From Microbacterium atlanticum (GTDB taxonomy: Bacteria; Actinomycetota; Actinomycetes; Actinomycetales; Microbacteriaceae): a stretch of 64,000 nucleotides of DNA. The stretch spans positions 3,038,001-3,102,000 of the forward strand of contig NZ_CP063813.1 in NCBI RefSeq assembly GCF_015277815.1, written 5' to 3'. Position numbers and translations under genes: made by a program. Positions 1-64,000 of this stretch are shown piece after piece; position 1 is the first letter of the stretch; each line of letters starts with the position of its first letter. The notes under the pieces are model-generated. The model did no database searches. It was not told where the DNA came from and saw nothing but the letters and a program-made list of their open reading frames with translations.

Positions 1-293
1 TGGGGGCGCTGCTGGACCAGTTCGCCTCGGGTGAGGCGGTCATGCCCGACTACTACGTGGTGGCGGGCCCGGAGGCGATCGGAGGCACCTGGCGGCACTG
101 GTGGCTCGGCGCCCTCGCCCATCGCGCGCCGTCGCGCGTGCTGCCGGTGGAGGCGTCGGGGGCGGCGCTGCGCGCGCGGCTGCGCAGCCTTCCGGCGTCG
201 CGGCCCTGGCCCGAGCCGTCGGCCTGGCTGCCCCAGGTGCAGTTCGACATCCCCGACCGGGTGGGCCTGCGCGATCAGGGCGGCACCGTCTGA
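1..293 (+). CDS. Hypothetical protein, C-terminal part (cut by window edge)
   Basis: Open from the window edge; the first complete codon is at base 3 and a TGA closes it at 291-293. The visible 96 residues hold several Trp and Pro and no membrane segment or motif I recognise. It has the strong G/C third-position bias of the other genes here, so it is probably a real 3' end. The internal ATG at 42 has no ribosome binding site, so the true start lies outside the window. Function unknown. Confidence 0.6.
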   Translation, partial: GALLDQFASGEAVMPDYYVVAGPEAIGGTWRHWWLGALAHRAPSRVLPVEASGAALRARLRSLPASRPWPEPSAWLPQVQFDIPDRVGLRDQGGTV

Positions 294-408
294 GCTCATG
301 CGGGATCGTCGACTGCCGGTCGACGCCGGATTCCTGCCATCTCCCGTCGACCCGGCAATGTCGGACCCCCGGCGTAGGTTTCCCCTGTCGGAACCAACGG
401 AGGAAACC

Positions 409-627
409 ATGTTCGCTGTCTATGCCGCCGAGCAGCAGTACCGCCACGACACCTGGACGCGCCGGCGCGACCACGCCCTGCTCGCGTCGATCCGCGAGCG
501 GCAGGGCGCCCAGGCGATGAGCGCCGTCGCAGCGCCCGCTGCCGCTCCCTTGCCGCGCGCGCCGTGGGCGCGCCCGATCGGACGACGCAGCGAGGCCGCC
601 ACCCCCGCGGCGTGCGCGATCGCCTGA
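409..627 (+). CDS. Small hypothetical protein (72 aa)
   Basis: A GGAGG ribosome binding site at about 399-403 precedes ATG 409, and a TAGGTT -10 box at 375-380 would give a short 5' leader. The N-terminal half is rich in Arg, Gln and aromatic residues (QQYRHDTWTRRRDH) and the C-terminal half in Ala and Pro. There is no signal peptide or membrane helix. It converges on the DUF1622 gene 19 bases downstream. Small basic proteins with this kind of N-terminus are common hypotheticals in Microbacteriaceae; no function can be assigned. Confidence 0.65.
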   Translation: MFAVYAAEQQYRHDTWTRRRDHALLASIRERQGAQAMSAVAAPAAAPLPRAPWARPIGRRSEAATPAACAIA

Positions 628-646
628 CCCCGAGCGCCGGCCCGTC

Positions 647-1087
647 TCAGAGCGATCCGGGTTCGGCCGCCGTCGCGCCGGCGCTGCGGCTCGCGGCGCG
701 GTCCCGCGCGACGGCGTCGCCGACGACCTGGCCGCCGCTGCGCAGCAGTGCGCGGCGCCAGGGCAGAGTGCCCTCGATCTCGATCTGGATGGAGATCGAG
801 AGGATCGTGCGGATGAGTACGATGAGGCCGAGGATCGCCGCTTCCTCGAGCGAGGGCTTCGACGTGATCGTTCGGATGAGGTCCGCGGCGACCAGCACCT
901 CGAGGCCGAGGAGGATCGCACCGCCGAGCGTCGTCCGCAGCACCGTGAACGCGGCCCGGCCGCCCTCGCGCCGGTTGAGGGAGCGCACGCTGAGCACGAG
1001 CGCGATGACGAAGCCGACGATCATCGCGGCGGCCCCGATCGCCTCGAAGCCGACGGCGACGACGGTGAACACGTCCTCCATGCGCAC
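647..1087 (-). CDS. DUF1622-family membrane protein
   Basis: 146 residues with three hydrophobic helices (about 6-30, 48-72 and 82-100) and a polar C-terminal tail. The pattern (small residues in helix 1, an LEVLVAADLIRT segment after helix 2, helix 3 LIVLIRTILS) is that of the DUF1622 inner-membrane proteins; their role is unknown. The start is GTG 1087: a TAGGCT -10 box at 1094-1099 lies six bases upstream, which implies a leaderless mRNA. An ATG two codons later is the alternative start. Confidence 0.8.
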   Translation of the reverse strand: MRMEDVFTVVAVGFEAIGAAAMIVGFVIALVLSVRSLNRREGGRAAFTVLRTTLGGAILLGLEVLVAADLIRTITSKPSLEEAAILGLIVLIRTILSISIQIEIEGTLPWRRALLRSGGQVVGDAVARDRAASRSAGATAAEPGSL

Positions 1088-1137
1088 GCGCTCAGCCTAG
1101 GGCCGAGCGGTCCGTCGCCGCCGCCGGATCGCGGAAC

Positions 1138-1800
1138 TCAGCGCGAGTCGTCGCGTCCCGGCGAGGCGGGGCTGTCGGCGTCACCGGTCGACACCTGCCT
1201 CGCGAGCTCCTCGACGTCGTGCTCGGGCAGATCGATCCCCGACTGCGTCAGCCGCTGGCGCAGCACTTCCGCGATGCGCTCGAGCGGCTCGGCGCCGACA
1301 TCGGAGCGCGTCTGCGCGACGATGCCTGCCACCTTGTCGACGTCCGAGGCGTTGTTCTGCGACATGGCGGGCAGGCGCTGCTCCTGCTCCGAGCCGAGTG
1401 CGCCCGGCGTGCGCTGCGCCTCGCTCACCGAGAGCGTGTCGCGACCCCCGTCGTGGCCGTGGTGGTCGCCGCCGTCGATGACGCCGATGCCGACCGCCTC
1501 GTGGCTCGGCTCCCCGCTCTGCGCGCCGTCCGACGGCACCGTGGCGGCGGCACCCTCCGCGGGCTCGGCCGGCGCGGCGCTCGCGGCGGCCTGCTCCGCC
1601 GACCCGGAGTCGGCCCCGGCGGAGCGGCTCGCCTCGGCGCTGTCCGGCGATCCCTCCGCGGGCGGCCTGGTCGCCGCAGGGGCGGCGCCTCCCTGCTCGG
1701 GCGCCTCGGTCCACGTGCCGGCGGGCTCCGAGCCGGGGGCCGGCTCACCCAGGGCCGGCGCGGCCTCCGGCTGCTGGTCCTCGTTGCCTGTCGTGCTCAT
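1138..1800 (-). CDS. Acidic low-complexity hypothetical protein (220 aa)
   Basis: The start ATG 1800 has a GAGGAG ribosome binding site and lies one base after the stop of the preceding gene, so the two are probably translationally coupled. Residues 1-110 are a disordered, Glu/Ala/Pro/Ser-rich region. The C-terminal about 70 residues look ordered (VDKVAGIVAQTRSDV, then LAEVLRQRLTQSGIDLP-type helices) and could be a small folded domain. No known family is recognised. Confidence 0.75.
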   Translation of the reverse strand: MSTTGNEDQQPEAAPALGEPAPGSEPAGTWTEAPEQGGAAPAATRPPAEGSPDSAEASRSAGADSGSAEQAAASAAPAEPAEGAAATVPSDGAQSGEPSHEAVGIGVIDGGDHHGHDGGRDTLSVSEAQRTPGALGSEQEQRLPAMSQNNASDVDKVAGIVAQTRSDVGAEPLERIAEVLRQRLTQSGIDLPEHDVEELARQVSTGDADSPASPGRDDSR

Positions 1801-1801
1801 C

Positions 1802-2038
1802 TCAGGGCTCCTCTCCGCGCTGTTGATCGGATGCCAGGTCGGGGTCGGCTCCCTGCCGGGCCGCCTCACCCTCGACGGGGTCGTCGGGCTGCAGAGCAGC
1901 GTCCGTCAGCAGGTCGCCCTCGGTGGTGGCGGCGCTGCGCTCCTGCGACGCGGTGTCGTCCACCTGCTCCCAGCCGCCCTGCGGGTCGGCGTCGATGACG
2001 CCCTCGGGAAGGTCGCTCTCCGACCGATCGCGCTCCAT
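1802..2038 (-). CDS. Small acidic hypothetical protein (78 aa)
   Basis: A highly acidic, probably disordered peptide rich in Asp, Glu, Gln and Ala. An AGGAG ribosome binding site sits seven bases upstream of ATG 2038. Its stop is one base before the next gene's ATG, so the two form a two-gene unit. Proteins of this composition are widespread in Microbacterium as hypotheticals. No function is inferred. Confidence 0.75.
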   Translation of the reverse strand: MERDRSESDLPEGVIDADPQGGWEQVDDTASQERSAATTEGDLLTDAALQPDDPVEGEAARQGADPDLASDQQRGEEP

Positions 2039-2132
2039 GTGGCGCTCCTCTCGTCCTCCCCCAGCATCCCCCGCGTGATGCGGAGCGTCATGGGGTTGAC
2101 AAGGCGGAGGGTCGTCGGAACGCGGGCCGGGA

Positions 2133-2426
2133 TCAGGGGCGGGAGTGCAGGATGCCGCGGTGCGCGGGGTTCTCGTCGAACCAGTCGGCGACGTACCAGC
2201 AGACGGGCAGGACCTTCCGGTCCCCCGTCTCCTCGAGCTCCTTCACGGCTCTCCCGACCAGTTCGCCGGCGTAGCCGTGTCCGCGGAATGTCGGCACGGT
2301 GTATGCGCGGGTCATCGCCACCGTGCGCCCGTCGTCGCGGTAGTCCAGCACGCTGACGAGGTCGTCGCCGCGGTGCAGCGTGTAGCGCGAGGCATCCGTC
2401 TCTTTGGTGAAGCGCAGCTCGGTCAC
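2133..2426 (-). CDS. GNAT-fold N-acetyltransferase, short YjdJ/COG2388 type
   Basis: 97 residues match the short Gcn5-like acetyltransferase family: an RDDGRT beta region, the acetyl-CoA loop TFRGHGYAGELV (Q/RxxGxG/A pattern), then VCWYVADWFDENP near the C-terminus. These small enzymes are usually annotated only as putative acetyltransferases and the substrate is unknown. I place the start at GTG 2426, six bases after a TAGCCT -10 box (2433-2438), implying a leaderless transcript; a GTG two codons upstream would overlap the promoter. Confidence 0.85.
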   Translation of the reverse strand: MTELRFTKETDASRYTLHRGDDLVSVLDYRDDGRTVAMTRAYTVPTFRGHGYAGELVGRAVKELEETGDRKVLPVCWYVADWFDENPAHRGILHSRP

Positions 2427-2664
2427 CCGCACAGGCTACGCCGCGCCCGGACCGCACGCGTCCGCGCAGAGCGATGTCGCGGCATTCCTTGAGCGCACGT
2501 TGTGCCGGTCTTCAGGACCCACCGCCCGCAGGGCCGCGCCAGGCGCAGCTGCCGCAGGTCCCGCGGCTGCTGGGACTGAGCAATCTGTCACATTCCGTCA
2601 TGATCGGAGCCCCCGCATCCGTGCGATTTGACGTTTTTCGACAGACTCCGTCATAATCGGCCAC
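2427..2664. other. Intergenic region with a duplicated 14-base motif
   Basis: This 238-base stretch has no credible gene. It contains TCCGTCATGATCGG at 2594-2607 and TCCGTCATAATCGG at 2647-2660, identical at 13 of 14 positions and 53 bases apart. The second copy includes the -10 box of the leader peptide promoter; the first may be a second promoter or a regulator site. Confidence 0.5.
2628..2657 (+). promoter_or_regulatory. Promoter of the Cys-rich leader peptide
   Basis: TTGACG at 2628-2633, an 18-base spacer and CATAAT at 2652-2657 make a near-consensus housekeeping promoter, the clearest in the window. The expected transcription start, about seven bases after the -10 box, coincides with ATG 2665, so the leader peptide mRNA should be leaderless. 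Confidence 0.7.
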
Positions 2665-2766
2665 ATGACTGACAACGCGCTGTATCTGTCCGCCCGGGAG
2701 GCGAACAGGACTGCCGGCATGATGATGGCCGGCCGCATTGTCATGTGTTGTCGAATGTGCCACTAG
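2665..2766 (+). CDS. Leader peptide ending in MCCRMCH (candidate cysteine-sensing uORF)
   Basis: 33 codons from a leaderless ATG to TAG. The last seven residues are MCCRMCH, with two adjacent Cys codons written TGT TGT, unusual in a genome that strongly favours TGC. Cys-rich leaderless uORFs that act as cysteine-responsive attenuators are known from mycobacteria; the architecture here matches that idea, but no alignment was made. The peptide lies 230 bases before the winged-helix gene, and the intervening RNA can form several hairpins. Regulation by ribosome stalling at the Cys codons is inferred. Confidence 0.6.
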   Translation: MTDNALYLSAREANRTAGMMMAGRIVMCCRMCH

Positions 2767-2782
2767 CACGGTGACCCCCGCC

Positions 2783-2823
2783 GGACTCCTCCTCCGCTTC
2801 TGAAGACGGATCGCCAGGAGTCC
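2783..2823 (+). terminator. Hairpin after the leader peptide (attenuator candidate)
   Basis: GGACTCCT (2783-2790) pairs perfectly with AGGAGTCC (2816-2823). The loop holds a second stem, TCCG (2793-2796) with CGGA (2807-2810). It starts 16 bases after the leader stop codon, close enough for a ribosome stalled at the leader's end to affect it. No U-tract follows, so it may be a pause or Rho-related structure rather than an intrinsic terminator. Confidence 0.45.
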
Positions 2824-2954
2824 CCCGAAGCACCGGTTTCGTGCGTCGATCACGCGCACCCGGACCCGCTTCGCACACCGCCCAACGTCGGGCACAGGCC
2901 TCCATCGGCCGACGGCCTTTCTCGCCACCGACGACCAGGGCCGCAGCACATCCC

Positions 2955-2990
2955 ACCCGGCTCCGCGGCCGGGTTCCTCCCGCAAGGACC
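2955..2990 (+). promoter_or_regulatory. Mutually exclusive hairpins over the ribosome binding site of the winged-helix gene
   Basis: ACCCGGC (2955-2961) pairs with GCCGGGT (2968-2974). Alternatively GGTTCCT (2972-2978) can pair with AGGACC (2985-2990), sequestering the AAGGA ribosome binding site (2984-2988) of the gene starting at 2997. The two structures share bases 2972-2974 and cannot form together. This is compatible with translational control, but was read by eye and not folded. Confidence 0.4.
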
Positions 2991-2996
2991 ATCATC

Positions 2997-3737
2997 ATGT
3001 CGAACACCGCCCTCCTCGACCGCCCCGCCGCTCCCGTCCGCCACCTCCGCGCCGTCGACCGGACCGCCCGGATCGAGCCGCCCGCCGCGGCGCCGGAACC
3101 CGCGCAGCCGGCCCCCCGCGCCCTGCCCGCCGGCTCCGCGCCGCGCGGCTTCGCCCTCTACGTCGGGATCGACGAGGCCAAGGCCGCCGCCTCGGGGGTC
3201 AACCTCGGTGTCCTGGTCGACGCGCTCCGCCGCACCCTCGCCGACCTCGCGCCGTCCGCCGAGACCTATGCCACGGTCGCCCTCGCCCCGGTCGGTTCCG
3301 GCGGCCGCGACGTGGACGTGGTGCGCCTGGCGCTCCAGGAGCCGTCGGCGATCGCCCGCACCAAGCACGAGGAGCCGGAGGACGACGAGGTCACCGCCGG
3401 AGGAGTCGTCGTCGACATCTCCCGCAAGCGCGTGCTGATCGACGGCGAGTCGGCTGCGTTCACGTTCAAGGAGTTCGAGCTCCTCCAGTACCTCGTGCTG
3501 CGCGAGGGCCGCACCATCGAGCGCACCGAGCTCGTCAGCTCCCTGTGGCAGGGAACGTCCGACGAGGACGCCCCGGGCGAGCGCACGATCGACGTGCACG
3601 TGCGGCGCCTGCGCGCCAAGCTCGGGCGCTACGAGGACATCGTGCGCACGGTGCGCGGCGTCGGCTACCGCTTCGACCGTCACGCCGACGTCGTGATCCG
3701 CTACGGGCACGGCACCCCGTCGCCCGATCGCTTCTGA
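2997..3737 (+). CDS. OmpR/PhoB-type winged-helix DNA-binding protein without receiver domain
   Basis: 246 residues. Residues 1-45 are Pro/Ala-rich and probably disordered; about 48-115 form a small alpha/beta domain (FALYVGIDEAKAAA, TYATVALAPVG). The C-terminal about 100 residues are a trans_reg_C winged helix: FTFKEFELLQYLVLREGRTIERTELV, ERTIDVHVRRLRAKLG and VRTVRGVGYRF are diagnostic. The phospho-acceptor receiver domain of ordinary response regulators is absent. The ribosome binding site is AAGGA at 2984-2988. The gene follows the Cys-rich leader, so expression may depend on cysteine; a hairpin closes it at 3747-3770. Target genes are unknown. Confidence 0.85.
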   Translation: MSNTALLDRPAAPVRHLRAVDRTARIEPPAAAPEPAQPAPRALPAGSAPRGFALYVGIDEAKAAASGVNLGVLVDALRRTLADLAPSAETYATVALAPVGSGGRDVDVVRLALQEPSAIARTKHEEPEDDEVTAGGVVVDISRKRVLIDGESAAFTFKEFELLQYLVLREGRTIERTELVSSLWQGTSDEDAPGERTIDVHVRRLRAKLGRYEDIVRTVRGVGYRFDRHADVVIRYGHGTPSPDRF

Positions 3738-3746
3738 TGCCGCCGT

Positions 3747-3770
3747 CGGCCTCCGCGGTGTCGGAGGCCG
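3747..3770 (+). terminator. Intrinsic-type terminator hairpin
   Basis: CGGCCTCCG (3747-3755) and CGGAGGCCG (3762-3770) form a perfect nine-base stem with a six-base loop, ten bases after the winged-helix stop. No U-run follows, as is usual in this GC-rich genome. Confidence 0.6.
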
Positions 3771-3788
3771 GGGCGTAGGGTGGGCGGC

Positions 3789-4796
3789 ATGACGACGTCG
3801 CTCCCGCGCACCTCCCGGACGAGGGATGCCGCGCGGGGCACGACGCGCGCCGCCGATCGCGATCCGCGCCCCGACCACGGCCGGCCCATCGAGACGGAGT
3901 ACCGCCCGCGGCGGCCACTGGACCTGCGACGCACCGTGCTCGCTCAGCGACGCGGCGCGGCGGATCCGACGATGGCGGTCTCCGGGGCCGTGATCTGGTG
4001 GGCCAGCCGCACCCCGGAGGGCGTGGCGACCCTGGCCATCCGCGAGACGCATCCCGGCGTGGTGCGCGGCGCGGCGTGGGGTCCCGGCCGGGAGTGGGCG
4101 CTGGCGCAGCTGCCGGCGCTGTGCGGCGCCGACGACGACCCCACCGGGTTCGATGCGACGCGGCATCCGGTGATCGCCGACGCCCACCGCCGCAATCCGG
4201 GTCTGCGGCTGTCTCGCACGGGACTCGTCTTCGACGCTCTGGCCGGTGCGATCTTCGAGCAGAAGGTGACCGGCATGCAGGCCTTCGGCGCGTGGCGCCG
4301 CATCGTCACCTGGTGCGGGGAGCGCGCACCCGGCCCGACGCCTGTGCCGATGTTCGCGCCGCCCACGATCGAGGGCTGGCAGCACGTCCCGTCGTGGCTC
4401 TGGCACCGGGCGGGACTCGAGCCGCCCCAGTCGAAGGCCGTCGTGCGGGCCGCGCGGCGCGGCGACGCGATCGTGCGGGCCGTGCTGGCCGCCGACGACG
4501 GCGAGGCGGTCGACCGGGTCCTCGTCAGCCAGGCCGGGATCGGTCCGTGGACCTCGGCCGAGACCCGCATCCGCGCGCTCGGCGACCCCGATGCTGTCAG
4601 CGTGGGCGACTTCCACCTCGCACACGAGGTCGGCTACGCGCTGACGGGGCATCGCGTGGACGACGACGGGATGCTGCAGCTGCTGGCCGCGTGGCCGCGC
4701 CACCGCCAGCGCGTCGTCCGCCTCATCGGCGCGAGCGGCGTGCGCGAGCCGAGACGCGGCCCGCGGCTCCACCCCGAGGATCACCGCGGTCGCTGA
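3789..4796 (+). CDS. DNA-3-methyladenine glycosylase family (AlkA-like, HhH-GPD)
   Basis: 335 residues of the HhH-GPD superfamily, which excises alkylated bases in base excision repair. The N-terminal half is an AlkA-type beta domain. The helix-hairpin-helix is seen as GIGPWTSAETRIRALGDPDAVSVGDFHLAHEVG, where the Asp of VGDFHLA is the catalytic Asp position; an upstream helix reads LVFDALAGAIFEQKVTGMQA, the substrate-pocket region. A TAGGGT -10 box (3776-3781) and seven-base spacer lead straight into ATG 3789, so the mRNA is probably leaderless. The C-terminus is Arg/Pro-rich. Single gene unit. Confidence 0.88.
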   Translation: MTTSLPRTSRTRDAARGTTRAADRDPRPDHGRPIETEYRPRRPLDLRRTVLAQRRGAADPTMAVSGAVIWWASRTPEGVATLAIRETHPGVVRGAAWGPGREWALAQLPALCGADDDPTGFDATRHPVIADAHRRNPGLRLSRTGLVFDALAGAIFEQKVTGMQAFGAWRRIVTWCGERAPGPTPVPMFAPPTIEGWQHVPSWLWHRAGLEPPQSKAVVRAARRGDAIVRAVLAADDGEAVDRVLVSQAGIGPWTSAETRIRALGDPDAVSVGDFHLAHEVGYALTGHRVDDDGMLQLLAAWPRHRQRVVRLIGASGVREPRRGPRLHPEDHRGR

Positions 4797-4899
4797 GTCG
4801 GTCGACCGGCGCCCCTTGCCGATGTCGGAGCCACGCACGACACTGGGACGCGCCGCGCGGCCGGGCGCGGCATCCACCGTCCGTCGTCAGGAGTCCGAC

Positions 4900-5316
4900 A
4901 TGGCCAGCCTCAACCCGTATCTCTCGTTCGCGGACCAGGCCCGCGAGGCGATGACGTTCTATCAGGGCGTGTTCGGCGGCGAGCTCGACATCTCGACCTT
5001 CGGCCAGTACGAGGGCATGGTGCAGGATCCCGCAGAGGCCGACCTCGTCATGCACGCGCAGCTCACCAGTCCCGACGGCTTCGTGCTCATGGCCGCCGAC
5101 ACGCCGACCGGCATGACGTGGCGGCAGCCGGCCGGCATGGCGGTGTCGGTCAGCGGCGACGACGAGGCGCTGCTGCAGGGCTTCTGGGACAAGCTGACAG
5201 ACCGCGGCACCGTGACGATGCCGTTCGACACCCCACCCTGGGGCGGGCGGTTCGGCATGCTCACCGACCGCTTCGGCATCGACTGGATGGTGGCCGTCAA
5301 CGCGCCGTCGCCGTGA
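4900..5316 (+). CDS. VOC-superfamily protein (PhnB/glyoxalase-like)
   Basis: 138 residues with the two-module beta-alpha-beta-beta-beta fold of PhnB/DUF899-like VOC proteins: LNPYLSFADQAREAMTFYQGVFGGELDISTF opens it and WGGRFGMLTDRFGIDWMVAVN closes it. Such proteins are often annotated as glyoxalase or 3-demethylubiquinone methyltransferase-like; no activity can be assigned. CAGGAG lies seven bases before ATG 4900. Convergent with the LLM gene 19 bases beyond its stop. Confidence 0.88.
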   Translation: MASLNPYLSFADQAREAMTFYQGVFGGELDISTFGQYEGMVQDPAEADLVMHAQLTSPDGFVLMAADTPTGMTWRQPAGMAVSVSGDDEALLQGFWDKLTDRGTVTMPFDTPPWGGRFGMLTDRFGIDWMVAVNAPSP

Positions 5317-5335
5317 CGACCCGACCGCTCGGCGG

Positions 5336-6385
5336 TTAGGCGAAGGCGGGCATGACGCGGTCGTGCACCAGCCGCAGCTGCGTGTCGACGTCGGGAACAC
5401 CGGCGACATCGCGGCCCATGAACGACTTCACGAGCGCGGCATCCGTGATCGCGAGGATCATGTGGTTGACGCCGGCCGGCTCGATCTCGCGCTTGATCTT
5501 CTCTGCGCACTCCTCGGGCGTGCCGGCGATGGACAGGCGCTCGGCGACGTCGGGCGGGGTGAGGTCGATCGCGCCGCCGAGGTCGCCCGCACCGAGGGCG
5601 GCGATCGCGGGCGCGAGCTGCTCCGGCTCGACGCCGTTGCGTCGCAGCTGCTCGGCCGGCATCGCCGACGCGTAGAGGCCGACCATCGAGCGCGCGGCCT
5701 CCTTCGCCGCCGCCGAGTCCTCGCCGACCGCGAACACGACCCACGCGCCGAGGTCGAGGTCCTCGACATTCTTGCCTGCCCGCTCGGCACCGATGCGGCA
5801 GTGCTCGACCATGTAGTCGTAGGCCTCCCTCGTGTAGCTCAGGGCGTGATGGCATCCGTCGGAGAACTCGGCGCTGGCCTCGAACGACTTGGGGCCGCGC
5901 ATCGCGCCGATCTTGACGGGCACGCGCTCCTGGACCGGGCGCGCGAAGGTGAACAGGCCCTCGTAGCGGAAGAACTCGCCGTCCATCGTGATCGCGCCGT
6001 CATCCAGCAGCGTGCGGATGACCTTCGTCCCCTCGATCACGCGGGACAGCGGCTTGGTGCCGGTCCAGTCGATCTTGTACTGGGCCAGCAGCCCGAAGTT
6101 GCCGCTGCCGATGACGACCTCGGCGCGACCGTTCGTGAGCTCGTCGAGGGTGGCGGTGGCCTGGGCGATGAGGGTCGGCTCGCGCAGCACGACGCCCGAG
6201 ACGCTCGGGCCGAACCGCACGTTGGTGGTCTTGTCGGCGGCAGCGGCGAACAGCAGCCACAGGTCCTTGTGCCAGGTCTCGTCGGCGGCGTACACGGCGT
6301 GGAAGCCGAGCTCGTCGGCCAGCTGGATCGAGCGCAGCGACTGGTCCAGCGGGTAGTCGGGCAGCATGACGTAGCTGAACTTCAT
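5336..6385 (-). CDS. LLM-class flavin-dependent oxidoreductase
   Basis: 349 residues of the luciferase-like monooxygenase / F420- or FMN-dependent oxidoreductase family: MKFSYVMLPDYPLDQSLRSI at the N-terminus, LGFHAVYAADETWH, VRFGPSVSGVVLREPTLIAQATATLDELTNGRAEVVIGSG, and the C-terminal FAGTPEEC-like SIAGTPEECAEKI segment. The cofactor (FMN or F420) cannot be told from sequence. A GAAGGAG ribosome binding site precedes ATG 6385. It is the last gene of a four-gene minus-strand unit with FAD and Fe-S oxidoreductases, suggesting oxidation of a shared, unknown metabolite. Confidence 0.85.
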   Translation of the reverse strand: MKFSYVMLPDYPLDQSLRSIQLADELGFHAVYAADETWHKDLWLLFAAAADKTTNVRFGPSVSGVVLREPTLIAQATATLDELTNGRAEVVIGSGNFGLLAQYKIDWTGTKPLSRVIEGTKVIRTLLDDGAITMDGEFFRYEGLFTFARPVQERVPVKIGAMRGPKSFEASAEFSDGCHHALSYTREAYDYMVEHCRIGAERAGKNVEDLDLGAWVVFAVGEDSAAAKEAARSMVGLYASAMPAEQLRRNGVEPEQLAPAIAALGAGDLGGAIDLTPPDVAERLSIAGTPEECAEKIKREIEPAGVNHMILAITDAALVKSFMGRDVAGVPDVDTQLRLVHDRVMPAFA

Positions 6386-6442
6386 GGCGATCTCCTTCGG
6401 GTGGGCGCGACCGAACACCGTTGCTCGGTCTCGGGTCGGTGT

Positions 6443-6730
6443 CTACGGCGCGGCGCCGGTCGCGGCATCCGCCCCCTCCGCCTCGATGTCGGCGAGGATC
6501 TCGGAGCCGGCGACCACGCTGTCTGCGAAGTGCCGGTGCATCCAGGCGAGGTGGTCGCCGCGGGCGTTCATGATCCGCAGCGAGTCCCAGTTCGGGAACG
6601 TCTGCTGCAGCACCCATCGCTCCATGAGCCGGGGGTCGACCTCGAACACGTGTTCGTGGGTCGTGATGGCCACGTCGCTGACCCGCCGGGGCTCGGGGGG
6701 CTGCATCTGCTCGTCGTAGCGGTAGGCCAT
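6443..6730 (-). CDS. Conserved hypothetical protein of the redox operon (95 aa)
   Basis: A soluble 95-residue protein beginning MAYRYDEQMQPPEPRRVSD with no cysteine or membrane helix. It begins one base after the FAD gene ends and is followed by the LLM flavoprotein, so all are probably co-transcribed. It may be an accessory subunit of the neighbouring oxidoreductase; I know no family name for it. Confidence 0.7.
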   Translation of the reverse strand: MAYRYDEQMQPPEPRRVSDVAITTHEHVFEVDPRLMERWVLQQTFPNWDSLRIMNARGDHLAWMHRHFADSVVAGSEILADIEAEGADAATGAAP

Positions 6731-6731
6731 G

Positions 6732-8237
6732 TCAGCCCTCCTCGCGGTACGCCCGGTCGAGGTGGTATTTCCCGGGGTTCATGATGTTGTGCGGGTCCAG
6801 GGTGCGCTTGATGTCGAGCATGACCTCGAAGCCGCGACCCAGCTCCTCGGGCACGAGGTCGACCTCACCCTCGCGGCACGAGCCGTGGCACGCGCTGATC
6901 GAGCCGCCGTGGTCGATCGAGACGCGGGCGATGTCGCGCTTGGCGTTCACCCACAGCTCCCACGCGCGGTCGTCGAGCTGCTGCTCCCAGATGCCGACAT
7001 CGATCTCGGTGAGGTAGTCGGCGCCGGTGCTGCCCTGCGTGTAGGCGAACATCCCCCAGTCGTCGAAGACGTCGGTGCGGCGGCGGAGTTCGGCGACGAT
7101 CTCGTGCCACGCCTTGGTCACGCCCGGCAGCTGCGAGTAGTTGATCGCGGCGTCCTCGCAGTGCCAGCTCATCGGCACGACCTGGCCGTCCTTGGTGCGG
7201 CCGTGCAGGGGCGTGGCGTAGCGGTCGTGCCGCGCGGCCCAGTCGCCCTCGGAGATCTCGTCGCCGAGGTAGCGGGCGCCGTGCTCCTTCGCGATGCGGA
7301 ACAGCCGCCGCCCGCCGGCGCGCACCTCGTCGTCGTACCCGTACATCACGGCGCACACGAGCGCCCGCACGTCGGTGGGCTGCGGGATGTAGGCCTCGTC
7401 GTCGCGCCGCAGGTAGGCCACCTTGTGCTCGTCGAACAGCACCGCGCCGGCGAAGGTCGCCACGCCCGCGCGGGCCAGCGCCCCGGTGCACGCGTACGCG
7501 TCGTCGTAGTTGTCGAACGCCCAGAACGGCGACAGCTCGGCCTCGGCCTTGGGGAAGAGCTTCAGCGTCGCCTTGGTCGCGATGCCGAGCGTGCCCTGAT
7601 GCCCCATGAACAGGTGCTTGAGCTGATAGCCGCTGGAGGACTTCGTGATCTTGCCGCCGATGCCGTCGCCGACGTGCAGGATCTCGCCCGTGGGCAGCAC
7701 GTGGTCGAAGCTGAGCACGAGGTCGCGGGTGTGCCCGTAGCGCGAGCCGATGAGCGACCACCCGCTGGTGCCGATGCGCCCGCCGACGAGCGAGCAGGGG
7801 TACGACGCGGGATTGTCGGGGTAGAACAGCCCGTACGGCGCCAGGTACTCGTTGAGCTTGAGCATGTTGATGCCGGTGCCGACGGTCACGGTGCGGTTCA
7901 CGAGGTCGAGCTCGTGCACCTGGTTCATCCGTTTGACGTCGATCAGGATGCCGCCGCGCAGCGGCACCGCACCGTCAGTCAATCCCGTGCCGCCGTCGCG
8001 CGGCACCACCGGCACCCGCAGGTCGTTCGCGATGGTCACCACGGCCGCGACCTGCTCGGTCGAGGTCGGCAGCACCACGAGGTCGGGCAGCCGCTCCGAC
8101 CAGCGATGCACCGGGAACGGCGCCGGCACACGGGCGCGGTTGTAGCGGTCGGCCTTGCCGGTGAGGATCTGCTCGTCCGCGAGGACGGTGCGCAGGGCCC
8201 GGACGACGGTGTCGACGTCGTCGATCGTCATCGTCAT
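6732..8237 (-). CDS. FAD-binding oxidoreductase, GlcD/D-lactate dehydrogenase type
   Basis: 501 residues of the VAO/PCMH flavoprotein family. The FAD-binding module is clear: LPDLVVLPTSTEQVAAVVTIANDLRVPVVPRDGGTGLTDGAVPLRGGILIDVKRM, then DNPASYPCSLVGGRIGTSGWS and GHQGTLGIATKATLKLFPK. The C-terminus ends with the family signature LDIKRTLDPHNIMNPGKY. Such proteins oxidise 2-hydroxy acids and pass electrons to an Fe-S partner, as glycolate oxidase GlcD does to GlcF. The ATG shares one base with the TGA of the Fe-S gene upstream, so the two are tightly coupled and probably form one complex. The substrate is not identifiable. Confidence 0.88.
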   Translation of the reverse strand: MTMTIDDVDTVVRALRTVLADEQILTGKADRYNRARVPAPFPVHRWSERLPDLVVLPTSTEQVAAVVTIANDLRVPVVPRDGGTGLTDGAVPLRGGILIDVKRMNQVHELDLVNRTVTVGTGINMLKLNEYLAPYGLFYPDNPASYPCSLVGGRIGTSGWSLIGSRYGHTRDLVLSFDHVLPTGEILHVGDGIGGKITKSSSGYQLKHLFMGHQGTLGIATKATLKLFPKAEAELSPFWAFDNYDDAYACTGALARAGVATFAGAVLFDEHKVAYLRRDDEAYIPQPTDVRALVCAVMYGYDDEVRAGGRRLFRIAKEHGARYLGDEISEGDWAARHDRYATPLHGRTKDGQVVPMSWHCEDAAINYSQLPGVTKAWHEIVAELRRRTDVFDDWGMFAYTQGSTGADYLTEIDVGIWEQQLDDRAWELWVNAKRDIARVSIDHGGSISACHGSCREGEVDLVPEELGRGFEVMLDIKRTLDPHNIMNPGKYHLDRAYREEG

Positions 8238-9703
8238 CAGTGCGCTCCCCCGCAGCCGCAGGTGCCGCCCCCGCAGCCACCGCCGCCGCACCCCCGCGGA
8301 CTGCGACCGCGCCCGGCCGCGCCCTGCCGCGCCCTGGCGAGCCGGCGATCGCCGGTCGCGCCGCGCGTGCCGCCGACCTGGATCCCGAGCGACGTCGCCA
8401 GCAGCTCGTGGATGTCGAGCACGTCGATGTCGACGTCGTCGCCGGCCTCGGTCAGCGGTCGCTCCGACCACGGGCACGCGCTCACGAGCGTGTCGATGTC
8501 GAGCTTCTGCGCGTGCGACAGGCGCCGCGCGCTGATCGCGGCGGTGAGCTCGGGCTTCTCGATCGCGAGTCCGCCGCCCGCGCCGGAGCAGTACGACCAC
8601 TGGGTCACCCGATCGACGTCCTCGAAGCGCAGCCCGGGGATCGCACGCAGGATCTCGCGCGGCTCCTTCCAGATGCCCTTGCGCTTGTTCAGCCGACAGG
8701 GGTCGTGGTACGTGATGGCCCGATCGACGGCGACCTCGGGAACGAGGCGCCCGTCGCGGATCATCTCGGCGAACAGCTCCACCACCAGAACGACTTCGAG
8801 GTCGAACTCGGCTCCGAAGTACTTCGGATAGTCCTCGGTGAACGAGATGTAGTCGTGCGGGTCGAGCACCAGGATGCGGCGGGTGCCCGTCTCCCGCCAG
8901 GACCTCATGTTGTGCTCAGCGAAGGCGCGCGCCTGATCGACGTAGCCCATCTCGGCGGCCGGTCCGCCGCAGCACCACTGCTCGCCCATCAGCCCGAACT
9001 CGTAGCCCGCCTTCTGCAGGATCTGCGCGACGGCCCGCGGCACCGAGGTGCGGTAGAACGCCGCTTCGCAGTCGACGAAGAGGATGGTCTCGCCGCCGAC
9101 CGGGATGCCGAGACCCGCGGCCCAGTCCCGCACGGTGTCCTGCCCCACCGGCTGCTCGCCGAGTACCGGCTCGTGGCTGCGCTCGGCGGTGAGCTCGTTC
9201 CACACCTTGTACCCGGGCTGGTGGATCCCGGAGTCCACCGCGAGCGCCCGCGCCGCCTTCACGACGTCGACGGTGCGGGTGCGGAACCGGTAGAAGTCGC
9301 CGGTGAAGAGGGTGTTGGGGCACCGCAGCTCGCACGCCCCGCACTGCGTGCAGTTGACGTAGTCGGCCGCGACGTCCTCGATCGTCAGCTCCCCGCGTTC
9401 CATCGCGACGACGTTGGCGTGGAAGGCGGTCGGTGTCCACGACTCGTTGCGCGTCTCGGTCATGACCGGGCAGACCTCGCGGCAGAACTTATGGCCCGAC
9501 GAATAGCAGTTGTACGAGGCGTTGCGCCACTCCTCGACGAACTCCCGGGTCTTGACGTCGGCCACCGGGATCATCACCGGCCGCACGATCTGGTCGTCCC
9601 GGGTCAGCTCCGTGAGCTCGGGCGGGTTCTCCCGCATGCCGGGCGTGAAGGGCTGCAGGAGCACGTCGTCGGCCGGTGATCCGTCCGGGGCGAGGTCGGG
9701 CAT
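8237..9703 (-). CDS. (Fe-S)-binding heterodisulfide reductase-related protein (HdrD/GlcF-like) with Cys-Gly-rich tail
   Basis: 488 residues. A ferredoxin-like part has one canonical 4Fe-4S motif (CTQCGACELRCP) and one unusual one (CYSSGHKFCREVCP). Two CCG/cysteine-rich domains follow: EQWCCGGPAAEMG and the HDPCR...YCSGAGGG...SACPW module of HdrD, GlcF and LutA. It should accept electrons from the adjacent flavoprotein. The last about 20 residues are an odd Gly/Cys repeat (CGGGGCGGG then TCGCGG) absent from the usual family. ATG 9703 has AGGGGG upstream; a GTG at 9766 would add 21 non-conserved residues. Confidence 0.85.
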   Translation of the reverse strand: MPDLAPDGSPADDVLLQPFTPGMRENPPELTELTRDDQIVRPVMIPVADVKTREFVEEWRNASYNCYSSGHKFCREVCPVMTETRNESWTPTAFHANVVAMERGELTIEDVAADYVNCTQCGACELRCPNTLFTGDFYRFRTRTVDVVKAARALAVDSGIHQPGYKVWNELTAERSHEPVLGEQPVGQDTVRDWAAGLGIPVGGETILFVDCEAAFYRTSVPRAVAQILQKAGYEFGLMGEQWCCGGPAAEMGYVDQARAFAEHNMRSWRETGTRRILVLDPHDYISFTEDYPKYFGAEFDLEVVLVVELFAEMIRDGRLVPEVAVDRAITYHDPCRLNKRKGIWKEPREILRAIPGLRFEDVDRVTQWSYCSGAGGGLAIEKPELTAAISARRLSHAQKLDIDTLVSACPWSERPLTEAGDDVDIDVLDIHELLATSLGIQVGGTRGATGDRRLARARQGAAGRGRSPRGCGGGGCGGGTCGCGGAH

Positions 9704-9838
9704 GAGGAACCCCCTGGGCGAGAGAGTCCGACCCGGCGTGTCCGACGCCGGACTGCGTTGAGTCACATCCTGGCCGCCCGGCCGGGCAAGTTCAAGGGTG
9801 TCCGTCCCGCACGCCGCGCCGGCCGAGGCGGGCGCCCG

Positions 9839-10756
9839 CTAGGCGTAGGCGCTGTCGTCGACCGGGGACGGCGCGGGTCCGAGCGCTTCCAGCTCCGCCC
9901 AGACCTCAGCGGGGATCGTCGTGGCGGCGAGCTCGTCCAGCTGCGCGAGCCGACGGGCGGACGAGATGCCGACGATGGTCGAGTCGACGAGGGGCGAGCG
10001 CACCGAGAAGTCGAGCGCGACCGCGGCGAGCGGCACGCCGTGCGCGGCGCACACCCGCTCGAGGCGCGCCACCCACTCCTGCAGGGCCGGCGGCGCCGGG
10101 CGGTAGGCGTACATGGCGCCCGCACGGGCGCCGGGCGCCAGGATCCCCGCGCCGAAGGGGGCGGCGTTGAACACCGTCATGCCGAGCTCCCGCGCAGCGG
10201 CGAACACCGGCTCGGCGGACTGATCGACGACCGTGAACCGGTTGTGCACCAGCACGGCGTCGAAGACGCCGGTGTCGACGTAGCGCGCCATCAGGGGCGC
10301 AGGGCCGGCCGCGACCCCGATGGCGCCGACACGACCGGACTCGCGCAGCTCGATGAGCCCCTCGACGGCGCCGCCGCGTCCGATGGCCTCGTCGAAGGTC
10401 ACCGTGAACGGGTCGTGCAGGTGCAGCAGCGGCAGGCGGTCCACGCCCAGGCGCGCCGTCGTCTCGTCGAACGAGCGCAGCACGCGGTCGCGATCGAACG
10501 CGCCCGTCACGGGATCGGCGTCGACCTTCGAGATGACGCGGGTCGCGGCATCCGCCCCGAGCCTCGCGATCGCGCGCCCGAGCACCGCCTCGCTGCGTCC
10601 GTCGGCGTAGTTGTTCGACGTGTCGATGAAGGCGTGCGTGCTCGCGAAGAGCTGCTCGGCGACGTCGACGGCGGCCTCCTCCTCACGGGACCCCGGCTCG
10701 GTGCCGCGTCCGAGGCCGGACGTGCCGAGGGTGAGCGGGCTGACGTTGAGGGCCAT
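9839..10756 (-). CDS. Aldo/keto reductase (D-threo-aldose/galactose dehydrogenase-like)
   Basis: 305 residues with the AKR barrel: FIDTSNNYADGRSEAVLGRAI holds the catalytic Asp and Tyr, VISKVDAD the Lys, and LLHLHDPF the His. Strands through SGRVGAIGVAAGP and LVHNRFTVVDQSAEP follow, and the C-terminal NADP site is FSVRSPLVDSTIVGISSARRL. Nearest family memory is the pyridoxal/D-threo-aldose dehydrogenase group. Only a weak ribosome binding site (GGAACGG) precedes ATG 10756. Divergent from the small membrane protein at 10848. Confidence 0.87.
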   Translation of the reverse strand: MALNVSPLTLGTSGLGRGTEPGSREEEAAVDVAEQLFASTHAFIDTSNNYADGRSEAVLGRAIARLGADAATRVISKVDADPVTGAFDRDRVLRSFDETTARLGVDRLPLLHLHDPFTVTFDEAIGRGGAVEGLIELRESGRVGAIGVAAGPAPLMARYVDTGVFDAVLVHNRFTVVDQSAEPVFAAARELGMTVFNAAPFGAGILAPGARAGAMYAYRPAPPALQEWVARLERVCAAHGVPLAAVALDFSVRSPLVDSTIVGISSARRLAQLDELAATTIPAEVWAELEALGPAPSPVDDSAYA

Positions 10757-10847
10757 GAGATCCGTTCCGGTGGGGGGCGTGTCCTTTTACCTTTCCAGAT
10801 CGCGCGAGGGTACGGGCCGCGCGGGAAGGGCCTCTAGGCTCTTGGGC

Positions 10848-11072
10848 ATGGCCACGACGCGCAGGGGCTGGACCCGCGGGCACTCCGGGTGGGCGCTCGG
10901 CACCGCCCTCATGTTCACGCTGGGGATCATCTTCGGACTGATCTGGGGCAACGTGCTGCTGGGGGTCATGCTCGCCGCCGCCGTGTCGATCGGCTGGCTC
11001 ATGGCGTACGAGTCCTGGCGGGGCCGCAGCGTCGGCCTCGAGGACCGCGACGACGACGGCGCGCGGCTCTGA
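10848..11072 (+). CDS. Small membrane protein with two TM helices (74 aa)
   Basis: A basic N-terminus is followed by two hydrophobic segments (about residues 14-33 and 35-50) and an acidic tail (LEDRDDDGARL). A TAGGCT -10 box at 10835-10840 and a seven-base spacer lead into ATG 10848, so the transcript is probably leaderless. Function unknown. Confidence 0.75.
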   Translation: MATTRRGWTRGHSGWALGTALMFTLGIIFGLIWGNVLLGVMLAAAVSIGWLMAYESWRGRSVGLEDRDDDGARL

Positions 11073-11136
11073 CCGATCCGCAGCCCTACCCATCTCCGCC
11101 CGCCCGTCGTATCGTGTGCGCCAGGAGGTGATCCGC

Positions 11137-11322
11137 ATGCAAGCGAGCGTCGGAGACCGCGTTGTCATCCACGGCCGAGTCGTCGGTGCGGTGGAGCGCG
11201 CGGGTGAGGTGATCGAGGTGCGGGGCAGTCGGGAGAACCCGCTGCTCGTCGTCCGCTACGACGACGGGCACGAGGCGATCCTGTCCCCCGGAAGCGACTG
11301 CGAGATCCGTCACGCATCCTGA
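11137..11322 (+). CDS. DUF1918-domain protein (61 aa)
   Basis: MQASVGDRVVIHGRVVGAVERAGEVIEVRG, then PPLLVVRYDDGHE-like and SPGSDCEI segments are the hallmark of DUF1918, a small SH3-like beta-barrel common in actinobacteria; its role is unknown. AGGAGGTGATC, an almost perfect anti-16S match, lies just before ATG 11137 and decides this start over an ATG seven codons upstream. Confidence 0.88.
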   Translation: MQASVGDRVVIHGRVVGAVERAGEVIEVRGSRENPLLVVRYDDGHEAILSPGSDCEIRHAS

Positions 11323-11356
11323 CCGTGGAGCCGGCGCAGAGGTGTCCGACCGGGTG

Positions 11357-11366
11357 AGGCTAGCCT
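11357..11366 (+). promoter_or_regulatory. Palindrome over the siderophore-interacting gene -10 box (possible DtxR/IdeR site)
   Basis: AGGCTAGCCT is a perfect ten-base palindrome that includes the TAGCCT -10 box (11361-11366). With flanks it matches roughly 10 of 14 positions of the inner DtxR/IdeR iron-box consensus as I recall it. A similar GGCTAGCC arises by chance at the sdaA promoter, so this is only suggestive. Confidence 0.3.
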
Positions 11367-11373
11367 TGCGCGT

Positions 11374-12189
11374 ATGCACGATCGCCTTGCGACCGGGGTG
11401 ACCCGGCCCCCCGCGCCCTCTTCCTTCGCCCTGCAGCCGGCCCGCCTGGAGCTGCGCTTCCGCCGCGTGAGGCTCGCCGCGCGCGAGTGGCTGACGCGCG
11501 CGTACGTGCGGGTGCGGCTCGAGGGCTCCGAGCTCGCCGGTTTCGCGTCGCGGGGCGCCGACGACCACATCCGGGTCTTCTTCCCCGACGGCGACCCGCA
11601 GACGGCCGACGAGCTGCGCGCGGCCCCGAGTCGGCAGTACACCCCCCTCGCGTGGGGCGACGACTGGCTCGAGCTCGAGTTCGCCGTCCACGGCGACCCG
11701 GCCGCCGGCACGGCCGGGGTCGCCGCCGCGTGGGCCGCGACGGCTCCCCTCGGCGCGATCGCGGGCGTCGGCGGTCCCCGCGGCTCGAAGGTGCTCACCG
11801 GGCGACCGGACGCGTGGCTGCTCGCAGGCGACGAGACCGCCGTGCCCGCGATGCGCCGGTTCGCGCGGCAGATGGACGTCGATGCCGTCGGCACGATCTG
11901 CGTGGAAGTGACGGATGCCGCGCACGAGCTGCCCATCGACGCGCCGGCCGGCGTCCGTGTCGAGCAGGTGCACCGCGGCGGCGGTCACCCGGGCGGCGCG
12001 CTCGCCGCCCGCCTCGACGCACTGACCGCGGCGGACCGGCCGGCGGGGTCGGTGCTCGGATTCGTCGCGGCCGAGCAGTCGATCGTGAGACCCGCGCGTG
12101 ACCTGCTGCTGGAGCGCTGGGGACTGGACGCGGAGCAGGTCGTCGTGAAGGGCTACTGGAAGCGCGGCGTGGCGGACGCCCCCCACTGA
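11374..12189 (+). CDS. Siderophore-interacting protein (FAD-binding ferric-siderophore reductase)
   Basis: 271 residues of the SIP/ViuB family, which reduces cytoplasmic ferric siderophores. An FAD-binding barrel (WLTRAYVRVRLEGSELAGFASRGADDHIRVFFPDG) leads into a C-terminal NADPH-type domain (DAWLLAGDETAVPAMRRFA, then GFVAAEQSIVRPARDLLLERWGL and VVVKGYWKRGV, the family end motif). A TAGCCT box seven bases before ATG 11374 implies leaderless expression; a palindrome over that box could be an iron-regulator site. No siderophore transport genes flank it. Confidence 0.9.
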   Translation: MHDRLATGVTRPPAPSSFALQPARLELRFRRVRLAAREWLTRAYVRVRLEGSELAGFASRGADDHIRVFFPDGDPQTADELRAAPSRQYTPLAWGDDWLELEFAVHGDPAAGTAGVAAAWAATAPLGAIAGVGGPRGSKVLTGRPDAWLLAGDETAVPAMRRFARQMDVDAVGTICVEVTDAAHELPIDAPAGVRVEQVHRGGGHPGGALAARLDALTAADRPAGSVLGFVAAEQSIVRPARDLLLERWGLDAEQVVVKGYWKRGVADAPH

Positions 12190-12199
12190 TCCTCGTCGG

Positions 12200-14335
12200 C
12201 TACCCGAGGAGCTCGGGCCGCCGGAACTCCTCGCCCCGCAGGTGCTCCGCGAGGAATGCGAACACCGTCTCGTACCAGATCACCGCGTGCTGCGGCTTGA
12301 GGACCCAGTGGTTCTCGTCCGGGAAGTACAGGAAGCGGTGCGGCATCCGTCCCTCCTCATCGGCGTGGTGCTCCGCGAGCTCCGACCACAGCCGCAGCCC
12401 TTCGCCGATCGGCACGCGGTAGTCCTTGTCGCCGTGGATGACGAGCAGGGGCGTGCGGATGTTCGCGACGAATCGGTGCGGCGAATGCTCGAGCATCGCC
12501 TCCGGCGTGAAGATCCGCTGCCAGTACTCGGAGTTGTCGGTGGTGCCCGAGAACTGGTCGAGCGCCCACAGGCTCGCGTGCGTCACGATCGCGCGGAACC
12601 GATCGGTGTGCCCGGCCACCCAGTTGGCCATGTAGCCCCCGAACGAGCCGCCCATCGCCGCGGTGCGGGTCTCGTCGATGTCGTCGCGGGAGGCGACCGC
12701 GTCGGTGATGGACATGAGGTCGGTGTACGGCTTGCCGCCCCAGCTGTTCCAGCCGCGGGCGATGAAGTCCAGTCCGTAGCCCGTCGACAGCGCGGGGTCG
12801 GGCAGTAGCACGGCGTAGCCGCGGGCGACGGCCAGCAGCGGGGCCCACCGCCAGCTCCAGGCGTTCCAGCTGCCCAGCGGACCGCCGTGGATCCACAGCA
12901 GGAGCGGCGCCGGGGCCTCCGCCGACGCCCCGTCGGGCAGCAGCAGCCAGCCCCGCACGCGCGCGCCGTCCTCGGCCGTCGTCTCGACGTCGGCGATCGA
13001 ACCCGGTGCGGCGGGGGACGCGGCGGGCGTGGCCAGCGGGGTCACGCTCCCGCTGCGGGCGATGCGCACCGGGTGCGGCGGCAGCACCCAGGAAGACCGC
13101 AGGGCGACCAGGTCACCGGTGCGCCGGTCGACGACGACATTCGCGTAGGCGAAGTCGTCGTCCGTGAGCTTCTGGGCGGAGCCGCCGTCCAGCGGCAGCC
13201 GCCACACCGGTCCGCGACCGTCGTCGTCGGCCGTCGCGATGAGCGCCGCGTCGCCGGCGTCGAAGGTCAGCGACGAGGCCCACCGATCCCAATCGGCGAC
13301 CACGCGCGCCGCCTTCGACCCGTCGATGCCCGCGACCCACACCTCTTCGTCGGTGGGGGCCTCGGGCGTCGACTTCACGGTGCGCAGGAACGCGATCCGG
13401 GTGCCGTCGTGGCTCACCGCCGGCATCTCGTAGTCCACCCCCGTCTCGTCGAACAGGGTGGTGCTCCGCCCGCTCGCGGTGTCGATCGCCACGATGACGC
13501 GCCGGCCCGCTCGCTGCTCGCGCCGCTCGAGCGAGACGATCAGAGTCGCGCCGTCGGGAGTGAGCGCGGCCTCCGCGTGGTCGGCGGAGCGGCCGGGCCG
13601 GGGCGTGAGGTCGCGCGGGCGGGGCAGTGTCGCGGGATACGGCTTCTCGGGTGAGCCTGCGGTCTCGACGTCGCCGGGGGCGGCATCCGTCTGCTGCTCT
13701 TCGCCGGCGGCGGACTCGGCCACCGCGGCGGCGATCGTCTCCTCGAGATCGCCGAGATCGAGGCCCAGGAGGTGCGGCTCGGCCGGTCCCAGATCGTGGT
13801 CCCAGTAGCGCACCGGATACGCGTCGTGGAGGATGGCCGACACCTTCTTCTCCTTGCGCTTCGCGCGCAGCGCGGCCTCGCTCTCGAGGCTGTCGGCGCC
13901 CGGGAGCAGCGCTGCGGTCACGACGACCGTCTCGGCGGCCTCGGCCGTCGCGGCGATCCCGTCGACGCCGCCGGCCAGCCGCGTGACCGGGCGGGCCTCG
14001 CCGCCGGCGGCGGGGAGGAGCCAGAGCTGGCCGGACTCGTCGTCGGCGTCGCCCTCGGCGTCGGACCGGGCCGACACGAAGAGGAGGTCGCCGCTCGCGG
14101 TGAACGCGGCACCCGCCTCGCCCTTCGCCGACCTGGTCAGCCGGCGGGGCGTCCCGCCGCCGGTCGCCGGAACCGCCCACAGCGCCCGCTCGTAGGCCGT
14201 GCCGTCCTTCTTCAGCGCGCCGACGGTCAGCACCGCGGTCTCACCGTCCGGCGAGAGCGCGATCCCCTCCACTCGCGGCAGTGCGATGTAGTCGGTCAGC
14301 GAGGCGAACGGGGAGGAGCCGGTGGCGGTGGGCAT
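12200..14335 (-). CDS. S9-family (prolyl oligopeptidase-like) peptidase
   Basis: 711 residues: an N-terminal beta-propeller with repeated strand motifs (SPDGETAVLTVG, SHDGTRIAFLRT) and a C-terminal alpha/beta-hydrolase domain. The catalytic triad can be placed: Ser564 in GGSFGGYMANW, Asp638 in GDKDYRVP and His676 in DENHWVL. Such enzymes are acylaminoacyl- or dipeptidyl-peptidase-like. No signal peptide is seen, so it is cytoplasmic. Residues around 160-230 carry an Ala/Glu-rich insertion (ESAAGEEQQTDAAPGDVETAG). A TAGCGT box (14342-14347) six bases before ATG suggests a leaderless mRNA. Confidence 0.9.
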   Translation of the reverse strand: MPTATGSSPFASLTDYIALPRVEGIALSPDGETAVLTVGALKKDGTAYERALWAVPATGGGTPRRLTRSAKGEAGAAFTASGDLLFVSARSDAEGDADDESGQLWLLPAAGGEARPVTRLAGGVDGIAATAEAAETVVVTAALLPGADSLESEAALRAKRKEKKVSAILHDAYPVRYWDHDLGPAEPHLLGLDLGDLEETIAAAVAESAAGEEQQTDAAPGDVETAGSPEKPYPATLPRPRDLTPRPGRSADHAEAALTPDGATLIVSLERREQRAGRRVIVAIDTASGRSTTLFDETGVDYEMPAVSHDGTRIAFLRTVKSTPEAPTDEEVWVAGIDGSKAARVVADWDRWASSLTFDAGDAALIATADDDGRGPVWRLPLDGGSAQKLTDDDFAYANVVVDRRTGDLVALRSSWVLPPHPVRIARSGSVTPLATPAASPAAPGSIADVETTAEDGARVRGWLLLPDGASAEAPAPLLLWIHGGPLGSWNAWSWRWAPLLAVARGYAVLLPDPALSTGYGLDFIARGWNSWGGKPYTDLMSITDAVASRDDIDETRTAAMGGSFGGYMANWVAGHTDRFRAIVTHASLWALDQFSGTTDNSEYWQRIFTPEAMLEHSPHRFVANIRTPLLVIHGDKDYRVPIGEGLRLWSELAEHHADEEGRMPHRFLYFPDENHWVLKPQHAVIWYETVFAFLAEHLRGEEFRRPELLG

Positions 14336-14377
14336 GTTTCCACGCTAATCGACCGCCTCGACGAGCCGGGCGGCCCG

Positions 14378-15256
14378 TCACGACCACTGCGTGAGCTTGT
14401 CGGGGTTGCGCATGACGAAGACGTCGGTGATCCGGCCGCCCTGCACGCGCACCGTGAACTGGGCGCTCGGCCGGCCCTGCAGCGTCGCGAGGAACCCGAC
14501 GCCGTCCGGGGTCTCGACCGCGCGCAGCACCGCGTCCGGCTCGAGGCGCGGCAGTCCGAGAAGGAAGCGGGCCACGCGATCCGCGCCGGTCACCGGGCGC
14601 AGAGCGGCCGAGACGCGACCGCCGCCGTCGGAGCGCAGCACGACCCCGGGGTCGAGGACCGATACGAGCGCGTCGAGATCGCCCGTCTCGGTCGCCGCGG
14701 CGAAGGCCCGTGCGACGGCGTCATGCTCCGCACGCGACGCCTCGCCGGCGCGCCGCTCCTGCACCCGCCGGCGCGCGTGTGCGGCGAGCTGGCGGACGGC
14801 GGCGGGGCTGCGACCGAGGGTGGCGGCGATCTCGCCGAACGGCACGCCGAAGACGTCGTGCAGCACGAACGCCACGCGCTCGGCCGGTGTCAGCGACTCG
14901 AGCACCACCAGCAGCGCGAGTGAGACCGAATCGTCGAGCGCGACCCGGTCGGCGGGATCGACGGGGACGGATGCCGCGACCGGCGCGTCCGCGGGCACCG
15001 GCTCGGGCAGCCACTCGCCGACGTAGCGCTCGCGGCGGGCGCGTGCCGACCCCAGCATGTCAAGGCAGACGCGGCCTGCCACCCGGGTGAGCCACGCCGC
15101 CGGATTGCGGATGCCGGCGCGCTCCTCGTCCGAGAGCCGGAACCAGCGGACGTAGGTCTCCTGCACCGCATCCTCCGCGTCGGCGACCGTGCCGAGCAGG
15201 CGGTAGCAGACGGCGAGCAGGCTCCCCCGCTCGCCGTCGACGTCGGTCGGCGGCAT
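14378..15256 (-). CDS. ECF41-type RNA polymerase sigma factor with C-terminal SnoaL-like domain
   Basis: 292 residues. Sigma-2 (about 7-75, AEDAVQETYVRWF) and sigma-4 (about 115-165, LTPAERVAFVLHDVFGVPFGEIAATLGRSPAAVRQLA) are followed by an NTF2/SnoaL-like domain. The three ECF41 hallmarks are present: WLPEP after sigma-2, DGGGR in the extension and NPDKL near the end. In this group the fused domain controls activity in place of an anti-sigma factor. Start ATG 15256 has an AGGAGG site. ECF41 genes typically neighbour oxidoreductase/epimerase-like partners; here two NmrA-like genes follow divergently. Confidence 0.9.
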   Translation of the reverse strand: MPPTDVDGERGSLLAVCYRLLGTVADAEDAVQETYVRWFRLSDEERAGIRNPAAWLTRVAGRVCLDMLGSARARRERYVGEWLPEPVPADAPVAASVPVDPADRVALDDSVSLALLVVLESLTPAERVAFVLHDVFGVPFGEIAATLGRSPAAVRQLAAHARRRVQERRAGEASRAEHDAVARAFAAATETGDLDALVSVLDPGVVLRSDGGGRVSAALRPVTGADRVARFLLGLPRLEPDAVLRAVETPDGVGFLATLQGRPSAQFTVRVQGGRITDVFVMRNPDKLTQWS

Positions 15257-15306
15257 CCGTCCTCCTGGTCTCGGGCCGTGTCCGCCGGCAGGCGATGCCG
15301 GCGACA

Positions 15307-15333
15307 CGTCACATTCTGTCGTGCTGCGTCGTC
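15307..15333 (+). promoter_or_regulatory. Candidate ECF41-dependent promoter
   Basis: CGTCACA (15307-15313), exactly 16 bases, then CGTC (15330-15333) match the TGTCACA / CGTC pattern I recall for ECF41 promoters. It faces the NmrA-like gene at 15382, about 50 bases downstream, and so would place that gene under the adjacent sigma factor. Confidence 0.55.
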
Positions 15334-15381
15334 GGTGATGCGAGACGTCCCGCAGGCGCGCGGGCGGAAAGGAGACAGGAC

Positions 15382-16137
15382 ATGAGGGTCGCAGTGGCCG
15401 GAGGAACAGGGATGGTCGGAGCCCACGTCGTCGACGAGCTGAGGGCGGGTGCCCACGAGCCGGTCGTGCTCAGCCGGAGCACCGGCGTCGATCTCGCGAC
15501 CGGCTCGGGACTGGCGGCCGCGCTCGAAGGCGTCGAGGCGGTCGTGGACGTCGCGAACATCACGACCCTGTCGGCCGACGCGGCGACCCGGTTCTTCCGC
15601 GCCGCGACCGGCAACCTCCTCGAGGCCGCCGGGCGCGCCGGCGCGCGCGTCGTGCTCCTGTCGATCGTCGGCGTGGATCGGATGCCGCACGACTACTACG
15701 CCGGCAAGCTCGCTCAGGAGCGGCTGGTGGAGGCCGCGGCCGTTCCCTGGACGATCCTCCGCGCCACGCAGTTCCACGAGTTCGCCGCCCAGCTGTTCGA
15801 GCGCGCCGCGCTGGGTCCGTTGCACCTGGCGCCGCGGGCGCGGGTGCAGCCTGTCGCGGCGAGGGAGGTGGCGGCGCGATTGGCGCAGCTCGCGACCGAG
15901 CCCTCTCGCGGAAGGGTCGCCGACCTCGCGGGGCCCCGCGAGGAGCGGCTGGACGACATGGTGAAGGCCTACGCGCGCCGGAGCGGATATCGCGGGTGGA
16001 TCCCCGCGGTGAGCCTTCCGGGGGCGCAGATGAAGGCCCTGCGAGCGGGCCTGGGCCTGCCGGCGCGCGGTGCGGACCTCGGCACGCTGAGCTTCGCCGA
16101 CTGGCTCGAGCACGCCGCGAAGGTCGCCCGGCGCTGA
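15382..16137 (+). CDS. NAD(P)-binding NmrA/SDR-like protein, ECF41 partner 1
   Basis: 251 residues with an N-terminal Rossmann motif (MRVAVAGGTGMVGAHVV, GxxGxxG), a VVDVANITTLSADAATRFF segment and YYAGKLAQERLV, which supplies the YxxxK. It belongs to the atypical short-chain, NmrA-like group. AAGGAGACAGG precedes ATG 15382. Its candidate ECF41 promoter and its position opposite the sigma gene fit the oxidoreductase/epimerase partners known for ECF41 factors. Substrate unknown. About half of its residues look identical to the next gene. Confidence 0.85.
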   Translation: MRVAVAGGTGMVGAHVVDELRAGAHEPVVLSRSTGVDLATGSGLAAALEGVEAVVDVANITTLSADAATRFFRAATGNLLEAAGRAGARVVLLSIVGVDRMPHDYYAGKLAQERLVEAAAVPWTILRATQFHEFAAQLFERAALGPLHLAPRARVQPVAAREVAARLAQLATEPSRGRVADLAGPREERLDDMVKAYARRSGYRGWIPAVSLPGAQMKALRAGLGLPARGADLGTLSFADWLEHAAKVARR

Positions 16138-16216
16138 GCCGCGAGCGCAAGCCCTCGCGTCACCGGCCGCCGCTGGGTCACCATGGGTGTTCACACGGCG
16201 CGACGAGAGGGACCAG

Positions 16217-16963
16217 GTGAGACTCGCGATCGCCGGCGGCACCGGCATGACCGGCCGCCATCTCGCCGCCGTCGCTCGCGAGCGTGGGCACGAGGTCGTG
16301 GTGCTCGCGCGCAGCACCGGCGTCGAGCTGCTCAGCGGCGCAGGTCTCGGCACGGCGCTGCAGGGTGTGGACGCCGTCATCGACGCGACCAACGTGAAGA
16401 CGGCGAAGGCGGACGTCGCGGTGATGTTCTTCGCGGGGGTGACCAAGACCCTCGTGTCGGCGGAGCGCGCGGCCGGCGTGCGACATCATCTCGCGCTGAC
16501 GATCGTGGGGGCGGACGCGGCACCGGAGGGCTACTACGCCGGAAAGCTCGCGCAGGAGCGGCTCGTCGCCGACGGCGGGGTGCCGTGGACGATCCTGCGC
16601 GCGACGCAGTTCCACGAGTACGCCGCCCTGATGTTCCACCGCACGCACGCGGGCGCACACGTCGCGCCGACCGGCCGCGTGCAGCCGATCGCGGTGCGCG
16701 AGGTGGCGCGCCACCTCGTCGACCTCGCTGAGCGGGGGCCGGTCGGACGCGCCGTCGACCTCGGGGGACCCCGCGAGGAGAGCCTCTCCGACATGGTGCG
16801 CCGCTACGCGCAGGCGATCGGCTACCGCGGCCCCGTCCCCGCCGTTCGCACCCCGGGTCCCATCGGGCGCGCCCTGCGCTCCGGCGCCCTGCTTCCCGGA
16901 CCCGAGGCGCTGCGGGGGACGCAGACGTTCACCGAGTGGCTGGCCGGGCTTCCCGACGTGTGA
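16217..16963 (+). CDS. NAD(P)-binding NmrA/SDR-like protein, paralogue 2
   Basis: 248 residues, clearly a tandem duplicate of the preceding gene: RLAIAGGTGMTGRHLAAV, DAVIDATNVKTAKADVAVMFF, YYAGKLAQERLVADGGVPWTILRATQFHEYAALMF and the REVARHLVDLAERGPVGRAVDLGGPREESLSDMV block all align. I take GTG 16217 as the start because it aligns with the paralogue's first residue and has GAGAGGGACC upstream. It ends 10 bases before the convergent aldo/keto reductase. Confidence 0.82.
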   Translation: MRLAIAGGTGMTGRHLAAVARERGHEVVVLARSTGVELLSGAGLGTALQGVDAVIDATNVKTAKADVAVMFFAGVTKTLVSAERAAGVRHHLALTIVGADAAPEGYYAGKLAQERLVADGGVPWTILRATQFHEYAALMFHRTHAGAHVAPTGRVQPIAVREVARHLVDLAERGPVGRAVDLGGPREESLSDMVRRYAQAIGYRGPVPAVRTPGPIGRALRSGALLPGPEALRGTQTFTEWLAGLPDV

Positions 16964-16973
16964 CGACCGCGCC

Positions 16974-17807
16974 CTACATCTCCTCGTGGGTCAGGGGGTC
17001 GGCGTCCCAGAGGCGACCGCGCTCGAGGGCGCTGACGGCGGCGACCTGCTCGTCGGTGAGCGAGAAGCCGAAGACGTCGGCGTTCTCCCGCTGCCGGTCG
17101 GCGTCGGCGGACTTCGGGATCGGCGTGCTGCCCAGCTGCGTGTGCCACCGCAGCACGACCTGCGTCGGGGTGACGCCGTGCACGGTCGCGAGCTCGTTCA
17201 GCAGCTGCTCGGTGAGCAGTTCGCTGCGTCGGGCAAGCGGGCTCCAGCTCTCGGTGCGGATGCCGTGCGCGCGGTGGAACGCGCGCAGGGGCTCCTGCGG
17301 GAAGTACGGATGCAGCTCCACCTGATTCACGGCCGGCACCACGCCGGTCTCCTCGATGAGCTCGGTCAGCATCTCCGCGGTGAAGTTCGACACGCCGATC
17401 GAGCGCACGAGTCCCTGCCGGCGGGCGTCGATCAGGCCCTGCCAGGTCTCGACGTAGCGGCCCACGCTCGGATTCGGCCAGTGGATGAGGTGCAGGTCGA
17501 TGTGGTCCAGGCCGAGCGCGTCGAGCGACCCCTTGATGCTGTCGAGCGCCTCCTGCCGGCCGTGGTGCCGCCCGGGGATCTTCGACGTGACGAGGATCTT
17601 GTCGCGCGAGACGCCGCTGCGGCGCACGGCCTCGCCGACTTCGCGCTCGTTCTCGTAGTTGACGGCGGTGTCCAGCAGCCGGTAGCCGGAGTCGATCGCG
17701 GCGACCATGGCCGCGATCCCCTCCTCGCCCCGCAGGTTGTAGGTGCCCAGCCCGAGTTCGGGGAACCAGGCTCCGTCGTTCAGGATCACGGTGGGGATCG
17801 CGCTCAT
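16974..17807 (-). CDS. Aldo/keto reductase (2,5-diketo-D-gluconate reductase-like)
   Basis: 277 residues with the full AKR catalytic tetrad: Asp and Tyr in LLDTAVNYENEREVGEAV, Lys in LVTSKIPGRHHG and His in LHLIHWPNPSVGRYVETW. VGVSNF-type SIGVSNFTAEML and VNQVELHPYFPQEPL follow, with the NADP-binding end TPIPKSADADRQRENADVFGF. This is the AKR5-like group that reduces small aldehydes and ketones. CAGGAT six bases before ATG 17807 may be a weak leaderless -10 box. Confidence 0.9.
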   Translation of the reverse strand: MSAIPTVILNDGAWFPELGLGTYNLRGEEGIAAMVAAIDSGYRLLDTAVNYENEREVGEAVRRSGVSRDKILVTSKIPGRHHGRQEALDSIKGSLDALGLDHIDLHLIHWPNPSVGRYVETWQGLIDARRQGLVRSIGVSNFTAEMLTELIEETGVVPAVNQVELHPYFPQEPLRAFHRAHGIRTESWSPLARRSELLTEQLLNELATVHGVTPTQVVLRWHTQLGSTPIPKSADADRQRENADVFGFSLTDEQVAAVSALERGRLWDADPLTHEEM

Positions 17808-17859
17808 GCTCCCATCCTGGCGTGGAACCCGCGCCGCGGAGCGAACCGGGTGCGGCCGG

Positions 17860-18048
17860 TCACGGGAGCTCGTCGGTGCCGATCTCGCCTTCGCGGGCGG
17901 CACGCTCGTCGGCTTCCGCGCTGTCGACCTGGTCGTCGTCGACGTCGGAGTCCAGCGGGCGGTCGTCTTCCCCGCGCAGCAGCGGGTCGAGGATCGTGTC
18001 GTCGTCCCGGTCGTCGTCCATCGGTCCGTCATAGGGCTGGCTGGTCAT
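17860..18048 (-). CDS. Small acidic hypothetical protein (62 aa)
   Basis: An Asp-rich peptide (MDDDRDDDTILDPLLRGEDD and more) without hydrophobic segment. GAAGGAGGG lies six bases before ATG 18048. The gene overlaps the end of the TetR gene by 20 bases in another frame, suggesting co-transcription. Similar to the other acidic micro-proteins of this window; function unknown. Confidence 0.7.
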   Translation of the reverse strand: MTSQPYDGPMDDDRDDDTILDPLLRGEDDRPLDSDVDDDQVDSAEADERAAREGEIGTDELP

Positions 18049-18775
18049 GTCGCCCTCCTTCCACTGACCCGACGGTACGGCCGGCTGCCGCGCGACCGGA
18101 GGGGCTTGCGCCCGGCGTCGGCTGGCGGTACCGCGACGCCGACGCCGCCCCGCCGACCGGGATGGATCCGGCCGGCGCCCCGACGAGCGCCTCGGCGGCG
18201 TGGGCGGTGCGGGCGGCGAAGCGCGTGGTGTCGGCGCCGCGGGCGAGCGATTGCGCGTTGAGGCCGTCGATCATGCCGATGAGCTGCCACGCGACCCCGC
18301 CCGGCGCGGTCGTCGAGAAGGCGCCGGTGCGGCAGCCGTCCGCGACGATGCGCTCGACGAGCGCCTGCCACCGCTGCATCTGCGTGCGCACCGCGGCCGC
18401 CAGCGCCTCGTTGCGTCGCGACATCGCCCAACCCTCGACCCACACGACGGTGAGCTCCTCGCGCGTATCGTCCATCAGCGTGTCGATGAGCCTGCCGAGG
18501 CGGAGCGTCGGGTCGTCCCCTGCGCCGATGACCTCCTCGACGTCGCGGATCTCCTCGTCGACGAGGTCGGTGTACGCGCGCGCGACCAGGTCGTCCATCG
18601 ACGGGTGGTAGTGCGCGACGAGACCGGGCGCGACGCCCGCGCGCTCGCCCACCGCCCGCAGCGTGAGGGCGCTCAGCCCCTGCTCGCGTGCGATGCCGAT
18701 CGCCGCCGCCACGATCTCGGCGGCGCGCTCGGCGGGTGCCTTCCGCGTACGCGGGCGACTGGACGTGCTTGACAT
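18029..18775 (-). CDS. TetR-family transcriptional regulator
   Basis: 248 residues. The N-terminal HTH is ERAAEIVAAAIGIAREQGLSALTLRAVGERAGVAPGLVAHYHPSMDDLVARAY, a regular TetR DNA-binding domain; the rest is the ligand-binding helical domain. The last about 40 residues are an atypical Gly/Pro/Ser/Arg-rich tail reading through into the next gene. It is divergent from agmatine deiminase, with a TTGATC-GCTA-GATCAA operator between them, so it probably represses that operon and itself. The inducer could be agmatine or a related amine. Confidence 0.85.
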   Translation of the reverse strand: MSSTSSRPRTRKAPAERAAEIVAAAIGIAREQGLSALTLRAVGERAGVAPGLVAHYHPSMDDLVARAYTDLVDEEIRDVEEVIGAGDDPTLRLGRLIDTLMDDTREELTVVWVEGWAMSRRNEALAAAVRTQMQRWQALVERIVADGCRTGAFSTTAPGGVAWQLIGMIDGLNAQSLARGADTTRFAARTAHAAEALVGAPAGSIPVGGAASASRYRQPTPGASPSGRAAAGRTVGSVEGGRHDQPAL

Positions 18776-18802
18776 GGTCCGGCCAGCATAGATATCTTCG
18801 CT

Positions 18803-18820
18803 ATTGATCGCTAGATCAAT
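18803..18820. promoter_or_regulatory. Palindromic operator between TetR and agmatine deiminase genes
   Basis: ATTGATC-GCTA-GATCAAT is a perfect seven-base inverted repeat with a four-base centre, midway in the 87-base divergent intergenic region and AT-rich relative to its surroundings. It is the obvious binding site for the adjacent TetR protein. Confidence 0.65.
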
Positions 18821-18862
18821 TAGCGCCGCGACCGCGGCGCGCAACGGAAGGGATCCGCGACG

Positions 18863-19900
18863 ATGGCGTGGAGGATGCCGCACGAGGGAGACCCGCACGA
18901 GCGCACCTGGATGGCGTTCCCGACCGACGGACCCACGCTCGGCGACGACCCCGCCGAGCACGAGCGGTTCTACGCCGCATGGAGCGCGGTGGCCAACGCG
19001 GTCGCCGACTTCGAGCCGGTCACGATGCTGGTCGACCCGTCGAAGGCCGAGCGCGCGCGCCGCATGCTCGACTCCGCGATCGAGCTCGTCGAGACGCCCG
19101 TCGACGAGTTCTGGTTCCGCGACCACGGGCCCACCTTCGTGGTCGACGACGAGCGGCCCGGCGTGCTCGGCGCGGTGGACTGGGTGTTCAACGGCTGGGG
19201 AGCCCCGCAGTGGGCGTCGTGGGAGAAGGCCGCCGAGCACGCCCGCTTCACGGCCGGCCTCGTGGGCGCCGAGCTCGTCAGCTCGCTCCTGGTGAACGAG
19301 GGCGGCGGCATCCACGTCGACGGCGAGGGCACGGTCCTGGTCACCGAGACGGTGCAGCTCGACCCGCGCCGCAACCCGCTCGCCGACAAGGCGCGCGTCG
19401 AGGCGGAGCTGCGCCGCACGATCGGCGCCACCCGGGTCGTATGGCTCCCCCGCGGGCTCACTCGCGACTACGACGAGTTCGGCACGAACGGGCACGTCGA
19501 CATCGTGGCGACGATCCCCGCCCCCGGGCGTGTGCTGCTGCACACGCAGCAGAATCCCGAGCACCCCGACTACGAGGTCTCGAACGGACTGCACGCGTTC
19601 CTGTCGGAGCAGACGGATGCCGCGGGCCGCCGATTCGAGATCGTCGAGCTCCCCGCCCCCGACACGCTCCGCGACGCCGACGGGTTCGTCGACTACAGCT
19701 ACGTCAACCACCTCGTCGTCAACGGCGGCATCATCGCCTGCGGCTTCGGCGAGGAGCGCGCGGATGCCAGGGCCCGTGAGATCCTCGAGGCGGCCTACCC
19801 GGGCCGGCGCGCCGTCACCGTCGACGCCCGGCAGATCTTCGCCGGCGGTGGGGGCATCCACTGCATCACCCAGCAGCAGCCCGAGGTCGTGACCCGATGA
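18863..19900 (+). CDS. aguA: Agmatine deiminase / peptidylarginine-deiminase-like enzyme
   Basis: 345 residues of the guanidine-modifying superfamily, converting agmatine to N-carbamoylputrescine and ammonia. Catalytic residues are in place: Asp87 in FWFRDHGP, His211 in GTNGHVDIVA and nucleophile Cys334 in GGGGIHCITQQQP. A GGAAGGG site lies upstream of ATG 18863. The stop overlaps the amidase start by four bases (ATGA), so the two are translationally coupled. Peptidylarginine or other guanidine substrates are possible, but the family's bacterial members mostly act on agmatine. Confidence 0.88.
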   Translation: MAWRMPHEGDPHERTWMAFPTDGPTLGDDPAEHERFYAAWSAVANAVADFEPVTMLVDPSKAERARRMLDSAIELVETPVDEFWFRDHGPTFVVDDERPGVLGAVDWVFNGWGAPQWASWEKAAEHARFTAGLVGAELVSSLLVNEGGGIHVDGEGTVLVTETVQLDPRRNPLADKARVEAELRRTIGATRVVWLPRGLTRDYDEFGTNGHVDIVATIPAPGRVLLHTQQNPEHPDYEVSNGLHAFLSEQTDAAGRRFEIVELPAPDTLRDADGFVDYSYVNHLVVNGGIIACGFGEERADARAREILEAAYPGRRAVTVDARQIFAGGGGIHCITQQQPEVVTR

Positions 19901-21624
19901 CGCGCTCGTTCCCGGTGGTGGAGAAGACCATCGCCCAGCTGCGTGCGGCTCTCGAGGCCGGGGAGGTGACGGCCGTCGAGCTGGTCGACGCCTACCTCGC
20001 TCGCCTCGACGCCTACGACGCCCCCGGCACCCCGACCGCCCTGAACGCGGTGGTCGTGCGCAACCCGGCCGCGCGCGCCGAGGCCGCAGCATCCGATCTC
20101 CGTCGCGCCGAGGGCCGCAGCCTGGGGCCGCTGGAGGGCATCCCCTACACCGCGAAGGACTCGTTCATGGCAGAGGGGCTCACGGTCGCCGCCGGGTCCC
20201 CCGCGTTCGCCGAGCTCGTCGCGCAGCGCGACGCCTACTCGATCGAACGCCTGCGCGCCGCGGGATGCATCCTCCTCGGGCTCACCAACATGCCGCCGAT
20301 GGCGAACGGCGGCATGCAGCGCGGCGTGTACGGACGCGCCGAGAGCCCGTACAACGCCGCCTATCTCACCTCGGCGTTCGGCTCCGGGTCGTCCAACGGC
20401 TCGGGCACGGCGACCGCCGCCTCCTTCGCGGCGTTCGGGCTCGGCGAGGAGACCTGGTCCAGCGGCCGCGCGCCCGCCTCGTACAACGCCCTCTGCGCGT
20501 ACACCCCGTCGCGCGGGGTCATCTCGGTGCGCGGCAACTGGCCCCTCGTGCCGACCATGGACGTCGTGGTGCCGCACACCCGAACGATGGCCGACCTCCT
20601 CGAGGTCCTCGACGTGCTGGTCGCGGACGATCCCGACACGCGCGGGGACTTCTGGCGCGCGCAGCCGTGGGTCGAGATCCCGGATGCCTCCGCCACGCGT
20701 CCCGCCGCGTATCCGGCGCTGCGCTCCTCCGGCGTCGACGGCGCGCGCGCCGCACTCGCCGGGCGCCGGTTCGGTGTGCCCCGGATGTACATCGACGAGG
20801 ATCCCGACGCCGGCACCGACCCGGCGGGCGGGATCGGCGGCCCGACCGGGACCCGCATCCAGACGCGGCCGTCGGTACTGGCCCTCTGGGAGCAGGCGCG
20901 ACGCGATCTCGAGGCGGCCGGTGCGGAAGTGGTGGAGGTCGACTTCCCCGTCGTGACGAACTACGAAGGCGACCGCCCAGGTGCGCCGAACATCAAGACC
21001 CGCGGCCTCGTGTCCGAGGCGTTCCTCCAGCGCGAGATCGTCGACCTGTCGGCGTGGGCGTGGGACGACTTCCTCCGCGCGAACGGCGACCCCGCGCTCG
21101 ACCGCCTGGAAGCCGTCGACGGTGCGGCGATCTTCCCCCATCCGGAGGGCGCGCTTCCCGATCGGTACACGGGATTCGACGACGACATCGCGACCTACCC
21201 CGATCACGTCCGGGCGCATCGGTACGACTCGTTCACCGAGATCCCCGAGCTGGCGGACGGGGTCGAGGGTCTCGAGGAGACCCGCCGCCTCGACCTCGAG
21301 GAGTGGATGTCGCAGCTGCGGCTCGACGCCGTCGTCTTCCCGGCGGTGGCCGACGTCGGAAGCGCCGACATGGACGTGAACGAGGCATCCGCGGATCTCG
21401 GCTGGCGCAACGGCGTGTGGGTGGCGAACGGGAACCTCGCGATCCGCCACCTCGGCATACCGACGGTGACCGTGCCGATGGGGACGATGTCCGACATCGG
21501 GATGCCGGTGGGGCTCACGATCGCCGGTCGGGCCTACGCCGACGCCGACCTTCTCGCGTGGGCTTCGGCCTTCGAGGCGCTGCGCCCCCGCCGCACCCCG
21601 CCCCCGCGCACACCCGAGCTCTGA
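19897..21624 (+). CDS. Amidase-signature family amidase
   Basis: 575 residues. The Ser-cisSer-Lys triad is visible: Lys in GIPYTAKDSF, the Gly/Ser-rich loop FGSGSSNGSGTATA with the cis-Ser, and the nucleophile in ETWSSGRAPAS (family consensus GGSIRIPA). Such enzymes hydrolyse amides or carbamoyl compounds. ATGA overlap with aguA suggests it acts on the deiminase product, possibly in place of the nitrilase-type N-carbamoylputrescine amidase; that is inference. The C-terminus ends in a Pro/Arg stretch. Confidence 0.87.
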   Translation: MTRSFPVVEKTIAQLRAALEAGEVTAVELVDAYLARLDAYDAPGTPTALNAVVVRNPAARAEAAASDLRRAEGRSLGPLEGIPYTAKDSFMAEGLTVAAGSPAFAELVAQRDAYSIERLRAAGCILLGLTNMPPMANGGMQRGVYGRAESPYNAAYLTSAFGSGSSNGSGTATAASFAAFGLGEETWSSGRAPASYNALCAYTPSRGVISVRGNWPLVPTMDVVVPHTRTMADLLEVLDVLVADDPDTRGDFWRAQPWVEIPDASATRPAAYPALRSSGVDGARAALAGRRFGVPRMYIDEDPDAGTDPAGGIGGPTGTRIQTRPSVLALWEQARRDLEAAGAEVVEVDFPVVTNYEGDRPGAPNIKTRGLVSEAFLQREIVDLSAWAWDDFLRANGDPALDRLEAVDGAAIFPHPEGALPDRYTGFDDDIATYPDHVRAHRYDSFTEIPELADGVEGLEETRRLDLEEWMSQLRLDAVVFPAVADVGSADMDVNEASADLGWRNGVWVANGNLAIRHLGIPTVTVPMGTMSDIGMPVGLTIAGRAYADADLLAWASAFEALRPRRTPPPRTPEL

Positions 21625-21664
21625 CGTCCGAGCACCGGTCGGAGGTTTCGACCTGGCGCGCCGT

Positions 21665-23125
21665 TCACCGCAGGCCCGAGCGCAGATCCTCTCCCGCCCC
21701 GCCGACGGCGCCGAGCGTACGATCCGCGCCGGCCGGCTCGCCGTCTGTCGTCAACGACGGCGGCGCCGCCGCGTAGGCGTCGGACAGATCGTGATACGGC
21801 TTGGAGAAGAAGGCCAGAAGCACGATGAGCAGCATCAGCAGGCTCGCACCCACGAACGCCAGCGCGATGCCACGCGCCTCCCCGTCGCCGAGCAGCCAGC
21901 CGAAGGCACCCTGGCCCGCAGTGGAATCCATGTAAGGGATGAGCCAGAACTGGGCGACCGGCCCGATGATGAAGGCCGACACGGGCGCGGCCGCAGACTC
22001 GACGCTGGCAGCGAAGCCGAACACGCGCCCCTGCTTCTCGAATGGCACGACGCGTTGCACGATCGTCTGCTCCGCGGCCTCGGCGATCGGCATGAGGCTC
22101 ATGAAGAGGAGGATCCCCAGCGCGTACAGCCACCACCACTCGCGGATCGCGAAGCTCAGGCCCAGCAGCGCCACGCCGACGTTCACCAGCAGCAGGGTGC
22201 GCACCGGGTTCTTCCCGAGACCGAACTTGGCCACGAGCCCGCCGCCGATGATGAAGCCGAAGCTGGTCACACCCAGGACGATCCCCCACACCTGGACGGA
22301 GAACAGCGTCAGGCCGTACGGGTCCATGAGCGCCATGAACACGCCTCCGACGAGGTTGTTGAAGGTGGCGAACAGGATGAGCGCGAGGAGACCCGGCACC
22401 GCCATGACGGCGGGGATGACGCCGCGGAAGCCGAAGCCCTTGGGCGCCTCGCCCTCGACGTGCGCGACGCCGCGCTCGGGGATCGGCACGAACAGGAGGT
22501 GGATCAGCGCGACGCCGGTCGCGGCGATGGCGATCGCGACGGTCCACCCCATGCCGAGGAAGCCGATCGCCAGGCCGGAGAACACGCTGGTCACCATGAA
22601 CGCGATGCCCTGGACCGCGCCGACGAGGCCGTTCGCGCGATCGCGGCGCTCGGCGGGGACCAGCAGGGTCACCGTCGTCGAGAGGGCGATGTTGCGCAGG
22701 TTCTCGACGACCCCGCCGACGAGGATCACGCCCGCGAACACCCAGAACCAGGGCCCCTGCCAGTCCAGGAGCGTGCTCTCGGGGAACGCGAGGTAGAGCC
22801 CGCCGGCCGCGAGGTACGACGCGGCCGTCACTCCGCTCGACAGGAGCATGACGGCCTTCTTCTTCATGTGGTCGACGATCACGCCGAAGACCACCCCGAA
22901 CACCGCGACGAGGAGCATGTACGAGCCGCCGATGATCGCGGTCGCCAGCACCGACTCGGTCTCGAGGTAGACCCAGAAGGTGAGCGCGAACCACAGGAAG
23001 CTCGTGGTCACGTTCGCCACGGCGGTGTTGACGAGCACCTGGTAGAAGGCGCGCAGCGTCCGCTCCCCCGGCTTCGGCTGCGCCTCGTCGACCCGGACGA
23101 CGCCCTCAGGGGACGGCTGACTCAT
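21665..23125 (-). CDS. MFS transporter (MFS_3/MdtG-like drug-efflux type)
   Basis: 486 residues with about 12 hydrophobic helices, an N-terminal cytoplasmic segment, the GVVFGVIVDHMKKKAVML loop 2-3 motif (GxxxDxxxRR/K type) and a hydrophilic C-terminal tail. No substrate-specific motif is seen; efflux is likely given divergence from a TetR gene and a shared operator. GGAGGAACAC lies before ATG 23125. Confidence 0.87.
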   Translation of the reverse strand: MSQPSPEGVVRVDEAQPKPGERTLRAFYQVLVNTAVANVTTSFLWFALTFWVYLETESVLATAIIGGSYMLLVAVFGVVFGVIVDHMKKKAVMLLSSGVTAASYLAAGGLYLAFPESTLLDWQGPWFWVFAGVILVGGVVENLRNIALSTTVTLLVPAERRDRANGLVGAVQGIAFMVTSVFSGLAIGFLGMGWTVAIAIAATGVALIHLLFVPIPERGVAHVEGEAPKGFGFRGVIPAVMAVPGLLALILFATFNNLVGGVFMALMDPYGLTLFSVQVWGIVLGVTSFGFIIGGGLVAKFGLGKNPVRTLLLVNVGVALLGLSFAIREWWWLYALGILLFMSLMPIAEAAEQTIVQRVVPFEKQGRVFGFAASVESAAAPVSAFIIGPVAQFWLIPYMDSTAGQGAFGWLLGDGEARGIALAFVGASLLMLLIVLLAFFSKPYHDLSDAYAAAPPSLTTDGEPAGADRTLGAVGGAGEDLRSGLR

Positions 23126-23173
23126 GTGTTCCTCCGGCGTGTTGCGGTCGGGAGCGGGGGTGAGGGATAGAGT

Positions 23174-23196
23174 GAATGTGGACAGTGTTCACATTC
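23174..23196. promoter_or_regulatory. Near-perfect 23-base palindromic TetR operator
   Basis: GAATGTG...CACATTC arms flank an inner TGTGGACA-G-TGTTCACA; over 23 bases only one base pair breaks the dyad. It lies between the divergent MFS (start 23125) and TetR (start 23234) genes and overlaps the presumed promoters of both, so it should couple efflux to autorepression. Confidence 0.7.
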
Positions 23197-23233
23197 GGTG
23201 CTCACAACGTACACATCCGAGCGGGGCGACGCA

Positions 23234-23905
23234 ATGACCTCACCGCGCACCTATCATCACGGGGACCTCCGACGTGCGCTGATCGGCGAAGGCCTGCAGC
23301 TCGCCCGCACCGGGGGGCCGAACGCCGTCACGCTGCGGGAGGCCACGCGCGCCGCCGGCGTCTCCCCCAACGCCGCGTACCGCCACTTCACCGATCGCGA
23401 CGCGCTCGTCAGGGCGGTCGCCGCCGAGGCGCAGCTCGCGCTCGCGCGCGCGATCACCGATCGCGTCGGCGAGACACCGTCCGACCTGGCGCCGGCGGAG
23501 GCCTCCATCGAGCGGCTGCGGCGCGTGGGCCTCGCCTACATCGATTTCGCCCGCACCGAGCGCGGGTGGTTCGAGACGGCGTTCTTCACCCAGGACACGC
23601 ACGCCAACGACGGGATCGTCACGCTCGACGACGAGATCGTCGCCCCGTTCCGGCTGCTCATGTCGACGCTCGACGAGATGGTCGACGCGGGAGCGCTCGC
23701 GCCGGAGCGGCGGCCGTTGGCGGAGTGGGCCTGCTGGTCGTCCGTGCACGGCTTCGCCGACATCGCCGTGCACGGGCCGGTCCGGTGGCAGGCGGCATCC
23801 GTCATCGACGCCCTGGCGGCCGCGGTCGTCGAGGCGGCGATTACCGGTGTGCGCGGCTCCCCCGCGCCGGGCGACGCGGCCCACCCCACCCCCCACCCCT
23901 CCTAG
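23234..23905 (+). CDS. TetR-family transcriptional regulator (WHG-domain type)
   Basis: 223 residues. The HTH is YHHGDLRRALIGEGLQLARTGGPNAVTLREATRAAGVSPNAAYRHFTDRDALVRAV, with the YHHGDLR opening of TetR proteins having a WHG C-terminal domain; the body holds PLAEWACWSSVHGFADIAVHGP. ATG 23234 is preferred over an upstream ATG because it begins the conserved part. It is divergent from the MFS gene and likely controls it through the 23174-23196 palindrome. Confidence 0.87.
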   Translation: MTSPRTYHHGDLRRALIGEGLQLARTGGPNAVTLREATRAAGVSPNAAYRHFTDRDALVRAVAAEAQLALARAITDRVGETPSDLAPAEASIERLRRVGLAYIDFARTERGWFETAFFTQDTHANDGIVTLDDEIVAPFRLLMSTLDEMVDAGALAPERRPLAEWACWSSVHGFADIAVHGPVRWQAASVIDALAAAVVEAAITGVRGSPAPGDAAHPTPHPS

Positions 23906-23915
23906 ACTTTCGCGC

Positions 23916-24752
23916 ATGGCGGTCACACGCGAGACGACCTCGGACCCGCGCCCCTCGCTGATCCGCCGAGGCCTGTGGTGGGCCGCCGACTACGCCTACG
24001 CCGCACGACGCCAGCTGGCCGTGCTCTCGTTCCCGTGGGCGATCGGCCGCCCGCGGCCCACGCCGCCCGCCTGGAGCCGGGACGGCGACGACCTGCCCGA
24101 GATCCTCCTCGTGCCGGGGGTGTACGAGCACTGGACCTTCCTGCGCCCCCTCGGCGACGCGCTCGCCCGCGCCGGGCACCGGGTGGGCGTGGTGCACGGC
24201 CTGGGGGTGAACCGCCGCAGCGTCCCCGACACCGCGGAGCGTCTCGCGCACCTCCTCGCGCAGACGCCCGCGCCGCCCGCCGGGCGGGTGCTCGTCGCCC
24301 ACAGCAAGGGCGGCCTCATCGGCAAGCACCTGCTCGTGTCGTCGGGGGCGGCCGCCCGGGCGGCGGCGGCGGCGGCGGCCGGCGGAGACCCCGCCTCGGC
24401 TGCCGCGACGGCCGCCGAGGACGGCCGCCCGCTGGGCCTGCTCGGTCTCGTGGCCGTCGCGACTCCCTTCGGCGGCTCGCGCCTGGCGGGCCTCTTCGTG
24501 ATCCCGAGCATCCGTGCGTTCCACCCCGACGACGAGACCATCCTCACGCTCAGGCGCGACTCGTCGGTGAACGGCCGCATCGTTTCGGTCTTCGGGCCAT
24601 GGGACCCGCACATCCCCGAGGGCAGCGCCCTGGACGGCGCGACGAACATCGCGGTGGGCACCGCGGGGCACTTCCGGCTGCTGGGGGCCGACGCGACGAC
24701 GCACGCTGTGCTCGACGGCATCGCCATCCTGCGCGGTGGCGAGGACGTCTGA
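23916..24752 (+). CDS. Alpha/beta-hydrolase (lipase-like) with Ala-rich insertion
   Basis: 278 residues. ILLVPGVYEHWTFLRPLGDALARAGHRV is the strand-3/oxyanion region and Ser130 in LVAHSKGGLIGKH is the nucleophile; His in GTAGHFRLL and an Asp near FGPWDPHIP may complete the triad. Residues about 141-157 form an alanine-rich insertion encoded by a GCG run, replacing a lid or linker. TAGACT at 23903-23908, seven bases before ATG 23916, indicates leaderless expression; the -10 box overlaps the TetR stop codon. Substrate unknown. Confidence 0.82.
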   Translation: MAVTRETTSDPRPSLIRRGLWWAADYAYAARRQLAVLSFPWAIGRPRPTPPAWSRDGDDLPEILLVPGVYEHWTFLRPLGDALARAGHRVGVVHGLGVNRRSVPDTAERLAHLLAQTPAPPAGRVLVAHSKGGLIGKHLLVSSGAAARAAAAAAAGGDPASAAATAAEDGRPLGLLGLVAVATPFGGSRLAGLFVIPSIRAFHPDDETILTLRRDSSVNGRIVSVFGPWDPHIPEGSALDGATNIAVGTAGHFRLLGADATTHAVLDGIAILRGGEDV

Positions 24753-24777
24753 CGGCGGGTGGAGGGCGCGAAGCGGA

Positions 24778-25257
24778 TCAGTCGGATGCCGCCCCGCGGC
24801 GCCGCACGAGCGTGTGGCCGGTCGCGGTGAAGGCCTCGTTTCCGGCGAGCTTCCCGGTCGTCGTCGCCTCGACGGTGAAGCCGAGCGCTTCGTAGAAGTC
24901 GCGCGCCGCGTTCCCGGCGAGGACCTCCAGTTCCACCGAGCCGTCGCAGCGGGCCGCGAAGTGCTCCACGAGCGCCCGTCCGACGCCACGGCGATGAAGA
25001 TCCGGGTCGACGTAGAGCCAGGTGATCTCGCCGTCGCCCTCCTCGATGCCGCCGGCCAGGAATCCCGCGATGCGGCCGTCGGCCTCGGCCACCCACACCT
25101 CGCCGTCGAACAGCCCCTCGTTCTCATACGTGGCGGCGAGATCGAGGTACGCCTCCAGCAGGCCGGCGCCTCGCAGCTCCTGCAGGCGTGCAGCGTCATG
25201 GATGCGGCAGATGTCGTCCCAGTCGCCCGGCTGATACGGGCGGATCTCGGTGATCAC
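24778..25257 (-). CDS. GNAT-family N-acetyltransferase
   Basis: 159 residues with the complete GNAT core: VITEIRPYQPGDWDDICRIHDAA at the start, WVAEADGRIAGFLAGG, the acetyl-CoA motif A EITWLYVDPDLHRRGVGRALVEHF (R/QxxGxG) and VLAGNAARDFYEALGFTVE near the end. Start GTG 25257 overlaps the HNH stop by four bases (GTGA), so the genes are coupled. Acceptor unknown. Confidence 0.88.
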   Translation of the reverse strand: MITEIRPYQPGDWDDICRIHDAARLQELRGAGLLEAYLDLAATYENEGLFDGEVWVAEADGRIAGFLAGGIEEGDGEITWLYVDPDLHRRGVGRALVEHFAARCDGSVELEVLAGNAARDFYEALGFTVEATTTGKLAGNEAFTATGHTLVRRRGAASD

Positions 25258-25643
25258 GCCGGCGCCCCCCGGATGGGTGCAGCCGGCGCGGCCTGCGCAG
25301 CCGACTCGCGCCACGCGGCGAGCACCTCGACGTGCCGCATCAGGAACGCGCGCTCGTCGAGCCGCTTGCGACGCAGCCACCCGGTGACCTCGTCGTTGCA
25401 CTTGCTGGCGTTGCATGAGCGGCACGCCGGCACGACGTTGTCGAACGTGTACCGTCCGCCGCGCGAGATCGGCAGCACGCAGTCCTTCTGGAACGGCCCG
25501 GTGACGGTGCCGCAGTAGGCGCACGCTCCCCAGGCCGCGAGAAGCGCCTGCCACTCCTCGATGCTGAGGTCGTTGTCGGCGGCGGCGACCCGGCGGGCGC
25601 GACGTCGCGCCGCGCGCGCACGCCTGCTCCCACTCGCCACCAT
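25254..25643 (-). CDS. HNH endonuclease-domain protein (129 aa)
   Basis: After an Arg-rich N-terminus (about 28 residues) the HNH fold is clear: WGACAYCGTV (first zinc pair), CVLPISRGGRYTFDNVVPACRSCNASKCND (HNH histidine/asparagine region degenerate as L-P-I, second zinc pair CRSC) and WLRRKR. The first His of the usual DHxxP is replaced by Leu (CVLPIS), so nuclease activity is uncertain. TAGCGT (25651-25656), seven bases before ATG 25643, implies leaderless expression. No phage genes flank it; it is coupled to a GNAT gene. Confidence 0.82.
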   Translation of the reverse strand: MVASGSRRARAARRRARRVAAADNDLSIEEWQALLAAWGACAYCGTVTGPFQKDCVLPISRGGRYTFDNVVPACRSCNASKCNDEVTGWLRRKRLDERAFLMRHVEVLAAWRESAAQAAPAAPIRGAPA

Positions 25644-25859
25644 GCCCGACACGCTACCCATCGCACCGTCGGAGGAGCACCCGACGCGGCCGGGGCGGCG
25701 CCGAGTGCGCGGCATCCTGTCGACTGCACGCCTTCCGCGCGCAGGCAGGCCGTGCGTTCGCGGCGACGTCGTGCACTGGCCGCCCACCTCACATGATGCG
25801 CCTCCCGCCGGTGAGCAACACGAAACCACCGCGCCCATCCGCGCGAGTACCGTAGTGGC

Positions 25860-27539
25860 GTGACTGCTCCCGTCGATGCCACCACCACGCCCGCCTGGTC
25901 GGAGCTCAGCGCGCTCCGCGACTCGTTCGCGCCCGACCTGCGCGGCTGGTTCGAGGCCGATCCGCGGCGGGCGGAGCGGCTGAGCCTCCCGCTGGCCGAC
26001 CTCCACGTCGACCTGTCGAAGAACCTCGTCACCGACGACGTCCTCGCGGCCCTGGTGCGCCTGGCGGAGCAGACCGGTGTCGCCGAGCGCTACGCCGCGA
26101 TGATCTCCGGCGAGCACATCAACACCACCGAGGACCGCGCGGTTCTCCACACCGCGCTCCGCCGCCCGCCGGGCGCCAGGCCGGCGCTCGTCGTCGACGG
26201 GCAGGACGTCGACGCCGACGTCCAGTCGGTGCTCTCGGCGATGACCGCCTTCGCCGACCGGGTGCGCTCGGGCGAGTGGCAGGGGGTGACCGGCAAGCGG
26301 GTCATGCACATCGTCAACATCGGGATCGGCGGCTCCGACCTCGGCCCCGTCATGATCTCGGCAGCGCTCGAGCCGTATGCGAAGGCCGGCATCGAGGCGC
26401 GCTTCGTGTCGAACATCGACCCGTTCGATCTCGCCCACAAGACGAAGGACCTCGACCCCGAGACCACCCTGTTCATCGTCGCGTCGAAGACCTTCACGAC
26501 GCTCGAGACCCTCACCAACGCGCGCCTCGCGCGGGACTGGCTGTGGGCGGGCCTTTCGCAGTCCGGCGCGATCGACGGGAGCGAAGAGCAGAAGGCGGAT
26601 GCCGTCGCCCACCACTTCGTCGCCGTCTCGACCGCGCTCGACAAGGTCGCCGCCTTCGGCATCGACACCGACAACGCGTTCGGTTTCTGGGACTGGGTCG
26701 GCGGTCGCTACTCCGTGGACTCCGCCATCGGCCTGTCCCTCATGATCGAGCTCGGCCCCGACGTGTTCCGCGAGCTGCTCACCGGCTTCCACGCCGTGGA
26801 CGAGCACGTCCGCACCACGCCGCTCGAGCGTAACGTGCCGGTGCTGATGGGCCTCCTCAACATCTGGTACTCGAACTTCCTCGGCGCCCAGTCGCACGCG
26901 GTGCTCCCGTACGCCCAGCAGCTCAGCCGCTTCGCCGCGTATCTCCAGCAGCTCACGATGGAGTCCAACGGCAAGTCGGTGCGCTGGGACGGCTCCCCGG
27001 TCACCACCGACACCGGCGAGGTGTTCTGGGGGGAGCCGGGCACCAACGGGCAGCATGCGTTCTATCAGCTGATCCACCAGGGCACCCGGCTCATCCCGGC
27101 CGACTTCATCGCCTTCGCGAACCCGGCGTACGCGCTCGAGGACGGCGGCCGCGACGTCCACGCGCTGTTCCTGTCGAACTTCCTGGCGCAGACCAAGGCG
27201 CTCGCCTTCGGCAAGACCGCCGAGGAGGTCGAGGCCGAGGGCACCACGGGTGCGCTCGTGGCCGCCCGCACCTTCCCGGGGAACAGGCCGACGACGTCGA
27301 TATTCGCGCCCGCGCTCACGCCGGCCGTCCTCGGCCAGCTGGTCGCGCTGTACGAGCACATCACCTTCACGCAGGGCGTGATCTGGGGCGTGAACTCGTT
27401 CGACCAGTGGGGAGTCGAGCTCGGCAAGCAGCTGGCGCTGCAGATCGCTCCCGCCATCGAGGGCGACGAGTCGGCGATCGCCGCGCAGGATGCCTCGACT
27501 CGGGCGCTCCTGGCCTACTACACCGAGCACCGCAGGTAG
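25860..27539 (+). CDS. pgi: Glucose-6-phosphate isomerase
   Basis: 559 residues of the eukaryote-like PGI family, interconverting glucose-6-P and fructose-6-P in glycolysis. Signatures are present: [78 protein letters not shown] and the family end motif [16 protein letters not shown]. Start is GTG 25860, six bases after TACCGT (25848-25853), so it is probably leaderless. It stands alone and a strong hairpin ends it. Confidence 0.97.
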
Positions 27540-27556
27540 CAGCGGCGTCGGAGAGC

Positions 27557-27581
27557 CGGATGCCGGGGCCACCGGCATCCG
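27557..27581 (+). terminator. Terminator of pgi
   Basis: CGGATGCCGG (27557-27566) and CCGGCATCCG (27572-27581) form a perfect ten-base stem with a five-base loop, 18 bases after the pgi stop. Confidence 0.75.
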
Positions 27582-27849
27582 CGGATCCGAGGAGATCTGC
27601 CGAACAGAGGGCGCTTCTCACACCAGGCCCTCGTTTGGGCTGATGTCCTCCGAACAGCGATGCGGATGCCTCGGCCACCGGTCGCACGGATCGCCCGGCC
27701 GCCTGCCGAGGCCTCCACGTTCCTCCCAGGCAACGACCGGGAACCGTCCAGCCGCGATGAGGCAGACTCGGGGACTTGTGCGTCCGACCCGATGGGCGCA
27801 TCGGCGCCGATACCCGCGGCGCGAGACCCGAGAGATCGTCACGTTCGCC
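27582..27849 (+). other. Intergenic region upstream of the secreted transglycosylase
   Basis: With the pgi terminator this makes about 310 bases without a gene. A frame on the plus strand is open through much of it but has poor coding character and no ribosome binding site. It probably holds the promoter and a long leader of the transglycosylase gene. I looked for a c-di-AMP (ydaO-type) riboswitch, common before such genes, and did not find its conserved segments. Confidence 0.4.
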
Positions 27850-28764
27850 ATGCATACAGACCAGTCGCCTGCTCCTTCCCGTCGCTCCCTCCGCCGCCGT
27901 CGCCGCCCCTTCCGTCCGGCCGTCGTCGCCGGCACCGCCTTCGGCATCGCCCTCACCACGGGGTTCGCCCTCGCCTCGCCGGCCCTCGCCGCCGCCGCCC
28001 CGCTCGCGGCCAGCGCCATCGTCACGGCAGCCGCGCCGGATGCCGCAGCCGAGACCCTGCGCGACATCCGCGTCGACGCCCAGGGCACACTCCTCGCCGC
28101 CCGCGTCGCCCTCACCGAGGCCGACAGCCTCGCCGCGGAGATCGAGGCGGCGGGACTGGATCTCGGCGTCGACGACACCACCATCCGGACGTCGACGCTC
28201 GAGGACGCCGCCGAGCCCCTCGAAGAGCTCGACGTCGTCCCGATGCTGCTCATCCCGGGGCTCACCGCCGATGCCGAGAGCGCGACCACCGACGTGACCC
28301 AGCGGGTGGACGCCCTCCGTGAGCGCCTGGACGGCGCCAAGGAGAAGAAGGCGGCCGAGGAGGCGGCAGCCGCCGCTGCCGCCGCCGCAGCCGCGGAGGC
28401 GCAGCGCCAGGCCGAGGCTGCCGCTGCTGCCGCGGCGGCGCAAGCCGCGGCGAACACCGTGGACGGCGCCAAGGCCACGGCGCGCCAGATGGCGGCGTCG
28501 CAGTACGGCTGGGGAGACGGGGAGTTCTCGTGCCTCGACTCGCTCTGGGACAAGGAGTCGGACTGGAACTACGAGGCCTACAACACCTCCAGCGGCGCCA
28601 CCGGCATCCCCCAGTCGCTCCCGGGCGACAAGATGGCCACTTTCGGCGCCGACTGGCAGACCAACGCGACGACCCAGATCGCGTGGGGCCTGGACTACAT
28701 CAAGCGCGCGTACGGCACGCCATGCGCAGCGTGGGGACACAGCCAGGCCACGGACTGGTACTGA
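27850..28764 (+). CDS. Secreted lytic-transglycosylase-like protein
   Basis: 304 residues. An Arg-rich n-region (RRSLRRRRRPFRP) and a hydrophobic core with ALASPALAAAA give a signal peptide cleaved near residue 50. A helical, Ala/Glu/Gln-rich coiled-coil stalk spans about 155-205. The last about 80 residues (SQYGWGDGEFSCLDSLWDKESDWNYEAYNTSSGATGIPQSLPG...TQIAWGLDYIKRAYGTPCAAWGHSQATDWY) are the soluble-transglycosylase-like domain of actinobacterial cell-wall enzymes, with Glu in KESDWN as the expected catalytic residue. Acts on peptidoglycan outside the membrane. Confidence 0.88.
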   Translation: MHTDQSPAPSRRSLRRRRRPFRPAVVAGTAFGIALTTGFALASPALAAAAPLAASAIVTAAAPDAAAETLRDIRVDAQGTLLAARVALTEADSLAAEIEAAGLDLGVDDTTIRTSTLEDAAEPLEELDVVPMLLIPGLTADAESATTDVTQRVDALRERLDGAKEKKAAEEAAAAAAAAAAAEAQRQAEAAAAAAAAQAAANTVDGAKATARQMAASQYGWGDGEFSCLDSLWDKESDWNYEAYNTSSGATGIPQSLPGDKMATFGADWQTNATTQIAWGLDYIKRAYGTPCAAWGHSQATDWY

Positions 28765-28794
28765 TCGACGTCCCCCACTGCGCGATGCAGAGGA

Positions 28795-28836
28795 AGGATG
28801 CCGCACCCCGGCCGCAGTCGCGGGGTGCGGCATCCT
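28795..28836. terminator. Strong bidirectional terminator
   Basis: A 16-base perfect stem (left arm 28795-28810 beginning AGGATGCCGC, right arm 28821-28836) with a ten-base loop. It ends the transglycosylase gene on the plus strand and sits 12 bases past the stop of a small minus-strand open frame (28849-28977). Confidence 0.8.
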
Positions 28837-28848
28837 CGGTCTGAAGGC

Positions 28849-28977
28849 TCAGGCCTGAGAGGACGATCCGGATCCGTAGAGCTCCGCCACCTCCTGCGAG
28901 GAGATCCAGCGGTCGAAGGTGTCGGACCGCGGCCAGCCGTCGGGAGAGTCCTGCCACGGATCACGAAAACATAACAA
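28849..28977 (-). CDS. Possible small gene (42 aa, TTG start)
   Basis: The frame from TTG 28977 to TGA 28849 has strong G/C third positions and an amino-acid mix that looks coding: FRDPWQDSPDGWPRSDTFD, then RWISSQEVAELYG, which resembles the first helix of an excisionase or MerR-type HTH before stopping. AAGGG lies five bases upstream of the TTG, a TATAAC -10 box lies upstream on the same strand near 29003-29008, and the terminator at 28795-28836 follows the stop. It could be a short gene or the broken start of a longer one. Confidence 0.4.
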   Translation of the reverse strand: MLCFRDPWQDSPDGWPRSDTFDRWISSQEVAELYGSGSSSQA

Positions 28978-29006
28978 CTGACCCTTGCCACCGTTACCTC
29001 GCCGTT

Positions 29007-29118
29007 ATAGAGTGCTTGCACGGTAGTTGTTTTGCTGTGGCAGCTGCCGACATGTGATTGCAGGACACTCTTGGTGCAAGGGACAAGGGCCGGTCGGTAG
29101 CCTCTCCGACCGGCCCTT
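29007..29118 (+). ncRNA. Candidate small structured RNA
   Basis: A TATAGA -10 box lies near 29005-29010 with TTGCCA about 15 bases upstream. The following roughly 110 bases are less GC-rich than the rest, contain no open frame, and can fold: CTTGCAC near 29015 pairs with GTGCAAG near 29074-29080, closing an arm that holds GGCAGCTGCC. The transcript would end at the strong hairpin 29085-29118. I recognise no known RNA family; it could also be only a long terminator region. Confidence 0.35.
29085..29118. terminator. Strong intrinsic terminator
   Basis: AAGGGCCGGTCGG (29085-29097) and CCGACCGGCCCTT (29106-29118) form a perfect 13-base stem with an eight-base loop, followed by ACTCTTG. It can serve the candidate RNA on the plus strand and the DUF2207 gene (stop at 29170) on the minus strand. 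Confidence 0.8.
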
Positions 29119-29169
29119 ACTCTTGCCACGCCCAGGATCGGCCCGACGCCGGCCCACACCGCCTCCGGC

Positions 29170-30969
29170 TCACACGCCTCCGCCGCCTCCGCCTCCGCCG
29201 CCGCCACCGGCGGATCCGCCGCCGGACGACCCCCCGGACGAGGATGACGACGCCGCCGACGCGGACAGGTGCGAGACGCCCGCCGAGAACGCGGCGGCGT
29301 TGAACCCCGACGTGCCTGCATACCAGGTCGGCGAGTTGCCCTCGCCGTAGAGCACTGCGAGCTCGGTGGACCACTCCTTCTCCTGCCCGAACACCACCGC
29401 GTACGGCAGCAGTGCCTCGTACAGCTTGAGCTTCACGCGCGGATCGCCGGTGTCGACGGGGACGCGTTCCGCACCCTGCGGCGACTGCAGCATGCGGATG
29501 CGGTCGGCCTCCGCCCACTCGATGAACTGCTTGAGCCCGAGCAGGTGATCCCGCGCCTCGGCGCCGGCGGCCGTCAACGGCCTGCGCGCCACCACGGCGA
29601 CGACGACCATACTCGCCAGACCCGCCGCGATGATCAGCAGGATGGGCCACAGCGGCGCGACGAAGGCCGTCAGCGCGCCGATGCCGAACAGCAGCACCAG
29701 GACGTCGGTGACGACCACGACCACGATCGGCCATGCCCTGGCCTTGACCGGCACCCGCCGCCGCAGGCCGCGCGACACCAGCTCGCTCGCCGCGGCCTTG
29801 AGGACCGACTGCGCCGTCGTGGAGAACCGGGTGTCGGTGCGGCCGAACTCGAACTCCTCGCCGGGCACCCCGTTCGGGAACAGGCCGGTCAGCAGCATCC
29901 GCCCATCGCCGTCGGCGCGTGCCGGATCGACGAGCACCGCCTTCAGGCGCTGGCCGCCGAAGAGCTTGCGCGGCCCCTCCTCGATGCGGATGCTGCCGAC
30001 CACCGCCTGCTCGAGCACCTCCGCCGGGATCGCCTTGGTCGTCCGGCCCAGCAGCACGGCGCTCTCCAGCGCATCGATGACGCGCGGCGGGGTGTACTCG
30101 GCGATGATCACGGGCCGGCCCGGCTCGTCCCGCAGGTGCCGGATCCGCGAGCGGGCGGCGAGCACGACAGCGGCGCCGAGGCCCAGCAGCGCGACGCCGC
30201 CCTGCAGCCAGCCCCACGGCGACGCGAGATAGGAGGAGTCGAACTCCGTGAAGGTGCCGGAGTCGAACCCGATCGCGATCGTCATCGTCTGATACGGCTG
30301 CAGTCCGTCGACGGATGCCACGACGGCCGTGGCGTCGGCGCCGATGGGGCACGTCTGCTCGTCGCCCTGATACCCGACATAGCAGGCCTCCTCGCCGGTG
30401 CGCTCGGCGGCGAGGTCAGGGGGCATGGTGACGCGCGCCGTGACCCGGCCGAACGGCTGCGCCCAGTCCGTGCCGTTGACGTCCCAGTAGAACTCGTCGG
30501 CGCCGGTGTCGGCGAAGTACCGGGTGACGTTCTCGAGGGTGTACGTGAGGACATACGTCTGGCGACCGTGCACGAAGTCGTCTGCGCGGGATGTCATCAC
30601 GAAGACCCCGTCCTCGGACTCCGTCTCGGCCTCTCGCGGCGCGCCCTCCCCGTCGGTGATCGAGACCAGCCGCGGGTTCAGCGGTGCGCCCTGGTACGAG
30701 TCCGGGAGGATGCGCCTCATCCCGCGGTTCTGATCGATGTCAGGGAACAGCGCCACGAACGTCTCGACGACGGTGAGGGTGCTGGAACCGTCGCCGGCGC
30801 GCCCCAGCTGGTACTCCACGTCGAGGCTCTCGAACGAGAAGTCATCGACCCCGGCCCGTGCCGGAACGGGCCCGGCGACGGCAAGCAGCAGGCCCGCGAG
30901 CACGGCGAGCACAAGGCCGGCCGCACCGAGCCGCCGTGTGCCGGAACTCATGGCAGCAGAAGACCCCAT
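29170..30969 (-). CDS. DUF2207-domain membrane protein
   Basis: 599 residues: signal peptide (about 8-40, AGLVLAVLAGLLLAVAGPVPARA), a large extracytoplasmic beta domain with VEYQLGRAGDGSSTLTVVETFVALFP and the family RGMRRILPDSY motif, one TM helix near 235-258, a cytoplasmic region with AEYTPPRVIDALESAVLLGR, two more TM helices near 420-465 and a Ser/Gly tail ending in about a dozen glycines. DUF2207 proteins always end this way; their function is unknown. TAGGCT (30976-30981) six bases before ATG suggests leaderless expression. Divergent from the MarR gene. Confidence 0.88.
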   Translation of the reverse strand: MGSSAAMSSGTRRLGAAGLVLAVLAGLLLAVAGPVPARAGVDDFSFESLDVEYQLGRAGDGSSTLTVVETFVALFPDIDQNRGMRRILPDSYQGAPLNPRLVSITDGEGAPREAETESEDGVFVMTSRADDFVHGRQTYVLTYTLENVTRYFADTGADEFYWDVNGTDWAQPFGRVTARVTMPPDLAAERTGEEACYVGYQGDEQTCPIGADATAVVASVDGLQPYQTMTIAIGFDSGTFTEFDSSYLASPWGWLQGGVALLGLGAAVVLAARSRIRHLRDEPGRPVIIAEYTPPRVIDALESAVLLGRTTKAIPAEVLEQAVVGSIRIEEGPRKLFGGQRLKAVLVDPARADGDGRMLLTGLFPNGVPGEEFEFGRTDTRFSTTAQSVLKAAASELVSRGLRRRVPVKARAWPIVVVVVTDVLVLLFGIGALTAFVAPLWPILLIIAAGLASMVVVAVVARRPLTAAGAEARDHLLGLKQFIEWAEADRIRMLQSPQGAERVPVDTGDPRVKLKLYEALLPYAVVFGQEKEWSTELAVLYGEGNSPTWYAGTSGFNAAAFSAGVSHLSASAASSSSSGGSSGGGSAGGGGGGGGGGGV

Positions 30970-31011
30970 GGGGCCAGCCTAGGGTCGGGGGGAGGCCGTA
31001 ATCTGGACGCT

Positions 31012-31449
31012 ATGACCGATCGCCGCCTCGCCATCGACGCTTGGGAGAGCCTCTTCCGCGCGCAGCACGAGGTGTTCGGAGACATCAACGACGACTTCGA
31101 CGACGCCACGCTGAGCCAGGCCGAGTACGACGTGCTGCTCACGGTGACCCGGGCCACCGACGCGACCGCCCGGCTGCGGGACGTCACGGCGAACATGCTC
31201 ATCAGCCAGCCGAGCGTCTCGCGCCTCGTCGACCGCATGGTCGCGCGCGGGCTGCTGGTCAAGTGCGCCGATCCCGACGACGGGCGCGGCGCCCTGGTCC
31301 GGGCGACGGATGCCGGCGCCGCACTGTTCCGCCGCGTCGCGAGCGCCCATGGGCGGGCGATCGCCGAGCGGATGTCGCTGCTGACGGACGACGAGCTGGC
31401 CCAGCTCCGCGACCTCACCGCGAAGCTGCGCAGGACGCCCACGTACTGA
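31012..31449 (+). CDS. MarR-family transcriptional regulator
   Basis: 145 residues with the MarR winged helix: LSQAEYDVLLTVTRATDATARLRDVTANMLISQPSVSRLVDRMVARGLLVKCADPDDGRGALVRATDAGAALF. The wing sequence DPDDGRG is typical. TAATCT at 30999-31004 and seven bases lead into ATG 31012, so the mRNA is probably leaderless. Its divergent promoter shares about 30 bases with that of DUF2207. Targets and ligand unknown. Confidence 0.9.
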   Translation: MTDRRLAIDAWESLFRAQHEVFGDINDDFDDATLSQAEYDVLLTVTRATDATARLRDVTANMLISQPSVSRLVDRMVARGLLVKCADPDDGRGALVRATDAGAALFRRVASAHGRAIAERMSLLTDDELAQLRDLTAKLRRTPTY

Positions 31450-31477
31450 GCCCGGGATCGTCACCCGCAGGCGGAGG

Positions 31478-32212
31478 CTACGGCGTACGGCGACGGAGCG
31501 TCAGCGATGCGAGGATGAGCGCCCCGGCGGCGAAGGCCACCACCACCAGCAGCGGCGCGAAGACGTCCCACCCCTCGTCGCCCGCCGTCACCGCGTTGAT
31601 GGTGTCGATCGCGTAGCTCAGCGGCAGCACCTTCGAGATCTGATACAGCGCCTCGGGCATGTCCTCGCGCGGCATGAACAGGCCGCCGAGGATGATCTGC
31701 GGGAAGACGATCAGCGGCATGAACTGCACCGCCTGGAACTCGGTGCGTGCGAACGCGCTTGCGAGCAGACCCAGCGCGCTGCCCAGGATGGCGTCGACGA
31801 CGGCGACAAGGCCGAGCTGCCACAGCGGGCCCTCGACCTCCAGTCCGCACACCCACACCGCGAAGGTCACGGTGATGACCGCCTGGAGCGTCGCCATGAG
31901 CCCGAAGGCGAGCCCGTAGCCGAGGATGAAGTCGGCCTTCGCGAGCGGCGTCGTCATCAGGCGCTCGAGCGTGCCCGACCGCCGCTCGCGGAGCGTCGTG
32001 ATCGAGGTGATGAGGAACATGACGATGAACGGGAAGAGCGCCAGGATCGGTCCCCCGAACTGGTCGAAGACGCCGTCCATGTCACTGAACAGCCACGCGA
32101 AGAGCCCCACGAGAAGGCTCGGCGCGACGAGCATCAGGGCGATCGACCGCGGGTCGTGGCTCAGCTGCCGCAGCACCCGGCCCGCGGTGGCGACGGTCAG
32201 GGTGCCGTTCAT
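31478..32212 (-). CDS. ABC-2 type transporter permease
   Basis: 244 residues, six hydrophobic helices, with the ABC2_membrane features TTLRERRSGTLERLMTTPLAKADFILGYGLAFG and LIVFPQIILGGLFMPREDMPEALYQISKVLPLSYAIDTI. It is the export-type permease that pairs with the ATPase whose stop overlaps its ATG by four bases (32209-32212). Probably exports a drug, peptide or lipid. Part of a TetR-controlled three-gene set. Confidence 0.9.
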   Translation of the reverse strand: MNGTLTVATAGRVLRQLSHDPRSIALMLVAPSLLVGLFAWLFSDMDGVFDQFGGPILALFPFIVMFLITSITTLRERRSGTLERLMTTPLAKADFILGYGLAFGLMATLQAVITVTFAVWVCGLEVEGPLWQLGLVAVVDAILGSALGLLASAFARTEFQAVQFMPLIVFPQIILGGLFMPREDMPEALYQISKVLPLSYAIDTINAVTAGDEGWDVFAPLLVVVAFAAGALILASLTLRRRTP

Positions 32213-33063
32213 GATCGGCCCCCGTCCTGACCGCGCGGATCGTGCGCGCCCGCGGGCCCCCCGGGTCCGGCGTGCTGCCGCGCCTCGCGCCGCGTCAGCG
32301 CGCGGCGGTCGCCGTCGGCCGAGGCATCCGCCGCCTGTCGCAGCGCGTCCTGCTGGACGAGCGCGAGGAACGCGGCATCCGGATCGGCCTCTCCGGTGTC
32401 GGCGAGCAGGCCGGCGGGGGTCGTGTCGGCGATGATGCGCCCCGCCCGCATCAGCAGCAGGCGGTCGCAGCGCAGCGCCTCGTCCATCACGTGGCTCGAC
32501 ACGATGAGCGTTGCGCCGGACTCGGCGAGTGAGCGGAAGACGTCCCACAGCTCGTTGCGCAGCAGCGGGTCCAGGCCCACGGTCGGCTCGTCGAGGACGA
32601 GCAGCTCCGGGGCGCCGAGCATCGCGACCGCCAACGACACCCGGGACTCCTGTCCGCCGCTGAGCGAGTCGACGGTCTGATCGCGCTGGTCGGCGAGGCC
32701 CACCTGCTCGATCACGCGGTCGACGTCCGCACGCGGGGCGCCGACGACGCGGGCGAAGTAGCGCAGGTTCTGCCGGATCGTGAGGTCGCCGTAGACCGAC
32801 GCGGCCTGGGTGTCGTACGCCACGCGCCGCCGCAGCGCGCTCGATCCGGCGGGCTCACCGAGCACGGTGACGGTCCCGCCGGCGATCTTCTGCACGCCGA
32901 CGATCGAGCGCATCAGCGTCGTCTTGCCGCAGCCGGACGGCCCGAGGAGCCCCGTGATCTGGCCGCGCGGGATGTCGAGCTGCAGGTCGGTGAAGACCTC
33001 GGTGCGACCCCGCCGCACGTGCAGGCCGCGCACGGTGACGGCATCCGCCGACGAGTTATTCAT
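32209..33063 (-). CDS. ABC transporter ATP-binding protein (drug-export type)
   Basis: 284 residues. Walker A GPSGCGKTT, Q-loop YDTQAASVYGDLTI, signature LSGGQ (DSLSGGQESRVSLA), Walker B LLVLDEP and the H-loop SSHVMDEAL are all present. The C-terminal about 35 residues are Arg/Gly-rich. ATG 33063 lies seven bases after a TATTCA -10 box, so the mRNA should be leaderless; the perfect palindrome 33057-33076 covers both the -10 box and the start codon, giving the upstream TetR protein direct control. Confidence 0.92.
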   Translation of the reverse strand: MNNSSADAVTVRGLHVRRGRTEVFTDLQLDIPRGQITGLLGPSGCGKTTLMRSIVGVQKIAGGTVTVLGEPAGSSALRRRVAYDTQAASVYGDLTIRQNLRYFARVVGAPRADVDRVIEQVGLADQRDQTVDSLSGGQESRVSLAVAMLGAPELLVLDEPTVGLDPLLRNELWDVFRSLAESGATLIVSSHVMDEALRCDRLLLMRAGRIIADTTPAGLLADTGEADPDAAFLALVQQDALRQAADASADGDRRALTRREARQHAGPGGPAGAHDPRGQDGGRS

Positions 33064-33076
33064 CACGTGATGAATA
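33057..33076. promoter_or_regulatory. Perfect 20-base palindromic operator over a leaderless start
   Basis: TATTCATCACGTGATGAATA is a perfect dyad. It contains the ATG of the ABC ATPase gene and the TATTCA -10 box, so a bound TetR repressor (gene at 33112-33720, co-directional) would block both RNA polymerase and the first codon. Confidence 0.8.
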
Positions 33077-33111
33077 GTGCTCCCGGGACGCCGCGGCGTC
33101 AAGAGCGATCG

Positions 33112-33720
33112 TCAGCCGAACAGGTACCGCTGAAGCGTGGGTCCGACGCGGCCGACCAGTTCGTCGACGGATGCCTCGGCCAGGCCAGGCAGCCGCAGCA
33201 CATAGCGGGCGACGATCAGCCCTGCCACCTGCGAGGCGACGAGCGAAGCCCGCAGGTCGGCGTCCTCGACCTGGAGCGTGCCGACGATGCGCGAGAGCAG
33301 CTCCCGCGAGAGGAAGCCGGCCAGGAGGGGTGTCGTGAGCTTGTTGCCGATGGCGGTGCGCAGCAGCGCCACACCACGGCGGCGCACGTCCGGGTCCTCC
33401 CAGGTGACCAGGAGGTAGCGCACGATGCGCGCGCCGATCTCGTCCGTCGGGCCGGCCAGAATCTCGGGAAGCGCGAGATCGGGCCGCATCGGCGCTCCGA
33501 CGGCTTCGCCGAACAGGTCGGCCTTCGTGCCGAAATAGTGATGCACCAGCGCCGCGTCCACGCCCGCGCGCGCCGCGATGCCGCGCATCGTGGCACCGTC
33601 GTAGCCCAGCTCGCCGAACTCGTCCATCGCGGCGGTGAGGATCCGCTCGCGCGCGTCGGACTGCCCCGCCCGGGGGCGGCCACGGCGCCGCTTTGAAGCC
33701 GGCACGACATACTCCGCCAC
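33112..33720 (-). CDS. TetR-family transcriptional regulator
   Basis: 202 residues. A basic start (ASKRRRGRPRAGQSDARERILTAAMDEFGELGYDGATMRGIAARAGVDAALVHHYFGTKADLFGEAV) is a standard TetR HTH with a GRP-type arm; TetR_C-like helices follow. TAGGCT (33727-33732) and six bases lead to GTG 33720, a leaderless start. It lies just upstream of the exporter it probably represses through 33057-33076. Confidence 0.9.
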   Translation of the reverse strand: MAEYVVPASKRRRGRPRAGQSDARERILTAAMDEFGELGYDGATMRGIAARAGVDAALVHHYFGTKADLFGEAVGAPMRPDLALPEILAGPTDEIGARIVRYLLVTWEDPDVRRRGVALLRTAIGNKLTTPLLAGFLSRELLSRIVGTLQVEDADLRASLVASQVAGLIVARYVLRLPGLAEASVDELVGRVGPTLQRYLFG

Positions 33721-33792
33721 GACGCCAGCCTATGTCGGCACCCGGCGATCGGCACCGCGCGCGGCGTCGAGCGCGGTCGTAGGGTGGGCGCC

Positions 33793-34383
33793 ATGCACAC
33801 ACGCAACCAGGCGAGGCTGCAGGTGGTGGCCGGCCCGATGTTCGCCGGCAAGTCCGAGGAGCTGCTGCGCCGGGTCCGCCGCGCGCGCATCGCCGGGCTG
33901 TCGGTCGAGGTGTTCAGCCACACGCTCGACGACCGGCGCGGCCAGGGGCAAGTGAGCTCGCACTCGGGGCTCAGCATCCCCTCACGGCCTTTCTCCGATG
34001 TCGCGTCCCTCGTGTCGGCCGTGCACGGAAGGGAACTGGATCTCGTGGCCGTCGACGAGGCGCAGTTCTTCGGGCCCGACCTCGTGCCGGCGGTCGACGC
34101 ACTGGTGGCCGGCGGCGTGGACGTCGTCGTGTCGGGACTGTGCGTCACGTTCGACGGGCGGCCCTTCGAGCCGCTGCCGTCGCTGATGGCGATCGCCGAG
34201 AACGCGATCAAGCTCACCGCGGTGTGCGCGGTCTGCGGCGAGGACGCGGCGTTCCATCAGCGGATCGCGGCCGCCGGCGACGGCGAAGACCCGACCGTCC
34301 CGACGCGGGCGCAGGTGGGCGGCATCGAGTCGTACCAGGCGCGCTGCCGTCGGCACTTCACCGCGGCGCTCACGCGCCGGTAG
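33793..34383 (+). CDS. tdk: Thymidine kinase
   Basis: 196 residues of the type II thymidine kinase family (thymidine to dTMP, salvage). P-loop GPMFAGKS at 14-21, DEAQFF with catalytic base Glu89, and zinc ligands Cys145, Cys148, Cys185 and His188 are all in place, as is the lasso YQARCRRHF. TAGGGT (33780-33785) and seven bases precede ATG 33793, a leaderless start. A long hairpin follows the stop and separates it from the convergent Hsp20 gene. Confidence 0.95.
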   Translation: MHTRNQARLQVVAGPMFAGKSEELLRRVRRARIAGLSVEVFSHTLDDRRGQGQVSSHSGLSIPSRPFSDVASLVSAVHGRELDLVAVDEAQFFGPDLVPAVDALVAGGVDVVVSGLCVTFDGRPFEPLPSLMAIAENAIKLTAVCAVCGEDAAFHQRIAAAGDGEDPTVPTRAQVGGIESYQARCRRHFTAALTRR

Positions 34384-34386
34384 AGA

Positions 34387-34426
34387 ACGGATGCCCCGCC
34401 CCCGGGCGCGGGGACGAGGCATCCGT
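34387..34426. terminator. Bidirectional terminator between tdk and hsp20
   Basis: ACGGATGCC (34387-34395) pairs with GGCATCCGT (34418-34426); inside, CCCCGC pairs with GCGGGG. The structure lies between two convergent genes and can serve both. Confidence 0.7.
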
Positions 34427-34450
34427 CATTCTCGCCTGCTGCTCAGCCGG

Positions 34451-34909
34451 TCACTGCTCGATGGGCTGCGGCGCGTCGGCGGTCGACTCGTGCGCCTTGA
34501 TGGTGGGCGCGGAGCCCTCCGTCGACACCTCGACCTTGCGCGGCTTGGCCTTCTCGCTGACGGGGATCGTGACGCTCAGCACGCCGTTGCTGTAGCTGGC
34601 GGAGATGCGCTCGGTGTCGATCCCCTGCCCGAGGTTGAGCTGCCGCAGGAAGCTCGCGGCCTCCCGCTCGCGCGTGATCCACTTGACGTCGTCGCCGCTG
34701 TGGAGCGTGCGCTCGGCGCGGATCGTCAGGAGCTGGCCGTCCACGTCGATGTCGACCGATCCCGGGTCGATGCCCGGCAGGTCGGCCGTCAGGACGTAGT
34801 GGTCGCCGTCGCGGTAGAGGTCCATCGGCATGCGGCGCGGGCCGCGTCGCGTGTCGAGGAGACTCGACGCCAGACGATCGAGGTCACGGAACGGGTCGTA
34901 GGTGGCCAT
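34451..34909 (-). CDS. Hsp20/alpha-crystallin small heat-shock protein
   Basis: 152 residues: N-terminal arm DPFRDLDRLASSLLD, an alpha-crystallin domain (MPMDLYRDGDHYVLTADLPGIDPGSVDIDVDGQLLTIRAERT through YSNGVLSVTIPVSEKAKPRKV) and an I-x-I/V-like C-terminal extension. ATP-independent holdase in the cytoplasm. GAGAGGAG lies upstream of ATG 34909. The promoter region carries both a HAIR element and a CIRCE element, predicting heat control by HspR and HrcA together. Confidence 0.93.
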   Translation of the reverse strand: MATYDPFRDLDRLASSLLDTRRGPRRMPMDLYRDGDHYVLTADLPGIDPGSVDIDVDGQLLTIRAERTLHSGDDVKWITREREAASFLRQLNLGQGIDTERISASYSNGVLSVTIPVSEKAKPRKVEVSTEGSAPTIKAHESTADAPQPIEQ

Positions 34910-34934
34910 GGGGTTTCTCCTCTCGTTCTTGGAG

Positions 34935-34953
34935 TTGAGTCGACTCGACTCAA
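34935..34953. promoter_or_regulatory. HAIR element (HspR operator)
   Basis: TTGAGT-CGACTCG-ACTCAA matches the HspR-associated inverted repeat CTTGAGT-N7-ACTCAAG at every core position; the 19 bases form a perfect dyad around the central C. Confidence 0.85.
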
Positions 34954-34964
34954 CTAGTGACAGA

Positions 34965-34991
34965 TTAGCACTCGCACGTGCCGAGTGCTAA
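34965..34991. promoter_or_regulatory. CIRCE element (HrcA operator)
   Basis: TTAGCACTC-N9-GAGTGCTAA is an exact CIRCE sequence, 11 bases upstream of the HAIR element. A TAATCT -10-like box for the hsp20 promoter overlaps its edge on the minus strand. Confidence 0.92.
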
Positions 34992-35207
34992 GTGGGCGCG
35001 TGTTCGCCCTGGACGAACACCCGGGTCGCGACGTTGCCAGATGTGGCCGTGAGGGCCGGAACCGACGGTTGGAAGCGGCCACGACTGCCACATCCATGGG
35101 CCCGCGCAGCGCCGGCGCCTCCTCCCCAGCGCGCCGGGTCCGCACGAGTACACACAGATCCGGATGCCTGGACCCCCTCGGCCACCCCGCGCGAGAGGGT
35201 CGGGCAT
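34992..35207. other. Intergenic region between hsp20 control region and DUF559 gene
   Basis: About 216 bases without a gene. A hairpin GTGTTCG (35000-35006) with CGAACAC (35014-35020) lies just beyond CIRCE. GAGGGT at 35195-35200 is probably the -10 box of the next gene. Confidence 0.45.
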
Positions 35208-36191
35208 ATGCCTCGCGTCCCGCGCCCGCTGCCACCCGAGCTCGGAGACGCCTTCGCGTACGCGGACGCGCGGCGGGCCGGGGTGACGCGGCGACGACTC
35301 CGGGCGCAGGACTGTGAGGCGCCGTTCCGCGGCGTGCGGCTCCTCACGCGACCGGACCGGATCGAGGAGGCGGCGGACGCGCCGCTCGCCCGCGACCGGA
35401 TCCAGCGGGCCGACGTGACGCGGCGCGCCCGAGGGCTGCAGCAGGTGATGCCGGCCCACGCGTTCTTCGCCACCGAGACGGCCGCCGTCCTCTGGGGCGT
35501 TCCCGTCAGCCACGGCGACCTTCTCGCGGTGGCCGTTCCCGCTCCGCACCGTGCGCCGCGGCGCCAGGGCGTCCGCGGCCTGCAGGTCGATCCCGGCCTC
35601 GTCCGCGTCAGCGACTGCGGCGGTGTGCGGGTGAGCAGCCCGGCGTCGACGTGGGCCATGCTCGGGTCGATCCTGACGCTGCGGGAGCTCGTCACGGCGG
35701 GTGATGCGTTCGTCCGCATCCCCCGGGACGACCGCGAGAAGCCGCTGCCCCACCGGAGCTTGACGTCGATCGAGCAGCTTCAGCGCGCCACCGCGGCGGG
35801 GCCGCGGAAGGGCGCTGCGCGCCTGCGGGCAGCCCTCGAGCTCATCAGAGTCGGAAGCAGCTCTCCGCTCGAGTCGGAGTACCGCCTGGATGCCGCGGGC
35901 GCGGGGCTGCCCGAGCCGCAGCTCGACGTCGAGATCCGCGACGCCGCAGGGCGTCTGCTGGGCATCTCGGAAGTCGTGTATCCGCATCAGCGCACGGTGG
36001 TCGAGATCGAGGGCGACCACCACCGCACCAGTCGCGCCCAATGGAACCGGGACATCGAGAAGTACGCGTCGTACGCGCAGGCGGGGTGGGAGGTGGTGCG
36101 GCTCACCTCCGCACACATCCGCGGGAGGCATCCGCGCGCTATCTCGATTGTTCGAGCTACCCTCCTGCGGCGAGGATGGGAACCCTCCTGA
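35208..36191 (+). CDS. Hypothetical protein with C-terminal DUF559/VSR-like endonuclease-fold domain
   Basis: 327 residues. The N-terminal third (FAYADARRAGVTRRRLRAQDCEAPFRGVRLL) resembles the AbiEi-type winged helix of type IV antitoxins. The last about 110 residues (SSPLESEYRLDAAGAGLPEPQLDVEI, EVVYPHQRTVVEIEGDHHRTSRAQWNRDIEKYASYAQAGWEVVRLT) match the DUF559/VSR restriction-endonuclease-like fold with a D/E-x-E core. Such proteins are abundant, multi-copy hypotheticals in Microbacteriaceae; no toxin partner is adjacent. Seven bases separate GAGGGT from ATG 35208, suggesting leaderless expression. Confidence 0.75.
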   Translation: MPRVPRPLPPELGDAFAYADARRAGVTRRRLRAQDCEAPFRGVRLLTRPDRIEEAADAPLARDRIQRADVTRRARGLQQVMPAHAFFATETAAVLWGVPVSHGDLLAVAVPAPHRAPRRQGVRGLQVDPGLVRVSDCGGVRVSSPASTWAMLGSILTLRELVTAGDAFVRIPRDDREKPLPHRSLTSIEQLQRATAAGPRKGAARLRAALELIRVGSSSPLESEYRLDAAGAGLPEPQLDVEIRDAAGRLLGISEVVYPHQRTVVEIEGDHHRTSRAQWNRDIEKYASYAQAGWEVVRLTSAHIRGRHPRAISIVRATLLRRGWEPS

Positions 36192-36296
36192 CCCGCGATC
36201 GGTCCGCCGGCGGGTGCGCACGCCCCAGAGGATCTGGCAGCTGTGGCCGCCTCGCACTCGCCGTACCGGCCGCAAGCGCCGGATTCTCCGAACCCG

Positions 36297-37883
36297 TCAG
36301 CACTCGATGACGTTGACCGCGAGACCGCCCTCGCTCGTCTCCTTGTACTTGTGCGACATGTCGATGCCGGTCTGGCGCATCGTCTCCACCACCGCGTCGA
36401 GCGAGACGTAGTGCGAGCCGTCGCCGCGCAACGCGAGCCGGGCCGCCGTCACCGCGGTCGACGCGGCGATCGCGTTGCGCTCGATGCACGGGATCTGCAC
36501 CAGCCCGCCGACGGGGTCGCAGGTGAGGCCGAGGTGATGCTCCATGGCGATCTCGGCCGCGTTCTCGATCTGGCGGTTGGTGCCGCCCATCACCGCGGTG
36601 AGGCCGCCCGCCGCCATCGCGCACGCCGAGCCCACCTCGGCCTGGCACCCGCCCTCGGCTCCCGAGATCGACGCGTTGGCCTTGAAGAGCGAGCCCAGCG
36701 CCGTCGCGGTGAGCAGATAGCGACGGATGCCGCGGCGACGGTTGGCTTCGGCGACCTCGTGCTCGTCCCACCCGGCGACCTCCGCGGGGGCGGCGGGATG
36801 CCCGTGGTAGCCGAGGAGGGCGCTGCCGACGAGCTCGCCGTACGGGGTCACTGCGTTGCCGGCACCGAGCCCGGAGTCGGCGAGGAAGCGCCACCAGTAC
36901 ATCGCGACCGCCGGCACGATGCCCGCGGCGCCGTTGGTGGGGGCGGTCACCACGCGTCCGCCCGCGGCGTTCTCCTCGTTGACGGCGAGCGCGAACGCTC
37001 CGAGCCACTCACCCGGAAGCTCCCGGCGACCGTCGGCCTCGGCCTCCTCGAGCTGCGCCCGGATCGCAGCCGCACGCCGTTTGACCCCCAGGATCCCGGG
37101 CAGCACGCCGTCGGCACGGAGCCCCGCCTCGACGCAGCCGGCCATGGCGTCCCAGATGGCGTCGAGCCCTTCGGCGACCTCCTCCTCGCTGCGCAGCGCG
37201 GTCTCGTTGAGCCGCGCGACTTCGGCGATGGTCAGGCCTCGTTCATCGCACAGCGCGAGCAGCTGCTCGGCGCTGTCGAAGTGGACGGGGAAGGCGGCGG
37301 CGCGCGTCGCGACCGGCTCGCCCTCACGGCGGATGAAGCCACCGCCGATCGAGTAGTACGTCTCGCGGGCGACGAGGCCGGCGTCCGAGGCGACTGCCGG
37401 GGCGAGGACGCCCGTCGATGATCCGGTCTCGCGGATGCCGGGCGCGCTCAGCCCGCGCGGCGGGCCGTCGGCCGGCGAGCCCCATGCCTCCAGTGTCATC
37501 GCGTTCGGATGGGCGGGAAGCCTGGTGCGCGCCGCGAAGACGACGTCGCCGCGCCGGAACGGGACGGCGTGGACGCCGGCTACAGCGAGGGCGTCTCCGT
37601 CGGTCCATCCGCTCCACGCCGCGCGCACGGCATCCGGATCCACCGTCTCGGGCTCCAGCCCCTGCAGCCCGGCGACGACGGCGTCGGGCGTCCCGTGGCC
37701 GATGCCGGTGGCGCCCAGCGAGCCGTACAGCGTGCACGTGATGCGCGCCACCCGGGGCAGCGCACCGGACGCGCGCAGCCGGTCGGCGAAGTCGTGGGCC
37801 GCCCGCATCGGGCCGACCGTGTGGGAGCTCGAGGGTCCTACGCCGATGGAGAACAGCTCGAACGCCGAGACGTAGGCGCTCAT
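36297..37883 (-). CDS. sdaA: L-serine ammonia-lyase (iron-sulfur type, single chain)
   Basis: 528 residues; L-serine to pyruvate and ammonia. The beta domain has [18 protein letters not shown], the alpha domain [35 protein letters not shown] and [22 protein letters not shown] with 4Fe-4S cysteines. The last residue is Cys (NVIEC), the C-terminal tail cysteine of this enzyme type. It is about 60 residues longer than usual, mostly in a stretch around 335-385 between [10 protein letters not shown] and [17 protein letters not shown] (37891-37896) and seven bases precede ATG 37883, a leaderless start. Confidence 0.93.
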
Positions 37884-37985
37884 CGCCACCAGGCTAGCCG
37901 CACTCCGTGCGCTCTGGCAGGCGTTATCGAGCCGATAGGAGCACGATGCGCGCATCCAGACGACTTGGCGGGGCAGTCTGCCGCG

Positions 37986-38354
37986 TCAGGCCGACGGCCG
38001 GAACGACACCAGCCCGACCGTGTTGTCTTCGGAGTCCTTGACGAACGCCTGCCACTCGTCGTGACCGGCAGGGCCGAGCGTGTCGTCGGAGTGATGGAAG
38101 ATCACGTGCGGCGGCGAGACCACCTCCGCGCGATCTGCCAGCCGCGCGATGGCGGTCTCGACGTCGTCGACATGGAGGTAGAGCAGCGATGACGGCGCGC
38201 CGCGGTCGAAGAGCAGCCGCACCCCGTCGAGCTCGAAGAACAGCAGGCCGGGCGGGTCGAAGACGGCGGCGGCCGGCGTTCCCAGTAGAGCGGAGTAGAA
38301 GGCTGCCGCGCGGTCGAGATCGTCGGCATGCTGGGCGACCTGGACGAGTCTCAT
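37986..38354 (-). CDS. VOC-family (glyoxalase/dioxygenase-like) protein
   Basis: 122 residues, two beta-alpha-beta modules: RLVQVAQHADDLDRAAAFYSALLGTPAAAVFDPPGLLFFELDGVRLLF and LYLHVDDVETAIARLADR...WQAFVKDSEDNTVGLVSF. The final D-x-E-x-N-x-V-G-L is typical of VOC proteins with a C-terminal metal-ligand Glu. Activity unknown. CACAAT six bases before ATG 38354 may be a leaderless -10 box. Confidence 0.85.
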   Translation of the reverse strand: MRLVQVAQHADDLDRAAAFYSALLGTPAAAVFDPPGLLFFELDGVRLLFDRGAPSSLLYLHVDDVETAIARLADRAEVVSPPHVIFHHSDDTLGPAGHDEWQAFVKDSEDNTVGLVSFRPSA

Positions 38355-38463
38355 GGCGTCATTGTGGCCCGCGCGTACGCGACGTGCCAGCACGGTGCAA
38401 CCCCCCTCGCGCGGCGCCCCCGGTCGGAGTAGTCAAGAGGTACTCGTCTTCTGGAGGTGCGTG

Positions 38464-38631
38464 ATGCTGTTCGTCATCTATCTGATCCTGCTCATCGGCG
38501 GCATGGTGCTGGTGGGCATCTCGTTCTCGCTGCCGATCCTCTCCGCCCCGGCCTTCGTCGTGGGCGTGCTCATCATCGCCGGCGCCGTGGCGGTGCCGAT
38601 CACTGCGGGGATGTTCGAGCAGCGGAGGTAG
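38464..38631 (+). CDS. Small two-helix membrane protein (55 aa)
   Basis: Almost entirely hydrophobic: MLFVIYLILLIGGMVLVGISF and APAFVVGVLIIAGAVAVPIT are two TM helices joined by a short turn, with a basic/acidic end FEQRR. GGAGGTGCGTG is a good ribosome binding site for ATG 38464. Function unknown. Confidence 0.75.
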   Translation: MLFVIYLILLIGGMVLVGISFSLPILSAPAFVVGVLIIAGAVAVPITAGMFEQRR

Positions 38632-38720
38632 CATCCGTCATCCGTCATCCGCGTCCGCGGCGGGCGACCCATCGCGGACATGCGAGAATCGCCCTTTCGG
38701 CTGGAGGGGGTGCGCGGTCC

Positions 38721-39590
38721 ATGACGGACGCCGTCGATCAAGCGAGCGGCATCGTGCTGGTCGAGGGGCTTCCGGGGTCGGGGAAGTCGACGACAGCCGG
38801 CGACCTCGCCGCGTGGGTGGGCGATAAGGGCGTACCCGCCCAGCACTGGCCGGAGGGTCGACCCGACCACCCGGTCGACTTCGAGAAGGTCTCCCTCCTC
38901 ACGGACGAGGAGTTCGCGCATCTGCGCGACGACCCGGAGTCGTGGCGGACCGTACGCGCACATGCGGAGCGCTACCCCGACGGCTGGATCGTCCGCGACA
39001 CCGATCGCCTGCAGCTGCCCGGTGACCTGATCGGCTGGATCCGGGCCAGGGACGCGTACGACGGCGACGTTGCGCCCGAGGTCCACGCGCGAGCCCTGTC
39101 GGAGAGCTGGCGTCGATTCGGCGCGGCGGTGAGCGCGGACGAGGTGCAGGTGTGGGAGTGCGTGCTGATACAGAATCCCGTCTGCGCCTTCATCGCCCGG
39201 TTCGACCGCCCGCCGGCGGTGCTCATGGACCATGTGAGAGGACTCGTCGCGGCGGTGCGAAGCCACAACCCGATGCTCGTGTACCTCGACCCCGGCGACC
39301 CCGACGCGGTGCTCCGGAGGGTCGCCGAGGAGCGCCCGGAGTGGTGGCTGGACTTCGTGATCCGGTACCACACCGAGCAGGGCTTCGGGCTTCGGGCGGG
39401 CCTGCAGGGATTCGATGGCTACGTCGAATTCATGCGGATGCGCCGCGAGCTGGAGCTCGACCTGCTGACTCGGCTGGATCTGCCGACGATCGTGGTGGAG
39501 ACATCGCGAGAGCCGCGGGATGCCGCGACGCAGCGCATCCGCGGCTTCGTGGCGGCGCACCTGGCCGGGTCGGCGCGTTCGTCACGCTGA
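38721..39590 (+). CDS. P-loop NTPase / kinase-like protein
   Basis: 289 residues. GIVLVEGLPGSGKSTTA at about 11-27 is a Walker A of the AAA/thymidylate-kinase-like superfamily. Later conserved-looking blocks are DGWIVRDTDRLQLPGDLIGWIRARDAYDG, VWECVLIQNPVCAFIARFDR and MLVYLDPGDPDAVLRRVAEERPEWWLDFVIRYHTEQGFG. Homologues are annotated only as hypothetical P-loop proteins. GGAGGGGG lies 13 bases upstream, rather far, so the start is less certain. Confidence 0.75.
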   Translation: MTDAVDQASGIVLVEGLPGSGKSTTAGDLAAWVGDKGVPAQHWPEGRPDHPVDFEKVSLLTDEEFAHLRDDPESWRTVRAHAERYPDGWIVRDTDRLQLPGDLIGWIRARDAYDGDVAPEVHARALSESWRRFGAAVSADEVQVWECVLIQNPVCAFIARFDRPPAVLMDHVRGLVAAVRSHNPMLVYLDPGDPDAVLRRVAEERPEWWLDFVIRYHTEQGFGLRAGLQGFDGYVEFMRMRRELELDLLTRLDLPTIVVETSREPRDAATQRIRGFVAAHLAGSARSSR

Positions 39591-39659
39591 CGCGGGAGCG
39601 ATGCGCGCCGACGGCGGCGAGGCCGACGTACGCTGTGACTGTTCGCGAAGGGAGCACCG

Positions 39660-39845
39660 ATGCCCGTCCACGATGATGACCTGCCGGTGCACCGCGTGCC
39701 CGGACCCGGTGAACCGGACATCCCGGAGATCGAGGTGGACGAGACGATCGCCCCTCGGCCCGAGGAAGAGGTCGCCGACCTCCTGCGGGCGGAGCCGGAC
39801 GTGGCGGATCACCGCGACAGCGCACGCGGCCCATCACGGCCGTGA
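39660..39845 (+). CDS. Small acidic hypothetical protein (61 aa)
   Basis: MPVHDDDLPVHRVPGPGEPD, then EIEVDETIAPRPEEEVADLL: an acidic, Pro-rich peptide. GAAGGGAGC precedes ATG 39660. Its TGA overlaps the GTG of the next small gene by four bases, so the pair are coupled. Confidence 0.65.
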   Translation: MPVHDDDLPVHRVPGPGEPDIPEIEVDETIAPRPEEEVADLLRAEPDVADHRDSARGPSRP

Positions 39846-40006
39846 CCGCGTGGAGTCTCGATCTTCCCGGCGTCGTCGAGCTGCCCGGTGGTCGACGCGT
39901 GCGCGGCCGCGGACTGCGCGAAGGGGCGCGGGCGAACTACCGCGCGCGGGCGGCGGAGGCCCCGTGGCAGCGCCGCTTCGTCCGCACCCTCGACGTGCAA
40001 GGCTAG
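39842..40006 (+). CDS. Small basic hypothetical protein (54 aa)
   Basis: From GTG 39842, overlapping the previous stop as GTGA, to TAG 40006. WSLDLPGVVELPGGRRVRGRGLR is reminiscent of the opening of actinobacterial tyrosine-phosphatase-like proteins, after which the frame stays Arg/Ala-rich and ends. It may be a shortened relic of such a gene or a genuine small protein. Third-position GC is high. Confidence 0.5.
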   Translation: MTAWSLDLPGVVELPGGRRVRGRGLREGARANYRARAAEAPWQRRFVRTLDVQG

Positions 40007-40039
40007 GTCCCCGAACGGCACGCCGGGATGACGCCCGGC

Positions 40040-40246
40040 TTACTCCGGCACGTACTTGAACGAGAGCTGGATCCGGGTGCGGAACAGCAGCGCGCCGTCG
40101 TCGCCGACCACGACGTCCTGTTTCGTGACCTCCGCCACGCGCAGGTCGTGAAGCGACCCGGACGCTGTGGTGATCGCCTCCCGGGCCGCCTCCTCCCACG
40201 AGGACGCACTCGTGCCGACGACATCGATCACTCGGTACACGCTCAT
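40040..40246 (-). CDS. Dodecin-family flavin-binding protein
   Basis: 68 residues typical of dodecin: MSVYRVIDVVGTSASSWEEAAREAITTASGSLHDLRVAEVTKQDVVVGDDGALLFRTRIQLSFKYV. Dodecins form hollow dodecamers storing riboflavin, FMN or CoA. GGAGGTCGAG lies directly before ATG 40246 and excludes the upstream ATG at 40258. Single gene. Confidence 0.93.
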   Translation of the reverse strand: MSVYRVIDVVGTSASSWEEAAREAITTASGSLHDLRVAEVTKQDVVVGDDGALLFRTRIQLSFKYVPE

Positions 40247-40458
40247 CTCGACCTCCATCGCTCGATGCGGACAGGTCCATGATGATGGCGTGCACGCGCC
40301 GAGGGAAGGGCCCACAGGATCAGAGCGACGGCCTGGCGGCCACCCGCGCCGCCGATGGCCCACGTCAGCACTTCCGGCGCGGTGGACGAGCACTCCAGCT
40401 CGACGTACCTTCGTGGCGCCTCGCCGAGCCGTCGCAGGCGCGCACCTATCGTGATCTC

Positions 40459-40926
40459 ATGCGGAGAGTCCTGGCGCTGACCACATCGCTGCTCTTGCTG
40501 AGCGGATGCGCCGCCGTCCCCGCGGATCCCCAAGGCACCTTGGAGCGCGTGTCGGGCGGCACCCTGAACGTCGGCGTGTCCCCGAACGGCGACTTCGCCT
40601 CCGTGTCCGGCGACGCGGTAACCGGCTCCGAGGCAGCGCTCGTCGAGGCGTTCGCCGACACGGTCGACGCGGACGTGGAGTGGACCGTGGGATCAGAGGA
40701 GGCACTGGTGCGTGCCCTGGAGCGGGAGGATGTCGATCTCGTGATCGGCGGGCTGACCGATGCCACGCCGTGGGCGGACAAGGCGGGTGTGACGAGGCCG
40801 TACGGCGAGTTCACCGACGAAGACGGCAAGACCCACAAGCTGGTGATGCTGGTGCCGATGGGCGAGAACGCCTTCCTCACCAGGCTCGAGACGTTCCTGA
40901 CGCACGAGGCTGCGGGGTCACGGTGA
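40459..40926 (+). CDS. Short substrate-binding-like lipoprotein
   Basis: 155 residues. A lipoprotein signal (MRRVLALTTSLLLLSGCAA, lipidated Cys17) is followed by a truncated periplasmic-binding fold of the amino-acid ABC type: GTLNVGVSPNGDFASV, SEAALVEAFADTVDADVEWTVGSEEALVRALEREDVDLVIGGLTDATPW. It lacks the second lobe, roughly half the usual length. TATCGT (40447-40452) six bases before ATG suggests leaderless expression. Its TGA overlaps the GTG of the CDF transporter, which suggests a joint role in metal or solute handling. Confidence 0.75.
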   Translation: MRRVLALTTSLLLLSGCAAVPADPQGTLERVSGGTLNVGVSPNGDFASVSGDAVTGSEAALVEAFADTVDADVEWTVGSEEALVRALEREDVDLVIGGLTDATPWADKAGVTRPYGEFTDEDGKTHKLVMLVPMGENAFLTRLETFLTHEAAGSR

Positions 40927-41900
40927 GCATCAGCTTCGGCAGGACCGAGCTGCCCGAGAAGCAGGTGCAGGTGCTGCACCGGGCGATCAGGCTCGAGTGG
41001 ATCACGATCGGCTTCCTCGCCGTCAGCGTCACCCTGGTGTTCCTCGTGCTCGGCAACTCTCAGGCGATGAAGGCCGCCTGGCTCGAGGATCTGCTCTCGT
41101 TCATCCCTCCGATCGCCTTCCTCATCGCGGTGCGGATCAACCGGAAGCCACCCACTTCGGATCATCCCTATGGGTTCCACCGATCGGTGGGGGTCGGGCA
41201 CCTCGTCGCCGCGGTGGCCCTGACCGCGATGGGGACGTTCCTCATCATCGATTCGGGAACGGGACTCCTTCGCGGCGACCACCCGACCATCGGAACCGTC
41301 GTGGTGTTCGGTCAGGTGATCTGGCTCGGCTGGCTGATGATCGGCGTCATGGCTCTCATCGCCGTGCCACCCGTCATCATCGGGCGCGCCAAGCTGAAGC
41401 TGGCACGGGAGCTGCACAACAAGGTGCTGTACGCCGACGCCGACATGAACAAGGCCGACTGGATGACGGCGGCCGGCTCCATCGTGGGTGTCGCGGGCGT
41501 CGGCATCGGGCTCTGGTGGCTGGACTACGTCGCCGCCCTCTTCATCTCCGCCAGCATCCTGTACGACGGCTTCCGCAACCTCCGCGCCGCCATCCTCGAC
41601 CTGATGGATGAGCGCGCGACCACGTTCGACGACAAGAAGCCTCACCCGGTCGGCCGAGAGGTGGAGAAGTACCTCCGCGAATTGCCGTGGGTCGCCGAAG
41701 CGGGGTGCCGCACGCGCGACGAGGGGCACGTGTTCCACATCGAGGCGTTCATCGTCCCGCGCGACGGTCAGCCGCCGTCGATGGAACACCTCGAGCGTGC
41801 CCGGCTCGCCTGCATCGACATCGACTGGAAGGTGCAGGACATCGTGCTGGTGCTCGTCCCCGAGCTCCCGGACGTCGTCCAGCCGGAACCGACGCTCTAG
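40923..41900 (+). CDS. Cation diffusion facilitator family transporter
   Basis: 325 residues, about five or six TM helices, the CDF loop SDHPYGFHRSVGVGHLV, and NKVLYADADMNKADWMTAAGSIVGV in the TM5 position; the C-terminal about 90 residues are the cytoplasmic ferredoxin-like domain (VEKYLRELPWVAEAGCRTRDEGHVFHIEAFIVPRD). The TM2 segment reads WLEDLLSFIPP, so the usual H/D-x-x-x-D metal pair is altered and the metal cannot be predicted. GTG 40923 overlaps the lipoprotein stop by four bases. Confidence 0.85.
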   Translation: MSISFGRTELPEKQVQVLHRAIRLEWITIGFLAVSVTLVFLVLGNSQAMKAAWLEDLLSFIPPIAFLIAVRINRKPPTSDHPYGFHRSVGVGHLVAAVALTAMGTFLIIDSGTGLLRGDHPTIGTVVVFGQVIWLGWLMIGVMALIAVPPVIIGRAKLKLARELHNKVLYADADMNKADWMTAAGSIVGVAGVGIGLWWLDYVAALFISASILYDGFRNLRAAILDLMDERATTFDDKKPHPVGREVEKYLRELPWVAEAGCRTRDEGHVFHIEAFIVPRDGQPPSMEHLERARLACIDIDWKVQDIVLVLVPELPDVVQPEPTL

Positions 41901-41915
41901 ACCAAGCCGCCTTCC

Positions 41916-42559
41916 TCAGCGGATGGTCCACCCGCCGTCGACGGCCAGCGTCTGGCCGGTGATGAGCGACGCCGCGGGAGAGCAGAGGAACACGACGGCT
42001 CCGGCAACCTCCGTGGGCTTGCCGATGCGATGCAGTGCGGCGATCCGGTCGATGACGTCGGCGCGGAATGCGGGATCGGACAACGCCTCGGACGTGCCGT
42101 CGGTCTCGATGAATGTCGGAGCCACCGCGTTGACGCGGATGCCCCGCTCACCCCACTCGACCGCATGGCAGCGGGTCATGTGCAGCATGGCCGCCTTGGC
42201 GATGCAATAGGACGACTCACCGGGCAGCGCCACGATGCCGGCCTGCGAAGCGATGTTCACGATCGCACCGCCGGACGGCATGGAGCGCGCGACGTGCTGC
42301 GAGAGGAACAGCGCTGAGCGCACGTTCAGCGACCACACCGCGTCGAAGTCCGCTCCGTCACGTCGATCGCCGGCGCGTTGATCCCGCCGCCGGCGTTGTT
42401 GATCAGGATGTCGAACGCGCCATCATCGGATGCGGCGTCGATGGCGGCTCGCGCCTCATCGAGTTCCAGGACGTGGAGGACGATCGAGGATGCAGAACCG
42501 CCCTCGGGGACCGCCGCGCGGCATACATGAGTATCGCAGCACCGCGCCGGTTCGGAGTC
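41916..42559 (-). pseudogene. Short-chain dehydrogenase/reductase remnant (frameshifted, N-terminus missing)
   Basis: The last 140 codons (41916-42338) are intact SDR: VWSLNVRSALFLSQHVARSMPSGGAIVNIASQAGIVALPGESSYCIAKAA (catalytic Ser, Tyr, Lys) to the family end TGQTLAVDGGWTIR. Upstream, the NNAGGGINAPAIDVTE segment of the same protein lies in another frame; restoring one base near 42353 joins it as DVTEADFDAVWSLNV. Still further upstream only scraps (GAAILM, CRAAVPEGG) remain and the Gly-rich cofactor site is gone. Confidence 0.8.
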
Positions 42560-43018
42560 TCAACCACCCTGCCTGCGGACGGGGACCAGAGCCGGCCGCG
42601 CGCTCCGGTGCAGCTGCCCTCGGACCTCGTCGATCGTCGCGAGGATCGACACCGTCTCGTCGTGCGTGTGCAGCGGCGACTCGACCCGCTTCTCGGCCAC
42701 GTATGACGCGAATGCGGTCGACTGATAGGCGTAGCCGTCGGTCGGCCCGTCGACGGACGGATGCCGCCACGTCGCGGTCTCCTGCGCACCCCACGGCCCC
42801 ACCACGACGGTCATCTCCGTGGGCGTGAACCATGGCGAGGCGAACGCGACGCGACCCGCGGACCCGGCGACGTCGGCCGTCGCGGGGAGCGATGTGACAA
42901 GCGATGTCGACAGCAGCGCGGCGGAATCGCCTTCGCTGGTGAGCAGGATGTTCGCGGTGGCGTCGACGCCATCGGGTGTGACGGTGCCCGCCGCGCCGCG
43001 GCGAGGGAAGAATGAGTG
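42560..43018 (-). pseudogene. Gfo/Idh/MocA-type oxidoreductase C-terminal remnant
   Basis: A frame open from about 43018 to a stop at 42560 has the C-terminal fold of Gfo/Idh oxidoreductases: AAGTVTPDGVDATANILLT, VAGSAGRVAFASPWFTPTEM and GYAYQSTAFASYVAEKRVESPLHTHDETVSILATIDEVRGQ. The Rossmann half and catalytic EKP motif are missing. It abuts the end of the GH3 gene on one side and the SDR remnant on the other, consistent with deletions. Confidence 0.75.
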
Positions 43019-45232
43019 TCACGAACGATCTCCGGTCGAGGGTTGCGGTGAAGCAGCCGTCACTTCGATGCGCGCGGCGAGCGGCGCATCCGACGATCCT
43101 CCGATGAAGACGTCGAAGGCTCCCGGCTCGACGTCGAAGCCCGGCGTGCGGTGCGATTCCGACCAGAAGGCGAGATCCTCGAAGCAGAGCTGGAACGCCA
43201 CCGACTGCGACTCTCCTGCCTCCAGGTGGACCCCGGAGAACTTGCGCAGCACCCTGACCGGCTGCACGCGGTGCGCGACGACGTCGTGGATGTACAGCTG
43301 CACGATCTCGTCTCCCTCGCGGTCGCCGACGTTGGTCACGGTGATCTCGAGACCGAATGTCGCGCCTTGCCGCAGGCTCTCGAGGGGCATCATCTCGGTC
43401 CGCACGCGTGCTTCCGAGTACTCGAATCGGGTGTAGGTCAGCCCGTGTCCGAAGGGCAGCAGCGGCCCGAGGTCGAGATCCAGGTACTTCGAGGAGTACT
43501 TGTCGTCGACATTGTTGGGCCCGTGCAGGGCGGGGTCCCATTTCGTCGGCTCCAGCTGCCCGCCGACAGTTGCGGGGCGCCCCGTGTTCTCGTGGCTGTA
43601 GAAGATCGGCACCTGGCTGCTGCTTCGCGGCAGCGACACGGGCAGCTTGCCGGAGGGCGCGGTGCCCCCCGTCAGCGCCGAGACGATCGCATGCGGTGCC
43701 TCGGTGCCGAGGTGCCACGCCTGCAGCACGGCCGGCGCCCGATGGAACCATTCGCTCAGCGCGAGCGGCCGACCGCTCTCGATGACCACGATGAACGGCA
43801 CCCCTGTGTCGGCGATGGCGTGGATGAGCGCCTCCTGCTGGCCGGGCAGGCGCAGGTCGCTTCGTGACGCGGCCTCGCCCGAGAGGTTGCTCGGCTCGCC
43901 GACGAACACGACGACCAGGTCGCTCTCCGACGCCTTCGAAGCCGCCTCCGCGGCGAGAGACGGGTCGTCTCCCCCGAGGAACGTCGCGCCCGGGCTCAGA
44001 AGAACCTCCGTCTCGGGGAGTCGGCGACGCAGCTCGTCCACGATGCTCCCCGATGGGGTGGCGAACGACTGCACCCATGCTCCGAGATGATCGGTGCTGT
44101 CCGCGGAGGGGCCGGTCACGAGAAGTCGCCGCGGCCTGCGAAGAGGCAGCAGCGCGTCGTCGTTCTTGAGCAGCACCATCGACGCCGCGGCGACGTCGCG
44201 CGCGATGTCGCGGTGTTCCGGGGTCGCCTCGAAGATCTCCTGCTCGGGCTCGACATACGGGTCGTCGAAGAGTCCGAGCGCGACCTTCAGCGTGAGGACC
44301 CGACGGACGGCGTCGTCGACGACCGTGGGCGAGAGCTCCGCGTCGGTGAGGGCGGGGACGCCGTCCTTCACCACGTTGCCTCCCATCTCGACCGTCAAGC
44401 CCGCGCGGAAGGCGAGGAGGAGCGCCTCGGCGGTGGTCGCCGCAACCCCATGGGGGATGAGGTTCATGACCCCGTCCGCATCCCCGACGACGACGCCCTC
44501 GAACCCCCACTCCTCCCGCAGCACCTCGGTGAGCAGGCGCCCGTTGGCGTGCATGGGAACGCCGTCGATGGTGTTGAAGGCCGCCATGATGGTGGCAGCG
44601 CCGGCGTCGAGCACTGCCTTGAAGGGCGGGAGGTAGGTGTTGCGCAGGCGGTACTCGGACATGTCCGTCGTGTTGTAGTCGCGTCCGCCCTCTGCGTGGC
44701 CGTAGCCGACGAAGTGCTTCGCGCACGCGGCGATGGCGCTGGCCGCGGCCAGGTCGTCGCCCTGGTATCCGCGCACCATCGCCGCTCCGAAGGCGCTGTT
44801 GAGGAGGACGTCCTCGCCGAAGCCCTCGACGACGCGGCCCCACCGCGGGTCGCGCGAGACGTCGACCATCGGCGAGAAGGTCCAGTTCACGCCCCCGGAT
44901 GCCGCCTCCCGGCCCGAGACGCGGGCGACGAGCTCCGCCAGCTCCGGCTGGAAGCTGGAGGCCAGCGCGAGCGGTGTCGGAAAGATCGTCCGCTGGCCGT
45001 GGATGACGTCGAGACCGACGAGCAGCGGGATGCCGAGCCGGGTGTTCGTCACCGCGTGGCGCTGCATCGCATTGGTCGCCTCGGCGCTGCCCTGCCAGAA
45101 GATGCAGCCCATGCCGGCGGAGACGAGGTCGCGAGTGCGTCCCGCATCCGGGTGATAGGTGATCTGCAGCTGGCCGAGCTTCTCCTGCCAGGTCATCCGG
45201 GCGAGGAGGTCTTCGACGAACGGGTCATTCAC
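43019..45232 (-). CDS. Glycoside hydrolase family 3 (beta-glucosidase/xylosidase-like)
   Basis: 737 residues with intact GH3 architecture: barrel (GIPLLVGLDVIHGQRTIFPTPLALASSF, DPRWGRVVEGFGED, CAKHFVGYG), nucleophile Asp in the VVVGDADGVM loop, a second alpha/beta sandwich domain (LLVTGPSADSTDHLGAW, VVVFVGEPSNLSGEAASRSDLRLPGQQ), PSGKLPVSLPRSSSQVPIFY and a C-terminal fibronectin-III-like domain. No signal peptide, so it acts on imported oligosaccharides. AAAGGAAAC precedes GTG 45232. It lies in a patch of broken sugar genes and may be losing its partners. Confidence 0.9.
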   Translation of the reverse strand: MNDPFVEDLLARMTWQEKLGQLQITYHPDAGRTRDLVSAGMGCIFWQGSAEATNAMQRHAVTNTRLGIPLLVGLDVIHGQRTIFPTPLALASSFQPELAELVARVSGREAASGGVNWTFSPMVDVSRDPRWGRVVEGFGEDVLLNSAFGAAMVRGYQGDDLAAASAIAACAKHFVGYGHAEGGRDYNTTDMSEYRLRNTYLPPFKAVLDAGAATIMAAFNTIDGVPMHANGRLLTEVLREEWGFEGVVVGDADGVMNLIPHGVAATTAEALLLAFRAGLTVEMGGNVVKDGVPALTDAELSPTVVDDAVRRVLTLKVALGLFDDPYVEPEQEIFEATPEHRDIARDVAAASMVLLKNDDALLPLRRPRRLLVTGPSADSTDHLGAWVQSFATPSGSIVDELRRRLPETEVLLSPGATFLGGDDPSLAAEAASKASESDLVVVFVGEPSNLSGEAASRSDLRLPGQQEALIHAIADTGVPFIVVIESGRPLALSEWFHRAPAVLQAWHLGTEAPHAIVSALTGGTAPSGKLPVSLPRSSSQVPIFYSHENTGRPATVGGQLEPTKWDPALHGPNNVDDKYSSKYLDLDLGPLLPFGHGLTYTRFEYSEARVRTEMMPLESLRQGATFGLEITVTNVGDREGDEIVQLYIHDVVAHRVQPVRVLRKFSGVHLEAGESQSVAFQLCFEDLAFWSESHRTPGFDVEPGAFDVFIGGSSDAPLAARIEVTAASPQPSTGDRS

Positions 45233-45680
45233 GAGGGTTTCCTTTCGAGACGGTCGCAGCGGCGTCGACCGACCACGGGTGCAGCGTGGCATAGCGATAC
45301 CACGTCAGTTCTTCCAGGTGCCAGGGACCCAGCTCGGATGAGCGCGAGTACTTCGCCAGCAGGCTCCCCCGCTGATGCTCGACCTGTCCGGGACTGCGGG
45401 GTGCGATGACGGTGACGCTGGCGAAGACATCCGCCGACAGCAGATCCTCGCCGATGCGGACGACGGGCGAGGTGGCGAGGATGAAGCCGGATGCCCCGCG
45501 CCCACTCGAGGCCAGCATCCGGCGGGCCGCTGACGCGGCCGAGGCGCTGATGTCGGCGTCCTCCAGCACGTCCAGGCCGCGTTCGTTGTAGCCGTGGCAG
45601 AAGCCCATCAGCGAGTTCCGCAGCTCCAGCGTCAGCAGAGTGCGTGGGGAGACCCCCTCATCGGACACCCCTCGCACCAC
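45225..45680 (-). pseudogene. Unidentified protein remnant (possibly NTF2/SnoaL-like)
   Basis: 151 codons open, no ribosome binding site, and the coding-like sequence continues in the same frame upstream to about 45790 without a start. The part GFILATSPVVRIGEDLLSADVFASVTVIAPRSPGQVEHQRG resembles an NTF2/SnoaL-like beta sheet, but I am not sure. It overlaps the GH3 start by eight bases and the end of the ROK fragment by 23. Best explained as a 3' fragment left after a deletion. Confidence 0.45.
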
Positions 45681-45999
45681 CGCCGGGACGGTGACCCACG
45701 ACTGCCGGTCGGCGAGGTGCTGCTCGAGATGCGGATCCGGCTCCCGCCGCCACGGCGTGGTCCGCAGGAGGGGTCGCCACGCCAGCCGACAGGGAGAGCC
45801 GGCGCGGTGCCCGGCCGCCCGTGGAGGGGCCGCGTCCCGTGCTGAGGATCAACCCGGCTTCCTGCAGCTGGGTGACGCGTTCCGCGACCACACTGCGTCC
45901 GAGCCCGACCCGCTCGATGAGAGTCGTCTGCGTGACGCCGTCGTCACGTCGGATCGCGTCGAGGACGGCCGATAGTCCGGCTTGCCGCTCACCGGCCAT
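45658..45999 (-). pseudogene. ROK-type repressor N-terminal fragment (HTH only)
   Basis: 113 codons from ATG 45999 (GAAGGATG upstream). QAGLSAVLDAIRRDDGVTQTTLIERVGLGRSVVAERVTQLQEAGLILSTGRGPSTGGRAPRRLSL is a ROK/NagC-type HTH with its GRPP-like linker. After about residue 80 the frame becomes Ala/Arg noise and stops, while another coding-like frame continues. The sugar-kinase-like ROK domain is absent, so the regulator is probably non-functional or a fusion scar. Confidence 0.65.
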
Positions 46000-46134
46000 G
46001 GCACATCCTTCGAGACTCGAGTTCTCCTCAAGTATGCCGTCCGGCGCGGTTATTCCGGTCATCGGAAGAATGGCGTGTAATCGACAGGAAGAGTCGCCCT
46101 CGGAATCAGGCGGGATACTCGAATCCCGGAAACA

Positions 46135-46164
46135 CGAAGACCCGCGGAGATCCGCGGGTCTTCG
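46135..46164 (-). terminator. Terminator of tRNA-Arg
   Basis: CGAAGACCCGCGGA (46135-46148) and TCCGCGGGTCTTCG (46151-46164) form a perfect 14-base stem just downstream of the tRNA gene on the minus strand. Confidence 0.8.
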
Positions 46165-46184
46165 ATCACTGTCTCAACACAGTG

Positions 46185-46257
46185 CGCGCCCGAAGGGACT
46201 CGAACCCCTAACCTTCTGATCCGTAGTCAGATGCTCTATCCATTGAGCTACGGGCGC
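46185..46257 (-). tRNA. tRNA-Arg (anticodon ACG)
   Basis: 73 bases fold as a full cloverleaf: acceptor GCGCCCG/CGGGCGC, D arm AGCTCAATGGATAGAGC, anticodon stem TCTGA/TCAGA with loop CTACGGA (anticodon ACG, read as inosine at position 34, decoding CGU/CGC/CGA), and T arm GGGGTTCGAGTCCC. CCA is not encoded. It lies beside the decaying sugar patch; no integrase or duplicated 3' end is seen. Confidence 0.96.
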
Positions 46258-46368
46258 ATGTTGCTCGCTCGCGCGCACAACGTCGTCAAGAATACCTCAC
46301 GCGTGCGCGGGGCGCGAATCGGCGGCGGGATGCCGCGCCCCGGGCGTGTCCGCCCGCGGGCACCGCCG

Positions 46369-46995
46369 TCACGCGTCGAGTTCGCTGACGTCGATGCCCG
46401 AGATGCGCGGCGACGGCGTTGAGGTAGATGTCGGGGCCGAGGCATCCGTCCCCGCGTCGTGATGGCGCTTGTGGGCGGCCAGACGGGGAAGGTCGACGAG
46501 GCGGATCGACTGCATGCGCGCCGCCCGCATGCGGTCGTAGTCGGGGTCGAGGTCGGGACGCATGCCCTCCACACGCAGCCGGCGCTGCAGGTTCGCCTCG
46601 ACGTCGCCCCACGCGGCGTCGCGCGCCTGCTCGATGAGGGTGCGCACCACGTGCGGGTCGTCGGCCATGCGACGCAGCTCGTGCGCGACGCCGGCGTACT
46701 GGCGGCCGCGCTTGCGCAGGTTGCGGGTGTCGCGGTCGCGGTAGTCGTGCGTGCCGTCCGGATCGGTGAACTTGCCCCACGCCTTCTTGCGCTGACGCTT
46801 GACGAGTTCAGCCGCCTCATCCTGCTCGTCGGCGAGCGCGACGAGCGTCTCGTGGGCGTACGGCGCGAAGCGCGCGACGTCGAACGGCTCGTCGTGGGCG
46901 ATCGTCTCGACGAGGATGTGGTTGCGGATCGCCAGCCGAGCGGCGGCGGACGCGATGGACACCCCTTCGGCGATCGCCTCTGCGGTCTTGCCCAT
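46369..46995 (-). CDS. Conserved hypothetical protein (208 aa)
   Basis: A helical, charged protein: MGKTAEAIAEGVSIASAAARLAIRNHILVETIAHDEPFDVARFAPYAHETLVALADEQDEAAE, then KKAWGKFTDPDGTHDYRDRDTRNLRKRGRQ. The C-terminus is Thr/Ser/Pro-rich. GGGGAGG precedes ATG 46995. I have seen relatives in Microbacteriaceae only as hypotheticals; no catalytic motif is evident. Confidence 0.75.
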   Translation of the reverse strand: MGKTAEAIAEGVSIASAAARLAIRNHILVETIAHDEPFDVARFAPYAHETLVALADEQDEAAELVKRQRKKAWGKFTDPDGTHDYRDRDTRNLRKRGRQYAGVAHELRRMADDPHVVRTLIEQARDAAWGDVEANLQRRLRVEGMRPDLDPDYDRMRAARMQSIRLVDLPRLAAHKRHHDAGTDASAPTSTSTPSPRISGIDVSELDA

Positions 46996-47157
46996 TGCGC
47001 CTCCCCTCAAGAGGCTAGCGTCCGCCGGATCGTTCGACCGCTCCCCTTCGAACACCAGCAGCGCCGCTAGCAATCCGTGCGCATGGAATCAAGACCCTCC
47101 CCGGGCTGCGAAGGCTCCCCGTAGCGTCGGAGTCATCCCTCACGAGAGGAGTGACCG

Positions 47158-47355
47158 ATGGGGATCATGGACGACGCCAAGGAGACGGCTGAAGCCGTCG
47201 GCGAGAAGGTCAAGCGCGGGTGGGAAGACACCACGGACCGCATCGGCGACAAGGTCGACGAGATGAAGGCCGACGCAGAGGTTCGCAAGGCTGAGCGCGA
47301 GCGGGACTCGGTCAAGACGCGCAACGACATCAAGGAAGACCTGCGGGACAACTGA
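47158..47355 (+). CDS. Small CsbD/YtxH-like stress protein (65 aa)
   Basis: A charged amphipathic helix protein (MDDAKETAEAVGEKVKRGWEDTTDRIGDKVDEMKADAEVRKAERERDSVK) like CsbD/late-embryogenesis-type small stress proteins, though no exact family match is claimed. GAGAGGAGTG precedes ATG 47158 and a strong hairpin follows. Confidence 0.75.
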   Translation: MGIMDDAKETAEAVGEKVKRGWEDTTDRIGDKVDEMKADAEVRKAERERDSVKTRNDIKEDLRDN

Positions 47356-47367
47356 CCCGCACCTGAA

Positions 47368-47403
47368 GAAGGCGGAGCCGCCCGGGGGGCCGGCTCCGCC
47401 TTC
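47368..47403. terminator. Bidirectional terminator
   Basis: A 13-base stem, AGGCGGAGCCG type (47368-47380 with 47391-47403), and a ten-base loop between the convergent small stress gene and the aldose epimerase gene. Confidence 0.78.
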
Positions 47404-47421
47404 GCCATGTCGGCGGGATTC

Positions 47422-48366
47422 TCAGTCGATCGCGGCGATGCGCCACGAGGCGGTGACGGATGCGTCGGGCTCGATGACGATGAGACCCGCGTCGTAGTCG
47501 TACGACGGCGCGTTGAAGGCATCCGGCGCACACGTCATCGGCTCGACGGCCAGCCCGAGGCGGCTCTGCGCCGGGTCGGGCTTGTCGGCGGTGTGCACCT
47601 GGACCCACGGGCACGCGGCATCCCACGTCATCTGCACGCCCGAGCCCGCGGCATCCGTCACCCGCACCGTGGCCCAGCCGTCGGCGTCGCGCACGAGGCC
47701 GGAGTAGGCGTGGTCGAGCTCGACGCCGCCGATCGCCCGCGGCGAGCGGAAGTCGAAGCGCTGGGGATCGTCGGCGTCGACGGCGACGAGCTCGGTGGGG
47801 ATGAGGCGGTCGGGGGTCACCGCGAGCACCTCAGCGGCCGGCAGCTCGAGCGTCCAGTCGTCCACGCGCCCGTCGCCCGCGACGAGGTACGGGTGCGGCC
47901 CGGTTCCCCACGGTGCCGGCTCCGCGCTCTCGTTCGACGCCGTGACGGACTGCGTGAGGCCGTCGGCCCCCAGCGAGAAGGTCGTCTTCACGATGAGGCG
48001 CCACGGGTAGAACGTCTGCGGCTGGATGACGGCGGCCAGCGTCACGTGGTCGGGTCCCTTGTCGACGGCCTCGAAGTCGAGCCAGGTCGCGAGGCCGTGC
48101 AGCGCGTGCGAGCGCGCGACCTCGGTGAGCGGCAGCTGGAAGTCGCGCCCGCCGAACGAGTAGGTGCCGTCGACGACGCGGTTGGGCCACGGTGCCAACG
48201 TCGCACCGCGATGCGACGGACGCACCTCGTCGGCCTCGAACGGCACCACGAGGTCGCGGCCGCTGTACGTCAGCGAGCGCAGCGTCGCACCGACGCTCGC
48301 GACGACGGCCTCGTAGTCGCCCGCGCGCAGCGCGTGCTGGGTTCCGGAAGCGGGGGGACGTGCCAT
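47422..48366 (-). CDS. Aldose 1-epimerase family protein
   Basis: 314 residues of the galactose-mutarotase-like fold: ASVGATLRSLTYSGRDLVVPFEADEVRPSHRGATLAPWPNRV, HALHGLATWLDF (catalytic His), GTGPHPYLVAGDG (second His) and GLAVEPMTCAPDAFN with the catalytic Glu. It interconverts sugar anomers. AAGGAGCCCAC lies upstream of ATG 48366. Placed next to araBAD-type genes, it probably serves L-arabinose, and may be expressed on its own. Confidence 0.9.
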   Translation of the reverse strand: MARPPASGTQHALRAGDYEAVVASVGATLRSLTYSGRDLVVPFEADEVRPSHRGATLAPWPNRVVDGTYSFGGRDFQLPLTEVARSHALHGLATWLDFEAVDKGPDHVTLAAVIQPQTFYPWRLIVKTTFSLGADGLTQSVTASNESAEPAPWGTGPHPYLVAGDGRVDDWTLELPAAEVLAVTPDRLIPTELVAVDADDPQRFDFRSPRAIGGVELDHAYSGLVRDADGWATVRVTDAAGSGVQMTWDAACPWVQVHTADKPDPAQSRLGLAVEPMTCAPDAFNAPSYDYDAGLIVIEPDASVTASWRIAAID

Positions 48367-48448
48367 GTGGGCTCCTTGGAAGTGGGCGGATGCCGCCACC
48401 CAGCGTAGCGGCGGGGTTCGGGGCGCTTCGAGCGGTTCGCGGCGCTTC

Positions 48449-48525
48449 GAGCCAGGGTTTCGCGGCGAGCCAGGGGTTTCGCGGCGAGCCAGGGGGTTTC
48501 GCGGCGAGCCAGGGGGTTTCGCGGC
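48449..48525. repeat. Four tandem 18-20-base repeats with growing G-run
   Basis: Units of GAGCCAGG(G)nTTTCGCGGC at 48449-48466, 48467-48485, 48486-48505 and 48506-48525, with runs of three, four, five and five G. Only the homopolymer changes. They lie between the aldose epimerase start and the araA terminator. Confidence 0.85.
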
Positions 48526-48553
48526 GAGACCGGTGACGACGTCACCGGTCTCG
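48525..48553 (-). terminator. Terminator hairpin downstream of araA
   Basis: A perfect 29-base inverted repeat (14-base arms GAGACCGGTGACG / CGTCACCGGTCTC plus a closing C-G) around base 48539, 46 bases after the araA stop. Confidence 0.7.
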
Positions 48554-48598
48554 GCCGGTTCCCTCGGTCTCGACCACGCGGGGGGCGACGGCGCGGGC

Positions 48599-50110
48599 TC
48601 AGAGCCCCTGCGCGAGCCGGTAGTAGGCCTGGTTCCAGCGGAGCTCGCGCTGGAACCCGCGGAGCGTCGTGTCTTCGTCGATCACGACGAGCTCAGTGCC
48701 CGCGATGTCGGCGAAGTCGCGGAACACCTCGATGCCCACGGCTGTCGTCATGACGGTGTGGTGCGCCGCGCCGGCGGTGAGCCAGCACGCCGCGCTCGTC
48801 GCGAAGTCCGGCGCCGGCTTCCACACCGCCCGGCCGACAGGAAGCTGCGGGAGGTCGGGGGCGTCGACGTTCTCGACCACATTGGCGACGAGGCGGAAGC
48901 GGTCGCGCATGTCGCTCATCGCGACGACGAGCGCCGGCCCGGGGTCGGCGGTGAACACCAGGCGCACCGGGTCATCCTTGCCGCCGATGCCGAGCGGGTG
49001 CACCTCGAGGCGCGGCTTGGCGGTCGTGAGCGAGGGCGAGACCTCGAGCATGTGCGCGCCGAGGATCTTCTCGTCGCCCGCCACGAGGTCGTAGGTGTAG
49101 TCCTCCATGAGGCTCGCACCGCCGGGAAGGCCGGCGCCCATGACGTTGGCGACGCGCACCAGGATCGCCGTCTTCCAGTCGCCCTCGGCGCCGAAGCCGT
49201 AGCCCTCGGCCATCAGGCGCTGCACCGCGAGGCCGGGGAGCTGCTTCAGCGCGCCGAGATCCTCGAACGACGTCGTGAAGGCGCCGAAGCCGCCCTCCTC
49301 CAGGAACGAGCGCAGCCCGAGCTCGATCGCCGCGCCGTCGCGCAGCGACTGGTGGCGGTCGCCGCCCGGCCGCAGCTCGGGCGCGACGTCGTAGGCGTCG
49401 AGGTACTCGGCGACCAGTGCGTCGACGTCGGCGTCGGCTGCAGCCTCGACCGCAGCGACGAGCTCGTTCACGCCCCACGTGTTGACCTGCACGCCGAAGC
49501 GCAGCTCGGCCTCGGTCTTGTCGCCCTCGGTGACGGCGACGTAGCGCATGTTGTCGCCGAAGCGCGCGAGCTTGAGCGTGCGCGAGGCGGCCCACCCGGC
49601 CGCGGCCCGCTGCCAGTCCTCGACCTGCTGCCGCACCGCCGGGTTGGACACGTGGCCGACGACGGTCTTGCGGGCCACGCCCAGCCGCGTCTGGATGTAC
49701 CCGAACTCGCGGTCGCCGTGCGCGGCCTGGTTGAGATTCATGAAGTCGAAGTCGATGTCGGCCCACGGCAGCTCGACGTTGGCCTGCGTGTGCAGGTGCA
49801 GGAGCGGCTTCTGCAGGGCGTCGAGGCCGGCGATCCACATCTTCGCGGGGCTGAACGTGTGCATCCATGCCACGACGCCGATGACCTCGTCGCGGGCGTT
49901 GACGTCCAGGGCGAGGCGCCGGATCGAGTCGGAGTCCTTCAGGACCGGCTTCCACACGACGTTGACGGGAAGGCCTTCCAGCCCGGCCGCGACGGTCTGC
50001 GACTGCTCAGCGACCTGGCGGAGGGTCTCCTCGCCGTAGAGCGTCTGGCTGCCCGTGACGAACCAGATCTCGTAGGCGTCGAGGGACGTGGACAGGGGTG
50101 TGCGGGGCAT
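48599..50110 (-). CDS. araA: L-arabinose isomerase
   Basis: 503 residues; L-arabinose to L-ribulose, Mn-dependent. Signatures: [19 protein letters not shown] at the start, [44 protein letters not shown] with a metal Glu, [12 protein letters not shown] with the second Glu, HMLEVSPSL and [10 protein letters not shown] with metal His. GAAGGACCCC precedes ATG 50110. It lies 19 bases after araB, the third gene of araD-araB-araA on the minus strand. Confidence 0.96.
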
Positions 50111-50129
50111 GAGGGGTCCTTCGGGGTTC

Positions 50130-51791
50130 TCAGAGGGCGGAGACGGCCGCGGCTTCCACGGCGAGGCCGGCGCGATAGCGGTCGAGGTAGGAGGCGAAGC
50201 CGGCGACGTCGGCGGGGTCCGGATCGGCGGTCGAGATGGCGGCGCCCGCGAAGACGCGCTCGCCGAGGTAGGAAGCCAGCGAGCGAGCGGATGCCTCCGC
50301 CGAGGCCGCCGGATGGAGTGGGCGCTTTGCGCCCGTATCGAGATCATCCGTCCCCGCCACTGCCCGCGCGTACGCGGCGAGCACGGCGATCCCCCATGCC
50401 CCGCCCTCGGAGGCGGTGTCGCCGACCGAGACGGGGGCGCCGAGCGCTCCCGCGAGGAAGCGCTGCGCGACACCGGCGGTCCGGAACATGCCGCCGTGCG
50501 CGAACAGCCGATCGAGTCGGACGCCCTCCTCGTCGAGCACCCGCATGCCCAGTGCGAGGGTGCCGAACACCCCGTACAGGTGCGCGCGCATCGTGTTCGC
50601 GAGCGTCAGGCGGCTGTCGGGAGTGCGCACGAAGAGCGGCCGGCCCTCGGTGAGGCCGGCGATCGGCTCACCGGCGAGATGGTTGTACGCGAGCAGCCCG
50701 CCCGCGTCGGGCTCCCCGGCCAGGGCCTGCGCGAAGAGCGTCTCGTAGACGAGATCGTCGGGGAGCGCGTGTCCGGCCGCCTCGGCGAACTGCGCGAACA
50801 TCCCGGCCCAGGCGGCGAGCTCACTGGCGCCGTTGTTGCAGTGCACCATCGCCACCGCGTCGCCCGCGGGGGTCGTGACGAGGTCCAGCTCGTGATGCAC
50901 CCGCTCGAGCGGGCGCTCGAGCACGACCATCGCGAAGATGCTCGTGCCGGCGCTGACGTTGCCGGTGCGGGGCGCCACCGCGTTGGTGGCGACCATGCCC
51001 GTGCCGGCGTCGCCTTCCGGCGGGCAGAACGGGATGCCGGGGCGCAGGGTGCCCGACGGATCGAGCAGCGCCGCGCCCTCCGTGGTCAGCTCCCCCGCCG
51101 CCTCGCCCGCGACGAGCACCTCAGGCAGCAGCTCGGCGACGCTGTCCACCGGGAGCCGGCCGGCGGCGAGAGCGTCGTAGCGCGCGAGCAGGTCGGCGTC
51201 GTAGCCGGCGGTCCCGGCGCCGATCGGGAACATGCCGGACGCGTCGCCGACGCCGAGCACCTTCTGGCCCGTCAGCTTCCAGTGCACGTAGCCGGCGAGC
51301 GTGGTGGCGAAGCGGACAGCGGGGACGTGGTCCTCGCCGTCGACGACGGCCTGGTGCAGATGCGCGATGGACCAGCGCAGCGGGATGTTCACCCCGAAGG
51401 CCTCGGTGAGCTCCGCGGCGGCCACGCCCGTGCTGGTGTTGCGCCACGTGCGGAACGGCACGAGCAGCTCCCCCTCCGCGTCGAACGCCAGGTAGCCGTG
51501 CATCATCGCCGAGACGCCGATCGCCCCGAAGGTCTCGGCCACGACGTCGTACCGCCGCTCCACGTCGGCGACGAGGTCGGCGTACGCGGCCTGAAGACCC
51601 GACCACACGTCGTCGAGCGAGTAGGTCCACACCCCCGACTCGTAGCGGTTCTCCCACGCGTGCGAGCCGACGGCGAGCACCGTGGCCGGGTCGTCCGCGT
51701 CGACGAGGCAGGCTTTGATGCGGGTCGAGCCGAGCTCGATCCCGAGCGCGGTGCGGCCCGCGCGGATCGCGTCGGCGGCGGCCGCCGTCAT
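50130..51791 (-). CDS. araB: Ribulokinase (FGGY carbohydrate kinase)
   Basis: 553 residues of the FGGY family: [17 protein letters not shown] (N-terminal phosphate loop), [46 protein letters not shown] and the ATP-site [12 protein letters not shown], with [26 protein letters not shown] at the C-terminal FGGY signature. Phosphorylates L-ribulose, inferred from the araA and araD neighbours. ATG 51791 overlaps the araD stop by four bases. Confidence 0.9.
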
Positions 51792-52558
51792 CGCCGGGCC
51801 TCCTCGCCGCGGCGCTCGTCCTCGTCACGGCGCTCGTCGGAGCTCTGTCCGTAGACGTTCTGGTAGCGGTCGTAGAGGCGGTCGATCGCGTCCTGCGGGA
51901 TCGGGATCACCGGGCCGGCCTCCCGCGCGTAGTGCACGGTGCGGGCGACGTCCTCGACCATGACCGCGGCCTTGACCGCGTCCTTCGCCGAGACCCCGAT
52001 GGTGAAGGGACCGTGGTTCTGCATCAGCACGGCGCGTGAGCGGTGGCCGGTGAGCGTCTCGACGATGCCGCGTCCGATCGAGTCGTCGCCGATGATCGCG
52101 AAGGGCCCGACCGGGATGGGACCGCCGAACTCGTCCGCCATCGCCGTGATGACGCACGGGATCTCCTCGCCGCGGGCTGCCCACGCCACCGCGAACGTCG
52201 AGTGGGTGTGCACCACTCCCCCGACCTCGGGCATGTGGCGGTAGACATAGGCGTGCGCGGCGGTGTCGCTGGACGGGCTGCGCTCGCTGCCGGGAGTGCC
52301 GGGCACGACGTTGCCGTCAAGGTCGCACAGGATCATGTTGTCGGGCGCCAGGTCGTCATACGAGACGCCGGAGGGCTTGATGACGAAGAGATCGGCGCCG
52401 GGGACGCGGCCCGAGACGTTCCCGCCGGTCCAGACCACGAGGCCGTAGCGGACGAGCTCGCCGTGGAGCCTCGCCACGTCGGCGCGGACGGCCGCGATGG
52501 CGGCCTCGACCTCCGGGCTGTATCGCGTCGCCGTCGCCGGGGAGTCAGGGCTGGTCAC
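51788..52558 (-). CDS. araD: L-ribulose-5-phosphate 4-epimerase
   Basis: 256 residues of the class II aldolase/AraD family: [57 protein letters not shown] with zinc His-x-His, and [12 protein letters not shown] with the third zinc His. It makes D-xylulose-5-phosphate, feeding the pentose phosphate pathway. Start GTG 52558 has ACGGAGG upstream. First gene of araD-B-A; its promoter carries the TGTTACCGGTAACA operator. Confidence 0.94.
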
Positions 52559-52616
52559 GGGGATCCTCCGTCGGGTCTCGTGTGAGAGAGGCGGGCCGGT
52601 TGGGCCTCCGGACGCC

Positions 52617-52631
52617 ATGTTACCGGTAACA
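52617..52631 (-). promoter_or_regulatory. Operator/promoter of the araDBA operon
   Basis: TGTTACCGGTAACA (52618-52631) is a perfect 14-base palindrome. Read on the minus strand it contains a TAACAT -10-like box (52617-52622). It lies 60 bases before the araD start and matches the site before the importer genes, so the adjacent LacI-family protein probably binds both. Confidence 0.75.
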
Positions 52632-52733
52632 ACCGCGATCCGCACCGGTGCCTTCACATCGGCGCCCGCCGCGTCGCGCGCTCAGGCCCATCGCCGGGGC
52701 GCTCATCGCGGCGCCCCGCGGCGCCCGGGGACC

Positions 52734-53732
52734 TCACCGAGGCGGCGCTGTGGACGCCCGCACGACGAGGCGCGGCGGGGCGACGCGAGGCGGAGACTCC
52801 CCCAGCACCTCGGCGACGACGCGGCGAGCCTCGCCGGTCAGGTCGATCCCGACCGTCGTGAGCGCGGGACGGTAGTAGGCGGCATCCGGGTTGTCGTCGA
52901 ATCCCGCGACGCTCACGTCGCCGGGCACCTCCAGGCCTGCGCGCCGCATGCCGGCGATGAGCCCGAGTGCCATCTGGTCATTGGCGACCGCGACGGCGGT
53001 CGGACCGTCGGCCGACCGCACCGCCGCCGCAACGTCGCCCGCCAGCGCGTCGCCTGCAGCGGCGGTCCAATCGCCGGTCCACCGCGGCCCGGGCTCGACG
53101 CCCGCCGCGGCGAGCGCGCGCAGGGCGCCGGCTTCGCGCGAGCGGGCCTCGAGCCAGTCCTCGGGTCCGGCGAACCGCGCGATCCGGCGGTGGCCGAGCG
53201 TCACCAGGTGCGACACGGCGAGCTCGGCGCCCGCCTCCTGCGCCGCCGCGCCCGAGCCGGAGTGCAGCGCCGCCACGGCGATCCCGGCGTGCGCGTCCAC
53301 CAGGGCGGGAAGCGTCGCGGCGTGCGGGGCGAGCACGATGAGGCCGTCGACGCCCTGGCCGAGGAGCCGGTCGGCCGCGTCGCGGACGGATGCCTCGTCC
53401 GAGGCATCCGCGTAGGCCGTCGCGATCCAGCGGCCCGAGCCGCGTGCCGCCGCCTCCAGCGCCGCGATGCCGACCGCCGGGCCGTACAGGGTCGCGTCGG
53501 AGGCGATGACGCCCAGGGTGCGGGTGGTGCGCGTGCCGAGCGCCCGCGCGGCGTTGTTGACGCGGTACCCGAGCGCGGCGATGGCCTGCTCGACGCGGTC
53601 CCGGGTCTCGGGTCGGATGTTCGGCTGCTGATTGAGGACGCGCGAGACGGTCTGCGTCGAGACCCCGGCCGCCCGGGCGACGTCGCGCACGCCCACCCGG
53701 GAGGTGGGCACTTCCCGTCGCGGCTCGCTCAT
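52734..53732 (-). CDS. LacI-family regulator of arabinose genes
   Basis: 332 residues. HTH VGVRDVARAAGVSTQTVSRVLNQQPNIRPETRDRVEQAIAALGYRVNNAARAL with the LacI hinge, and a periplasmic-binding-like sugar domain ending DVSVAGFDDNPDAAYYRPALTTV. Its location between araD and the ABC binding-protein gene, and the shared operators on each side, make it the likely L-arabinose repressor. TAGGGT (53740-53745) seven bases before ATG 53732 indicates a leaderless mRNA. Confidence 0.9.
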   Translation of the reverse strand: MSEPRREVPTSRVGVRDVARAAGVSTQTVSRVLNQQPNIRPETRDRVEQAIAALGYRVNNAARALGTRTTRTLGVIASDATLYGPAVGIAALEAAARGSGRWIATAYADASDEASVRDAADRLLGQGVDGLIVLAPHAATLPALVDAHAGIAVAALHSGSGAAAQEAGAELAVSHLVTLGHRRIARFAGPEDWLEARSREAGALRALAAAGVEPGPRWTGDWTAAAGDALAGDVAAAVRSADGPTAVAVANDQMALGLIAGMRRAGLEVPGDVSVAGFDDNPDAAYYRPALTTVGIDLTGEARRVVAEVLGESPPRVAPPRLVVRASTAPPR

Positions 53733-54012
53733 CGCGCTCACCCTATCCGCCGGCGATGCGGCGATGGGATCATCCGCGTGCTGCAGGGCGGGCGTCGAGG
53801 CGGAATGTGATCCCTCACTCCGGCCGGCCTCACTTCCGTGAATCCGTGATCGAGAAGCCTGTTTCCCTCTCGCGTTACGAAGCTGTTACCGCTAACATCT
53901 TGCCATCGACCGGAATGTGAGGGCTAACATCTCCAGCGTCGGAGTCGCCGGGGAGCGGCTCGCATCACACAGAGCCGGCAGCGATGCCGGACCAGAACGA
54001 GGAGGTTTTGGA
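53733..54012 (+). promoter_or_regulatory. Regulatory region of the arabinose importer
   Basis: Holds two operator-like sites: TGTTACCGCTAACA at 53884-53897 (13 of 14 to the araD site) and a weaker TGTGAGGGCTAACA at 53916-53929 (10 of 14), 32 bases apart. TTGCCA (53900-53905), 19 bases and TAACAT (53925-53930) make a plausible promoter with the second operator on its -10 box. The leader runs about 75 bases to ATG 54013. Confidence 0.65.
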
Positions 54013-55008
54013 ATGAGCAAGAAGAAGCTTCTCGCCGGGTTCGCGCTCCTGGGGGCACTGGCCCTCGCGGCGACCGGCTGCGCCAGCGGAGACGCCGACG
54101 CCGGCGACAGCGGCGACGCGAGCGGCGGTGACGAGGTCATCACCGTCGGGTTCGCCCAGACCGGCTCCGAGTCGGGGTGGCGGTCTGCCAACACCGAGTC
54201 GATGAAGGACGCGTTCTCGGCCGAGAACGGGTTCGAGCTGATCTTCAACGCGGCCGACAACGACACCGCCGCCCAGATCGCGGCCGTCCGCGACTTCATG
54301 AACCAGGGCGTCGACGCGATCGTCATCGCCCCGATCGTGGAGGACGGCTGGGACGACGTGCTGCAGGAGGCGGCGGATGCCGGCATCCCGGTGATCCTCG
54401 AGGACCGCACCGTCTCGGCGCCCGACGACCTCTACGCGAGCTGGGTGGGCCTGGACTTCAAGAAGGAAGGCGTCATGGCCGGCGAGTGGGCGGCCGAGAC
54501 CTTCGGCGACACCCCCACGAAGATGGTCGTGCTCGAAGGCACGACGGGCTCCGCTCCCGCGAACGACCGCGCTGCCGGCTTCGACGAGGCCGTGGAAGGC
54601 ACGGCGATCGAGAAGATCGACTCGCAGACCGGCGACTTCACCCGTGACGGCGGCAAGACCGTCATGGAGGGCTTCCTCCAGAAGTACGGCGTCGACGGCA
54701 TCGACCTGGTCTACGCGCACAACGACGACATGGCGCTCGGTGCGATCGAGGCCATCGAGGCGGCCGGTGCCGAGCCGGGCGTCGACATCCAGATCGTCTC
54801 GATCGACGCCGTCAAGGACGGCATGCAGGCCCTGGTCGACGGGAAGATCAACTTCATCGTCGAGTGCAACCCGCTGCTCGGTGAGCTGGCGGCGGCCCTG
54901 GTGAAGGACGTGCTGGCCGGCGAAGAGGTCGAGAAGGAGGTCTACGTCGAGGACCAGACCTTCACGCAGGAGCAGGCCGCCGAGGTCATCGACAGCCGTC
55001 CCTACTGA
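54013..55008 (+). CDS. Sugar ABC transporter substrate-binding lipoprotein (YtfQ-like)
   Basis: 331 residues. Lipoprotein signal MSKKKLLAGFALLGALALAATGC (lipid Cys23) plus a Ser/Gly/Asp spacer, then the two-lobe type I periplasmic-binding fold: VGFAQTGSESGWRSANTESMKDAF and DAIVIAPIVEDGWDDVLQEAADAGIPVILEDR are the galactofuranose/ribose-type YtfQ features. It captures a furanose sugar, probably L-arabinose in this context. GAGGAGG precedes ATG 54013. First gene of the importer, 110 bases ahead of the ATPase. Confidence 0.93.
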   Translation: MSKKKLLAGFALLGALALAATGCASGDADAGDSGDASGGDEVITVGFAQTGSESGWRSANTESMKDAFSAENGFELIFNAADNDTAAQIAAVRDFMNQGVDAIVIAPIVEDGWDDVLQEAADAGIPVILEDRTVSAPDDLYASWVGLDFKKEGVMAGEWAAETFGDTPTKMVVLEGTTGSAPANDRAAGFDEAVEGTAIEKIDSQTGDFTRDGGKTVMEGFLQKYGVDGIDLVYAHNDDMALGAIEAIEAAGAEPGVDIQIVSIDAVKDGMQALVDGKINFIVECNPLLGELAAALVKDVLAGEEVEKEVYVEDQTFTQEQAAEVIDSRPY

Positions 55009-55046
55009 TCGTCATCGCATCGATCCTGTAACAAGGTAGGTCGAGA

Positions 55047-55086
55047 GCACGCCGCCGGGTGGCCCACGGGTCCCCGGCGGCGGTGC
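55047..55086 (+). promoter_or_regulatory. Intercistronic hairpin between binding-protein and ATPase genes
   Basis: GCACGCCGCCGGG-type left arm (55047-55059) pairs with 55073-55086, 13 pairs with one bulge. Such structures often stop 3' decay and give the binding protein mRNA in excess over the rest of the operon. Confidence 0.5.
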
Positions 55087-55118
55087 CGACGATGAAAGCC
55101 CGGAAAGGCAGCTGACCC

Positions 55119-56654
55119 ATGTCCGCGGACACCGCAGTCCCGCCGGTCGTCGAGATGACCGGGATCACCATCCGCTTCCCCGGTGTGCTCGCACTGGACG
55201 GCGTCGACTTCTCGCTGCGCCCCGGCGAAGTCCACTCGCTCATGGGCGAGAACGGCGCCGGCAAGTCCACCCTCATCAAAGCCCTCACCGGCGTGTATCC
55301 GGTGGATGCGGGCGAGATCGTCGTCGGCGGTCGCCCGCGGCGATTCGCCAGCACGGCCGACGCGCAGGACGCCGGCATCTCGACCGTCTATCAGGAGGTC
55401 AACCTCTGCGCGAACCTGTCGGTGGGTGAGAACGTGATGCTCGGCCACGAGCCCCGCACCGCGACCGGCATCGACTGGAAGGCCGCGCATCGACGGGCCG
55501 CCGACCAGCTGGAGAGCCTGGGGCTGAACGTCGACACCCGCTCCGCGCTGTCGAGCCACTCCATCGCCATCCAGCAGCTCATCGCGATCGCTCGCGCCAT
55601 GGTGCTCGACGCGAAGGTGCTGATCCTCGACGAGCCGACGTCGAGCCTCGACCGCGGCGAGGTCGAGCAGCTGTTCCGCGTCGTGCGCGAGCTGCGCGCG
55701 AAGGGCGTCGCGATCCTCTTCGTGAGCCACTTCCTCGACCAGATCTACGAGATCTCCGACCGCATCACGGTGCTGCGCAACGGGCGCCTCGTCGGCGAGT
55801 ACGCGATCGACGAACTGCCCCGCGGCGAGCTCGTCAGCAAGATGATCGGCCGTGAGCTCGACGAGCTCGCGGCGCTGGCCACCGTCGCCGACCGGGCCAT
55901 CGACCGCTCGGCGACGCCCGTGCTGCGGGCGAGCGGCGTGGGCAGGCGAGGCTCGCTCGAGCCGGTGGACGTCGAGGTGTACGAGGGCGAGGTCGTCGGC
56001 GTCGCGGGGCTGCTCGGGTCCGGGCGGACCGAGCTGGTGCGCCTGCTGTACGGCGCCGACCGGGCCGAGAGCGGCCGGATCGAGGTCAACGGCCGCCCCA
56101 CGAGGCATCCGACGCCCCGTCACGCCATCGAGAACCGCATCGCGTTCTCATCCGAGAACCGGCGGGCCGAGGGCATCATCGCCGACCTGACGGTCGCCGA
56201 GAACATCGTGCTGGGCATCCAGGCGCGTCGCGGCGCCATGCGCAGGATTCCCAAGAGCGAGGCGGATGCCGTCGTCGCGGAGTACATCGCCGCCCTCGGG
56301 GTGCGCCCGGCCGACCCCGACATGCCGGCGGGCAACCTCTCCGGCGGCAACCAGCAGAAGGTGCTGCTGGCGCGGTGGCTGGCCACGGCGCCGGAGCTGA
56401 TCGTCCTGGACGAGCCCACGCGCGGGATCGACGTCGGCGCCAAGGCCGACATCCAGCGCAAGGTCGCCGAGCTGAGCGGCCAGGGGCTGTCCGTGATCTT
56501 CATCTCCTCCGAGCTCGAGGAGGTGCTGCGCATCGCGCAGCGCATCGTCGTGATGCGCGACCGCCGCAAGATCGGCGAGCTCGACAGCAGCGAGGTCGAT
56601 CTCGACGGACTCATCGAGTACATCGCCCACGAGACCGAGGAGAGCGCGGCATGA
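55119..56654 (+). CDS. Sugar ABC transporter ATP-binding protein (double ATPase, YtfR-like)
   Basis: 511 residues with two ABC modules. First: Walker A GENGAGKSTLIKALTG, signature SSHSIAIQQLIAIARAM (degenerate LSGGQ), Walker B LILDEPTSSLD and H-loop FVSHFLDQIY. Second: GLLGSGRTEL (degenerate Walker A), signature LSGGNQQKVLLARWL and LDEPTRGIDVGAKADIQ. This tandem layout is MglA/AraG/YtfR. GGAAAGGCAGC precedes ATG 55119. It overlaps the permease by four bases. Confidence 0.94.
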   Translation: MSADTAVPPVVEMTGITIRFPGVLALDGVDFSLRPGEVHSLMGENGAGKSTLIKALTGVYPVDAGEIVVGGRPRRFASTADAQDAGISTVYQEVNLCANLSVGENVMLGHEPRTATGIDWKAAHRRAADQLESLGLNVDTRSALSSHSIAIQQLIAIARAMVLDAKVLILDEPTSSLDRGEVEQLFRVVRELRAKGVAILFVSHFLDQIYEISDRITVLRNGRLVGEYAIDELPRGELVSKMIGRELDELAALATVADRAIDRSATPVLRASGVGRRGSLEPVDVEVYEGEVVGVAGLLGSGRTELVRLLYGADRAESGRIEVNGRPTRHPTPRHAIENRIAFSSENRRAEGIIADLTVAENIVLGIQARRGAMRRIPKSEADAVVAEYIAALGVRPADPDMPAGNLSGGNQQKVLLARWLATAPELIVLDEPTRGIDVGAKADIQRKVAELSGQGLSVIFISSELEEVLRIAQRIVVMRDRRKIGELDSSEVDLDGLIEYIAHETEESAA

Positions 56655-57700
56655 GAGCGATCATGAAGCACCGGCTGTTCTGGCCGGCCGCCGCACTGGT
56701 GATCCTGATCGCAGTCAACGCGATCGCCCGGCCCCAGTTCATCCTCGTGACGCTGCGGGACGGCGAGCTCTACGGCGCGCTCATCGACATCCTGCGCAAC
56801 AGCGCGCCGCTGATGCTCGTGGCCCTCGGCATGACGATCGTGATCGCGACCCGCGGCATCGATCTCTCGGTCGGCGCCATCATGGCGGTCTCGGGCGCCG
56901 TCGCCCTCACGATCATCGATGCCTCCCCCGACCCCGGCAATCTCGCCACGGTCCTCGTCGCGCTCGTCGTGGCCCTCGCGGTGGCGCTGGTGCTGGGCGT
57001 GTGGAACGGGTTCCTCGTGGCGGTCGTCGGCATCCAGCCGATCATCGCCACCCTGGTGCTGATGCTGGCGGGACGCGGCGTCGCCCTCCTCATCACCGAG
57101 GGGTTCATCACGACCGTCAACAGCGAGCCGTACGAGTTCATCGCGACCGGCTACCTGCTCGCCGTTCCCTTCGCGTTCCTCATCTGGGTCGCGGCTGTGG
57201 TCGTGATCGGCCTGATGGAGCGGCGCACGGCGCTCGGCGTCCTCACCGAGGCGGTGGGCATCAACCCGGAGGCGAGCCGGCTGGCCGGCGTCCGCGCCCG
57301 CGGCATCGTGTTCAGCGCGTACGTCGTCAGCGGCCTCCTCGCCGGCATCGCCGGGATCATCTACAGCTCCAACATCCGCGCGGCGGACGCCAATGCGGCC
57401 GGCCTCTTCATCGAGCTCTACGCGATCCTCGCGGTGGTCCTCGGCGGCACGTCCCTCATGGGAGGCAAGTTCACGATCGCCGGCACCGTCATCGGCGTGC
57501 TCACCATCCAGACCCTGGAGGCGACCATCCTGTTCCTCGGTGTGCCCTCGGCGCAGAGCCCGGTGTTCTTCGCGATCGTCGTCATCGTCGTCGTGCTCGT
57601 GCAGTCCCCGCGCCTGCACCGGTGGGCCCGCGGGGCGCTGCGCGCGGCGCGCGCCCGCAGCAGATCGACCGCCGGTGACCGGACGGGGGTGGCGTCATGA
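56651..57700 (+). CDS. Sugar ABC transporter permease 1 (YtfT-like)
   Basis: 349 residues, eight to ten TM helices, BPD_transp_2 family: APLMLVALGMTIVIATRGIDLSVGAIMAVSGAV and the ATPase-contacting loop GINPEASRLAGVRARGIVFSAYVVSGLLAGIAGIIYSS. ATG 56651 overlaps the ATPase stop (ATGA) and the gene itself overlaps the next permease in the same way, so the three are translationally linked. Confidence 0.93.
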   Translation: MRAIMKHRLFWPAAALVILIAVNAIARPQFILVTLRDGELYGALIDILRNSAPLMLVALGMTIVIATRGIDLSVGAIMAVSGAVALTIIDASPDPGNLATVLVALVVALAVALVLGVWNGFLVAVVGIQPIIATLVLMLAGRGVALLITEGFITTVNSEPYEFIATGYLLAVPFAFLIWVAAVVVIGLMERRTALGVLTEAVGINPEASRLAGVRARGIVFSAYVVSGLLAGIAGIIYSSNIRAADANAAGLFIELYAILAVVLGGTSLMGGKFTIAGTVIGVLTIQTLEATILFLGVPSAQSPVFFAIVVIVVVLVQSPRLHRWARGALRAARARSRSTAGDRTGVAS

Positions 57701-58716
57701 CCCGGAGCCTCGAGATGACGGCGCGCCGCACGACGGCCCCGTCGCGCTACGCCACCTTCATGAGCCGGCACGCGTCGCTCATGCCGACCTTCGCCGCCGT
57801 GGTGATCCTGCTCGTGCTGCTCGTCGGCGCGCAGTCCCGCTTCCCGCGTTTCCTCAGCCCGGGCAACCTCTCGGCGCTGCTCCTGGACAACGCCTACCTC
57901 GTCGTGCTCGCCGTGGGCCTGACCTTCGTGATCCTCACCGGCGGCATCGACCTGTCGGTCGGCTCGGTGATGGCCTTCACCGGCATCCTGGGGGCGAGCA
58001 TGCTCTCGCAGGGGGTACCGGCGGCGGTCGCGATCCCCGTCATGCTGGTCGCCGGCGCCGCGATCGGCCTCTTGATCGGCGTCCTGGTGCAGTACTTCGA
58101 CGTCCAGCCGTTCATCGCCTCCCTCGCAGGACTGTTCCTGGCGCGGGGCCTGGCGTTCGTGGTGAGCCTCTCGTCGATCCGCGTGGAGGACCCGGCGGTG
58201 CTGTGGCTGCAGCGCACGCGCTTCAGCCTCGGCGGCTGGTACATCACGCCGACCGGCATCATCGCGCTGCTCACGGTGGCCATCGCCTTCGTCGTGCTGC
58301 TGTGGACCCGCTTCGGACGCACCGTCTACGCGATCGGCGGCAACGAGCAGTCGGCGCGCCTGATGGGACTCAGCGTCGCCCGCACCAAGATCATCGTCTA
58401 CGTGATCAGCGGGGTCTGCGGCGGCCTGGCCGGGCTGCTGCTGACCGCCTACTCCGGCGCCGGGTACCCCCGCAACGGCATCGGCACCGAGCTCGACGCG
58501 ATCGCGGCGGTGGTCATCGGCGGCACCCTCCTCACCGGAGGCACCGGCTACGTGCTGGGATCGCTGATCGGCGTGCTGGTCTACGGCACGATCAAGAAGC
58601 TGATCTCGTTCATGGGCGCCGAGCAGGCCTGGACCCAGATCATCATCGGGGCGCTGCTGCTGATCTTCATCGTCGTGCAGCGGGTGATCGTCGCACGCTC
58701 GCAGCGACGAAGATAG
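57697..58716 (+). CDS. Sugar ABC transporter permease 2 (YjfF-like)
   Basis: 339 residues of the same permease family: LLDNAYLVVLAVGLTFVILTGGIDLSVGSVMAFTGILGA and IGGNEQSARLMGLSVARTKIIVYVISGVCGGLAGLLLTAYSGAGYPRNGIGTELDAIAAVVIGGTLLTGGTGYVLGS, the classic RbsC/YjfF blocks. With YtfT-like permease 1 it forms the heterodimeric channel. A 60-base gap follows before the second ATPase. Confidence 0.93.
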   Translation: MTRSLEMTARRTTAPSRYATFMSRHASLMPTFAAVVILLVLLVGAQSRFPRFLSPGNLSALLLDNAYLVVLAVGLTFVILTGGIDLSVGSVMAFTGILGASMLSQGVPAAVAIPVMLVAGAAIGLLIGVLVQYFDVQPFIASLAGLFLARGLAFVVSLSSIRVEDPAVLWLQRTRFSLGGWYITPTGIIALLTVAIAFVVLLWTRFGRTVYAIGGNEQSARLMGLSVARTKIIVYVISGVCGGLAGLLLTAYSGAGYPRNGIGTELDAIAAVVIGGTLLTGGTGYVLGSLIGVLVYGTIKKLISFMGAEQAWTQIIIGALLLIFIVVQRVIVARSQRRR

Positions 58717-58776
58717 CGAGGCGACACCACGTCCGTGCACAGCGGTCGCGCCCCTCTCCGTCGGGATAATGGCCTG

Positions 58777-60294
58777 ATGGAAGAGGCGCGGCCGCTGCTG
58801 CAGCTCTCCGGGGCGACGGTGCGCTTCGGAGCGGATGCCGCGATCGACGGTGTCGACTTCCGACTGTTCCCCGGCGAGGTGCATTCGCTGATGGGCGAGA
58901 ACGGCGCGGGCAAGTCGACGCTCATCAAGGCGATCACCGGTGCCCTCCCGCTGGATGCCGGTGTGCTGACGCTGGGTGGCGAGGTCATGCGCTTCAGCTC
59001 GCCGCACGATGCGCAGCGCGCCGGGATCTCGACCGTGTACCAGGAGATCGATCTCCTCCCCAACGTGTCGGTCGCCGAGAACATCGCCCTCGGCCGTGAG
59101 CCGCGGAGAGCGGGCGGGATCGACTGGCGGCGCGTGCGCCGCGACGCCCACGAGGCGCTCGCAGACCTCGGCCTCGACATCGATCCGGCATCGCGGCTCG
59201 GCACCCACTCGCTCGCGGTGCAGCAGCTGGTCGCGATCGCGCGCGCGATCTCCACCGACGTGCGGGTCCTCGTCCTCGACGAGCCGACGTCGAGTCTGGA
59301 TCTCGACGAGGTCGCCGAGCTCTTCCGCGTCGTCCGCGACCTCAAGCAGCGCGGCGTCGCGATCCTCTTCGTGTCGCACTTCCTCGACCAGGTGTACGAG
59401 CTGTGCGATCGCGTCACCGTGCTCCGCGACGGCCGGTTCATCGGCGAGTACCTGACCCGGGAGCTCCTGCGCATCGACCTCGTGCAGGCGATGCTCGGAC
59501 GCAGCGCCGCCGCCGCCCTCACCTCGACTCCACGGGCGGAGGGCGCGCTCGACGAGCGGCCGACGCTCACCGCACGGGCGGTGTCGGCCGGCCCGGGCAT
59601 CCGTGATGCGGACGTCGACCTCCACGAGGGCGATGTGCTGGGCGTTGCCGGGCTGCTCGGCTCGGGGCGCACCGAGCTGGCTCGGGCGATCACCGGGATC
59701 GACCGGATCGACAGCGGCGTCATCCGGATCGAGGGGACCGGCAAGGCGCCCACCGGCGCCCGCTCGGCGATCTCGCTCGGCGTGGTGTACTCCTCCGAGA
59801 ACCGCCGGTCGGAGGGCATCATCAGCGAGCTGAGCGTGCTCGACAACATCACGCTCGCCCTGCAGGCCGACCGCGGCATGATGCGGCGCATCCCCCCGGC
59901 CCGGCAGCGCGAGCTCGCGGCGAGCTGGGTCGAGGCGCTCGACATCCGGCCGCCCGATCTCGACCGCCCCGCCGGGACGCTGTCGGGCGGCAACCAGCAG
60001 AAGGTGCTGCTCGCGCGCCTGCTGGCCCTGTCGCCGCGGGTGCTCGTGCTCGACGAGCCGACGCGCGGGATCGACGTCGGTGCGAAGGTCGAGATCCAGA
60101 ACCTCGTCGGCGAGATGGCGGCCAACGGGCTGTCGGTGATGTTCATCTCGGCGGAGCTCGAGGAGGTCCTCCGCGTCGGCCACCGGGTGGCCATCCTGCG
60201 TGACGGGCGCATCGTCGACACGCTGCCGTCGGACTCCCTGACCGTCGACTCGCTGCTGGCGCTCGTCGCGCGACCGGAAGAGCTCGATGACTGA
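58777..60294 (+). CDS. Second sugar ABC ATP-binding protein (double ATPase)
   Basis: 505 residues, again two ABC modules: Walker A GENGAGKSTLIKAITG and a second Walker A GLLGSGRTELARAITG, with LVLDEPTSSLDLDEV, LSGGNQQKVLLARLLALSPRVLVLDEPTRGIDVGAKVEIQ. It is highly similar to the YtfR-like protein at 55119 (both carry FVSHFLDQ(I/V)YE(I/L)). GATAAT (58765-58770) six bases before ATG 58777 makes it leaderless with its own promoter. It lacks its own permease and binding protein and may share the upstream permeases. Confidence 0.92.
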   Translation: MEEARPLLQLSGATVRFGADAAIDGVDFRLFPGEVHSLMGENGAGKSTLIKAITGALPLDAGVLTLGGEVMRFSSPHDAQRAGISTVYQEIDLLPNVSVAENIALGREPRRAGGIDWRRVRRDAHEALADLGLDIDPASRLGTHSLAVQQLVAIARAISTDVRVLVLDEPTSSLDLDEVAELFRVVRDLKQRGVAILFVSHFLDQVYELCDRVTVLRDGRFIGEYLTRELLRIDLVQAMLGRSAAAALTSTPRAEGALDERPTLTARAVSAGPGIRDADVDLHEGDVLGVAGLLGSGRTELARAITGIDRIDSGVIRIEGTGKAPTGARSAISLGVVYSSENRRSEGIISELSVLDNITLALQADRGMMRRIPPARQRELAASWVEALDIRPPDLDRPAGTLSGGNQQKVLLARLLALSPRVLVLDEPTRGIDVGAKVEIQNLVGEMAANGLSVMFISAELEEVLRVGHRVAILRDGRIVDTLPSDSLTVDSLLALVARPEELDD

Positions 60295-61321
60295 CCCGCG
60301 GACGACGGCCGACGACGGATCGACGCGGGCCGCGAACATCTTCGACGTCGCCCGCCTCGCGGGCGTCTCGCACCAGACCGTCTCGCGGGTCATCAACGAT
60401 CTGCCGAACGTGCGACCGGCGACCCGCGCGCGCGTCGAGCAGGCGATCGCCCAGCTGCGCTACAGCCCCTCGCCTGCCGCCCGGGCTCTCGTCACGCGAC
60501 GCACCCGCACCATCGGCCTCGTCACGCCCGGCGTGCCGGACTACGGTCCGACATCCATCGCGACGCACTTCAACTTCGCCGCGCGCGCGGCCCGCTACAG
60601 CGTCGACACGGTCAGCGCCGTCGACCCCGACCCGGCTGCGATCAAGGGCGTGGTCGAGGGCCTGCTGCGCCAGCGCGTCGACGCGATCGTGCTGATCGTC
60701 GTCGACATCGGCGTGCTGGAGGTGGTGCGGGGGCTCGACCTCAGCATCCCGCTGGTGGCAGCGACGTCCGCCGCCCGGCGCAGCCCGCACATCGTCTCGA
60801 TCGACCAGTACCGCGGGGCGCGGTCCGCCGTGCGCCACCTCGCCGAGCTCGGCCACACGCGGATCCTGCACCTCGCGGGGCCCACCCGCGCGCCCGATGC
60901 GCTGGAGCGCATCCGCGGCTGGCGGGACGAGCTCGCCGAGCGCCGGCTCGAGATCCTCGAGCCCCGGCACGGCGACTGGTCGGCCGCCAGCGGGCATCGC
61001 GTGGGGCTGGACCTCGACGTCGCCGCGGGATCGGCGGTGTTCGTGGGCAACGACCACATGTCGATCGGCCTCATGTCGGCGCTCCGCGAGCGCGGGCTGC
61101 GGGTCCCCGAGGACGTGAGCGTCGTGGGGTTCGACGATGTGCCGGAGGCGGGATACCTCTACCCGCCGTTGACCACGGTCCGACAGGACTTCGGCACACT
61201 GGGCGAGCTGATCATGCAGAAGGTGCTGCTCGCCGTCGAGGAGCCCGACAGCATCACCGAGGACACCCCGATCCCCACGCACCTCATCGTCCGGGAGTCC
61301 ACGCGCGCTCCGTCCGCGTGA
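60287..61321 (+). CDS. LacI-family transcriptional regulator
   Basis: 344 residues: HTH NIFDVARLAGVSHQTVSRVINDLPNVRPATRARVEQAIAQLRYSPSPAARALVTRRTRTIGLV and a sugar-binding domain ending PEDVSVVGFDDVPEAGYLYPPLTTVRQDF. Its start overlaps the ATPase stop by eight bases, so the two form one unit. A nearby dyad for it was not found. It may be the specific regulator of the second ATPase gene or of genes elsewhere. Confidence 0.9.
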   Translation: MTDPRTTADDGSTRAANIFDVARLAGVSHQTVSRVINDLPNVRPATRARVEQAIAQLRYSPSPAARALVTRRTRTIGLVTPGVPDYGPTSIATHFNFAARAARYSVDTVSAVDPDPAAIKGVVEGLLRQRVDAIVLIVVDIGVLEVVRGLDLSIPLVAATSAARRSPHIVSIDQYRGARSAVRHLAELGHTRILHLAGPTRAPDALERIRGWRDELAERRLEILEPRHGDWSAASGHRVGLDLDVAAGSAVFVGNDHMSIGLMSALRERGLRVPEDVSVVGFDDVPEAGYLYPPLTTVRQDFGTLGELIMQKVLLAVEEPDSITEDTPIPTHLIVRESTRAPSA

Positions 61322-61398
61322 ACCGCGGGAGCGCAGTGCGCGAGGCGGAATCGTCCGCGCCGCGCCGAGTGCCCTCGGGCGGATGGCACGCTGGAGCC

Positions 61399-62337
61399 AT
61401 GCGCGCACGCTTCAAGGACACCGGCCGCTCCACGCTGCGCGCGCGACTGCTGACCGCACTGTCGGGTGATCCCGACGGCACGCCCGGGTGGGTGCGGGCC
61501 CTCGCCGACGGCGACGACGCCGGCTGGTTCGCCGACGGCGGGCCGGTGTGGACGGTGCACGCGGGGACGGGGACCTTCGTCGCCGGCATCCGTGCCCTTC
61601 TCATCCAGGCCCTGCACCCGGGGGCGATGGCGGGCGTCCACGACTTCTCGCGGTACCGCGACGACCCGATCGGCCGGCTCACCGGGACCGTGCGGTGGAT
61701 CATCTGCGTCACGTACGGCTCCACCGCGCAGGCGTCGCGCGAGACGGCCCGGGTCGCGCGGCTGCACCAGCGCGTGCGGGGATCATACGAATCGGCGTCG
61801 GGGCGGCGGGAGTACTCGGCCGCCGACGCCGACCTCGTCGACTGGGTGCACCTGGCCTTCACCGAGGCCTTCCTCGGTGCGCACGAGCGCTGGGGCGGAC
61901 CGATCCCCGGCGGACCCGACGCGTACGTCCGCGAGTGGGCGCAGGCCGGCCGGCTGATGGGCCTGGAGCAGCCCCCGCTCACCGAGGCCGAGCTGCACGC
62001 GCGCATGGACGGCTACCTGGCGGCCGGCGAGCTTCGCCGCGACGACCGGGTCGACGACGTGGTCCGCTTCCTCCGCCGCGCGCCGTTCACCGGCGTCATG
62101 CGGGTGGCGTACCGTGTGCTCTTCGCCGCTGCGGTGGCAAGCCTCCCCGTGCGGTACCGGCGGCTGCTTGGGCTGCGTCGCACCCCGCTCCCTGTCGTGA
62201 CGCTGACCCGCGTCGTGCTCGCGGTGTCGGCCAGGGCGCTCGCGCGCGGCCCCCGCGCCCAGGACTTCGCGCGGGACCGGCTGCGCAGGCTCGCGGCCGG
62301 CGGCTCGCCGGCGGAGGTCGCCGCCGCGCCGACCTGA
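61399..62337 (+). CDS. DUF2236 / MpaB-family oxygenase-like protein
   Basis: 312 residues typical of the MpaB/latex-clearing (DUF2236) haem-like family: GPVWTVHAGTGTFVAGIRALLIQALHPGAMAGVHDFSRYRDDPIGRLTGTVRWI is the diagnostic block with its conserved His and Arg, then DLVDWVHLAFTEAFLGAHERWG and REWAQAGRLMGL. Activity in most members is untested. ATG 61399 is preceded by CACGCT and GGAGCC, a possible leaderless arrangement; the surrounding about 20 bases recur before the next gene. Confidence 0.85.
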   Translation: MRARFKDTGRSTLRARLLTALSGDPDGTPGWVRALADGDDAGWFADGGPVWTVHAGTGTFVAGIRALLIQALHPGAMAGVHDFSRYRDDPIGRLTGTVRWIICVTYGSTAQASRETARVARLHQRVRGSYESASGRREYSAADADLVDWVHLAFTEAFLGAHERWGGPIPGGPDAYVREWAQAGRLMGLEQPPLTEAELHARMDGYLAAGELRRDDRVDDVVRFLRRAPFTGVMRVAYRVLFAAAVASLPVRYRRLLGLRRTPLPVVTLTRVVLAVSARALARGPRAQDFARDRLRRLAAGGSPAEVAAAPT

Positions 62338-62528
62338 GCCCGCCCTACGCCGCCCGCACCGTGCCATGACTCCGCCCGGCGTCGGCCCGCCCCCGGATCG
62401 CGGCGCGGATTCATGCGGTCCCGAAGGCTCGCACATCCCGCGCTGGCGGAGTTGCGGCACGCCACGCGGCCCCTGCTGAGCTCGGCGATGACGGCCCTCC
62501 CTGACCGCCGCCGTGGCACGCTGGAGGC

Positions 62529-63380
62529 ATGCGCATCGCCGTCACCGGCTCGTCCGGAAAACTGGGAACCGTCGTCGCCCGCGAGCTGCGGGCGGCCGGC
62601 TTCGAGGTCATCGGCCTCGATGTGGTCGGCGACCGCGGTCCCGGTTTCGTGCAGGTCGACCTGACGGACTACGGCCAGGTCGTCGACGCCCTCTCGGCGG
62701 TGAACGACCGCCACGACGGGTTCGACGCGGTCGTGCACCTGGGCGCGATCCCGGCTCCCGGCATCCGCTCCGACGTGGCGACGTTCCACAACAACATGAC
62801 GGCGAGCTTCAACGTGTTCTGGGCGGCGGTGAGGCTCGGCATCCGTCGCATCGTGTACGCCTCGAGCGAGACCGTGCTGGGCCTGCCGTTCGACGTTCCG
62901 CCGCCGTACATCCCGGTCGACGAGGAGTACCCGCCCCGCCCCGAGTCGGTGTACTCGCTCGTCAAGACGCTCGAGGAGCGCATGGCGGTCGAGCTGGTGC
63001 GCTGGCATCCCGATCTGTCGATCACCGGTCTGCGCTTCTCGAACGTGATGGTCCCCGAGGACTACGCCGAGTTCCCGTCGTTCGACGACGACGCGACGAA
63101 GCGCAAGTGGAACCTCTGGGGCTACATCGACGCCCGCGACGGTGCCCAGGCCGTGCGCCGCGCCTTGGAGGTCGCCCCCACGGGCTTCGAGACGTACATC
63201 ATCGCCGCGGCCGACACGGTGATGTCGCGGCCCAACGGCGAACTCGTCGCCGAGGTGTTCCCCGGCGTGCAGACGCGCGGGTTCGGCGACCACGACACGC
63301 TGCTCTCGATCGACAAGGCCCGCCGCATCCTCGGCTACGAGCCGGAGCACTCGTGGCGGGACCACGTCCCGGGCTCATGA
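62529..63380 (+). CDS. NAD-dependent epimerase/dehydratase
   Basis: 283 residues of the extended SDR family: MRIAVTGSSGKLGTVVARELRAAGFEVIGLDVVGDR (GxxGxxG), VVHLGAIPAPGIRSD, the catalytic YxxxK in ESVYSLVKTLEERM, and FVPEDY-like NVMVPEDYAEFPSF. Such proteins act on nucleotide sugars or uronates; uronate dehydrogenase-like is a possibility, not shown. Its stop overlaps the DUF1992 start (ATGA). Confidence 0.88.
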   Translation: MRIAVTGSSGKLGTVVARELRAAGFEVIGLDVVGDRGPGFVQVDLTDYGQVVDALSAVNDRHDGFDAVVHLGAIPAPGIRSDVATFHNNMTASFNVFWAAVRLGIRRIVYASSETVLGLPFDVPPPYIPVDEEYPPRPESVYSLVKTLEERMAVELVRWHPDLSITGLRFSNVMVPEDYAEFPSFDDDATKRKWNLWGYIDARDGAQAVRRALEVAPTGFETYIIAAADTVMSRPNGELVAEVFPGVQTRGFGDHDTLLSIDKARRILGYEPEHSWRDHVPGS

Positions 63381-63955
63381 ACGACGACCCGCGCCTCGCT
63401 GCCGCCCGCTACCGGGCGGCGCGCGACGGCGAGGCCGCCGAAGCGGAGACGGATGCCGCCGGGCCGCCGTCGCGGGCCGCGCAGGCGTATTCGGCGGCCG
63501 ACCGCGCCGCCGTGGTCGAGACCGCGATCCAGCAGGCGATGCGCCGCGGCGACTTCGACGACCTGCCGGGCGCCGGCAAGCCGATCCCGGGGCTCGGCGA
63601 GAGCCACGACCCGGACTGGTGGATCCGCCGCAAGATCGAGACTGAGAACCTCACCGGGCTGGGCCCGCCCGCCCTGATGCTCCGGGTCGAGAACCTCGAG
63701 CTCGGCGATCGACTCGACGAGCTCGCCCGTGAGCAGGACGTGCGCGAGACCGTCGAGGACTTCAACCGCCGCGTCATCGAGGCGCGGCGGCAGCTGCTCG
63801 GCGGCCCGCCGGTCGTCACCCCGGTGCGCGACGTCGAGACGGAGGTCGCCGCGTGGGCAGAGCGCCGGCAGGCGCGGCTCGTAGCGCAGCAGGAGGGGAC
63901 GGATGCCTCCCCCGCGCGACGTCGCCCGTGGTGGCGCCGGCGGGGGCGCGAGTAG
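63377..63955 (+). CDS. DUF1992 (DnaJ-family domain) protein
   Basis: 192 residues: AVVETAIQQAMRRGDFDDLPGAGKPIPGLG, then DPDWWIRRKIETENLTGLGPPALMLRVENLEL and DEL.REQDVRETVEDFNRRVIEARRQ, the DUF1992 core (the domain found near DnaJ C-terminal regions). ATG 63377 overlaps the epimerase stop by four bases, so they are co-transcribed. C-terminus is Arg/Trp-rich. Function unknown. Confidence 0.87.
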   Translation: MNDDPRLAAARYRAARDGEAAEAETDAAGPPSRAAQAYSAADRAAVVETAIQQAMRRGDFDDLPGAGKPIPGLGESHDPDWWIRRKIETENLTGLGPPALMLRVENLELGDRLDELAREQDVRETVEDFNRRVIEARRQLLGGPPVVTPVRDVETEVAAWAERRQARLVAQQEGTDASPARRRPWWRRRGRE

Positions 63956-63970
63956 GGGTCCGGCGGCGCG

Positions 63971-64000
63971 TCAGGCGTTCGGGTTCGTGGCCCTGCCGTC
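63971..64000 (-). CDS. 3' end of a minus-strand gene (cut by window edge)
   Basis: On the minus strand a frame enters from the right edge and ends DGRATNPNA then TGA at 63971-63973. Third positions are G/C, and the codons are ordinary for this genome. Nine residues are too few to identify it. Confidence 0.4.
   Translation of the reverse strand, partial: DGRATNPNA

Follow-up and report, generated by a model that had tools for sequence, protein, structure and literature searches.

A conserved Met/Cys-codon leader, predicted to control translation of a GlnR-type and probably sulfur-linked regulator in Microbacteriaceae

The window, by which we mean the whole stretch of 64,000 nucleotides from Microbacterium atlanticum that was analysed, belongs to a complete genome of 3.71 Mb and harbors a short leader reading frame ahead of a gene for a winged-helix regulator (Table 1). 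The leader promoter is the only promoter-like site found between 2400 and 3850 (shuffled sequences: mean 0.0), and its -10 box lies 7 bases from the leader ATG at 2665; judged by promoter spacing, this fits a leaderless mRNA both in the window and in relatives. Among the 35 long reading frames of the window, TGT makes up a single one of 74 Cys codons. A near-consensus promoter, the 33-aa peptide with its MCCRMCH end, the rarity of TGT codons and a perfect 8-base stem had all been noticed in an earlier, sequence-only reading and are indeed present. Rfam returned sub-threshold snoRNA matches only, which were rejected. The one other site in the same genome that could encode CCRMC (3635495) lies inside another long reading frame and was taken as chance. 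The gene 3' of the regulator (3780-4796) gave no Pfam match below 0.1 as translated and resembles a DNA glycosylase by eye only.

Table 1. Leader, control elements and regulator gene in window coordinates
Feature	Coordinates	Strand	Details
Putative operator	2586..2601	+	Two 10-bp-phased half-sites, GTCAC (2587-2591) and GTCAT (2597-2601); read in sequence
Promoter	2628..2657	+	TTGACG (2628-2633), 18-nt spacer, CATAAT (2652-2657); conserved in relatives
Further phased GAC/GTCAT half-sites	within 2628..2657	+	In promoter spacer and -10
Leader ORF, leaderless type	2665..2766	+	33 aa, ends MCCRMCH-TAG; peptide MTDNALYLSAREANRTAGMMMAGRIVMCCRMCH
Predicted anti-RBS strand in leader	2716..2736	+	GGC-ATG-ATG-ATG-GCC-GGC-CGC, codons G18 to R24; complementary to 2989-2999; fold-paired with 2965-2973; next-base covariation
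Cys codon cluster	2746..2763	+	Cys28-Cys29-Arg30(CGA)-Met31-Cys32-His33; RBS-complementary in other lineages
Local hairpin	2783..2823	+	Perfect 8-bp stem GGACTCCT/AGGAGTCC at 2783-2790/2816-2823
Predicted switching strand	2965..2973	+	GCGGCCGGG; partner of leader, or of local hairpin before SD, in folds
Shine-Dalgarno of regulator	2984..2988	+	AAGGA; read in sequence
Leader-complementary start region	2989..2999	+	CCATCATCATG, includes start codon; 11-nt complement of leader MMM codons
Regulator	2997..3737	+	246 aa; winged helix GlnR/PhoB-type (Trans_reg_C); PF00486, E=1e-20 (Pfam)

Pfam and alignments give the regulator a Pro/Ala-rich start, a conserved module at about positions 50-115 and then the winged helix. 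Trans_reg_C is its only Pfam match and no receiver domain with a phospho-acceptor Asp was found, which bears out the earlier description as receiver-less; a plain two-component response regulator was rejected as its identity on the same ground. The nearest solved structure to the winged helix is the DNA-binding domain of GlnR (8hig, E=1.2e-18; 44% identity), and the stretch RTxDVHVRRLRAKLG, which we take to be the recognition helix, is nearly identical between the two proteins. Direct GTnAC repeats are a further likeness. Unlike GlnR, the regulator shows no recognisable receiver-type N-terminus, its repeats recur every 10 bp instead of 11, its gene carries the Met/Cys leader, and a separate GlnR homologue is encoded in the same genome. 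The AlphaFold model (mean pLDDT 73.9) is good for the winged helix only and low at the N-terminus. The regulator is present in 147 of 150 Microbacteriaceae genomes, and an order-wide draw placed it in 42 of 248 genomes, belonging to the window's own family (f1), to f6, which is presumably Micrococcaceae, to f7 and, in one case, to f9.

Leader conservation was examined at 138 loci of the window's family, drawn from 105 of the 147 regulator-bearing genomes and from other draws; one locus with the gene cut at a contig end (L024) was left out, and L036, one of the 138, is cut upstream. A script retained reading frames of 15-70 aa with a Cys motif near the end, the choice of start codon being uncertain in several. 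A matching leader was found at 127 of the 138 loci, 94 ending in CCRMC, 26 in CRM and seven otherwise Met/Cys-rich. As this filter is selective by design, the reverse strand and shuffled sequences were run as controls: among 137 loci, the true strand gave 127 leaders, the reverse strand 5 and shuffled sequence 3, and with TTGAC additionally required at promoter distance these numbers became 118, 0, and 0. Three loci carry diverged Met/Cys-rich reading frames that fall outside the filter (L132, L147, L148), and seven with upstream sequence have no leader (L070, L140, L144, L145, L151, L153, L157). In f6, eight of 15 loci have a different leader, most ending in CCRMHA or CCRMQA; none of the three loci in f7 yielded a leader, and the hit in f9 comes without a promoter. 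Across all families, CRM stands near the end of 127 of 136 leaders, its Arg being CGA in all 127, and CGA accounts for 70 of the 1237 Arg codons in the long reading frames of the window. An uninterrupted poly-Cys tract is absent, the window and most leaders having CC-R-M-C instead. The peptide end, whose conservation had been proposed as a check, is thus retained, and the 8-bp stem is kept only in part in an alignment read by eye. That the OmpR-type protein is preceded by a conserved leader with Cys codons is well supported.

The leader is also, at the level of sequence, complementary to the RBS of the gene that it precedes, as a translational attenuator would have it. Its MMM codons match CATCATCAT at the regulator RBS, at -8 in many Microbacterium and at about -20 to -28 in many other genera, with an 11-nt match in the window; in further lineages it is the Cys codons that match ATTCGACA at the SD, regulator starts being chosen by script. 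About half of the loci show one or the other complementarity. At both leader regions, exact 7-mer complements are more frequent than in shuffles (19/31 against 1.4 expected, 23/94 against 3.6, 16/94 against 2.0, and 7/8 against 0.5). Within the RBS window from -40 to +4, the longest leader complement averages 7.33 nt compared with 5.81 nt after shuffling and reaches at least 8 nt in 62 of 127 loci; the excess is weaker at -80 to -40, and none is seen at +4 to +44 or -120 to -80. Each RBS, moreover, fits its own leader better than do the RBSs of other loci (7.33 vs 6.84). CATCAT near the RBS together with in-frame ATGATG in the leader was found at 59 of 136 loci, CATCAT occurring in 19 of 1540 random windows. 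In the 20 of these rows outside Microbacterium in which both positions are C or G, the base that follows ATGATG and the one that precedes CATCAT form C-G 14 times, G-C four times, G-G twice, and C-C never (p=0.003, clade structure uncorrected), and over all 59 rows this position is C-G or G-C in 25, G-U in seven and unpaired in 27. A signal emerged only when exact complements were counted and the search was confined to the RBS window: RNAduplex of the leader Cys region against the whole UTR gave none (mean z -0.23, 133 loci).

Predicted folds agree with such a pairing. In the fold of the whole 5' region, the leader buries the regulator start codon (MFE -149.5, z -2.7) through a long-range structure that joins the leader ORF to 2965-2973 and 2989-2999. 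When the leader ORF is omitted, a local hairpin forms upstream of the SD, and the start region is free. Two alternative structures at the RBS, as had been described previously, are present in the folds; what had been missed is that the predicted partner of the RBS, the control strand, would be the leader's own codons. Ribosome stalls were modelled on the window, where the start codon has an unpaired probability of 0.00 with no ribosome or with one at Cys28, Cys29, Cys32, or the stop codon; the value is about 0.5 when a ribosome sits at Met20 or when others queue behind a Cys stall. In every state the SD is unpaired at 0.29-0.49, so that the start codon alone changes. Over 133 loci, a single stall at the first Cys raises the mean RBS opening energy from 6.24 to 7.34 kcal/mol, and a full queue lowers it to 5.24. 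Among 115 loci classed by pairing, a Met stall lowers the opening energy from 6.4 to 5.4 in the 49 with MMM-RBS pairing, where a Cys stall raises it, and a Cys stall lowers it from 7.6 to about 6.4 in the 13 with Cys-RBS pairing, where a Met stall does not, a split that arises because the loci were classed by that same complementarity. A control stall at codon 10 lowered the energy by at least 1 in six of these 13 loci, the same number as the first-Cys stall. One locus has both pairings, and the remaining 52, which lack a strong leader-RBS complement, change little on stalling; the effects in loci with pairing are small, about 1 kcal/mol.

Upstream of the leader, strict phased GTCAY pairs like the putative operator occur in 12 of 31 leader promoters of Microbacterium and in 6 of 96 others of the family, being absent from the remaining 90, and were found in 0/138 and 0/142 random flanks. 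A looser G[AT]CAY-N5/6 pair is present in 19 of 31 and 23 of 96 promoters, respectively (random flanks 1/135 and 1/136). The repeats keep to a recurrent register, and most overlap the core promoter, which suggests that the regulator may repress its own synthesis. L052 and L056 have a palindromic -10 region, GTGCAAGAAACTTGCAC, in their leader promoters; some relatives have similar sequences, and another factor may use it as an operator. A genome search with the regulator's own operator yielded one exact site and 17 with three mismatches (18 compared with 5 for the reversed pattern) and no sulfur neighbours, these being judged by eye and with no family search; a search for triple repeats took its place.

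GTCAY-N5-GTCAY-N5-GTCAY, with at most one mismatch, was found at 34 sites in 13 genomes, 13 of them in one genome, against six for the reversed pattern. Thirty of these loci were fetched, 27 of them distinct, and at least one neighbour was Pfam-scanned for 24 (not for L237, L238, L247). Eight sites adjoin sulfur-type genes: metK, rhodanese, NlpA/MetQ, and sulfite reductase, plus suggestive ones, namely PALP with NMT1 and three luciferase-like monooxygenases. A control motif with N6 spacing gave 25 sites compared with seven reversed, five of them from one tandem array, and no sulfur gene among 18 scanned neighbours of 12 fetched loci. Since the control spacing also exceeds its reversed pattern, raw genome counts are no proof of the motif, and the argument from motif counts alone was rejected. 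The neighbour comparison stands at 8/27 vs 0/12 (p=0.036), and at a weak 4/27 vs 0/12 (p=0.21) when only the four clear sulfur genes are counted. A tandem array of 11-bp units, GTCACAGTGCG, was met at G003:C77:4032-4102 in the N6 search. Stronger evidence for a regulon than neighbour enrichment comes from a directed test of NlpA/MetQ-type loci, all of one genus: the strict pair is present at 13 of 30, and within the 108,730 bp covered it occurs 13 times, always in the upstream region. In seven of these 13, a -10-like box follows the repeats at 31-32 nt with no TTGAC between (one has TTGTC), so that these promoters look as expected of an activated promoter; one has the box at 29 nt, and the five of a second type lack it. 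Among 14 sulfite reductase promoters, GTNAC-N5-GTNAC is present in six, two of which have four phased copies, the N6 form in one, and neither in seven. Phased repeats like those of the regulator's own promoter precede metQ-type genes, some of the sulfite reductase genes and a single metK. The target of the leader, the regulator itself, is therefore probably sulfur-linked and a sulfur regulator, contrary to the sequence-only reading, which had called this target one not usually linked to sulfur metabolism.

We propose that the mRNA starts at or beside the leader ATG, as the promoter spacing implies, and that ribosomes would load there with no 5' UTR. While Met and Cys are plentiful, ribosomes would quit the leader fast, its codons would pair with the SD and start region, and translation of the regulator would be off, a step backed by the predicted fold and by comparison among loci. 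Once charged Met- or Cys-tRNA becomes scarce, ribosomes would stall and queue on the corresponding codons, freeing the RBS so that the regulator is made. The regulator would then bind the 10-bp-phased GTNAC/GTCAY repeats, a motif present at its own promoter and at sulfur uptake and assimilation genes. The RBS mechanism and the sulfur regulon are supported predictions, and the chain as a whole, from Met/Cys leader through translational attenuation and the GlnR-type regulator to the repeats at sulfur genes, is one that we modestly favor. In ermC-type translational attenuation, a ribosome stalled in a leader ORF frees the downstream RBS. The proposed device shares this principle, but its predicted signal is amino acid supply and its leader codons would themselves be the anti-RBS strand; unlike trp-type transcription attenuators, it has no intrinsic terminator before the regulator gene (none in 2400-3850). 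Cys uORFs of mycobacteria are reportedly the subject of work by Canestrari et al. in 2020. The excerpted text of PMC4633059 describes such leaderless, Cys-rich uORFs as conserved and upstream of cysA2, nirA, and Rv0485. Compared with that text, the present leader is likewise a short, conserved ORF, probably of leaderless type, with a Cys codon cluster near its end, but Met is equally prominent, CCRMC replaces a poly-Cys run, one peptide pattern recurs family-wide, and the target is a GlnR-type regulator. The leader is a real, conserved attenuator-like feature, which gives a new form to a device of known kind. No recognised description of the Microbacteriaceae leader or regulator was found among open-licence papers.

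Were the Cys codons alone to sense supply, with MMM kept solely for base-pairing to the RBS, one would understand why CCRMC or CRM is the best conserved part of the leader; as Met is encoded by a single codon, pairing could be enough to fix it, and in the model the start codon opens when ribosomes queue behind a Cys stall. Of the 127 family leaders, however, 117 contain an internal MM, and of the 64 without CATCAT near the RBS 58 do; pairing with the RBS is therefore not by itself a sufficient explanation for it. Averaged over 124 leaders, there are 4.5 internal Met and 3.0 Cys in every 32 aa, and some very diverged leaders keep Met/Cys composition and little else (SMCMCMCMCR, CPMCMCM, MMMCCSMM). 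In some small genomes the leader is reduced to little but Met and Cys, as in MMPCSMCMCMCMCR (L155), other small genomes being among the seven loci with no leader. In L093, the MMP part is expanded into repeated LMMPV units, a natural length variant of the Met block. From the Met/Cys content and the retention of MM, the sensor is read as Met plus Cys, and the stall modelling speaks against a simple Cys-only switch in the window. The cysteine-supply attenuation proposed earlier therefore stands in its conserved Cys-codon leader but is qualified by the equal prominence of Met, by the predicted pairing of MMM, and not of the Cys codons, with the RBS in the window and by a lone Cys stall that leaves the start codon closed in the model; a Cys-only sensor we consider unlikely. 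That the nascent chain (LTSxEAxGxAGMMM...CCRMC) arrests the ribosome on a redox, metal, or other signal, independent of hungry codons, seems very unlikely to us: residues of its N-terminal half are conserved too and CGA-ATG could slow decoding, but some diverged leaders drop these residues and retain only Met/Cys richness, and where Cys codons match the RBS, CGA could be accounted for by RNA pairing.

Control could alternatively act on transcription, by Rho or a non-canonical terminator, and not on the RBS. C-rich stretches of the 5' region, read by eye, are possible Rho loading sites; set against the missing intrinsic terminator and a leader complementarity that is strongest at the RBS, this appears quite unlikely. 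Concerning the targets, the repeats at sulfur genes could belong to GlnR or another factor, the regulator controlling something else. Its winged helix is closest to that of GlnR, whose homologue in the genome could bind such sites, and GlnR boxes are GTnAC repeats in the excerpted texts of PMC10704036 and PMC3087709. These texts give the box as GTnAC-n6-GTnAC/GaAAC, however, and n5 spacing dominates in the three promoter sets, where the repeat period peaks at 10; the same n5 repeats also mark the regulator's own promoter. We hold this assignment to be rather unlikely and retain the regulator itself as the probable owner of the repeats.

Only 14 of 150 Microbacteriaceae genomes yielded an orthologue of the sulfite reductase at L194:967-2691 (E at most 1e-100), and most members of the family may therefore depend on sulfur in reduced or organic form. 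The broadest form of our proposal, held tentatively and with somewhat less confidence than doubt, is that a family-wide Met plus Cys sensor, with leader codons as the RBS-blocking strand, switches on a previously undescribed sulfur master regulator, a GlnR-type DNA-binding domain joined to a new N-terminal domain, in Microbacteriaceae, most of which seem to have no assimilatory sulfite reductase and would depend on salvage. If true, the attenuator would be very compact, hungry codon and anti-RBS strand being one sequence, and its code would be directly testable: lineages with an RBS paired to Met codons should have a switch that responds to Met, and those with an RBS paired to Cys codons one that responds to Cys. 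The Microbacteriaceae would thereby gain a candidate sulfur regulator, its operator and its sensor both predicted.
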